NCBI GenBank assembly: GCA_027859235.1
Contig: JAQIBE010000109.1
Location: forward strand, 1 to 37,820
DNA length: 37,820 nucleotides
Source of the DNA: Desulfobulbaceae bacterium
GTDB lineage: Bacteria > Desulfobacterota > Desulfobulbia > Desulfobulbales > SURF-16
Reading direction: 5' to 3'
The notes beneath the pieces were generated by a model that did no database searches, had not been told where the DNA came from, and was given only the letters and a program-made list of their open reading frames with translations. Position 1 is the stretch's first letter. Each line of letters begins with the position of its first letter. Below are positions 1 to 37,820 of the stretch, in pieces. Made by a program: the position numbers and the translations under genes.

Positions 1-39
1 TAAACTTCAGCTGTAACCTTTAATAAATAGGGATATGTT

Positions 40-2498
<2,459 letters not shown>

Positions 2499-2521
2499 GA
2501 GCGGCCTGTTTTTGTAAGTTT

Positions 2522-2557
2522 AAAAATCCCTGTCAAACCTCTTTGGCAGGGATTTTT
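2522..2557 (+). terminator. Rho-independent terminator after leuB
   Basis: A 16-bp stem (2522-2537 pairing with 2542-2557, one G-U pair) closes a four-base loop and runs into a T tract. It begins 23 nt after the leuB stop codon. It separates the symporter-leuB unit from trmJ. Confidence 0.9.
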
Positions 2558-2586
2558 TTATTAATTTTTACTGGATGTGAGTTGCA

Positions 2587-3315
2587 ATGGAATTTCCCAA
2601 TATCCGTATTGTTTTGGTGGAGCCGCAGGGGGCCCTGAATATTGGTTCCGTATGTAGGGTGATGAAGAATTTTGGCTTTTCTGACCTGAGAATTGTCAAT
2701 CCCCGGGTCAATCATCTGGATAAACAGGCTCGGGATATGGCGGTGAGTGCCAAGGATACCATTCTCAAGGACGCCAAGATTTATGATTCCCTGCCGGACG
2801 CCCTGCAGGGCTGCCATTATGTGATCGGCACCTCCACACGCCATGGCAAGTACAGGCAGGAGGTTCTTGAGCCGGAACAATTAGCCGGAAAAAGGGGTGG
2901 TCTTGGTCATACCATGCAGATGGGGCTGGTCTTTGGTCCGGAAGATCATGGGCTGAAGACAGCAGATCTTGATCTCTGTGACAGCTTTGTAACGGTACGC
3001 ACCTCTGAATCCCTCCATTCCCTCAATCTGGCCCAGGCCGCTACGATCTGCCTCTACGAGCTGTCGAAGGATGCGGAGACGCAGGAGATTTATGAACTGC
3101 GCGACAAGGCCCCCTTTGAAGAGATGGAGGAGATGTTTCAGCACATGAAGGAGGCCTTAGGTAAGGCCAATTATCTCAACCCCCAGAATCCCGAGCATAT
3201 TATTCACACCTACAGACGGATATTTTCCCGGGCGAATCTTGATTCCCGTGAAGTGATCATCCTCCACGGGCTGTGGAGTCGTCTTGAGTATGCGAGTAAA
3301 CATGTGCCTGATTGA
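2587..3315 (+). CDS. trmJ: tRNA (cytidine/uridine-2'-O-)-methyltransferase TrmJ (SPOUT family)
   Basis: SPOUT-class enzyme that 2'-O-methylates position 32 in the anticodon loop of tRNAs, using S-adenosylmethionine. The 242-residue protein starts with IRIVLVEPQGALNIGSVCR and continues with MKNFGFSDLRIVNP. The knot motifs follow: LVFGPEDHGL near residues 116-125 and SLNLAQAA near 144-151. Length matches bacterial TrmJ (about 240-250). The C-terminal helical extension after residue 160 fits TrmJ better than shorter TrmL. The start ATG lacks a good ribosome site. It follows the leuB terminator and is convergent with lpxB. The exact nucleotide specificity (Cm32, Um32 or both) is inferred from family only. 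Confidence 0.9.
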   Translation: MEFPNIRIVLVEPQGALNIGSVCRVMKNFGFSDLRIVNPRVNHLDKQARDMAVSAKDTILKDAKIYDSLPDALQGCHYVIGTSTRHGKYRQEVLEPEQLAGKRGGLGHTMQMGLVFGPEDHGLKTADLDLCDSFVTVRTSESLHSLNLAQAATICLYELSKDAETQEIYELRDKAPFEEMEEMFQHMKEALGKANYLNPQNPEHIIHTYRRIFSRANLDSREVIILHGLWSRLEYASKHVPD

Positions 3316-3402
3316 GCGTGAAGTTTACGGTTGCCAGTTTACGGTTCAAGGTAAAACGAATCAGATAACGTCAACATCCACGATGGTAAACTGGCAACTG
3401 GT
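3316..3402 (+). repeat. Palindromic intergenic repeat, copy A
   Basis: Starts immediately after the trmJ stop codon. It shares with copy B (10396-10486) an identical 46-nt core that includes GGTTCAAGGTAAAACGAATC. Both copies also share a left end (AGCGTGAAGTTTACGG) and a right end (AGTAAACTGGCAACTGG in B, GGTAAACTGGCAACTGG here). Copy A carries 9 extra bases that create a perfect 13-bp inverted repeat, 3330-3342 against 3386-3398. It is non-coding and lies between convergent genes. It looks like a REP- or MITE-like element; no transposase is present. Confidence 0.75.
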
Positions 3403-3575
3403 TTGAATGATAGAATATTATTTGACGCTCTTGTACGTTAGGCTGAAGCTGGAATGTAGTTACGGACCGTTAAGAACGGTTGACCCGGTAAGCGCAGACT
3501 CCGTTGCAGCAATTTCTTTCCACCCCCTCAGGCAGCTATGGACATCTCGGTGGCCATGTTATTTTTTACAACTGC
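3403..3575. other. Intergenic remainder between trmJ and lpxB
   Basis: No credible gene is present. A short palindrome (ACCGTT-AAG-AACGGT) lies at about 3467-3481. No T-tract terminator for lpxB or trmJ is apparent. Confidence 0.4.
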
Positions 3576-4724
3576 TTAATGGTTAATCTGGAAAAAAGGC
3601 GCGGCAATAGCGGCCACATTGGTGCTGCACCCGCCCTTGCTGAGAATATCTTTAATCTGGCCAAGGGCCTGTTTCTGGATGGTGTATGGCGCTGATTCCG
3701 GCCACAGTTCCAGGAGTGCGGCACTGATATTATCGGCAGTGGCCTCTTGCTGGAGTATTTCTGGGACAATTTTCTGGTCGGCAATGAGATTGACCAGGGA
3801 TACGTATTTGACCTTGATGAAATGAAGGCCAAGCTGATAGGTGAGTGGTGCGATGCGATAGGATACAACCATGGGCACCTGCAATAATGCCAGTTCCAGG
3901 GTTACGGTTCCTGACGCGGCCAAAACAAGATCACAGCTCTGCATCAACTCGTAGCGATCCCCTGCAACCACTTGCACATCAAGGTTACATGTCTCAAGGC
4001 CATTTTTGTATAGATCTTCATACTGCAGGGATGGGGCCAGAGGCAGGAGGAAGACCGTGTCTGGATGCTGTTCTTTTATCTTTTGCGCCGCCTGTAAAAA
4101 GAGGGGGAGCATGGAGCTCACCTCTTTACGTCTTGAACCAGGCAGCAGGCCGATATATCGTTTCGTCCCAGGGATCTTATGTTTTTCAAGAAACTCTTGC
4201 TTTGTCAGGGTTAATCCCATGTGGTCAGCCAGTGGATGACCAACATAATCAACATCAAAACCAAACTGGGCATAGAACGGTTTTTCAAAGGGCAGGATCA
4301 CGGCCATACGATCCACCAGCCGTTTGATTTTATGGACCCGGCCGCTCCTCCAGGCCCAGACCTGCGGGCTGATAAAGTAGAGGACAGGGATGCCGAGTTT
4401 CTTGGCCTTTGCCGCCAGCATCAGGTTGAAATCAGGATAATCAATGAGGATGAGGAGTTGCGGACGTGACCCCTTGAGCCGTGCATGCAGGATCTTCTGG
4501 GCCCGGATAATACCCGGAAGATGGGTGAGAACCTCAACGATGCCAACCACTGCCATGTCAGCGGCATCCACCAGGATTTCCATTCCCGCAGCCTTGAGGG
4601 CTGTGCCCCCCATGCCATAGGCCTTCAGGTTGGTAATCTGTTTCTGCAGCGCGGTTAAAACCCGGGCGCCGTGCATATCTCCGGAGGCCTCTCCAGAGAC
4701 AATCATAACCTCATTGTTTGGCAT
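3576..4724 (-). CDS. lpxB: Lipid-A-disaccharide synthase
   Basis: Peripheral inner-membrane glycosyltransferase (GT19). It joins UDP-2,3-diacylglucosamine to lipid X to form the lipid A disaccharide. The product is 382 residues, usual for LpxB. The N-terminus has MIVSGEASGDMHGA, then YGMGGTALKAAGMEIL and ADMAVVGIVEVL. In the second half lie ISPQVWAWRSGRVHKIK and the GLLPGSRRKEV donor-binding loop. An in-frame GTG at 4730 has a better-placed AAGGGG ribosome site (eight bases) than the ATG at 4724 (14 bases), so the protein may start two codons earlier. The longer open frame upstream overlaps the neighbouring oxidoreductase and is not coding. It is the last gene of a four-gene minus-strand run, with a 10-nt gap to the oxidoreductase. 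Confidence 0.95.
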   Translation of the reverse strand: MPNNEVMIVSGEASGDMHGARVLTALQKQITNLKAYGMGGTALKAAGMEILVDAADMAVVGIVEVLTHLPGIIRAQKILHARLKGSRPQLLILIDYPDFNLMLAAKAKKLGIPVLYFISPQVWAWRSGRVHKIKRLVDRMAVILPFEKPFYAQFGFDVDYVGHPLADHMGLTLTKQEFLEKHKIPGTKRYIGLLPGSRRKEVSSMLPLFLQAAQKIKEQHPDTVFLLPLAPSLQYEDLYKNGLETCNLDVQVVAGDRYELMQSCDLVLAASGTVTLELALLQVPMVVSYRIAPLTYQLGLHFIKVKYVSLVNLIADQKIVPEILQQEATADNISAALLELWPESAPYTIQKQALGQIKDILSKGGCSTNVAAIAAPFFQINH

Positions 4725-4734
4725 ATTCACGTGG

Positions 4735-5682
4735 TTATCCCCTTTGCCGGCGGATCTGCTGAACCACTTCCAGGGCAATGGCCAACGCCTGCCTCCCCTC
4801 TTCCCCGGAAACCTTTGGTTTTGACCGATCCCGGACACAGCCGATGAAGTGGCGTAACTCTGCCAGGATCGCATCACCCTGATGGGGGAATGGGAGATGC
4901 ATGGATTCTTCAATTGGATAGCCACGAGCATCAAGGTCTGGCTGTCTTTCCGTGAAGGTAATATCCTTTTTGGTGTAATCCACCGAGATGGAACCACCCT
5001 CTTGATGAATGGTGATTTGCCTGAGATCCTGTTTGGCAATTCTTGAGGCGGTGACTGTGGCAGAACAGCCGTTTTCAAAAATGAGCTGGGCAGTGGCAAC
5101 ATCGGTTGACGATGTCACCACAGAGGCGCCCAGGGTATTAATCGTTTTCAACGGAGATTTGGCAATACTGCGAATAATGTCGATATCATGGATCATAAGG
5201 TCCAGCACCACATCAACATCATTACCCCGGGGATTATAACGATTAAGCCGGTCAGACTGGATATAGATGGGTGACTTGAGGTAATGCTCCATGGCCAGAA
5301 TGCCGGGGTTGAACCGTTCTAAATGGCCAACCTGTAAAATACAGCCCTTCTGCTCAGCAAGGGCAACCAGCTCATCCGCCTCTTGCAGGGTCACGGTGAT
5401 GGGTTTTTCCATCATCACATCAAGCCCTGCCCTTAAACAGTCCATCCCGACCTGATGATGAAAGGTGGTGGGGGTGACAATGGAAACGGCCTCCACCTGT
5501 TTAATGAGCTCATGGTAATCCGTAAATGGGGTGGTATGGCAGAGGTCGGCTATTTCCTGGGCCCTGGCAGCGCTTGTGTCAAATACCCCAACAAGCTCGG
5601 TATCGTCCATATCTCTGTATTTCTGGGCATGGAAATTACCAAGATAACCCACACCAATGACGCCCGTTTTTATTTTTTTCAT
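4735..5682 (-). CDS. Gfo/Idh/MocA-family NAD(P)-dependent oxidoreductase, lpx-cluster type
   Basis: Rossmann-fold sugar oxidoreductase of 315 residues. The nucleotide loop GVIGVGYLGNFHAQ is at residues 7-20. The conserved lysine of the EKPITVT motif is near 93, LQVGHLERFNP near 115-125, and the DLMIHDID metal/catalytic segment near 160-167. Proteins of this kind sit beside lpxB in many Desulfobacterota. The related GnnA oxidises the 3-OH of UDP-GlcNAc so that GnnB can aminate it, giving amide-linked lipid A. That role is plausible here from position, but no GnnB-type aminotransferase is visible in this window. No strong ribosome site precedes the ATG. It is 18 nt after the upstream gene. Family certain; substrate inferred. 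Confidence 0.85.
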   Translation of the reverse strand: MKKIKTGVIGVGYLGNFHAQKYRDMDDTELVGVFDTSAARAQEIADLCHTTPFTDYHELIKQVEAVSIVTPTTFHHQVGMDCLRAGLDVMMEKPITVTLQEADELVALAEQKGCILQVGHLERFNPGILAMEHYLKSPIYIQSDRLNRYNPRGNDVDVVLDLMIHDIDIIRSIAKSPLKTINTLGASVVTSSTDVATAQLIFENGCSATVTASRIAKQDLRQITIHQEGGSISVDYTKKDITFTERQPDLDARGYPIEESMHLPFPHQGDAILAELRHFIGCVRDRSKPKVSGEEGRQALAIALEVVQQIRRQRG

Positions 5683-5700
5683 GATATTTCTGTAAGGGTA

Positions 5701-6243
5701 TTAGGATTTCTGTTGCAGCGCCATTTTCTTAAGCTCAAAACCTTTCTGGATTAAGGTCACTGTTTCAAGAAAGAGTTCCTCGGCAAAGGGTGCAAAACGC
5801 TTGTGAACAAGGGCATCTGTATTGTCTTGGATAGCATGATCCACAAAGGTTTCGGCAAGGGCGGAGAAGACATCCTGACCCGCCTCCTCCTGACCTTTAA
5901 AGACCTTGAAGTAGAGGCGGAGACGCTCCTGAAAAATAGCCAGAATCTTCTCCTCCAACGCCTCCTCCTGTTCTTCGGAGACATCGGCAGGTTGTGCTTC
6001 AACAATGCGGGCAACAATACGTTCAACAATGGTTTTATGAAATTGTTCTAATAATTCGGCTGATTCTTCAACCTCTGCATTATCCTGGATAAAGGCGATG
6101 GTGGTGATGAAAATAGCAAATACCTCGAATTCATTGAGGATAAAAGATACTTCTGCAAATTCATCATTATTAAAAAAGTAGATGAGCCGGGATGAGATAA
6201 AATCATGGGCGGCAATAAGAGGTTCAAAATCATTTTCATTCAT
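5701..6243 (-). CDS. Unrecognised acidic all-helical protein (180 aa)
   Basis: I do not recognise this family. The 180-residue product has no signal peptide and no convincing membrane helix. An aromatic/hydrophobic N-terminal part (residues 15-55, many Phe and Ile) is followed by a strongly acidic, Glu/Ala-rich stretch near 85-105 and more amphipathic helices. Composition predicts a soluble helical bundle. Its ATG overlaps the transporter's stop codon (ATGA), which implies translational coupling. It precedes the oxidoreductase and lpxB by 18 nt. The real-gene call rests on this tight packing, the plausible protein composition and the lack of any better frame. A role tied to the transporter or to lipid A assembly is possible but not shown. 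Confidence 0.8.
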   Translation of the reverse strand: MNENDFEPLIAAHDFISSRLIYFFNNDEFAEVSFILNEFEVFAIFITTIAFIQDNAEVEESAELLEQFHKTIVERIVARIVEAQPADVSEEQEEALEEKILAIFQERLRLYFKVFKGQEEAGQDVFSALAETFVDHAIQDNTDALVHKRFAPFAEELFLETVTLIQKGFELKKMALQQKS

Positions 6244-7796
6244 ATCAGGAGGTCATCCTCTTCAGGTTGGTGTTCACGTTGGAGTTTGCGTTTATCCCAT
6301 GGATACAGGGTGAAAGCCAAGGCCACTGTTCCGCAGAGCAGCAATGATCCGCCACCATACATGAGCAGTTGCGGGGTTGCATATCCTCCATAATTCTTTT
6401 GGAGGTCTCCTGTAACAGAAAAATACACAAGGCAGAGTAAAATTACCGGGGTTGTATATCTTACACAGAAATTCCACACCAGCGGAATGGCAGAGCCCGA
6501 GGTGTTGAGATGGTTTCTTATGGTTGCTGATTTTAAAATCCAGCCGATGATTAAACACTCGAGAAGGCCGCCGACAATAAGCCCATAATGGGTGATGAAA
6601 TGATCAGCAATATCCAGGAGATAAAGGCCGCCATTGGTGGTGAAAATAAGGCTGCCCATAAAACCTGCCCCACATACTCCTGTAACAACTTTTTTCCGAG
6701 GCCAATTAAATTTATCTGTCAATGAGCAGGTAAAGGCCTCGATGAGTGATACCCCGGAAGTCAAACCGGCTATGCAGAGGATGAGGAAAAAAAGAATTCC
6801 AAAGAGATGATTATAGGCAGGAAGCAGGGAAATGGCTGTGGGATAAATGACAAAGGCCAGTTGCGGCCCACCTTTAATGGCCTCTGCAAAGGGAAGACCC
6901 TGGGTCTTGGCCATGAAACCGACCACACCAAAGACGGTGAGGCCGGCAATGAGTGAATAGCAGCAGTTGACAATGCAGGTGATCAGGGCATTCCTGCCTA
7001 TATTATTTTGTTTCGGCAGATAACTGGCATAGGTGATCATGATGCCGAACCCCAGCGACAGGGTGAAAAATATTTGGCCAAAGGCGGCAACCCAAACCTC
7101 CCGGGCATTTATGCGTGATGCAACATCTGCCGAAAATATGTTTATTTTAGACCAGTCAGTGGAAAGATAATGGCTGAAGATCGCCTCTTTTGCACCATCC
7201 AGGGTAAGGGTCCAGCCGACAAGGATAAAGGTTAAGATCAGCAATGAAGGCATAAAGATCTTACTGGCCTTTTCAATGCCATGTCTGACATCACGAAAAT
7301 TAATGAGCCAGCAGAGGAACCAGCATAGGGCCGTTGACATGAGAATCTGCGGTCTAAAGCCGCCAATTTCTGCAGCAGATGGGGAGATTGCCAGAAAATC
7401 GTTGAAAAAGAAGGCCTGCGGGTCATTGCCCCAGGCCATGGTTATTGCATAGACCAGATAGTTGAAGCACCAGCCTATGATGACGGAATAGTAGAGCATG
7501 ATGCCAAACATAGCCACAACAGGCATCCACCAGCCAAGCCATTCATACCTTGGACCTATGCGTCTGAAACTGAGTGGCGAGGAGCCCTTTTCCTGATGGC
7601 CTAAACCGTACTCGAGCAGTATGATGGGTAACCCCGCGACAATAAGGGCGACAATATAGGGAACAAGAAAGGCTCCTCCTCCATATTGATGGGCCATATA
7701 ACTGAAGCGCCAGACATTGCCAAGGCCAATGGCTGAACCAATGGCCGCAAGAAGAAACCCCATATTTGATTGCCATTGTCCACGGCTACTACTCAT
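6240..7796 (-). CDS. Sodium-dependent SNF-family (neurotransmitter:sodium symporter) transporter
   Basis: LeuT-fold secondary transporter that imports an amino acid or related amine with sodium. The 518-residue product opens with the signature NMGFLLAAIGSAIGLGNVWR (residues 11-30), which contains the sodium-site glycines. About a dozen hydrophobic helices follow. FGQIFFTLSLGFGIMITYAS near 255-274 matches transmembrane segment 6. Bacterial SNF proteins are usually 440-520 residues. GAGG-type purines (GAGGA) lie about nine bases before the ATG. It heads the run that ends in lpxB. The stop overlaps the start of the unknown helical gene. Substrate is unknown. Confidence 0.92.
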   Translation of the reverse strand: MSSSRGQWQSNMGFLLAAIGSAIGLGNVWRFSYMAHQYGGGAFLVPYIVALIVAGLPIILLEYGLGHQEKGSSPLSFRRIGPRYEWLGWWMPVVAMFGIMLYYSVIIGWCFNYLVYAITMAWGNDPQAFFFNDFLAISPSAAEIGGFRPQILMSTALCWFLCWLINFRDVRHGIEKASKIFMPSLLILTFILVGWTLTLDGAKEAIFSHYLSTDWSKINIFSADVASRINAREVWVAAFGQIFFTLSLGFGIMITYASYLPKQNNIGRNALITCIVNCCYSLIAGLTVFGVVGFMAKTQGLPFAEAIKGGPQLAFVIYPTAISLLPAYNHLFGILFFLILCIAGLTSGVSLIEAFTCSLTDKFNWPRKKVVTGVCGAGFMGSLIFTTNGGLYLLDIADHFITHYGLIVGGLLECLIIGWILKSATIRNHLNTSGSAIPLVWNFCVRYTTPVILLCLVYFSVTGDLQKNYGGYATPQLLMYGGGSLLLCGTVALAFTLYPWDKRKLQREHQPEEDDLLI

Positions 7797-7973
7797 TTAT
7801 ACATCCTCATCTCTACTGTTTTCATTCAGCAATACACTATTTATCCAGTTATCATGTACACCATAAGGGCTGAATAATGCACTTTTTTTCTGAAGTTGAA
7901 ATCTCAAGCTTATTGCGGAGTAACCCCTTACTGTGCTAATTATCATGAAACTTAATATTATCATACATAAGGG
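7797..7973. promoter_or_regulatory. Divergent intergenic region between SNF transporter and MoeA-like gene
   Basis: This 177-nt spacer must hold promoters for both directions. An imperfect direct repeat, TTATCAT..ACA..ATAAGGG, occurs at 7849-7869 and, shortened, at 7958-7973. The second copy provides the AAGGG beside the MoeA-like start. No clear -35/-10 pair could be assigned with confidence. Confidence 0.4.
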
Positions 7974-9032
7974 ATGGTGCACGCAGTGGCTTCAAAAACA
8001 ATTCCAGTAGATCAGGCAGTTGGCATGGTACTTCCCCATGACATGACTGAAATTCGCAGTTTAAGTGAAAATGGCGATGATTCCTTTAAGGGTGTTGCCT
8101 TTAAAAAGGGCCATATTGTCCGTGAGGAGGATATTGAGCATTTGAAACGGCTCGGCAAGGAGCATATCTATGTCCTCACCCTGGAGGAGGATGAAATCCA
8201 TGAAAATGAAGCGGCACGAATCCTGGCGGATGCCCTTTCCGGTTCTGGTGTTGAGGTAAAAGGTGAACCTGCCGAAGGCAAGCTCAGCCTCACGGCGGCC
8301 ATTGATGGTATATTGAAGATTGATGTGGAGCGCTTATACCAGCTCAATCTTCTGGGTGAAGTGATGTGTTCCACCCTCCATAACAATACCCCTGTAACAC
8401 GCTCCACTCAAGTGGCCGCCACCCGTCTTATTCCCTTAACCTCTAAACGCAACATCGTTGAAGATGCGGCTGGGCTTTGTCCCGCAGAGGGTATTGTTCG
8501 AGTCCTGCCCCTGCGTAAGGCCAATGCCGGGTTGGTTATTACGGGTAATGAGGTCTTTGACGGGAGAATTCAGGACAAGTTTGAACCTGTACTGCGCAAG
8601 AAGCTTGCGGCAATCGGCTCCTCAGTGGTGCGTGTTGCCTTTGCTCCCGATGATATAGAGACGATCTCCCAAGAAATCCAGGCCTGTCTTGATGCGGGCG
8701 CTGATCTCATCATTACCAGCGGCGGGATGTCGGTTGACCCGGATGATGTGACGCGCATGGGTATTGGTAGGGCTGGAGCTGTGGATACGGTGTACGGCAG
8801 CCCGGTTCTTCCAGGTGCCATGTTTCTCGTGGGTCATATCGGCGATGTCCCGGTGCTGGGCTTACCGGCCTGCGGCATGTTCCATAAGATCACCATCTTT
8901 GACATCCTCCTGCCCCGTGTCCTGGCAGGTGAAGCCATTACCCGGGCTGATATCGCTGCCATGGGTCATGGGGGATTATGTTCAAACTGTAAGGTCTGCT
9001 CCTATCCAGTCTGTCATTTTGGCAAATGCTAA
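7974..9032 (+). CDS. Molybdopterin-binding (MoeA/MoCF-domain) protein with C-terminal cysteine cluster
   Basis: 352-residue cytoplasmic protein related to molybdenum cofactor insertion proteins. The N-terminal half (about 1-165) resembles the MoeA-like region seen in anaerobes. Residues about 170-330 are a MoCF domain with LVITGNEVFDG and the ligand loop ITSGGMSVDPDDVT. It ends in a cysteine tail: Cys336, 339, 342, 347 and 352 (spacing C-x2-C-x2-C-x4-C-x4-C). It differs from full-length MoeA (about 400), so a regulatory or specialised insertion role is possible. The ATG at 7974 directly abuts AAGGG. In-frame GTG codons at 7977 and 7986 are alternative starts. It converges with a small membrane-protein gene, and the two stop codons share four bases. 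Confidence 0.82.
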   Translation: MVHAVASKTIPVDQAVGMVLPHDMTEIRSLSENGDDSFKGVAFKKGHIVREEDIEHLKRLGKEHIYVLTLEEDEIHENEAARILADALSGSGVEVKGEPAEGKLSLTAAIDGILKIDVERLYQLNLLGEVMCSTLHNNTPVTRSTQVAATRLIPLTSKRNIVEDAAGLCPAEGIVRVLPLRKANAGLVITGNEVFDGRIQDKFEPVLRKKLAAIGSSVVRVAFAPDDIETISQEIQACLDAGADLIITSGGMSVDPDDVTRMGIGRAGAVDTVYGSPVLPGAMFLVGHIGDVPVLGLPACGMFHKITIFDILLPRVLAGEAITRADIAAMGHGGLCSNCKVCSYPVCHFGKC

Positions 9033-9259
9033 AACGACTCTTTGCTACGTAAAGAGACAACCCCCTTGGCGATGAGAAGGAGCCAGGGCGTACCATGCAT
9101 GCATAGGTCAAACCAGTCAAGTGGTTTGCTCAGTTCTCCCGCACTCAGCATCATGATCTTTTCGTAGATATGGGGCGGGGCAAACGGCGCCAAACCAAAC
9201 CCCACTACTAAGATAATAAGAACCGGCCACTCCAGCCTATTCAGGAAATTGCGGACCAT
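9029..9259 (-). CDS. Small membrane protein (76 aa), unknown function
   Basis: A 76-residue protein with a hydrophobic segment at about 11-29 (WPVLIILVVGFGLAPFAPP). A second, interrupted hydrophobic segment lies near 54-68. Between them is the pattern ...PHIYEKIMMLSAGELSKPLDWFD. I recall similar short proteins in Desulfobacterota and other Proteobacteria, sometimes mislabelled as RND transporter, but have no function for them. Its ATG overlaps the stop of the upstream deacetylase (TAATG), so the two are translationally coupled. Its 3' end overlaps the convergent MoeA-like gene by four bases. Confidence 0.72.
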   Translation of the reverse strand: MVRNFLNRLEWPVLIILVVGFGLAPFAPPHIYEKIMMLSAGELSKPLDWFDLCMHGTPWLLLIAKGVVSLRSKESF

Positions 9260-10329
9260 TACTTCCCCCCCCTTTCACCCTCTGGGTGGATAAGTTGCCA
9301 TGTTCTGGTGGCAAGACGACCTGATTCTCTATGACGTCCGCTCACCACAACCTGTGTTGTTGGTCGGATGAGTTTTTTATGCAGTTGCACCGACAGGATA
9401 TCATCTTTTAAATCTGCCTTATGCCAGCCAAGACCGCTGAGCCAGATGCCGAAGGTGCCATCAATATATTGATCTGGATAGGTCAAGGTTGCCTGTATGG
9501 TCTTAATAAAGGGGTCGGTACGAAGGGTTGGACCCGGCTGATAATCCGTCAGAGGCAGATCCATCAAATCCAAGGATGTTGTGAAATATTCCAGGGTAGC
9601 CCATTCATTACCCAGGATTGGTTGCCGCGGGACAGCAAATAAGTCGGTGGCAGCCCCTACCGCACCAGGGGCCTGGGTCAGAACCGATTCATAGCCCTGG
9701 TTGCGAAGTTCATCAAGGACCAGATTATTATACACACCGTAGGGTAAGGCGAAGAAACGGGGACGTTCTCCCAGTTCCCGGGTCATGATTGCTCTTGATT
9801 TGCTAATATCCTCACGCAGCCAGGCCTTATAGTCTGAAATGGTCAGCCCTTCAGGTTTCCAGCCCAGACGATGATGACCGTAGCCGTGATCCTGAATATC
9901 AACCCCGGCGTCCTGCAGTTCACGCAGTTGCGTCCAGGTCATATACCCCCCATACCCGTCATCAACACCCTTGGTGTAGACAAAGAGAGTAAAGGGAAAC
10001 CCATATTTATGCAGAACAGGCCAGCCATTCTCATACACGGACTGGTAGGCATCATCAATGGTCAATACAGCGGTTTTGGCTGGGATAGGAATACCATGTT
10101 TCACTTTAGCAATTAAATCCGCCAGGGGGATGACGTTATACTGATGGGTATGGAGATACTCCATCTGTTGTGTAAAGGCCGCAACAGAGACATTGGTGGT
10201 TGGAAGTTTGCTCTCACCAAAACGATGATAGATGAATACGGTGACGTTATTTGCCCCGAAACATAGGTTGGTGAATGTTATGGACATAAGGAGAACAACA
10301 AGGATGGAAAACGTTTTTACAGGAAACAT
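9259..10329 (-). CDS. Secreted polysaccharide deacetylase (NodB homology, CE4)
   Basis: Metal-dependent deacetylase of N-acetylated glycans acting outside the inner membrane. Using the ATG at 10329 the protein is 356 residues, with a signal peptide at about 1-25 (cleavage near CFG-A). The NodB domain starts at VTVFIYHRF. TIDDAY gives the catalytic/metal Asp92-Asp93, and DIQDHGYGHH supplies the metal histidines near 148 and 152. The C-terminal 110 residues match no domain I recognise. A TTG five codons upstream is a weaker start. The N-terminal form (YHRFGE, then a start-of-domain lead) resembles PgaB-type enzymes, but no other pga gene is present. Substrate (peptidoglycan or an exopolysaccharide) unknown. 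Confidence 0.85.
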   Translation of the reverse strand: MFPVKTFSILVVLLMSITFTNLCFGANNVTVFIYHRFGESKLPTTNVSVAAFTQQMEYLHTHQYNVIPLADLIAKVKHGIPIPAKTAVLTIDDAYQSVYENGWPVLHKYGFPFTLFVYTKGVDDGYGGYMTWTQLRELQDAGVDIQDHGYGHHRLGWKPEGLTISDYKAWLREDISKSRAIMTRELGERPRFFALPYGVYNNLVLDELRNQGYESVLTQAPGAVGAATDLFAVPRQPILGNEWATLEYFTTSLDLMDLPLTDYQPGPTLRTDPFIKTIQATLTYPDQYIDGTFGIWLSGLGWHKADLKDDILSVQLHKKLIRPTTQVVVSGRHRESGRLATRTWQLIHPEGERGGK

Positions 10330-10690
10330 TAAGGGGTTACTCAATAATATGTGATCAGGAACAGACTTATCTTAATATGATTACCACTGAACTTCAGCGT
10401 GAAGTTTACGGTTTACGGTTCAAGGTAAAACGAATCAGATAACGTCAACATCCACGAACTGTAAACAGTAAACTGGCAACTGGTAACTTATTGTAATGTA
10501 GCAAACTTTTTACGACTATGGTATTTAATTGTTTGATTAACTTCATAAAATGCCCTTCTCTGCGCAAAATTACCACGGGGGGCAATTAGAAATCACCTAT
10601 TGCCTGGGACCTCAAAAGTTTTTATATTAAAAGGCAGTTGTCTGTCCGGCAAGAAATAGATGTTTCCATCCCCCTCAACGAGGTTTTAAA
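10330..10690. other. Intergenic region between deacetylase and cyclophilin (divergent)
   Basis: 360 nt with no gene. It contains palindromic repeat copy B (10396-10486), followed by an A+T-rich stretch to about 10560 and a G/C-mixed stretch before the cyclophilin ribosome site. Promoters for both directions must lie here. I could not place a convincing pair. Confidence 0.5.
10396..10486 (+). repeat. Palindromic intergenic repeat, copy B
   Basis: Second copy of the element at 3316-3402, same orientation. The 46-nt core ending in ATCCACGA is identical. At the left the copy reads GTTTACGGTTTACGGTT and lacks nine bases of copy A. At the right it has an extra ACTGTAAACAGT palindrome before AAACTGGCAACTGG. 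It lies between divergent genes, where copy A lies between convergent ones, so it is not tied to one regulatory setting. Confidence 0.75.
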
Positions 10691-11260
10691 ATGAAATTAC
10701 GCCTGCTGCTGTTGTCCCTTGTGACCTTTTATGCCATGACCGCAAACGTCATGGCGGCTGAACCACTCATCATTATGGAAACAAGCAAGGGTAACATTAC
10801 CATTGAGCTTAATGATGCAATGGCACCTGTTACCTGTGAAAACTTTCGTAAGTATGTGCAGGATGGTTTTTTTGACGGCCTGATCTTTCATCGTGTCATC
10901 CCCGGTTTTATGATTCAAGGGGGTGGCTTTGAGCCGGGAATGAAGAAAAAAAGAACCAGAGACCCCATTATAAATGAAGCGGATAATGGCTTGAAGAATC
11001 GCCGGGGCACCCTTTCCATGGCCCGTACCGCAGATATCAATAGTGCGACCGCCCAGTTTTTCCTAAATGTGAATGATAATAGATCCCTCGACCATACAGC
11101 TATGACACAGAGTGGCTATGGCTATGCAGTCTTTGGCCGCGTGGTTGACGGCATGGATGTCGCTGATGCCATCGTTAAGGTACCACGGGGAAAGAGGGGG
11201 ATGTATGGAGATGTCCCCCGTGAGGATGTTCTTATTTTGAAGATGTACGAAAAGAAGTAA
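10691..11260 (+). CDS. Exported peptidyl-prolyl cis-trans isomerase (cyclophilin)
   Basis: Cyclophilin that speeds proline isomerisation during folding, here in the periplasm. The 189-residue protein has a signal peptide (residues about 1-22, ending VMA-AE). The cyclophilin core follows: VTCENFRKYV, the catalytic FHRVIPGFMIQGGGF near 67-81, and AQFFLNVNDNRSLDH near 122-136. Length fits PpiA-type exported cyclophilins. GAGG seven bases before the ATG supports the start. It stands alone, with divergent promoters upstream and a hairpin downstream. Confidence 0.94.
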   Translation: MKLRLLLLSLVTFYAMTANVMAAEPLIIMETSKGNITIELNDAMAPVTCENFRKYVQDGFFDGLIFHRVIPGFMIQGGGFEPGMKKKRTRDPIINEADNGLKNRRGTLSMARTADINSATAQFFLNVNDNRSLDHTAMTQSGYGYAVFGRVVDGMDVADAIVKVPRGKRGMYGDVPREDVLILKMYEKK

Positions 11261-11290
11261 CGCGCTTCCTTGTTGTATCATTGAGACAAT

Positions 11291-11323
11291 GCAGTGCTGA
11301 AATGCTGATTATTTCAGTACTGC
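11291..11323. terminator. Hairpin between cyclophilin and menG
   Basis: A 13-bp stem (11291-11303 with 11311-11323, one G-U pair) with a seven-base loop lies 30 nt after the cyclophilin stop and 67 nt from the convergent menG stop. There is no T run on either side, so terminator function is uncertain. Confidence 0.5.
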
Positions 11324-11389
11324 TGACCCTCAGGTTCACTCGCTCAACTCAAAGAAATTTCCTCAAGTTCATGCTCAGACGAGTATATT

Positions 11390-12079
11390 CTACTTTACGC
11401 CCCAATGCACGGCAATGGTGCCGCACATGAATTTCTGGTACTGGACTGTTTTGAAACCTGCACTGGTAAAGGCTGCTGCCAGTTCATCCGCCGTGTAGAA
11501 CCCCATGGTTGAACCGGTGAGATAGCTGTAGGCAGCCTCGTCACTGGCGATCATTCTGCCGAGAATGGGAATGCCGTAGCGCAGATAGGCGCTGATAAAC
11601 GGGTATAAAATATTGCGTGCAGGTGGTGTGGTGTCAAGGCTGACAATGGTCCCGCCAGGTTTGAGCACCCGGTGTATTTCCTTCAGCACCCTGGGGACAT
11701 CGTCCACATTCCGCAGCAGATAGCCAAAGGTAACCCCGTCAAAGATGTTATCTCCAAAGGGCAGGTGATTGGCGTCACACGCCTGCCAGTCAATCGCTGT
11801 GTCAGCAAAACGTTTCTTGGCAAAATGCAGCATGTGCTGGGAGAAGTCACCACCGGAGATATGCCCCTTCGGGTACTCCTCAGCCAGCAAGGCGGCAATA
11901 TCCCCTGTGCCCGTGGCAAGATCAAGCACCCTGCCCTGTTCCGGGATATCAATCCGGCTGACAACAAATCTGCGCCAGCGCTGATCCTGGCCCATGGTCA
12001 TAACACGGTTCATGAGGTCATACTGCCCGGCTATGGCATCAAACATCTTTTGGACGGAGGCCGCTTTGCTCACATTCAT
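11390..12079 (-). CDS. menG: Demethylmenaquinone C-methyltransferase (UbiE/MenG family)
   Basis: SAM-dependent methyltransferase that converts demethylmenaquinone to menaquinone as the last step of quinone synthesis. The 229-residue protein carries MTMGQDQRWRR near 28-38, the SAM loop VLDLATGTGDIAALL near 51-65, the GDFSQHML motif and the UbiE signature FGYLLRNVDDVPRVLKEIHRVLKPGG near 113-138. Length is typical. It begins six nucleotides after the parC stop, so it is probably read through from parE-parC. It completes the pathway whose early genes lie at 28.8-34.5 kb. A ubiquinone role is unlikely given the mqn genes. Confidence 0.93.
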   Translation of the reverse strand: MNVSKAASVQKMFDAIAGQYDLMNRVMTMGQDQRWRRFVVSRIDIPEQGRVLDLATGTGDIAALLAEEYPKGHISGGDFSQHMLHFAKKRFADTAIDWQACDANHLPFGDNIFDGVTFGYLLRNVDDVPRVLKEIHRVLKPGGTIVSLDTTPPARNILYPFISAYLRYGIPILGRMIASDEAAYSYLTGSTMGFYTADELAAAFTSAGFKTVQYQKFMCGTIAVHWGVK

Positions 12080-12085
12080 AATAGC

Positions 12086-14086
12086 CTATTTCTCATCCGA
12101 ATCTTTGCTGAAAAGCGTACTCTGTTGTGGTTCATCATCATTCTGACCGGCAGCATCTTTTTTATCGAGCACTTTGACCCGTGTAACAGGTCTTGTATTG
12201 GAAACCCGCTTGCCCTTTGCCCCAGAGGCCTTGATCAGAAAATCAGCAAAAGAAAAATCTTCATAATTACTGCGGGCTCTCTTGTTTGGCGTATAGTAAA
12301 TTCTAATAGTTTCCTGTGGATTCAGGCTCAGGTGCTGAATAACAGATCTTTTATGGGTATCGAACAGGGTATATTCCTTGTCCATAATGAATTTCGGCAT
12401 ATCGAAACGTTTAATATAGGACAGGTTTTGGATGCCGTTTTTGTAGATCATATTGAACGACAGAGACTGGGCGACCTTACCCATCCACGTAAGCTCTGAG
12501 CCGACAAAGAGTTTATCCGTAACAGGAATAACCTTATACATGCCGTTTTTGAAAATGAGCATGATCTTGTCATACTGAGAGCACGGAAAGGAAAAGCCTG
12601 CATCACCCTTAACCTGATGGCCAAGGAACCCGGACTCCTGCTGATAGCCGAAGGTCAGGTTTGAAATAGCGACCTTGCGGGCGTTCACTTCTCTAAAGGA
12701 TGACAGCTCGGTTCTGCGCGGATATTCCTTAGCGTATTTCTGCAGTAATGCATCAATATAATTAATAGTAAAGACGATCATATCTTTAAGATGTTTTTTG
12801 ATAACTTTAATTTTCTTCAGCAGCAGTTTGATATCTTTTTCTTTCTTTGTAAGATCATATTTGGAAATTCTCCGAATTTTAATCTCCAGTAACCGTTCAA
12901 TATCCTCAAGGGTCACATCGCGGAGTAATTTCTGACGATAGGGTTTCAGACTGTCCCCGACGGTTTCAACAACCAGTTCATAACTCTCACATTCCTCAAT
13001 CTGCTTGTACAGCCGTTCTTCGATGAAAATTTGTTCGAGAAGATGGGCCTGAAGACGTTCCTGTTGGCGATCGAGATCAATTATCAGCTCTTTTTCAAGG
13101 TTATCGCGTAACTTATGGGTATTGGCTGTTAAAATATCCGTAACAGAGAGTGTTGCCGGTTGATTATCAAGGATGACGGTAAGATTGGGTGAAATGGCAA
13201 TCTCACAGTCCGTAAAGGCGTAAAGCGCCTTGATCGTATCATCGGCATAGATTCCCCGGGGCAGTTTGATCTCAATCTCAACGGTCTCGGCGGTATAATC
13301 ATTGATGGAGTGTATTTTTATTTTGCCGGATTTTGCTGCCTTTTCCACAGATTCCATAATGGAATTCGTGGTGGTGGAGTAGGGAATTTCTGTAATGGTA
13401 ATGGTTTTATCATCGGTTTCGTCGATGCGGGCCCTACATTTTAATTTGCCGTTGCCGTCATCATAGAGATGGGCATCAAGAATACCGCCCAGGGGAAAGT
13501 CCGGATAGAGTTTAAACGGCTCTTCCCGGAGAATGCATTTTTGCGCCTCAAGCACCTCCACAAAATTATGGGGCATGATCTTCGTGGCCATGCCGACGGC
13601 GATACCCTCAGCGCCTTGAAGCACGAGGAGCGGGAGTTTGGACGGCAGGACAACAGGTTCCTGCAGACGGCCGTCGTACGATTCCTCAAAGGTGGTGAGG
13701 TCTTTATTAAAGAGCGTGGCCTTGGCAAGGGGGGACAGCCGACACTCAATATAACGGGCGGCAGAGGCGCCGTCACCCGTATAGATATTACCAAAATTCC
13801 CCTGGCGTTCGATGAGAAAGCCTTTGTTGGCCAGATTAACCAGGGCGGCATAGATGGACTGGTCACCATGGGGATGCAGTTTCATGCAATCACCCACGAC
13901 ATTTGCAACCTTCTGAAAGCGGCCATCATCCATATTGAACAGGGTCTGCATAATCCGGCGCTGCACGGGTTTTAGGCCGTCTGCAGCATCAGGGATGGCC
14001 CGTTCACGGATTACATAGGAGGTGTAATCCATAAAGTTGGTATCGAAGAGCTGATGCAGTTCACCGATCTGATCCGGGTGAGTCAT
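12086..14086 (-). CDS. parC: Type IIA topoisomerase subunit A (ParC/GyrA family, short Bacteroidetes-like form)
   Basis: DNA-cleaving subunit of a type IIA topoisomerase. The 666-residue product has SYVIRERAIPDAADGLKPVQRR near 19-40, then FNMDDGRFQKVANVVGDCMKLHPHGD and the catalytic tyrosine Tyr112 in AARYIECRLSP, with Arg111 before it. A long helical coiled region spans about 340-460. The C-terminal part after about 480 is much shorter than a full six-blade propeller (E. coli ParC has 752 residues, GyrA 875). The MDDGR..KVAN wording and the ISNLTFGYQ-type tail resemble the ParC/GyrA-like proteins of Bacteroidetes and Chlamydiae rather than housekeeping GyrA. AAGGA six bases before the ATG supports the start. 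It is 55 nt after parE. Confidence 0.92.
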   Translation of the reverse strand: MTHPDQIGELHQLFDTNFMDYTSYVIRERAIPDAADGLKPVQRRIMQTLFNMDDGRFQKVANVVGDCMKLHPHGDQSIYAALVNLANKGFLIERQGNFGNIYTGDGASAARYIECRLSPLAKATLFNKDLTTFEESYDGRLQEPVVLPSKLPLLVLQGAEGIAVGMATKIMPHNFVEVLEAQKCILREEPFKLYPDFPLGGILDAHLYDDGNGKLKCRARIDETDDKTITITEIPYSTTTNSIMESVEKAAKSGKIKIHSINDYTAETVEIEIKLPRGIYADDTIKALYAFTDCEIAISPNLTVILDNQPATLSVTDILTANTHKLRDNLEKELIIDLDRQQERLQAHLLEQIFIEERLYKQIEECESYELVVETVGDSLKPYRQKLLRDVTLEDIERLLEIKIRRISKYDLTKKEKDIKLLLKKIKVIKKHLKDMIVFTINYIDALLQKYAKEYPRRTELSSFREVNARKVAISNLTFGYQQESGFLGHQVKGDAGFSFPCSQYDKIMLIFKNGMYKVIPVTDKLFVGSELTWMGKVAQSLSFNMIYKNGIQNLSYIKRFDMPKFIMDKEYTLFDTHKRSVIQHLSLNPQETIRIYYTPNKRARSNYEDFSFADFLIKASGAKGKRVSNTRPVTRVKVLDKKDAAGQNDDEPQQSTLFSKDSDEK

Positions 14087-14141
14087 GGGTTGTCCTTAAT
14101 TGAAGAGAACGATTGGATATTTTTTTTTAGCAAAGCGGATA

Positions 14142-15965
14142 TCAGGCAAGATGTTCAAGGATATACTCCTTCCGCTCCGGTGTATTTTTCCCCATATAGA
14201 AGGAGAGTAATTCCGGAACTTCTGAAACCCGATCCACCGTAACCTGAGCCAGACGCATATCATCACCGATAAACTGTTTAAACTCAGGGGGTGAAATTTC
14301 ACCAAGCCCCTTGAACCGTGTTGTCTCCACCTGTTTCTTGATCTTGCCCCGCCCCTGCAGCTTCCGCGTTGAATTTTCCCTTTCCTGGTCTGAGTAGCAG
14401 TAGAAGGTTTCCTGCTTATTACGCACGCGGTAGATGGGGGTTTCAAGGATGTAGACATGCCCCATCTTCACCAGCGGCTCAAAATAATGGAGGAAAAAGG
14501 TGAGGAGGAGGTTGCGGATATGGAGACCGTCCACGTCGGCATCGGTGGCAAGAATGACCTTATCAAAACGCAGATGCCCTACCCCGTCCTCAATATTCAG
14601 GGTGCGCATCATATTGTACATCTCGTCATTCTTGTACAATAAGGCCATGTTCTGCCCATACACATTCATGGGCTTGCCTTTAAGTGAAAACACGGCCTGG
14701 CGCATGGGGTCGCGGGCACTGACAATGGAACCGGAGGCGGATTGGCCCTCCGTGATAAAGACCATGTTCTCGCGCCCTTCCTGTGAAGGTTTTTTTTTCG
14801 TGGGGTGATACTTGCAGTCCTTTAATTGAGGGATGCGAAAGGTGACCCGCTTGGCCTTGGCCTTGGCCTCTTTCTGAACCGTTTGCAGATCTTTGCGGAT
14901 CTTGGCATTTTGGTTAATCTTATAAACCATGACATCCGCGAGATCTGCATCTTTATACAGCGCGTCACTGACTGCCTTGCGTACGGTATTAACAATGCCA
15001 CTGCGAATTTCAGTATTGCCGAGTTTATTCTTGGTCTGTGACTCAAAGATAGGCTCGACGACCTTTATGGCGATAACACCGACAATACCTTCCCGGACAT
15101 CTGAGCCAATAAATTTTTTACCGGTGAATTCATTCACACCCTTCAGGATACCTTCCCGAAACGCGGAAAGATGGGTTCCCCCTTCATTGGTGTAGGTGCC
15201 GTTGACAAAGGAGAAATAATTTTCACCAAAACCGTTGATATGGGTAAAGGTAAACTCCAGGAGTTCATCTTTATAATGCACCGGTTCATAAAGATTGGTT
15301 TCGCCGACCTCATCTGCCAGCAGGTCGAGGAGGCCGTTTTTAGAGTAGAATGTTTCTGAGTCATATTTAAGTTTGAGACCGGCATTGAGATAGGCGTAGC
15401 GCCACAGACGTTTTTTGATGGTTTCAGGCTTAAAAGCGAACCCCTTGAAGATATCAGGGGATGGATAAAAGGATATTTCCGTGCCATTTTTCTCAGTGGT
15501 GTCGCCGCGATCTTCAGAGACCAGGGCGCCATGCTCAAAACTGGCCGTGGCGAATTTTCCATCACGATAGGCCGTGGCGGTGAAGGTCGCGGACAGGGCG
15601 TTGACGGCCTTGGTTCCCACACCATTGAGTCCCACGGAAAACTGAAAGACATCCGTGTTATATTTGGCACCCGTATTAATAACAGAAACACAATCAACGA
15701 TCTTGCCCAGGGGAATACCGCGGCCAAAATCACGGATATAGACATGACCATCATCCGTGATCTTGAGGATGATCTGCTTACCCGCCCCCATGATAAATTC
15801 ATCAACACCATTATCAATAATCTCTTTTACGAGAATATAGATGCCGTCATCGGGGTGAGAACCGTTACCCAGACGGCCGATGTACATCCCCGGCCGCAGT
15901 TTAATATGCTCCAGGGAACTGAGGGTTTTAATTTTAGTTTCGTCGTAATTTCCAGCAGATGTCAT
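14142..15965 (-). CDS. parE: Type IIA topoisomerase subunit B (ParE/GyrB family)
   Basis: ATPase subunit partnering the ParC-like protein. The 607-residue protein has the GHKL ATP fold: LRPGMYIGRLG near 23-33, EIIDNGVDEF near 48-57, DFGRGIPL and GLNGVGTKAVNALS. The TOPRIM domain begins at ITEGQSASGS with Glu406. The acidic cluster ATDADVDG is at Asp475, 477 and 479. TOPRIM in GyrB/ParE normally reads EGDSA; here the Asp is Gln408. QTKNKLGN near 310-317 is standard. Length is near E. coli ParE (630) and shorter than GyrB. It is the first gene of parE-parC-menG. Confidence 0.93.
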   Translation of the reverse strand: MTSAGNYDETKIKTLSSLEHIKLRPGMYIGRLGNGSHPDDGIYILVKEIIDNGVDEFIMGAGKQIILKITDDGHVYIRDFGRGIPLGKIVDCVSVINTGAKYNTDVFQFSVGLNGVGTKAVNALSATFTATAYRDGKFATASFEHGALVSEDRGDTTEKNGTEISFYPSPDIFKGFAFKPETIKKRLWRYAYLNAGLKLKYDSETFYSKNGLLDLLADEVGETNLYEPVHYKDELLEFTFTHINGFGENYFSFVNGTYTNEGGTHLSAFREGILKGVNEFTGKKFIGSDVREGIVGVIAIKVVEPIFESQTKNKLGNTEIRSGIVNTVRKAVSDALYKDADLADVMVYKINQNAKIRKDLQTVQKEAKAKAKRVTFRIPQLKDCKYHPTKKKPSQEGRENMVFITEGQSASGSIVSARDPMRQAVFSLKGKPMNVYGQNMALLYKNDEMYNMMRTLNIEDGVGHLRFDKVILATDADVDGLHIRNLLLTFFLHYFEPLVKMGHVYILETPIYRVRNKQETFYCYSDQERENSTRKLQGRGKIKKQVETTRFKGLGEISPPEFKQFIGDDMRLAQVTVDRVSEVPELLSFYMGKNTPERKEYILEHLA

Positions 15966-16028
15966 GGTGTTCCTATGCGAAAAAAGACAGGGTTAAAACG
16001 TACATTCCAGGGTAAAAATACTCAAATT

Positions 16029-16066
16029 CTTGCACCAAATTAAATCGTTATCCTGTTTGGTGCAAG
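16029..16066 (-). terminator. Hairpin downstream of ybgC
   Basis: An 11-bp perfect inverted repeat, CTTGCACCAAA at 16029-16039 and its complement at 16056-16066, lies just past the ybgC stop. Read on the minus strand it is followed by AATTTGAGTATTTTT, so it may terminate the hom-apgM-ybgC unit, although the loop is long (16 nt) and the T run imperfect. It also sits in the parE upstream region (63 nt before its start). Confidence 0.55.
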
Positions 16067-16073
16067 AGGTTTT

Positions 16074-16502
16074 CTACTCCGTGAGGGCTTGCATTCCGCT
16101 TAAATAATCATCGGGTAAATTCGTTAAACTGCCGCTGCGGATAATGCAGGCATGTTTGGTAAACCCCTTGGCGATGAGTGTTTCATCCCGGTAGATATGG
16201 CAATGGAACCGGCATGATTTACGGGTGACTTCGCTGAGACAGGTTTTAATGATCAGTAGATCATCATAATAGGCGGGAGATTTATAGCGCACATAGGACT
16301 CGATCACAGGCAGGAGGAAACCGAGCTGTTCAAGATTCTTATAGGATAGATCCAGGGAGCGCATGAGTTCACCCCGGCCAAACTCAAAAAAACGCAGATA
16401 GGTGCCGTTGTAGACAATGCCCCCGGCATCGGTATCGCCATAGAGTACCCGGATTGTTGCCGTGTGTACCTGCTGGTTCAGGGACATGGATAATTTATTC
16501 AC
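16074..16502 (-). CDS. ybgC: Acyl-CoA thioesterase, YbgC/FadM type (4HBT hotdog)
   Basis: Hotdog-fold thioesterase of 142 residues. The signature VLYGDTDAGGIVYNGTYLRF (19-38) contains the catalytic Asp and is followed by FEFGRGELMR. The common YbgC reading is VVYH; here the His is Asn (IVYN). YbgC usually belongs to the tol-pal operon; in this window it is 2.8 kb from tolQ on the opposite strand. The GTG at 16502 overlaps the apgM stop by eight bases. An ATG at 16487 (five codons in) is the alternative start. Neither has a clear ribosome site. Substrate chain length is not deducible. Confidence 0.86.
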   Translation of the reverse strand: MNKLSMSLNQQVHTATIRVLYGDTDAGGIVYNGTYLRFFEFGRGELMRSLDLSYKNLEQLGFLLPVIESYVRYKSPAYYDDLLIIKTCLSEVTRKSCRFHCHIYRDETLIAKGFTKHACIIRSGSLTNLPDDYLSGMQALTE

Positions 16503-17703
16503 GGCCGAGGATCGTCCGCATGAATTCTGCGCTATCTGTATAGAAATTACCCGTCTGCGCCACCTCTAATTCGGAGTAAGCACCGCAGCCGCTGCTTAAG
16601 GGATCATCACTGAAAAAGGTTGCCACAGGTACGGGATGACGGGTGTGGGTCTTCAAGCGGATCGGGGTGAAATGATCCATGCATACCGTAATGGAGAACG
16701 GTTCAGCCTGTGCCTGCATTTTTTTAAGGATTGGCCCCACAATCTGCGCATCAAAGTCCTCTATGGCCTGGAGCTTTTTGTTCAATAATCCCTGGTGTCC
16801 TGTTTCATCCGGGGCCTCCACATGGACAAAGACAAGATCATTGCCCTTGAGACTGGCCAGGGCCGCGTCCACCTTGCCCTGATAATTGGTATCCAGATAC
16901 CCTGTTGCCCCTTCAACGTCAAGGACCTCCATACCGGCATAAACACCAATCCCCTTCAGAAGATCCACCGCTGATATAATGGCACCCTTTACCTTATATA
17001 AGTCGTGCATATTCCTGATTTCAGGTGATTTCCCCTGGCCCCAGAGCCAGACGTTATTTACGGGGGACAAGCCGTCATTTACCCGCTGTTTATTAAAGGG
17101 GTGATCTTTTAAGATCCCCTGGGCCCGGAGGATGAAATCGTGAAGCACAGGGACCTTACTGTAAGCAGTCCAAAAGCCACCGACGTCCTGATCGGTGTGA
17201 TCATGGGGAGGCTGGGTCTCTAACTCCGCCACATCAAAATCAACCACGACAAGATGACGATAGCTAATGCCGGGGTAGAGTTTTACGCCGGAATAAGGAA
17301 GAATTGCTTCCTGCAGGGCATCGATGAGGATGTGAGCATCAGGGGTGGAGATATGGCCGCCAGAGTAATCCACCATGATCATGGTGTCATTCTCATCCCT
17401 AGTGGTTACGAGATTCAAGCGAAAGGCCACTTCATTTTCCTTGAGGTCAACCCCTAAACTCGCCGCCTCAAGGGGGGATCTTCCGGTATAAAATTCCTGG
17501 GGGGCATAGCCCAGTAATGAGAGATTGGCAATGTCCGAGCCCGGCGCCATGCCGTCGGGAATGGTCTGCAGCAGAGAGACCTTGCCATGTTGAGCAATCC
17601 AGTCCATATTCGGGGTTGCTGCATATTGGAGCAGGGTTTTACCGTCAAGGTTTTTTTGGGGCTCATCCCCCATGCCGTCACCAACAAGAATTACAGTTTT
17701 CAA
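16495..17703 (-). CDS. apgM: Cofactor-independent phosphoglycerate mutase, archaeal (ApgM) type
   Basis: Interconverts 3- and 2-phosphoglycerate in glycolysis/gluconeogenesis. It belongs to the alkaline phosphatase superfamily. The 402-residue protein begins VILVGDGMGDEP with the metal Asp at 9. The nucleophile segment APGSDIANLSLLGY is near 53-66 and the VHVEAPDETGHQG metal motif near 295-307. A later metal-site segment reads ITVCMDHFTP. Length matches ApgM (about 400) rather than GpmI (about 510). Start is a TTG with AGGAG six bases upstream. An out-of-frame ATG lies five bases before it. It is 18 nt after hom and overlaps ybgC. Confidence 0.93.
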   Translation of the reverse strand: MKTVILVGDGMGDEPQKNLDGKTLLQYAATPNMDWIAQHGKVSLLQTIPDGMAPGSDIANLSLLGYAPQEFYTGRSPLEAASLGVDLKENEVAFRLNLVTTRDENDTMIMVDYSGGHISTPDAHILIDALQEAILPYSGVKLYPGISYRHLVVVDFDVAELETQPPHDHTDQDVGGFWTAYSKVPVLHDFILRAQGILKDHPFNKQRVNDGLSPVNNVWLWGQGKSPEIRNMHDLYKVKGAIISAVDLLKGIGVYAGMEVLDVEGATGYLDTNYQGKVDAALASLKGNDLVFVHVEAPDETGHQGLLNKKLQAIEDFDAQIVGPILKKMQAQAEPFSITVCMDHFTPIRLKTHTRHPVPVATFFSDDPLSSGCGAYSELEVAQTGNFYTDSAEFMRTILGRE

Positions 17704-17721
17704 TGCATACTCCTGATTAAA

Positions 17722-19020
17722 TCAAACAAAAATTCGTATTTTTACCACGGGTGCTGTGACAATAGCCAACGCTTCAATTTCTTCCAACGCCTTTTCGACA
17801 TCCGCCTCGCAGGATGAATGGGTGCGCATGACAATGGGTACCGTACCATCATCTAACTGACCCTGTTGAATAACGGATTCAATACTGATATTGTGACGGC
17901 CCAATATCCCGGATATCTTCGCCAGGACACTTGGTTTGTCAAGGGTGGTAAATCTAAAATAAAAGGGACATTCAAGTTCGGCAATGGGTGTGATTCTGCG
18001 GGGCTGAATAAACTCAGGCAGATAGGAGAGACAGGAAACCCTGTTTTCTGCACCATGCAGGATATTGCGGGATATATCAATAATGTCGGCTGCCACAGCA
18101 CTGCCGGTGGCCATTTTTCCAGCCCCCGGCCCGTATAAGAGGACATCACCCACCATGTCCCCCTTAATGTGCACCGCGTTAAAGGGCCCGTTCACCGCAG
18201 CAAGGAGGTGGTCATCAGGAAGGAGAGTTGGCTGAACCCGGGCTTCGATATGTTCACCATGATTACGGCTCACAGCGAGAAGTTTTATGCGGTAGCCAAA
18301 CTCTTTGCCAAGGGTGATATCAATGGGTTCTATCTTGGTGATTCCTTCGGTGGTAATAGCAGAAACGTCAACCTCCATGCCGTAGGCCATGGTCATTAAT
18401 ATGGCAAGCTTATGGGCGGTGTCAATCCCTTCAACATCATAGGTGGGATCGGCCTCAGCATACCCCAAGTCCTGCGCGGTCTTTAAGACCTCAGCAAAGG
18501 GCAACCCCTTATTCGTCATTTCACTGAGGATATAATTAGCTGTACCGTTTAATATGCCAAGAATTGACTCAATGCGGTTCGCAGCAAGCCCCTCTTTGAA
18601 CGTTTTGATTATGGGAATACCGCCCGCGACACTCCCCTCAAAGCCTACCTCGACATTATTTTCTGCTGCTGCTGCAAAGATCTCCACACCGCATGCGGAG
18701 ATAAGGGCCTTGTTGGCGGTTACCACATGTTTTTTCCCATTAATGGCCCGCAGGATATAGGATTTGGCGGGTTCAATGCCGCCAATCAGTTCAACGATGA
18801 TGTCCAGTTCAGGATCACCAAAAAAGGCATCCTCATCCACCATAACCGGCACATCGCTGAACTCATCGGGCAGAACACGCTTGGTCCGGACCAGAATGGA
18901 CTTTAAAACAATTTTTGCACCGGTGCGTTTCGTGATCAGTTCGGCCTGATCATGGAGAACCTGCGCCGTGCCTGAACCAACAGTGCCAAAGCCAATTATT
19001 CCTATATTGATAGTACGCAT
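17722..19020 (-). CDS. hom: Homoserine dehydrogenase
   Basis: Reduces aspartate semialdehyde to homoserine, the branch point to threonine and methionine. The 432-residue protein has the NAD(P) loop IGIIGFGTVGSGTAQVL near 6-22. VTANKALIS is near 99-107, GGIPIIKTFKEGL near 132-144, GILNGTANYILSEM near 153-166 and the catalytic GYAEADPTYDVEGIDTAHKL near 190-209. An ACT domain at about 350-425 (FRFTTLDKPSVLAKISGIL) suggests threonine feedback control. Length is standard. It is the first gene of hom-apgM-ybgC; the ATG has no close ribosome site (GGGG is 14 bases away). Confidence 0.96.
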   Translation of the reverse strand: MRTINIGIIGFGTVGSGTAQVLHDQAELITKRTGAKIVLKSILVRTKRVLPDEFSDVPVMVDEDAFFGDPELDIIVELIGGIEPAKSYILRAINGKKHVVTANKALISACGVEIFAAAAENNVEVGFEGSVAGGIPIIKTFKEGLAANRIESILGILNGTANYILSEMTNKGLPFAEVLKTAQDLGYAEADPTYDVEGIDTAHKLAILMTMAYGMEVDVSAITTEGITKIEPIDITLGKEFGYRIKLLAVSRNHGEHIEARVQPTLLPDDHLLAAVNGPFNAVHIKGDMVGDVLLYGPGAGKMATGSAVAADIIDISRNILHGAENRVSCLSYLPEFIQPRRITPIAELECPFYFRFTTLDKPSVLAKISGILGRHNISIESVIQQGQLDDGTVPIVMRTHSSCEADVEKALEEIEALAIVTAPVVKIRIFV

Positions 19021-19308
19021 AAAAATATCGTAAGCCCCTTAATCTAACGCTTAAACGTTCAATAGATGAGTGTGATGTGAAGAATAGAAGTTACTTACCA
19101 TTTTGGAATAAAAAATGGAACTTTTTGCTCAGCATTAACTTCTTATTCATTGGCTTTAATAGTTATTTGTTTCAGCAGGGTAAAAAGGGTTTAATGGGCA
19201 AGGAAAACCCTTTCAACCCGAAGGAAAACAGACTATAGATATGTAGCTTACCGGCTCTGCTTTCATGGGCAGACTCTTCTTTAAAATCTCATCCGACCTG
19301 GTATTTCT
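19021..19308. promoter_or_regulatory. Divergent region between hom and tolQ
   Basis: 288 nt without a gene, expected to hold promoters for the hom unit (minus) and the tol unit (plus). A 9-bp inverted repeat (AAAGGGTTT at 19184-19192, complement at 19205-19213) is the only structure I see. Confidence 0.45.
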
Positions 19309-20007
19309 GTGCAAGATCTCAATATTTTAAGTCTCTTCTGGCAGGCAGGTATTGTTGTTAAACTTGTCATGCTGCTGCTTCTGTCTTTTTCAGGACTTTC
19401 CTGGTTCATCGTCTATCAGAAATTTATTCTGTTTCGTGACTTAAAACTTGAATCTGCACAATATCTTGAATTCTTTTGGAATTCTAAAAACCTTGCCGAT
19501 GCGCACAGGGAGGCAAAAGAAAGTCCATGTCCTGAGGCCGCCATATTTCAAACGGGTTATGCGGAATTACAAAAACTGGAGCAGGCGCAACAGACGGATG
19601 CAAATAAGGATAAAACATTGCAGGATCGGTTGGCCGGCCTGGATAATTTAAAACGGGTCCTTTCTAAGACTTCAGCCACCCAGTCCGCCGCCCTTGAAAG
19701 CAACCTTTCTTTTCTGGCGACAACGGGTTCAGCCACGCCCTTTATCGGCCTGTTCGGTACGGTATGGGGCATCATGGTCTCTTTTAATGAAATAGGCACC
19801 CACGGTTCAGCGTCCCTTGCCGTTGTGGCGCCCGGTATCTCAGAGGCCCTTGTCGCTACTGCCGGTGGCCTCGGTGTTGCCATCCCGGCGGTTATATTCT
19901 TTAATTATTTTTCCAATAAACTTGGAGTAGTTGAAAATGAAATGGATAATTTTTCCACCGATTTTCTCAATCTGGTGGAGCGTGATCGCTTAACCCGGGG
20001 ACAATAA
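19309..20007 (+). CDS. tolQ: Tol system proton-channel subunit TolQ
   Basis: Inner-membrane subunit of the TolQR motor that uses the proton motive force to drive TolA and outer-membrane constriction at division. The 232-residue protein has an N-terminal transmembrane helix at about 15-37. The family pair of helices follows: TGSATPFIGLFGTVWGIMVS near 143-162 and ATAGGLGVAIPAVIFFNYFS near 184-203. Start is a GTG; a TAA stop lies in frame 27 nt upstream, so no earlier ATG or GTG is possible. A clear ribosome site is missing. The stop overlaps tolR (TAATG). Confidence 0.93.
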   Translation: MQDLNILSLFWQAGIVVKLVMLLLLSFSGLSWFIVYQKFILFRDLKLESAQYLEFFWNSKNLADAHREAKESPCPEAAIFQTGYAELQKLEQAQQTDANKDKTLQDRLAGLDNLKRVLSKTSATQSAALESNLSFLATTGSATPFIGLFGTVWGIMVSFNEIGTHGSASLAVVAPGISEALVATAGGLGVAIPAVIFFNYFSNKLGVVENEMDNFSTDFLNLVERDRLTRGQ

Positions 20008-20429
20008 TGGGTCCTATGTCATCCAGAGGAAATAAGAGACGGCCAATGGCTGACATTAATGTTACGCCGCTGGTGGATGTCATGCTGGTGCTGCTCATCA
20101 TCTTTATGATTACAGCCCCCATGATGACCCAGGGGCTTGAGGTGAAACTGCCTGAAACCACAGGTAAGGCCCTGCGCCAGGATGATAAACCCATTGTCAT
20201 TACCGTTCAGAATAACGGGGTGATCGGCATAGATAAGATTAAAGGCGACCGCGCCATTCTCCGCCAGGAACTTGCCAAACTGGCAAAGGTTGACCCTGGC
20301 AAGACAATCCTTCTTAAGGCCGATAAATCAATAGCTTACGGTGAAGTGGTTGCCATTATGGCGGATATAAAGGATGCAGGCTTTGACAATCTCGGCATGG
20401 TGACCATCCCAGTAGAGAAAAAGCGTTAA
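20007..20429 (+). CDS. tolR: Tol system subunit TolR (ExbD family)
   Basis: Stator partner of TolQ, anchored by one helix with a periplasmic domain. The 140-residue protein has the ADINVTPLVDVMLVLLIIFM signature at 15-34. The proton-carrying Asp24 lies in the membrane helix (about 21-40). The periplasmic domain contains KADKSIAYGEVVAIM near 110-124. Length is normal. It overlaps tolQ by one base and is followed by tolA after one base. Confidence 0.94.
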   Translation: MGPMSSRGNKRRPMADINVTPLVDVMLVLLIIFMITAPMMTQGLEVKLPETTGKALRQDDKPIVITVQNNGVIGIDKIKGDRAILRQELAKLAKVDPGKTILLKADKSIAYGEVVAIMADIKDAGFDNLGMVTIPVEKKR

Positions 20430-20430
20430 G

Positions 20431-21348
20431 ATGGAAGGTGCGCCCCTGCAGCAAACCCCGCCCCCTGTCTTTTGGCGGAATCCCGCCTGCCGTAGGCCCC
20501 TGCTGTTTTCCCTTGGCGTGCATCTGTTCATCCTGGGGATTCTCTTTTTTCCAACATCACTCTTTCACCTGCCGCAGCACGCCCCGGAAATATATTCGGT
20601 TGCACTCATCGACCTGAGTGAGCCCCTGCAGGAACCAGAGACTCAAAATCCACCATCTCCACCGCCAATGGTCAAGCCACCCACTGTTGCCGAACCTGCC
20701 GTTTCAACACAGCCTGTTCTTTCCACCAGAAATATTCCTCAGGCCCCAACAGAGATTAAATTTCTCCGTCCCCGTGCGGTTAAAAAAGATGTACGCAAGG
20801 ATCAGCCCCCCATTGATCAGACCATGGTTATGGCGTCTCTGCAGCGTATGCAAAATCAGGAGAAGGCGCAGCAGGCCCAGAGAGAACTGGATCAGGCCAA
20901 TGAAGCGGCTGAGCAGGCCAATGAGGAGGTGCTGCAGGCCCTGCGTCATTCTATTCTGGCAAGACCGTCTCAAGGTATAAATACTTCGCAAATTTCTGGA
21001 GGTTCTACTTCCCGTACTGGTGATGCAAATGCAACAGGGTCGCAGACCGGGCAGGCGGCAGATACGGCTTCAAAACAATATAAAGCCACAGTAAATCATC
21101 ATATTGGCCAATATTGGTACCTGCCAGAAGGGCAAAAATGGGATAGTACACTCAAGGCCACGGTGATTGTCAGACTAAAACCAGACGGCATTGTTACGTC
21201 AACGGAGATAGAGGTATCTTCCAAATCAAAGCAATTTGATAAAATTGTTATTGAAACCGTAGAAAGGGCATCGCCACTGCCGCCAATCCCCGCAGAACTA
21301 GAAAATATTTCCTTAAAACTACATTTTTCCCCCGAAGGTTTACAGTAA
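20431..21348 (+). CDS. tolA: TolA-like energy transducer (TonB/TolA C-terminal domain)
   Basis: Links the TolQR motor to the outer membrane. In the 305-residue protein a membrane helix lies at about 23-43. It carries the Ser-x3-His pair (Ser27, His31) that TolA and TonB use to contact TolQR. Then comes a Pro-rich stretch (near 68-100), a Gln/Ala/Glu coiled coil (about 130-170), a Ser/Thr/Gly linker and a C-terminal TonB/TolA-like domain from about 215 (YWYLPEGQKW, TVIVRLKPDGIV). It is shorter than E. coli TolA (421), mainly in the helical arm. Position between tolR and tolB supports TolA over TonB. Confidence 0.88.
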   Translation: MEGAPLQQTPPPVFWRNPACRRPLLFSLGVHLFILGILFFPTSLFHLPQHAPEIYSVALIDLSEPLQEPETQNPPSPPPMVKPPTVAEPAVSTQPVLSTRNIPQAPTEIKFLRPRAVKKDVRKDQPPIDQTMVMASLQRMQNQEKAQQAQRELDQANEAAEQANEEVLQALRHSILARPSQGINTSQISGGSTSRTGDANATGSQTGQAADTASKQYKATVNHHIGQYWYLPEGQKWDSTLKATVIVRLKPDGIVTSTEIEVSSKSKQFDKIVIETVERASPLPPIPAELENISLKLHFSPEGLQ

Positions 21349-21349
21349 G

Positions 21350-22651
21350 ATGAAGACGCCGAAGTTCATACCTCATATTATTCTTATTCTCCTGGGCCTG
21401 CTTTTGTTCAACCTGGAATCAAGTCTGGCTGAACAATATCTTGATATTGATATTACCGATGCCAAGATAAAGAAGATATCTATTGCCGTTCCCACTTTCC
21501 TGGAAAAGGACAAACCTCAGACTATCCATGCTTCAGGCGAAAACATGGCCATTCTCATGGGGCGGGCCTTGGATTTCCATGGTTTCATTAATGTCATAAG
21601 GGATCAAACCATGGACCCGCTGGACCTGTCTGCAATTTCAGCCGAATATATCATCACCGGAAGATATAAGGCTGACGGGGCAAAACTTATTTTAGAACTG
21701 CGCCTTATTGACGGCCGAACTAAAAAAATGCTTATGGGTAGGCGCTATCGAGATATCTGGGCCAAGCAACGCCAGATGATTATGAAGTTTTGTGATGAAG
21801 CCATTGGCAAGATTACAGGTACTCCGGGAATAAGCTCATCACAGATGACATTTATCTCGGATACTTCCGGGTTTAAAGAGGTCTACATCTCTGACATTTT
21901 AGGTGATGATATTCGCCAAATCACCAAACATAAAAAACTAACCATTACACCGCGCTTATCGCCCAATGGGGATAAGCTTATTTATACGTCTTACCATAAG
22001 GGCAACCCCAATCTTTATCTCATCGACTTCAATAAATCGGCTAACCTTACCCGCCCCATATCAAGGCGAAAAGGAGTCAATTACTCCCCTGCCTTCTCGC
22101 CGGACGGCAAATATATCATATTAACCATGTCAAAAGATGACAACCCTGACTTATATAAAATTTCCATAACCGGGGAGATTATCAAACGACTTACTGTAAA
22201 CAGTGGCATTAATGTTTCCCCTTCCTTTGCACCTGATGGCAAGCATATCGCCTTTGTTTCTGATCGAAGCGGTGCACCGCAAATTTATACGCTGAACCTT
22301 GATACTGGTCATACCCGGCGTATTACCTTTGCAGGTGTTGAAAACACGACCCCCTCCTGGTCACCCGACGGTAAATGGATCGCCTACACAGCCCGAACGG
22401 ACAATGGCTATCAGATTTCTAAAATTGCAGCTGCAGGACGTGCAATCCCCATGCAACTGACCAATTACTGGGGAAGCAATGAAGCACCTAATTGGTCACC
22501 TGATTCACGCCAAATTGCCTTTACCCGCACACGTAACGGTGAGAGTAAAATCTGTACCATCACTGCAGATGGACAATGGCTCCGTGAGCTTTTTAAACTG
22601 CAGGGAAATCAAACCAGTGGCGGTTGGTCGAATCACTTGAATTTTTATTAA
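21350..22651 (+). CDS. tolB: Tol-Pal system beta-propeller protein TolB
   Basis: Periplasmic protein that binds Pal and TolA. The 433-residue product has a signal peptide at about 1-27 (ending SLA-EQY), an N-terminal alpha/beta domain to about 155, and a propeller with five visible PD40-type blades (motifs SPNGDKLIY, SPDGKYIIL, APDGKHIAF, SPDGKWIAY, SPDSRQIAF). Length is that of TolB (about 430). It starts two bases after the tolA stop. Its usual partner Pal is not encoded next to it. Confidence 0.95.
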   Translation: MKTPKFIPHIILILLGLLLFNLESSLAEQYLDIDITDAKIKKISIAVPTFLEKDKPQTIHASGENMAILMGRALDFHGFINVIRDQTMDPLDLSAISAEYIITGRYKADGAKLILELRLIDGRTKKMLMGRRYRDIWAKQRQMIMKFCDEAIGKITGTPGISSSQMTFISDTSGFKEVYISDILGDDIRQITKHKKLTITPRLSPNGDKLIYTSYHKGNPNLYLIDFNKSANLTRPISRRKGVNYSPAFSPDGKYIILTMSKDDNPDLYKISITGEIIKRLTVNSGINVSPSFAPDGKHIAFVSDRSGAPQIYTLNLDTGHTRRITFAGVENTTPSWSPDGKWIAYTARTDNGYQISKIAAAGRAIPMQLTNYWGSNEAPNWSPDSRQIAFTRTRNGESKICTITADGQWLRELFKLQGNQTSGGWSNHLNFY

Positions 22652-22657
22652 ACATAT

Positions 22658-22700
22658 AGAAGGTAAAGAATGTAGAGGAAGTACAGAATATAAAGTAGAA
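22658..22700 (+). repeat. Purine-rich 9-nt tandem repeat between tolB and cpoB
   Basis: Four to five degenerate 9-nt units follow the tolB stop: AGAAGGTAA, AGAATGTAG, AGGAAGTAC, AGAATATAA, then AGTAGAATC. The consensus AGAAGGTAR is the same as in the mqnA-ubiX spacer (30173-30217). Confidence 0.65.
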
Positions 22701-22737
22701 TCAGACATTCTTTAACCTCTGATCTTGGGATATTATT

Positions 22738-23787
22738 ATGGCACAGAAAACACTTTTAACATGCACCCTTCTCTTTGGTATTGCCCCCCTTGTAACAGGA
22801 TGTGCTACCACACAGGATCATAACAACCTGGAGCTTAAAGTCAGAAACCAGAATAATCGTATTGTTAACCTGGAACATCAGGTCAAGGAGATGTCATCCG
22901 GTGGCGGAGAATCCACTAAAATGCTGCAGCGCCAACAGGCGGATTTATCGTCAGATCTCGATCGTATAAAAACGCAGCTCTTACAGATGGATGGTCAACT
23001 TGAAGAGTCGACCCATCGTAACCGTACCTTACTTGAAGAAAACCTGGCCTATCAGCAGAAAATTACTAAAAGAATGAGCTCTCTTGTGGAAGTTGACCAG
23101 GAAACTCAAGAAGTACTGGAGGCGACATCCTCTCGGCTCAATGCAATATCTTCCACATTGACAGAAGAGGCTAAGCGTAAGCAGGACGAGGCGTTAAGGG
23201 CTGCAGAACTGGCAGCACAGAAGGCCGCTCAGGCTAAACTTGCCCAGCAGAAGGCCGCACAATCCCTCCAGCAAACTCAGGCCAGCTCCTCTGACTCGGT
23301 TGTGGAGCTAACCCCCCGCAAGGAAAAAGGTAAGAATAGTCCCCAGGTTGCGGTTCCAGCAACAGCTCAACCTGTAACCGCTGCGCCTCCAGAAGAGGTC
23401 CCTGCCTCAGTAAAGACTACAGCTGAAAAGATGTATGATAAAGGTCTTGGTGAGTATCGTGCTGCAACATATAAGGATGCCATTGCAAGTTTCAGCCTGT
23501 TTTTAGAACAAAACCCCAAACATAAGTTGCTGCCAAATGCTAAATACTGGCTAGGAGCCAGCCGACTCAAGGATGGTGATTACTCCGGTGCTGTCCTTGA
23601 ATTTCAACATATTGTTGCTGATTATCCCCAACACCCTAAGGCTCCAGAGGCACTTTTGAAGCAGGCTGAAGCCTTTGGCTATTTTGGTGATAAAATGGTT
23701 CAGGAAAAACTGTATAAGGATGTGATCAATTATTATCCAAAATCAGAGCAGGCAAAAACAGCAAAGGCGAAGCTGCAGAAGTTGTAA
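22738..23787 (+). CDS. cpoB: Tol-associated lipoprotein with coiled coil and TPR (CpoB/YbgF-like)
   Basis: Envelope protein that coordinates Tol function with septal peptidoglycan synthesis. The 349-residue protein has a lipoprotein signal: the run LVTGC ends in Cys22, unlike E. coli CpoB, which is soluble. Coiled-coil heptads occupy about 30-130 and an Ala/Gln-rich helix about 140-180. A Pro/Ala linker follows. TPR repeats fill the C-terminus from about 225 (MYDKGLGEYRAATYKDAIASF, FLEQNPKHKLLPNAKYWLG and further units). The same TPR set occurs in YbgF proteins. It is last in the tol unit, in the place where pal would be expected before it. Confidence 0.86.
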   Translation: MAQKTLLTCTLLFGIAPLVTGCATTQDHNNLELKVRNQNNRIVNLEHQVKEMSSGGGESTKMLQRQQADLSSDLDRIKTQLLQMDGQLEESTHRNRTLLEENLAYQQKITKRMSSLVEVDQETQEVLEATSSRLNAISSTLTEEAKRKQDEALRAAELAAQKAAQAKLAQQKAAQSLQQTQASSSDSVVELTPRKEKGKNSPQVAVPATAQPVTAAPPEEVPASVKTTAEKMYDKGLGEYRAATYKDAIASFSLFLEQNPKHKLLPNAKYWLGASRLKDGDYSGAVLEFQHIVADYPQHPKAPEALLKQAEAFGYFGDKMVQEKLYKDVINYYPKSEQAKTAKAKLQKL

Positions 23788-24006
23788 CTGATGCCCTTGT
23801 TATTGTTTCGGCAATTAAATAGTGAAGAAAAGTGTTTGATATTTATATCATTCAATTAATCTCAATATTATCTTTTTTTTAGCCACAGAATCCACAGAAA
23901 ACACGGACAAAACCTTCTGTGTTTTCTGTGGATTCTGTGGCTAATTGTTTGATTATTAATTTTTTAGAATTCCAGTAGCTAATTGTCGAAGCATATCCAT
24001 GTTCAG
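23788..24006. other. Intergenic region after cpoB
   Basis: No gene. It holds the long inverted repeat listed at 23879-23944, then A+T-rich sequence up to the terminator. Confidence 0.5.
23879..23944. repeat. Long perfect inverted repeat (26-bp arms)
   Basis: Arms 23879-23904 and 23919-23944 are perfectly complementary (26 bp). Three more pairs become possible in RNA when a G-U pair is allowed. The unit inside each arm is itself repetitive (CCACAGAA, then CCACAGAAAACAC). The loop is at most 14 nt. It lies between cpoB and the shared terminator. The arm sequence resembles CCACAGA/ACACAGA-type intergenic repeats that I recall from many environmental bacterial genomes. Confidence 0.85.
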
Positions 24007-24056
24007 ATGAATAAAAAAAGGCCACTTCCTTGCGGAAGTGGCCTTTTTTTATTCAT
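24007..24056. terminator. Bidirectional Rho-independent terminator
   Basis: Arms 24007-24029 and 24034-24056 pair perfectly (23 bp) round a four-base loop. The GGCCACTTCC core is flanked by A7 on the left and T7 on the right, so it works in both directions. It serves ppsA (minus) and the tol unit (plus). It is 11 nt from the ppsA stop codon. Confidence 0.93.
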
Positions 24057-24067
24057 TGCAATCGAAA

Positions 24068-26515
24068 TCAGAATCCGGGAGCAATACCCATCTCTTTTTC
24101 TTTTTCATGCACAGCATAACGGGTTTTCACCGCGGTATCAGGGATAAGACTCATGGAGTCAATCCCGAGCTCAACCAGGAAGGTGGCAAATTCAGGAAAG
24201 TCAGAAGGTCCCTGACCGCAGATACCGATCTTCTTCTTCCGTCTTTGCGCTGTTTTGATAACCATACGGATCATATCTTTCACTGATTCATCACGCTCAT
24301 CAGCAATCCCGGCGATGAGGCCGGAGTCACGATCCAAACCGTAGGTGAGCTGGGTCAGGTCATTGGAGCCGATGGAAAAACCATCAAAGATATCAGCAAA
24401 GGCATCAGCAGAGATGACGTTACTTGGAATCTCACACATGACGTAGAGTTCCAAGCCGTTCTCACCCTGAACCAGGCCGCAATCTCTCAGAACCTCGATG
24501 ACTTTTTTCCCTTCTTGAGGGGTCCGGCAGAAAGGCACCATGAGTTTGATATTATTCAGCCCCATGTCGTTACGGGCCTTCTTCAACCCTTCACATTCCA
24601 GTTCAAAAGCTGGTCTGTATTTCGGATCGTAATAACGTGAAGCTCCACGCCAGCCGATCATTGGATTTTCTTCTTCAGGCTCGTAGAATTTACCACCGAT
24701 GAGATTGGCATACTCATTACTCTTGAAATCTGAAAGACGAACAATAACATCCTTGGGATAAAAGGCTGCAGCAATACGACCAACACCCTCAGCAACTTTG
24801 TCCACAAAGAATTGTTTTTTATCAGAATATGCAGCAGTTTTCGCATCAATGAGCTTTACAGCAGCCTGCTTTGCCGGATCACTGGAAGCTTTTAACTCTT
24901 CATAATTCATCAGAGCCAAGGGGTGAATACCGATGTGGGAATTGATGATAAATTCCTCACGGGCAAGACCAACGCCGTCGTTCGGAATCTGGCATTCAGT
25001 AAACGCCTTTTCCGGAATAGCAAGGTTCATCATGATCTTGGTCTTGGTTGCAGGGACATCGCCAAGGTCAATGGTCTCAATTTCAAAATCGAGAATACCG
25101 TCATAAACATAACCCGTTTCACCTTCAGCAGAAGAAACCGTAATGTCCTGACCATTTTTGATCAGTTTGTCACCATTTGCCGTACCAATTACACAGGGAA
25201 TACCGAGTTCCCGGGAAATAATCGCCGCATGACAGGTTCGTCCGCCACGATTGGTTACAATGGCACCGGCGATCTTCATGATTGGTTCCCAATCCGGATC
25301 TGTCATGTCGGTGACAAGAACCTCACCCTTCTTAAAGGTGTGAATTTCAGAGGCGTCGGCAAGGACATGGGCCTTGCCCTGGCCAATCTTGGCGCCTACG
25401 GCGAGACCTTCAACAACCACTGTACCGGCCTCTTTTAACTTGAAGGTTTCCATTACAGATTTGTTTGCCTGGGAATGAACCGTTTCTGGGCGGGCCTGAA
25501 CGATGAATAATTCACCGGTGCCGACCTTAACCCCGTCACCATCTTTAGCCCACTCAATATCCATGCCCTTGCCGTAATGGTCTTCAATAATACAGGCCCA
25601 TTTAGCAAGTTGCAGGATCTCGTCGTCAGTAATGACGTAACACTCGCGCTCTTCTTTGGTGGTGGCAATATTGATAACCGGTTCAGAGGTAGATGGATCA
25701 TTATCATAGATCATCTTAATTTCTTTGGTTCCAACCGTCTTACCGACTATGGGACGCTTCCCTTCCTTCAAGGTTGGCTTGAAAACATAATACTCATCAG
25801 GATTAACCGCACCCTGTACAACGTTTTCACCAAGACCCCAGGCACCCGTAATAAATACAGCATCTTCAAAACCAGACTCTGTATCAATGGAAAAGAGAAC
25901 ACCGGATGAGGCGGAGTCGGAGCGCACCATTTTCTGGATCGTAATGGAGAGATACACATCGAACTGACCATAACCCTGATGTTGGCGATAGGATATAGCA
26001 CGGTTGGTGAACAACGAGGCAAAGCAGTTACGGCAATTATCAATAATCGCTTCGTAGCCGTGAATATTCAGATAGGTTTCCTGTTGGCCGGCAAAAGAGG
26101 CATCAGGCAGATCTTCAGCAGTGGCAGAGGAACGTACGGCAACATCGACATTCACGCCGTACTTGTCTTCCATTGTCTTATAGGCTTCAATGATGGCATC
26201 ACGAAGTTCACTCGGAAACTCTGCTGTACGAATAATATGACGTACCTTTTCACCGCGCTCCCTGAGGTTGTGCATATCGTCTGTGTCAAGATCGGCTAAT
26301 ACGTCGCGGATAGCTTGCTCTACACCGGCTTTTTCAAGAAGATAACGATAGGCGTATGCAGTAATGGCAAAACCGTATGGTACGGAAACGCCCTTTTCGG
26401 TCAAATGTTGGTACATCTCACCAAGGGAGGCGTTCTTTCCACCAACCAGTGGAACATCTTCAATACCGATCTCATCAAACCAGAGGATAAAAGCTTCGTC
26501 GTGTTTCTCTGCCAT
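24068..26515 (-). CDS. ppsA: Phosphoenolpyruvate synthase
   Basis: Makes phosphoenolpyruvate from pyruvate and ATP (with AMP and phosphate as products), feeding gluconeogenesis. The 815-residue protein has the ATP-grasp start LVGGKNASLGEMYQHL near 24-39. AVRSSATAEDLPDASFAGQQ is near 126-145. The swivelling phosphohistidine is His429 in RGGRTCHAAIISREL. The C-terminal PEP/pyruvate domain has ICGQGPSDFP with the catalytic Cys. Length is near E. coli PpsA (792). The SIGSNDLTQLTYGLDRDSG segment fits PpsA rather than pyruvate phosphate dikinase. AGGAG seven bases before the ATG supports the start. Confidence 0.95.
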   Translation of the reverse strand: MAEKHDEAFILWFDEIGIEDVPLVGGKNASLGEMYQHLTEKGVSVPYGFAITAYAYRYLLEKAGVEQAIRDVLADLDTDDMHNLRERGEKVRHIIRTAEFPSELRDAIIEAYKTMEDKYGVNVDVAVRSSATAEDLPDASFAGQQETYLNIHGYEAIIDNCRNCFASLFTNRAISYRQHQGYGQFDVYLSITIQKMVRSDSASSGVLFSIDTESGFEDAVFITGAWGLGENVVQGAVNPDEYYVFKPTLKEGKRPIVGKTVGTKEIKMIYDNDPSTSEPVINIATTKEERECYVITDDEILQLAKWACIIEDHYGKGMDIEWAKDGDGVKVGTGELFIVQARPETVHSQANKSVMETFKLKEAGTVVVEGLAVGAKIGQGKAHVLADASEIHTFKKGEVLVTDMTDPDWEPIMKIAGAIVTNRGGRTCHAAIISRELGIPCVIGTANGDKLIKNGQDITVSSAEGETGYVYDGILDFEIETIDLGDVPATKTKIMMNLAIPEKAFTECQIPNDGVGLAREEFIINSHIGIHPLALMNYEELKASSDPAKQAAVKLIDAKTAAYSDKKQFFVDKVAEGVGRIAAAFYPKDVIVRLSDFKSNEYANLIGGKFYEPEEENPMIGWRGASRYYDPKYRPAFELECEGLKKARNDMGLNNIKLMVPFCRTPQEGKKVIEVLRDCGLVQGENGLELYVMCEIPSNVISADAFADIFDGFSIGSNDLTQLTYGLDRDSGLIAGIADERDESVKDMIRMVIKTAQRRKKKIGICGQGPSDFPEFATFLVELGIDSMSLIPDTAVKTRYAVHEKEKEMGIAPGF

Positions 26516-27027
26516 GTGTTAACTCCTAGAGGATAATTAAAATGTTTACGAGATTAGAATCTTTAGGGAAGGCCTAATTGCTCTATTATTTATGAATTAA
26601 AAATCACATTTATTACCCCTTTTTAATGAAAATGAAAAAGGGGTGTAATTTTGTCATGAAAGCCCTTAATGATATAGCTAATCTTAGTTTTCAGGTCAAC
26701 CAAAACCTTATTTTAAGGGGTAGGCTTTTTATTGTAACAAATCCCTGGCAATGGCATAAGGCGGCCATTCTTATATACCAGACAGTATCTCAATGCGATA
26801 TGCTGTCACCCGTTATTCTCGTTTAATTTCCCGTGGTCGGCTGAATTCAGGTAGTTTTACTCGTGTAACTGGGGTTGGTTCAGCAGCACCTTCCCTTTTA
26901 TATTCAACATATTACAACCATGGGAAGTCGTGTATTTTAATACAAAAAAGTAGACAGCATGAGTTCTTTTCAGATAACGTAAAACACTCATAATTTACAG
27001 ATTCACTCAACCTATAAAAAAAACTCC
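26516..27027. other. Large divergent intergenic region (512 nt)
   Basis: No credible gene; short frames here have no ribosome site or recognisable protein. It contains a 10-bp inverted repeat, ACCCCTTTTT at 26615-26624 with its complement at 26635-26644. A second short stem (CCTTA...TAAGG) follows near 26706-26718. It presumably holds the promoters and leaders of ppsA and the phosphohexomutase gene. The length leaves room for a small RNA, but nothing identifies one. Confidence 0.45.
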
Positions 27028-28752
27028 ATGAAAAGTGCCCTGTTGCAGGAAAAAATTACCCTCTTGACATCATCTCCCAGGCTCGAAAATAATTATTTTG
27101 AATTGGTTAAGGAAATTATTCAGCATCGAGAAAAATATGCCAAAGACAGCAGGGAATATAGGCAATTAAACATCTCGTTATCCCAGGTTTATGCGTATAT
27201 TGAATCTGAGATTAAGACCAGTAAAGAACGGCCCTTTGCAACGGTTAAATTCGGCACAAGTGGCTGGCGAGGGATTATCGGCAAAGATATAACCTGTCAC
27301 TCCGTGCAAATTGTGACCCTGGCGATTCTCAAGATGTACGAAGATTTGGCTCAGTCACAATGCCTCGCTCCTGACCTTGGTGTCCATTCTCTGCGTGAAG
27401 CGCAGGAGCAGGGGGTGGTGCTTGGCCATGATAACCGTTTTGGCGGTGAGCTCTTTGCTGAAACCGTCTGTAATACGTTAACCAGTCATGGGTTTACGGT
27501 TTACTTTGCTGGTGAAGCCACCACCGGGACACTTTCAGCCGCTGTTCTTCGTTTGCAGGCCGCCTTCTCAATCAATCTCACCCCCAGTCATAATCCCTTA
27601 GAATATGCGGGGTTTAAGTTCAATGCCAGTGATGGCGGACCCGCCTCAGCACCTGTAACGGAACAAATCACCTCAAATTGCCATGCATTATTAATAGAAA
27701 ACAAATCCCATACATTTTCAGGTAATGGTGATTTAGTAAGACCATGTGATTCATTGAGGTTATGGAACGACCTTGTCCAGCAGAACAGAAATATTCACGG
27801 CATAGACCCGCAAGCCATCCTTGAACGGTTATCTCAGCGCCGTGATTTCTTCCTGGCTGTAGATTGTGTGCATGGTGCTTCCAGGGTGCATATGGATCAA
27901 CTCCTGGCAGGTTTACGTCGTGATCAATTTATACTGCTTCGCAGTACGGCTGACGTTACCTTTGGCGGGGTTGCCCCTGAACCCTCATCCGAAAACCTTA
28001 GAGGTCTCACTGAGATATTAGGACAACGTCAGGAAAGATTGAAGCTTGGGGTGATATTTGACCCTGATGGTGACCGGATTCGCTTCACGGATGGAATAAC
28101 TGAAATCAATATGAATTATTTTGGGCCAATGGCCTATCATTTCCTCCATGAAAAACATCATATGCAGGGTCTTGTTGCCAAATCAGTGGCCACGAGTAAT
28201 TTGGCGAATAAACTTGCCCAGGATTTCAACGAAGAGGTATTTGAACCGCGAGTGGGCTTTAAAGAGTTTAAACCTGTTGTTAATTCGGCACTGGTCTGCT
28301 TTGAAGAGTCCGATGGTATTACCATCATAGGCCACACCCCGGAAAAAGATGGTTATATTGGTCTGTTTCTCGCACTGGCCATGACAGAGGAGACAGGTTT
28401 GTCGCTTGGAGAGTATTATCGACAGATTACCGCCCAATATGGCGCATTCTTTCCCGCAAAAGACAGTGTTACCGTGAGTGAGAAAGGGGAACCCCTGCTG
28501 CAGAAGTTGGCGACCCTTGAGCGCTATAAAAAGGGGCATATCCTCAATGTCGGCGGCAGGGACAAACAGATAACGGCAGCCATAACCATTGACGGGATTA
28601 AGCTTGTATTTGCTGATCAGAGCTGGCTTCTTATCCGGCCATCCGGGACAGAACCAAAGGTACGCTTTTATGTGGAATCCCGAACGGAAGAAGGAAAGGA
28701 TGAACTCTTTGCCGCAGCGAAGTGGTTGCTTGGGGATATTAGTCTTTTATAA
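27028..28752 (+). CDS. Phosphohexomutase (phosphoglucomutase/phosphomannomutase family)
   Basis: Moves phosphate between C1 and C6 of hexoses through a phosphoserine. The 574-residue protein has FGTSGWRGIIGKD near 71-83, the active serine loop LTPSHNPLEYAGFKFN with Ser187, the metal loop DPDGDRIRF at Asp345-Asp349, a sugar-specificity segment (CFEESDGITI) and the C-terminal phosphate loop IRPSGTEPKVRFYVESRT. It is longer than typical 450-residue enzymes, nearer the PGM/PGM2 group, with an N-terminal helical extension of about 60 residues. No strong ribosome site is visible before the ATG. Glucose versus mannose preference cannot be settled. It is divergent from ppsA across a 512-nt gap. Confidence 0.9.
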   Translation: MKSALLQEKITLLTSSPRLENNYFELVKEIIQHREKYAKDSREYRQLNISLSQVYAYIESEIKTSKERPFATVKFGTSGWRGIIGKDITCHSVQIVTLAILKMYEDLAQSQCLAPDLGVHSLREAQEQGVVLGHDNRFGGELFAETVCNTLTSHGFTVYFAGEATTGTLSAAVLRLQAAFSINLTPSHNPLEYAGFKFNASDGGPASAPVTEQITSNCHALLIENKSHTFSGNGDLVRPCDSLRLWNDLVQQNRNIHGIDPQAILERLSQRRDFFLAVDCVHGASRVHMDQLLAGLRRDQFILLRSTADVTFGGVAPEPSSENLRGLTEILGQRQERLKLGVIFDPDGDRIRFTDGITEINMNYFGPMAYHFLHEKHHMQGLVAKSVATSNLANKLAQDFNEEVFEPRVGFKEFKPVVNSALVCFEESDGITIIGHTPEKDGYIGLFLALAMTEETGLSLGEYYRQITAQYGAFFPAKDSVTVSEKGEPLLQKLATLERYKKGHILNVGGRDKQITAAITIDGIKLVFADQSWLLIRPSGTEPKVRFYVESRTEEGKDELFAAAKWLLGDISLL

Positions 28753-28766
28753 TGTCGGTCTTAAAA

Positions 28767-29621
28767 CTAACGGAACATAAGGGCAAGCCATGTCGCGGCA
28801 AATAACGACACAGAGATCATGCCGTTCATGGTGAAAAAAGAAACCTGAATATGGGATAAGTCATCAGGGTTCACGATGTAATGCTGGTAGAATAAAGCGC
28901 AGCCAGCACTCAAAATACCAAGGAAATAATAGGTGCCTAAGTCACAATAGACCCCGGTGTAGGCAAAAAGACAAAAGGCAAGGACGTGAAGACCTTGGGC
29001 TATGCGAAATGATCTCTTGCGCCCAAAGCGGGCGGGCATTGAATTTAACCCTGCTTCCCGGTCAAATTCAGCATCCAGACAGGCATAAACGATATCAAAA
29101 CCGGTTACCCAAAAGAGAACCGCCAGGGACAACATCCACGGATATCCGTGCAGGCTTCCTGTCACAGCGACAAAGCCGCCAAGCGGCGAAAATGCCAACG
29201 CCATCCCAAGAACCACATGACAAAGCCAGGTGAAGCGTTTGGTGTAGGAATAAAAAAGGGTTAAGGCGAGAGCAACAGGCGCCAGCTGCATGGTGAGCGC
29301 GTTGAGCATATAACAGGCCAGAAAGAAGAGCAACCCTGAGACGATGATGAAAATCCACGCCTCAACCATTTTAATTGTCCCGGCGGGCAGAGCCCTTTCT
29401 GCTGTCCGCGGGTTTGCCCTGTCAAATTTGACATCGACCAAGCGATTGAATCCCATGGCGCAGGTCCGTGCACCGACCATGGCGAGGATCACCCAGAGGA
29501 ATATGTCCAGTTTTGGCACACCATCGGCACCAAGCCACGCCCCCATAAAGGCAAAGGGCAGGGCAAAGATTGTGAGCTTAAACTTAATCATCTCAAGAAA
29601 TATTGATATCTTATCTAACAT
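28767..29621 (-). CDS. ubiA: UbiA-family polyprenyltransferase (probable menaquinone pathway, MqnP-like)
   Basis: Inner-membrane enzyme that attaches a polyprenyl chain to an aromatic acid. The 284-residue protein has eight or nine membrane helices. Two Asp-rich prenyl-diphosphate/magnesium sites are seen: NRLVDVKFDRANPRTAERAL near 71-90, and YACLDAEFDREAG. In ubiquinone makers this is 4-hydroxybenzoate prenyltransferase. Beside mqn genes it more likely prenylates 1,4-dihydroxy-6-naphthoate in the futalosine route (inference from context). The ATG at 29621 follows the ubiX stop by one base, with GGAAGGG ten bases upstream. An earlier in-frame codon at 29657 would overlap ubiX. Confidence 0.88.
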   Translation of the reverse strand: MLDKISIFLEMIKFKLTIFALPFAFMGAWLGADGVPKLDIFLWVILAMVGARTCAMGFNRLVDVKFDRANPRTAERALPAGTIKMVEAWIFIIVSGLLFFLACYMLNALTMQLAPVALALTLFYSYTKRFTWLCHVVLGMALAFSPLGGFVAVTGSLHGYPWMLSLAVLFWVTGFDIVYACLDAEFDREAGLNSMPARFGRKRSFRIAQGLHVLAFCLFAYTGVYCDLGTYYFLGILSAGCALFYQHYIVNPDDLSHIQVSFFTMNGMISVSLFAATWLALMFR

Positions 29622-29622
29622 T

Positions 29623-30174
29623 TCAGTGACCCTTCCAGCGTGAGTACGTAACCTCAAGACCCAGTAATTCCAGCAATCTGGCTGAATAATTATGAGCCAT
29701 CTCGGTCAGGTCTTTTGGCTTTTGATACATGGACGGCATGGCTGGACAGATGATCGCCCCGGCATCATGTGCCGTTAACATATTGTTGATATGGGTGCGG
29801 TTAAGCGGAGTCTCCCGCACAGATAAGATAAGGGGGCGCCGTTCCTTCAGCATAACATCAGCCGCACGGTGAATAAGATTTTGCGATAGTCCTGAGGCAA
29901 TGGCGCCAAGGGTTCCCATGGTACACGGAACCACAACCATGCCATGAAACCCGGCAGAACCGGATGCCATGGGGGCAGTAAACTGTTTGATGCCCCAAAA
30001 GGTTACATCTGAGAATTCTTCCCTGGTGATATCAAGCTCAAGCTGGAGTACCTGCTCCCCTGCCTCAGAAATAATAGCATGAACTTCAACATCCATTTCT
30101 CTCAGCTGCTTAAATAGCTCCCGGGCATAAATCATGCCTGAGGCGCCTGTCACAGCTACAACAATTTTTTTCAT
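29623..30174 (-). CDS. ubiX: Flavin prenyltransferase UbiX
   Basis: Makes prenylated FMN, the cofactor needed by UbiD-type decarboxylases. The 183-residue protein starts VVAVTGASGMIYARELFKQL and has the FMN/phosphate residues in TAPMASGSAGFHGMVVVPCTMGTL near 69-92, SVRETPLNRTHINNM near 129-143 and GAIICPAMPSMY near 148-159. Length is typical. It is one base from ubiA and follows mqnA. The cognate UbiD-type decarboxylase is not in the window. The start codon is embedded in a tandem repeat (30173-30217). Confidence 0.94.
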   Translation of the reverse strand: MKKIVVAVTGASGMIYARELFKQLREMDVEVHAIISEAGEQVLQLELDITREEFSDVTFWGIKQFTAPMASGSAGFHGMVVVPCTMGTLGAIASGLSQNLIHRAADVMLKERRPLILSVRETPLNRTHINNMLTAHDAGAIICPAMPSMYQKPKDLTEMAHNYSARLLELLGLEVTYSRWKGH

Positions 30175-30217
30175 ATCTTCTCTACCTTCTTTACATTCTA
30201 TATCTTCTCTACCTTCT
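30173..30217 (-). repeat. Purine-rich 9-nt tandem repeat running into the ubiX start codon
   Basis: Five exact-length 9-nt units fill almost all of the mqnA-ubiX spacer. On the coding strand they read AGAAGGTAG, AGAAGATAT, AGAATGTAA, AGAAGGTAG, AGAAGATAT. Units 1-2 and 4-5 are identical pairs. The AT of the last unit is the AT of the ubiX ATG, so the repeat supplies the ribosome site. Confidence 0.8.
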
Positions 30218-30221
30218 GCTG

Positions 30222-31064
30222 TTACTCACATATTTCTAAAGGCAGACATTGGGCGGGGATTTCATTACGTTCAATAAGAAGGGTAAAGAAACGGCTTAAC
30301 GCCTCTATTTTTGGTGGTGATAAATCATACTCCATCTTTTGCAGATACTGCTGACAAACTGCGGTTTCCATGGGAATACGCGGTGCCACCAGTTCACAGA
30401 TTGCAGGAAGATTCTCAGCCCCTAACTGAATACACCGCTGTAATTCCTGATGAATTTCCACCACAGCGAGTGGATTTTCCTGACAGAACTCCTTGCGGAC
30501 AGCCCATACGGCAAAAACAAAGGGCAGTCCTGTATGCTCATGCCAGGTCTGTGATAAATCAAGCTCAACTGCAAACAGACCGGACTGCTGCAGACGTAGG
30601 GCTTCGTCACCGATCGCGAGGAAGGCATCACAGGCAGAATCGTCCAGGGCTGAACCTGTTCTGATGACATATTCAGGTGTAATGTGAAGGAAATCTTCCA
30701 AAATAATCTTAAGCAGTGAAACAGAGGTCTGCGACTGGTTGGTTAAACAGATTTTCTTTCCGTCAAGCTGGGGGATGGGTTCCTGTGAAAACAGGAATAC
30801 AGAGCCAACGGCACCAGTTGCTGAAATGGACAGTCCGCCTAAGATTTTATAGAGATCGGGGTGTAATCCATACTCATGAGAAGAAATAAAGCCGAGATCA
30901 AGATCTCCTGCATAAAGCATTTTATTTAAGGTGGTGGGCACGGCCTCGGTGATTTGCCATTCCGGACGTGCAACGGTTTGCAGCCACATCTCGTAAAAAG
31001 GGGCTGTATTGATAAAATTCACCATGCCGATTCTGGCAACTGTTTTAATAGTCCTATTCTCCAT
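30222..31064 (-). CDS. mqnA: Chorismate dehydratase MqnA
   Basis: Converts chorismate to 3-[(1-carboxyvinyl)oxy]benzoate, the first step of the futalosine menaquinone route. The 280-residue protein has a periplasmic-binding-protein-like fold without a signal peptide. Key family features are ARIGMVNFINTAPFY near 10-24, DLGFISSHEYGL near 57-68 and LTNQSQTSVSLLKIIL near 107-122. FVFAVWAVRKEF is near 185-196. The ATG at 31064 overlaps the stop of the deaminase gene (TAATG) with GAGG eight bases upstream. A GTG three codons earlier is the other option. Confidence 0.9.
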   Translation of the reverse strand: MENRTIKTVARIGMVNFINTAPFYEMWLQTVARPEWQITEAVPTTLNKMLYAGDLDLGFISSHEYGLHPDLYKILGGLSISATGAVGSVFLFSQEPIPQLDGKKICLTNQSQTSVSLLKIILEDFLHITPEYVIRTGSALDDSACDAFLAIGDEALRLQQSGLFAVELDLSQTWHEHTGLPFVFAVWAVRKEFCQENPLAVVEIHQELQRCIQLGAENLPAICELVAPRIPMETAVCQQYLQKMEYDLSPPKIEALSRFFTLLIERNEIPAQCLPLEICE

Positions 31065-32230
31065 TACAGCCACCTCGCAACATGTTTTTGTGCCGTGTCA
31101 AAGGCAAGATACTCCAGAGGGTCCTGGCCTGTATATTTCACAAAGATCATGGAGGCCTGATTTTCTGCTAACCCGCCATATTCAGGACAACCAAGGGCCA
31201 GGGCGCCATTTCTGGTAGCCATATTAAGGATGGTGCTGGCCGGAATATTCGGATAATAGTGATGGATGAGATTCATCTCCCGCCACATTGACAAAACAGG
31301 ATTACTGGCCAAACTGTCCGTGCCCAGACAGGGGCGCAGTCCGGCCATAAGCATCTCTTCAACAGGAGGAAACCCTACCCCCAGATATTCATTTGAACCG
31401 ATACAGAGGCAGACGCGACTCTTCGTCTGCCGCAAAAGCTGCAGATCGTGATCATCCACCTGCACACAATGCACGCAGAGGGTCTGGTTATCCAGAAGAT
31501 CCAGGTCATACAGGTATTGTACCGGTGAACAGCCCGGGGCAGTGAAACTGTTATCCCACCCCCCCAGCTCCTCTATGAATCTGCGAAAATCACCCTGCCC
31601 TGATTGCAGAAATTCAACTTCCGCCCGGGACTCTGCGGTGTGGATGGGAAAGATCTGCTGCACTTCCCGACATGATTCTTTAACCTGTAACAATAACTCC
31701 TTGTTGGTCGAATAGGGGGCATGACAGGTGTAAGGGGACTGGCCACTCGCCATGGTTTTAGCCATGAATTCGGCAGCCTGTTTTGATAGCCCGAGAAGTT
31801 CATGGAAAAAGAGGACCTGTAAACCCTTAATATGGTCTCTGGTCAATGCTGGATCGTTGCCGATATCGGCAATGAGATCAACACCCTCGGCATACATGTC
31901 CTCAAGGCATTTCCGGGCTTGAGCTGCAATAAGCTCCGGCGGATCTATGGCACGGGAGGCAAGAAGCTCGCGAATCCAGCCGACCATGTCCCCGGCAGGG
32001 GTATACTGTCCTTCAGCATGGCAATGGGACAGCTCTAGATGGGTATGGCAGTTCACGAGACCCGGCATTAAAATACCCTCGCCATGGTCAATGGTTTGCG
32101 CGTACAGTGACGTCAGATTCTCGAATGTATCGACTTCAATAATTCGGCCATGGTCAATAATAACACCGCCGTTTTCAATGGGCGGTGAAACAACTGGGAC
32201 AACCCAGGATGCGCGGTGGAGGACAGCCAT
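31064..32230 (-). CDS. Amidohydrolase, probable aminodeoxyfutalosine deaminase
   Basis: Zinc/iron amidohydrolase of 388 residues. Metal ligands are in NCHTHLELSH near 60-69, then LCVHCVQVDDHDLQLL with His, and the conserved CLGTDSLASNP near 313-323. In bacteria using the futalosine pathway an amidohydrolase of this kind (the MqnX role) deaminates 6-amino-6-deoxyfutalosine to futalosine derivatives. Its position between mqnC and mqnA supports that assignment; the chemistry is inferred. It starts two bases after the mqnC stop and has no evident ribosome site, which suggests coupled translation. Confidence 0.85.
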   Translation of the reverse strand: MAVLHRASWVVPVVSPPIENGGVIIDHGRIIEVDTFENLTSLYAQTIDHGEGILMPGLVNCHTHLELSHCHAEGQYTPAGDMVGWIRELLASRAIDPPELIAAQARKCLEDMYAEGVDLIADIGNDPALTRDHIKGLQVLFFHELLGLSKQAAEFMAKTMASGQSPYTCHAPYSTNKELLLQVKESCREVQQIFPIHTAESRAEVEFLQSGQGDFRRFIEELGGWDNSFTAPGCSPVQYLYDLDLLDNQTLCVHCVQVDDHDLQLLRQTKSRVCLCIGSNEYLGVGFPPVEEMLMAGLRPCLGTDSLASNPVLSMWREMNLIHHYYPNIPASTILNMATRNGALALGCPEYGGLAENQASMIFVKYTGQDPLEYLAFDTAQKHVARWL

Positions 32231-32232
32231 AG

Positions 32233-33306
32233 CTAGAGGAGTGTGTAATCCATTTTACGTCTGCGGGGCGACATACCGACCCCCTCCACCAGACGCTTAA
32301 TTTCCTGTTCAGAGAGTCTGAAACTCACGCCAGCGGCTGCCACGACATTCTCCTCAATCATGGTGGAACCAAAATCATTGGCACCAAAGGAGAGAGACAC
32401 CTGGGCAATCTTCGGCCCCTGGGTTACCCAGGATGCCTGGATATTATCGACGTTGTCGAGGAAAATCCGTGATAATGCCAAGGTCTTTAAGTATTCATGG
32501 GCTGTTGTCTTAGGCAGCGAGTCGTACACGGTGTTATCCGGCTGAAACGGCCAGGGAATAAAGGCGGTGAACCCGCCTGTTTCATCCTGGAGATCACGAA
32601 CCCGTTGCAGATGCTCAACCCTCTCTTCAATGGTTTCAATATGGCCAAACATCATGGTTGCCGTGGTACGCATACCTAGTTTATGGGCCTTGCGCATTAC
32701 ATCAAGCCACTGATCCGCACTACATTTCCGGGGGGCGCATTCCGTGCGGACACGGTCATTTAAGATTTCGGCCCCTCCGCCTGGAATAGAATCAAGTCCG
32801 GCCATCTGCAGTCGCGAGAGCACTTCATCAACGGATCGGCCCGATATTTCAGCAAAATGCCAGACCTCAGGGGGGGAAAACCCATGGATATGCACACCGT
32901 AGTTCTTCATGAAACGCAGCATATCCTCATAAAACTCAAAGGGTAAATCCGGGTGCAAACCGCCCTGTAACAGCACCTGATTGCCGCCCAACTCCTGCAT
33001 TTCTGCAATTTTGTCACCCAGATCCTCGAAACTCAGAACAGAACCTGTTTTGTCTTCAGGACTCTTGAAAAAGGCACAGAATTTACAGGCCGAGACACAG
33101 ATGTCGGTGTAATTGATATTGCGATCAATCACATAGGTGACAATAGGGGCAGGATGTTTGCGTTTACGAATCTCATTCGCCAGCATACCTAGCTCAAAGA
33201 GATTGCCCTCGCGAAAGAGTTTCACTCCTTCCTGGGCAGTAATCCGCTGACCCGCCAATATCTTTGTTATCAGTTTTTTCATATCTTTTTTATCACTCAC
33301 ATCCAT
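32233..33306 (-). CDS. mqnC: Dehypoxanthine futalosine cyclase MqnC (radical SAM)
   Basis: Radical SAM enzyme that cyclises dehypoxanthine futalosine. The 357-residue protein has Cys70-x3-Cys74-x2-Cys77 (CVSACKFC) binding the [4Fe-4S] cluster. QGGLHPDLPFEFYEDML and DSIPGGGAEILNDRVR follow, the latter typical of both MqnC and MqnE. The ITYVIDRNINYTDIC-type lead is found in MqnC. A downstream ATG (eight codons in) is less likely because AAGG lies nine bases before the ATG chosen. It follows mqnE after a 52-nt spacer that contains a tandem repeat. Confidence 0.94.
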   Translation of the reverse strand: MDVSDKKDMKKLITKILAGQRITAQEGVKLFREGNLFELGMLANEIRKRKHPAPIVTYVIDRNINYTDICVSACKFCAFFKSPEDKTGSVLSFEDLGDKIAEMQELGGNQVLLQGGLHPDLPFEFYEDMLRFMKNYGVHIHGFSPPEVWHFAEISGRSVDEVLSRLQMAGLDSIPGGGAEILNDRVRTECAPRKCSADQWLDVMRKAHKLGMRTTATMMFGHIETIEERVEHLQRVRDLQDETGGFTAFIPWPFQPDNTVYDSLPKTTAHEYLKTLALSRIFLDNVDNIQASWVTQGPKIAQVSLSFGANDFGSTMIEENVVAAAGVSFRLSEQEIKRLVEGVGMSPRRRKMDYTLL

Positions 33307-33320
33307 AACTTCTCACCTTC

Positions 33321-33356
33321 TTATTTCTCAACTCCCCAACTTCTCAACTCCCCAAC
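33321..33356 (-). repeat. Purine-rich 8/16-nt tandem repeat between mqnE and mqnC
   Basis: On the coding strand the spacer reads as 8-nt units (AGTTGGGG and AGTTGAGA alternating, giving a 16-nt period), followed by AATAAGAAGGTGAGA and the mqnC start. Same purine bias as the 9-nt repeats at 22658 and 30173, but a different unit. Confidence 0.7.
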
Positions 33357-33358
33357 AC

Positions 33359-34453
33359 TCAATATTCCTGAATCACATCATACAGGGTGCCGCGCTGGAT
33401 GGGTTTTCTTCCCGCTTCCCTAATGATGCGGACCAGTTCAGGGATGGCCATGGCCTGTTCGGTTTCGGCCCCTGCCATGTGGGTGATGATCTCTTCTTTT
33501 ACGGTGCCGTCAACATCATCAGCCCCAAATGACAGGGCCACCTGGGCGATTTTAGGACCAATCATGACCCAGTAGGCCTTAATATGGGGAAAGTTATCCA
33601 GCATGAGCCGGGCAACAGCAATATTTTTCAGATCTTCCACCCCTGAGGTGCGGGAGATATCAGACATTTCCGTGTGTTTCGGGTGAAAGGCCAGAGGAAT
33701 GAAGGAGAGGAAGCCGTTGGTCTCATCCTGCGCCTCCCGCAGCGCCATGAGATGCTCAACCCGTTCTTCAAGGGTCTCAATATGACCATAAAGCATGGTG
33801 GCATTGGTGTAGAGGCCAAGTCTGTGGGCAGTTTTCGCAACCTCAAGCCATCCTTCGCCAGAGAGTTTGTCCGGACAGGTCTTTTCACGGATCCGCGGGC
33901 TAAAGACTTCAGCACCTCCACCGGGAATGGAATCAAGACCCGCCTCTTTTAGAATTTCCAACGTCTCCTTGACGCTGGACTTATTTAATTTGGCAAAATG
34001 GTCAATTTCAACACAGGTAAAGGCCTGGATATGGATTGCGGGTTTTACCTTTTTAATCCCTTTCAGCATGTCGGTATAATAGGAGAATGGCAGATCAGGG
34101 TGAATGCCGCCGACGATATGCACCTCAGTAATGGGCTCATCCAGCCGGTCTGTAACCTTGGCAATGGCTTCGGCAACGGACATCTCGTAGGCTTTTTCAG
34201 TCCCCTTCTCCCTGCCAAAGGCACAGAACTTACAGAGATTCGTACATATATTGGAATAATTGAGGTGCTGATTATAGATAAAGAAGGTGTCGTTGCCATT
34301 CTTTGCCTCGCGAACCAGGTTGGCCATATAACCCACAGCAAGAAGGTCGGGTGACTCATAGAGCCTGATACCATCTGTCTTGGATAGACGTTCACCTTGC
34401 TTTACCTTAGCGAGAATGTCCGCAAGTCCTGCCTCTGCTATTAATGTTTCCAT
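33359..34453 (-). CDS. mqnE: Aminodeoxyfutalosine synthase MqnE (radical SAM)
   Basis: Radical SAM enzyme that joins 3-[(1-carboxyvinyl)oxy]benzoate and SAM to make 6-amino-6-deoxyfutalosine. The 364-residue protein has Cys70, Cys74 and Cys77 in ICTNLCKFCAFGRE. HIVGGIHPDLPFSYYTDML is near 112-130, QAFTCVEIDHFAKL near 142-155 and DSIPGGGAEVFSPRIR near 173-188. Its relatedness to MqnC is evident; the HIVGGIHP and EIDHFA wording marks MqnE. Start ATG at 34453 is 21 nt after the tetR stop, so the two are probably co-transcribed. Confidence 0.94.
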   Translation of the reverse strand: METLIAEAGLADILAKVKQGERLSKTDGIRLYESPDLLAVGYMANLVREAKNGNDTFFIYNQHLNYSNICTNLCKFCAFGREKGTEKAYEMSVAEAIAKVTDRLDEPITEVHIVGGIHPDLPFSYYTDMLKGIKKVKPAIHIQAFTCVEIDHFAKLNKSSVKETLEILKEAGLDSIPGGGAEVFSPRIREKTCPDKLSGEGWLEVAKTAHRLGLYTNATMLYGHIETLEERVEHLMALREAQDETNGFLSFIPLAFHPKHTEMSDISRTSGVEDLKNIAVARLMLDNFPHIKAYWVMIGPKIAQVALSFGADDVDGTVKEEIITHMAGAETEQAMAIPELVRIIREAGRKPIQRGTLYDVIQEY

Positions 34454-34474
34454 GTGTCTACTCTAATCTTAGTT

Positions 34475-35119
34475 CTAATGTTTAAGCCCACTCTCAAGAA
34501 CACGAACGAGCTCATTTATTTTTTGGGTAAGTTCTTTTTCGTCAAGACCAGCAAGGTTTAAACCACCCATACCCTCACCTGCATAGGATAAAAAGAATTT
34601 ATCCAGAGCACCATCAAGGCTGAACAGAATCATTTCAACCGAGATATCAGACCGCAGTAAGCCGTCCGCGATGGCCGTTTCACAGACCTTGCCGAAATAA
34701 TCAGCTGAAAACAAACGTACCTGGGTGAGGAATTCAGCGCGGCCGGGTACATCCTGCTCAAACATAATTTTCAAATAGATTTGAAAATACTCAGGATACC
34801 GATCTATAAAGGTCGTCCCTGCCAATAAAACGCCACGTATCAGAGCAAAGAAGCTCAAATCTGCAGATGCAGTATCTTTAACCGCATCCTTGACCTTGCG
34901 GATAAAACGACCGCAGATAAAGCTGTACAATCCTTCCTTAGAGCCAAAATACTGAAACAGAGAACCTTTAGAAATAGAGGCCGCCTGCACAATACGGTTA
35001 CAACTCGCCCTGGCATAACCGTGGGCACTGAATTCCGCAATAGCTGCCTGCAGGATCAACGTTTGCTTCTGGACTGCAAGATTATTGAAGGTAGAATATC
35101 TATTTTCTTTGCTGTGCAT
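34475..35119 (-). CDS. TetR-family transcriptional regulator
   Basis: Dimeric repressor of 214 residues. The N-terminal helix-turn-helix spans about 17-65 with the pattern ASISKGSLFQYFGSKEGLYSF. The C-terminal ligand domain does not reveal its effector. It is preceded at 35124-35137 by a TGACCA-N2-TGGTCA palindrome overlapping the predicted promoter, so it likely represses itself. It is upstream of, and probably co-transcribed with, mqnE-mqnC-deaminase-mqnA-ubiX-ubiA. The leader is very short and shows no ribosome site before the ATG. Confidence 0.9.
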   Translation of the reverse strand: MHSKENRYSTFNNLAVQKQTLILQAAIAEFSAHGYARASCNRIVQAASISKGSLFQYFGSKEGLYSFICGRFIRKVKDAVKDTASADLSFFALIRGVLLAGTTFIDRYPEYFQIYLKIMFEQDVPGRAEFLTQVRLFSADYFGKVCETAIADGLLRSDISVEMILFSLDGALDKFFLSYAGEGMGGLNLAGLDEKELTQKINELVRVLESGLKH

Positions 35120-35123
35120 ATTG

Positions 35124-35137
35124 TGACCAAGTGGTCA
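35124..35137. promoter_or_regulatory. Palindromic operator at the tetR promoter
   Basis: The 14-bp palindrome TGACCA-AG-TGGTCA ends five bases from the tetR ATG. It overlaps the expected transcription start, which is a usual arrangement for TetR autorepression. Binding by this regulator is inferred. Confidence 0.6.
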
Positions 35138-35138
35138 T

Positions 35139-35167
35139 AGTATAATTATTAACAGATATTGCAAGAA
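35139..35167 (-). promoter_or_regulatory. Predicted promoter of the tetR-mqn operon
   Basis: On the minus strand a -10 TATACT (35144-35139) follows a weak -35 TTCTTG (35167-35162) with 17 bases between. The transcript would start within the palindrome and have a leader of only about a dozen bases. Confidence 0.45.
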
Positions 35168-35209
35168 ATAAAGGAGAAATGTGCCGATCCTGTTTCCTCT
35201 GCCCTCTTC

Positions 35210-35647
35210 TCAAATCCACGGTGTAAACATCCCTGTTTTACCCTGAAGTGTTTTATATTCAGCAAAGGCAGCAAGAAGAATTTTTTCCTCCATGCATGCC
35301 TTCGCATAAAGCACTGCACAGAGACTAAGCAGAAGAATTATCCGCAGGACATCATAAGAGGTGGCAATAAGCCCGCCACAGGCGAGCAGAACACCGACAT
35401 ACATGGGATGACGGATATACCGGTACGGGCCGCTTATGATGAGTCTGGCCTGAGACTTCAAGGTCGGGCGGATATTGAATGAGCCCGGAGGCATAACAAT
35501 GAGTGACCGGACCACAAGAGAAAAAGAACCACAGTAGAAGGCCAGTGATCCGACATTAAACAGCTGCCATTTTGTCGTGAGTAAGAGCACTCCAATAATT
35601 GCGAGCTGCAGGGTTACAAGCACCCTCCCCTTTGTATCTTCTGTCAT
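35210..35647 (-). CDS. Isoprenylcysteine carboxyl methyltransferase-like membrane protein
   Basis: Integral membrane methyltransferase of the ICMT/PEMT-like family, 145 residues. Helices are seen at about 11-31 and 33-50, with a pair near 84-110. The SAM-binding motif GPYRYIRHPMYVG is near 72-84 and the C-terminal acidic MEEKILLAAFAEY segment near 117-129. The ATG at 35647 overlaps the oleD stop (ATGA) and has GGAGGG three bases upstream, so it is translationally coupled to oleD. The family methylates varied substrates; none is implied by sequence. Whether it modifies the olefin pathway or lipid is unknown. Confidence 0.82.
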   Translation of the reverse strand: MTEDTKGRVLVTLQLAIIGVLLLTTKWQLFNVGSLAFYCGSFSLVVRSLIVMPPGSFNIRPTLKSQARLIISGPYRYIRHPMYVGVLLACGGLIATSYDVLRIILLLSLCAVLYAKACMEEKILLAAFAEYKTLQGKTGMFTPWI

Positions 35648-36642
35648 AATCCCTCCTTCCTGATCCATTCTACAAGTCTCTGCATACCTTCAATGGTGGA
35701 GACCTCTGGTTGCCATTTTAATATATCCTGTGCCTTTTTCACTGAAAACCAGTGGGATTTGGCCATCTGCTCTGCGATAAAACGGGTCATCTTCGGCTCG
35801 TTTTTAATTCTGAACAAGGTGTAGAGATGCTCCAGGATACTTCCCACCCGAAAGGCGGTTTTAAAGGAAACACTGCGCCTAATTAAGGGGCGATGCAAGG
35901 CTATGAACAACTCATTAATCCAGCCCCATAAATTTACAGGCGTACCCTGGGAAATAAAAAAGGCCTGCCCTGCCGCCGTGCCATAAAGTTCAAGATTCAG
36001 CGCGGCCTTGATATGGGCATCAACGACATTGTCTATATAGGCAATGTCCACCATATTGGTGGAGTCGCCAACAATTTTAAGCTGCTTGCTTTTGGCCCGC
36101 TCAAGAAGTCTGGGGATGAGATTGGTGTCACCGGGTCCCCACACGAGATGAGGACGAATGGCGGTGGTGCTCAGAAGCTGGTCGTTTGTTTCAAGAACAA
36201 GAATCTCTGCCATAATCTTTGAACGGGCGTAATGACAGAGAACCTCCGTGGCATAGGGTGTGGTTTCATCAACACCGCAGAGATGGCCGCGATTAAAAAC
36301 CACTGATGGGGTGGACGTATAAACGAGTCTCTGGATGTGATTATGACGGCACGCATCAATGACGTTTTCTGTACCGGTGACGTTGATTCCAAAATACTCT
36401 TCCCAGCTTCCCCATACTCCGGCTTTCGCAGCCACATGAAAAACCGTATCTGCACCCACAAAGGCTGATTTCACAAATGGAGCATCGCGAATATCACCAA
36501 CAAGACAAACTCCGCCTACCTCTTCCACCTGGGGATAATGATGCCGGCCGATCACTGACACCTGGATATCCATGGCCCTGAGTGCCTTGACAATCCCGAG
36601 CCCCACAAAGCCGCCGCCACCTGTAACTATGGCGTGTTTCAT
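35644..36642 (-). CDS. oleD: NAD(P)-dependent 2-alkyl-3-oxoalkanoate reductase OleD (SDR)
   Basis: Extended short-chain dehydrogenase of 332 residues that reduces the beta-keto acid made by OleA to a beta-hydroxy acid. NAD(P) loop GGGGFVGLGIVKAL is at 8-21. FHVAAKAGVWG is near 68-78. The catalytic Tyr and Lys are in YARSKIMAE near 138-146, and Asp/Ser substrate residues in VYTSTPSVVF near 106-115. VWGSWEEYFGINVTGTENVI resembles OleD and the 3beta-HSD group. The start ATG overlaps the oleC stop (ATGA). The tight oleC-oleD pairing supports the olefin assignment over a steroid-type role. Confidence 0.87.
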   Translation of the reverse strand: MKHAIVTGGGGFVGLGIVKALRAMDIQVSVIGRHHYPQVEEVGGVCLVGDIRDAPFVKSAFVGADTVFHVAAKAGVWGSWEEYFGINVTGTENVIDACRHNHIQRLVYTSTPSVVFNRGHLCGVDETTPYATEVLCHYARSKIMAEILVLETNDQLLSTTAIRPHLVWGPGDTNLIPRLLERAKSKQLKIVGDSTNMVDIAYIDNVVDAHIKAALNLELYGTAAGQAFFISQGTPVNLWGWINELFIALHRPLIRRSVSFKTAFRVGSILEHLYTLFRIKNEPKMTRFIAEQMAKSHWFSVKKAQDILKWQPEVSTIEGMQRLVEWIRKEGL

Positions 36643-37820
36643 GAATGGATCCCCTCTCTGCTGAGTATATCCGTGGCCCAGACTTTAAGCTTTTCACGAA
36701 AGATCTTGGCGTTATGACGAATATCCACGGGAAAGGCTGGATGAAAAAGAACAATCTGAATCCCGGCGGTGAGATCATGGGAGGCGGCAATACCGAGAAG
36801 GTCCTTACGCACCACATCATGATCAACTTCAGAGGTCATACACTCGACACAGAGGACAGGTGTTTCAGACCCTGATTCCCCAACTCCCACAAGGGCTGTC
36901 CGCAGGACATCCGCATGGACATTGAACAGAGCTTCACAGCAGATTGTATTCAGTTCACCACTTTTGGTGAGTACACGGTGGCCCTTGCGGCCACAGAACC
37001 ATAAACGGCCCTCATCATCCAGATATCCCATGTCGCCCATGCGATGCCAGAGGATGTCTCCAGCAAACATCTTGGCCTGTCTGGTTTCAGCGTCATTATG
37101 ATCATACCCTCGGGTGACCACGGGTCCGCTCACTATAATTTCGCCAATGGAGTGAGGAGGAAGGATCACCGCAGATGATTTATTGGTAATGGGTGCAGCA
37201 ACAGGCTGCATGATTTCAATGGTCATGCCCGGCAATGAGCGGCCGACACAAACCCCTTTCCCCTTGGTGGTTTCAGCCCAGGTTTCGGAGACGATGGTCG
37301 TGCCGTCCAGTGAGGCAATGGGTAGACACTCTGTAGCTCCGTAGGGTGTATACACCTCACCTTCCGGCAGTATAATGGCTTTCACCCGTTCAATGAGCTC
37401 GCCTGAAACAGGGGCTCCAGCCATTAGTATTTTAGTCAGGGGGAGTATTATTTCATGTTCGCTACAGTAGCGGCTCACAACATTCCAGACAGCAGGTGAA
37501 CCGAATGAATATGTCACCCCGCATTCATGAATTGAGCTGATAAATTTCTGAGGATCAACCTTGGCGGGCCGGGCCGGATCCATATCAGGCAGCACGGCCT
37601 TGGCCCCGAGTGCGGTGGAGAATAAGGCAAAGAGCGGGAATACCGGCTGATCCGTCTCATCAGGGCCAATCCCATAATAAGACCTGATGATTTCCAGTTG
37701 GGCATGGAAGATGCCGTGGGTATACTGAACCCCTTTCGGTGGTCCTGTTGAACCGGTGGTAAAGATTATAGCCGCAAGATCATGCTCCCTGGCCTGAAAG
37801 AGTTGGCTCTTGGGTGACTT
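36639..37820 (-). CDS. oleC: AMP-forming acyl-activating enzyme, OleC type (5' end beyond window)
   Basis: Partial: 393 C-terminal residues visible, the frame continuing off the right edge. OleC activates the beta-hydroxy acid with ATP and closes it to a beta-lactone, precursor of long-chain olefins. The visible part has the P-loop FTTGSTGPPKG at residues 20-30 of the fragment, VYTPYGATECLPIA, the GDMGYLDDEGRLWFCGRKG hinge region and a C-terminal VDIRHNAKIFREKL with the conserved lysine. It is directly coupled to oleD. Other long-chain acyl-CoA synthetases share these motifs, so OleC rests on the neighbour and C-terminal pattern. Confidence 0.88.
   Translation of the reverse strand, partial: KSPKSQLFQAREHDLAAIIFTTGSTGPPKGVQYTHGIFHAQLEIIRSYYGIGPDETDQPVFPLFALFSTALGAKAVLPDMDPARPAKVDPQKFISSIHECGVTYSFGSPAVWNVVSRYCSEHEIILPLTKILMAGAPVSGELIERVKAIILPEGEVYTPYGATECLPIASLDGTTIVSETWAETTKGKGVCVGRSLPGMTIEIMQPVAAPITNKSSAVILPPHSIGEIIVSGPVVTRGYDHNDAETRQAKMFAGDILWHRMGDMGYLDDEGRLWFCGRKGHRVLTKSGELNTICCEALFNVHADVLRTALVGVGESGSETPVLCVECMTSEVDHDVVRKDLLGIAASHDLTAGIQIVLFHPAFPVDIRHNAKIFREKLKVWATDILSREGIHS

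Follow-up and report, generated by a model that had tools for sequence, protein, structure and literature searches.

An unnamed family of acidic helical proteins, possibly Cbp3-like in fold, encoded in a transporter-lpxB gene run of the Desulfobulbales

A Desulfobulbaceae bacterium encodes, between a transporter gene and an oxidoreductase-lpxB pair, a 180-residue protein (here UNK) that belongs to a so far unnamed protein family present in scattered families of its phylum. Our reading of the whole, to which we give a probability of about 0.5, is that this is a helical family resembling the Cbp3 fold, probably of chaperones or adaptors, which is co-transcribed here with lpxB and has no dedicated role between import and lipid A. 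An initial annotation of this DNA had proposed that UNK might connect amine or amino acid import with lipid A modification. That idea fared poorly, because the partner genes are exchanged or lost and comparable neighbourhoods exist without UNK.

The gene run and the proteins it encodes

The window, i.e. the whole stretch of DNA that was analysed (37,820 nucleotides of contig JAQIBE010000109.1; genome G000), contains four genes on the minus strand in the order SNF, UNK, gfo, lpxB:

6240..7796, minus strand: SNF transporter gene, 518 aa (PF00209 and NF037979 matches, PDB relatives)
5701..6243, minus strand: UNK gene, 180 aa (no database sequence match; AF2 model; family members)
4735..5682, minus strand: Gfo/Idh/MocA oxidoreductase gene (gfo), 315 aa (PF01408, NF040723, PDB 7bvj)
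3576..4724, minus strand: lpxB, lipid-A-disaccharide synthase, 382 aa (TIGR00215, PF02684)

The stretch first singled out was 4735-7796, and lpxB lies just beyond it. The overlap and spacings reported there were correct: the SNF stop and the UNK start have an ATGA in common (a 4-nt overlap), UNK and gfo are 18 nt apart, and gfo and lpxB 10 nt. A promoter between the genes had been named as an argument against a common unit. Consensus scans found neither sigma-70-like nor terminator-like sites at the junctions (other promoter types are possible), and the whole region has fewer promoter-like sites than its shuffles (3 vs a mean of 7.1). Of the 15 loci of the host's taxonomic family (f1) with a transporter upstream, SNF-type or other, 13 have it -4 to 24 nt from UNK, and in the remaining two the distance is 123 and 173 nt; the gap between UNK and the next gene, measurable at 17 loci, ranges from -7 to 76 nt. 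The SNF-UNK-gfo-lpxB run is real and operon-like. Simple co-transcription, the more modest proposal of the initial annotation, thus has the packing in its favor, and UNK is probably co-transcribed with its neighbours.

The SNF transporter and LpxB are ordinary representatives of their own families. The former matches PF00209 with 349.7 bits (cut-off 27), which places it in the SNF/NSS family, and NF037979 with 102 bits (cut-off 50); its closest PDB relatives are SLC6 transporters and bacterial 4us3. Judged by these matches, the product of 6240..7796 is predicted to be an SNF/NSS-family Na+-dependent amino-acid or amine transporter. LpxB is assigned by the TIGR00215 equivalog (328.3 bits, cut-off 190.25) and also matches PF02684 (352.6 bits).

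The oxidoreductase has the NAD-binding domain of the Gfo/Idh/MocA family (PF01408, 115.8 bits) and appears closest to the GnnA type of UDP-GlcNAc 3-dehydrogenase, to which its nearest named model and solved relative both point. Its score with that model (NF040723) is 227.8 bits, however, half the curated cut-off of 450, and the relative (PDB 7bvj, E 7.7e-55) is labelled simply oxidoreductase. In bacteria gnnA and gnnB form a pair, the gene for the partner aminotransferase adjoining that for the dehydrogenase. No DegT-type aminotransferase (PF01041) is encoded on the window's contig, all matches in this genome lying on other contigs, which leaves a route to 3-amino lipid A no more than a possibility here.

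Elsewhere in the window, positions 40-1395 and 1425-2498 hold a Na+:alanine symporter gene and, next to it, a leuB-like gene whose product has an isocitrate/isopropylmalate dehydrogenase domain. The symporter is a second amino-acid carrier a few kb from lpxB, and the same block is also close to lpxB in several relatives.

Distribution and neighbourhoods of UNK

UNK is a real gene that is kept by purifying selection. This follows from its 74-75% identity in a sister species (the one other genome of the genus in the set analysed) with dN (0.18) well below dS (1.18) for the same pair, and from its presence, as one copy each, in 18 of the 22 f1 genomes. Its description as an unrecognised, acidic, helical protein of 180 residues proved apt: the net charge is -21, the model is all-helical, and protein and profile searches gave no meaningful match in Pfam, NCBIfam, PHROGs, PADLOC or PDB. 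Weak Pfam matches of individual members (BIG2_C, FliG_M, MRAP and others) vary between members and were rejected as chance. Residues F42, F68 and Y111 are conserved in an alignment of 30 UNK sequences.

In the other families of the order UNK had no match (0 of 236 genomes). A DNA search with a 13-row alignment subset found it in five MAGs labelled Desulfobulbaceae, Deltaproteobacteria or Pseudomonadota, including isolate BM506. More distant relatives were matched by an 18-row UNK profile in two families of the same phylum, f21 (E about 1e-18) and f103 (E 2e-12); extended profiles added further f21 and f103 members and, among 395 genomes sampled from the phylum, brought in no additional family. 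In f21 the UNK relative adjoins a PHP-domain gene in nearly all loci, with a 7TMR-HD gene nearby. The PHP-domain gene, of ~290 aa, almost always follows the UNK relative, and the pairing is conserved (L180-L189, L155-L157). The f103 neighbours vary (ManC-like, CdhD-like, nitroreductase, radical SAM, AMP-binding, ABC exporter). No transporter-lpxB link was found at f21 or f103 loci within the stretches examined. Homologues lacking conserved linkage to the transporter or lpxB had been expected to speak against a connection; these two families supply them, and f1 in the main does not.

Does UNK have a constant partner within f1? It nearly always lies between a transporter and gfo or lpxB, but it also persists without SNF, without gfo, or away from lpxB. 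The arrangement of the window recurs in eight other genomes (G016, G004, G012, G014, G019, G013, G007 and G021). Two have SNF-UNK-lpxB, with the oxidoreductase missing between UNK and lpxB (L019 7850-9552 in G001; L023 8548-10241 in G008) and no gfo match anywhere in either genome; in G001 this is a recent loss beside lpxB, the window's genome, of the same genus, having kept gfo. In three others (G003, G002, G010) a Liv-type ABC operon, its genes assigned KHMGF from length and sequence, precedes UNK and gfo, followed by lpxB where the contig permits. In parts of f1, and also in family f11, such a branched-chain amino-acid operon takes the place of SNF ahead of gfo-lpxB (L025 8531-14024; L026; L030; L146 6090-12306; L138 1-8799). 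UNK has no upstream transporter in G005, G017 and G020, and G006 has an SNF-UNK pair alone, gfo-lpxB being on a different contig. No single partner gene is constantly adjacent to UNK in f1. Dedication of UNK to the SNF transporter was rejected because the transporter is replaced or lost in f1 loci, and an obligate tie to the oxidoreductase because G001 and G008 lack gfo.

These arrangements bear on one alternative, that UNK is an accessory of the lipid A step, binding one of two peripheral or cytosolic proteins, LpxB or the oxidoreductase, and thereby modulating or stabilising the step, its linkage to transporters being incidental. In 17 of 18 f1 members UNK precedes gfo or lpxB; it holds this position in the three genomes without a transporter and the three with a Liv operon, and directly adjoins lpxB in the two where gfo was lost. 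We nevertheless consider an accessory of this kind somewhat unlikely: SNF-UNK is separate from gfo-lpxB in G006, two f1 genomes (G009, G015) and the 236 others of the order manage without UNK, and in the loci examined no f21 or f103 homologue adjoins lpxB.

The f1 genomes without UNK are four, two of genus g9 (G009 and G015) and two incomplete ones (G011 and G018). In the G015 contig the oxidoreductase starts ~125 nt after SNF, with no UNK between; in G009 the contig with gfo-lpxB extends 155 nt upstream of gfo before it ends, and the genome, which is 97% complete, yielded no UNK. The retention of SNF and gfo in a sister genus that has no UNK argues against a functional bridge. In the LpxB tree f1 is one clade (99/98) with two halves. 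There g9 groups with g5-g7, with weak support (87/66), and loss of UNK in g9 is therefore likelier, though not firmly so, than separate gain. In the SNF tree the g5/g6/g7/g9 half has a transporter lineage of its own, and the g1/g4/g8 transporters instead cluster with SNF proteins from other families (97/98); the split concerns the SNF genes of L032, L033, L034, L035, L024, L027 and L141. Two SNF lineages within one host family reflect either transporter replacement in the same slot or old paralogy. Taken with the gene orders, the tree means that what stands upstream of UNK has varied between SNF genes of two lineages, a Liv operon and no transporter at all.

Outside f1 the neighbourhood is found with no UNK in it. 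SNF and gfo-lpxB are divergent in seven genomes (G034, G024, G226, G056, G027, G039, G249) and run in the same direction in G030; SNF-lpxB is found in G023 and G064, and Liv-gfo-lpxB in G050 and, with an intervening VWA-domain gene, in G041. Throughout the order an oxidoreductase gene generally adjoins lpxB, in agreement with the initial annotation, which gave Gfo/Idh/MocA genes beside lpxB as known from Desulfobacterota. A transporter beside gfo-lpxB is therefore a feature of the whole order that does not depend on UNK: the same three genes are adjacent in many families, whereas UNK is inserted in f1 only and SNF elsewhere mostly points away from gfo-lpxB. Often a gene of ~1230 residues stands behind the divergent SNF in other families (L119, L121-L126, L145), YhdP-like in the one copy scanned (L119). 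SNF and this gene, usually divergent from gfo-lpxB, constitute an order-wide envelope gene cluster.

Predicted fold and comparison with Cbp3

Structure prediction of UNK alone, one of the checks first suggested, gave an AlphaFold2 model of six helices (pLDDT 89.6, pTM 0.86). Foldseek found no significant match to it in PDB or among viral models, and 6rwt, the Cbp3 homologue of Brucella abortus, was not among its 50 best rows. VIA, a slower structural aligner applied to Foldseek's 1000 best chains, put 6rwt first (Z 11.5, 155 residues, rmsd 3.6 A; next row 5.8). The same entry came first for a second AlphaFold model, that of an f103 homologue ~20% identical to UNK (Z 9.0, 154 residues, rmsd 4.0 A; next 5.7), the two models being not fully independent since their alignments have rows in common. 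Z values of 11.5 and 9.0 are below the level considered safe for helical proteins, where a common helical arrangement can yield such scores. The models make a Cbp3-like fold possible, a good lead rather than proof, and even a fold in common would not in itself establish a function.

The resemblance to the Cbp3/UQCC1 ubiquinol-cytochrome c chaperones (PF03981; 6rwt) thus lies in the best structural match of both models (~155 residues), a similar size and an all-helical build. UNK differs from them in having no detectable PF03981 sequence similarity: among the Pfam families listed for UNK members this one did not appear, and neither the window's own genome nor the 395 phylum genomes had a locus scoring over the 21.5-bit cut-off. 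Nor are the gene neighbours of UNK respiratory. In yeast, Cbp3-Cbp6 is bound at the tunnel exit of the mitoribosome and keeps hold of newly made cytochrome b (PMC12242767, PMC10132202). Four UNK carriers (G000, G016, G505 and G632) have no PF00033 cytochrome b; UNK therefore cannot be simply a cytochrome b chaperone. A broader proposal would make UNK a Cbp3-like chaperone family of bacteria without a bc1 complex, whose clients would be transporters or lipid A enzymes instead of cytochrome b, and the Cbp3 fold an older, more general bacterial assembly-factor fold; we regard it as unlikely.

Could UNK instead aid the folding or insertion of the adjoining polytopic transporter, whichever amino-acid transporter fills the slot? 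The analogy would be to Cbp3, which assists cytochrome b, likewise a polytopic membrane protein, and which the UNK model may resemble in fold; a transporter is directly upstream in 15 of 18 f1 loci (three kinds, all of amino-acid type by family), and G006 retains the SNF-UNK pair only. Such assistance nonetheless seems highly improbable, given that UNK is first in the run, with no transporter, in three f1 members, that Liv-gfo-lpxB and SNF-gfo-lpxB exist without UNK in other families, and that f21 and f103 members adjoin non-transporters.

It is also conceivable, if decidedly doubtful, that UNK is a passenger which has nothing to do with its neighbours and is not a chaperone, for instance a regulator of helical build or a protein that binds a small ligand; the match to Cbp3 would then reflect a common helical arrangement. 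The patchy spread over three families of the phylum, the varied f103 neighbours and the lack of a significant Foldseek match would fit, as would the lower VIA rows, which are TetR-type ligand domains; against it, 6rwt is far above all other rows for both models.

Proposed role and meaning

On the preferred reading, a chaperone or adaptor with no dedicated import-lipid A role, the UNK gene most likely entered an existing transporter-gfo-lpxB neighbourhood in the common ancestor of f1. It would be read from the same message as its neighbours, with translational coupling through the ATGA overlap. Its product would be a single-copy, cytosolic, soluble, acidic six-helix protein with a fold closest to that of the Cbp3 (UQCC1) chaperone, most likely a small chaperone, assembly or adaptor protein whose conserved helical face holds a partner protein. 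The existence of the gene, its distribution and neighbourhoods, the helical prediction and the 6rwt best match are shown here; co-transcription and a chaperone-like role are what we infer. The position beside lpxB would reflect co-expression with envelope genes. A dedicated role linking amino-acid import to lipid A is probably not what UNK has, because transporters change, gfo has been lost, g9 is without UNK, the UNK-less neighbourhood is order-wide, and the f21 and f103 neighbours differ. The conserved f1-wide position leaves room for a local UNK function with lpxB.

What deserves attention is UNK itself: a family of helical proteins, as yet without a name, whose fold may be Cbp3-like. Should the fold match be false, UNK would still define a protein family that has so far had no name, and would offer a clear example of operon adjacency without shared function. 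Should it be true, a chaperone fold of mitochondria and alphaproteobacteria, where it serves cytochrome b assembly, would also be present in Desulfobacterota without a sequence signal, and its occurrence in genomes without the usual client would turn the original job of Cbp3-fold proteins into a testable question.
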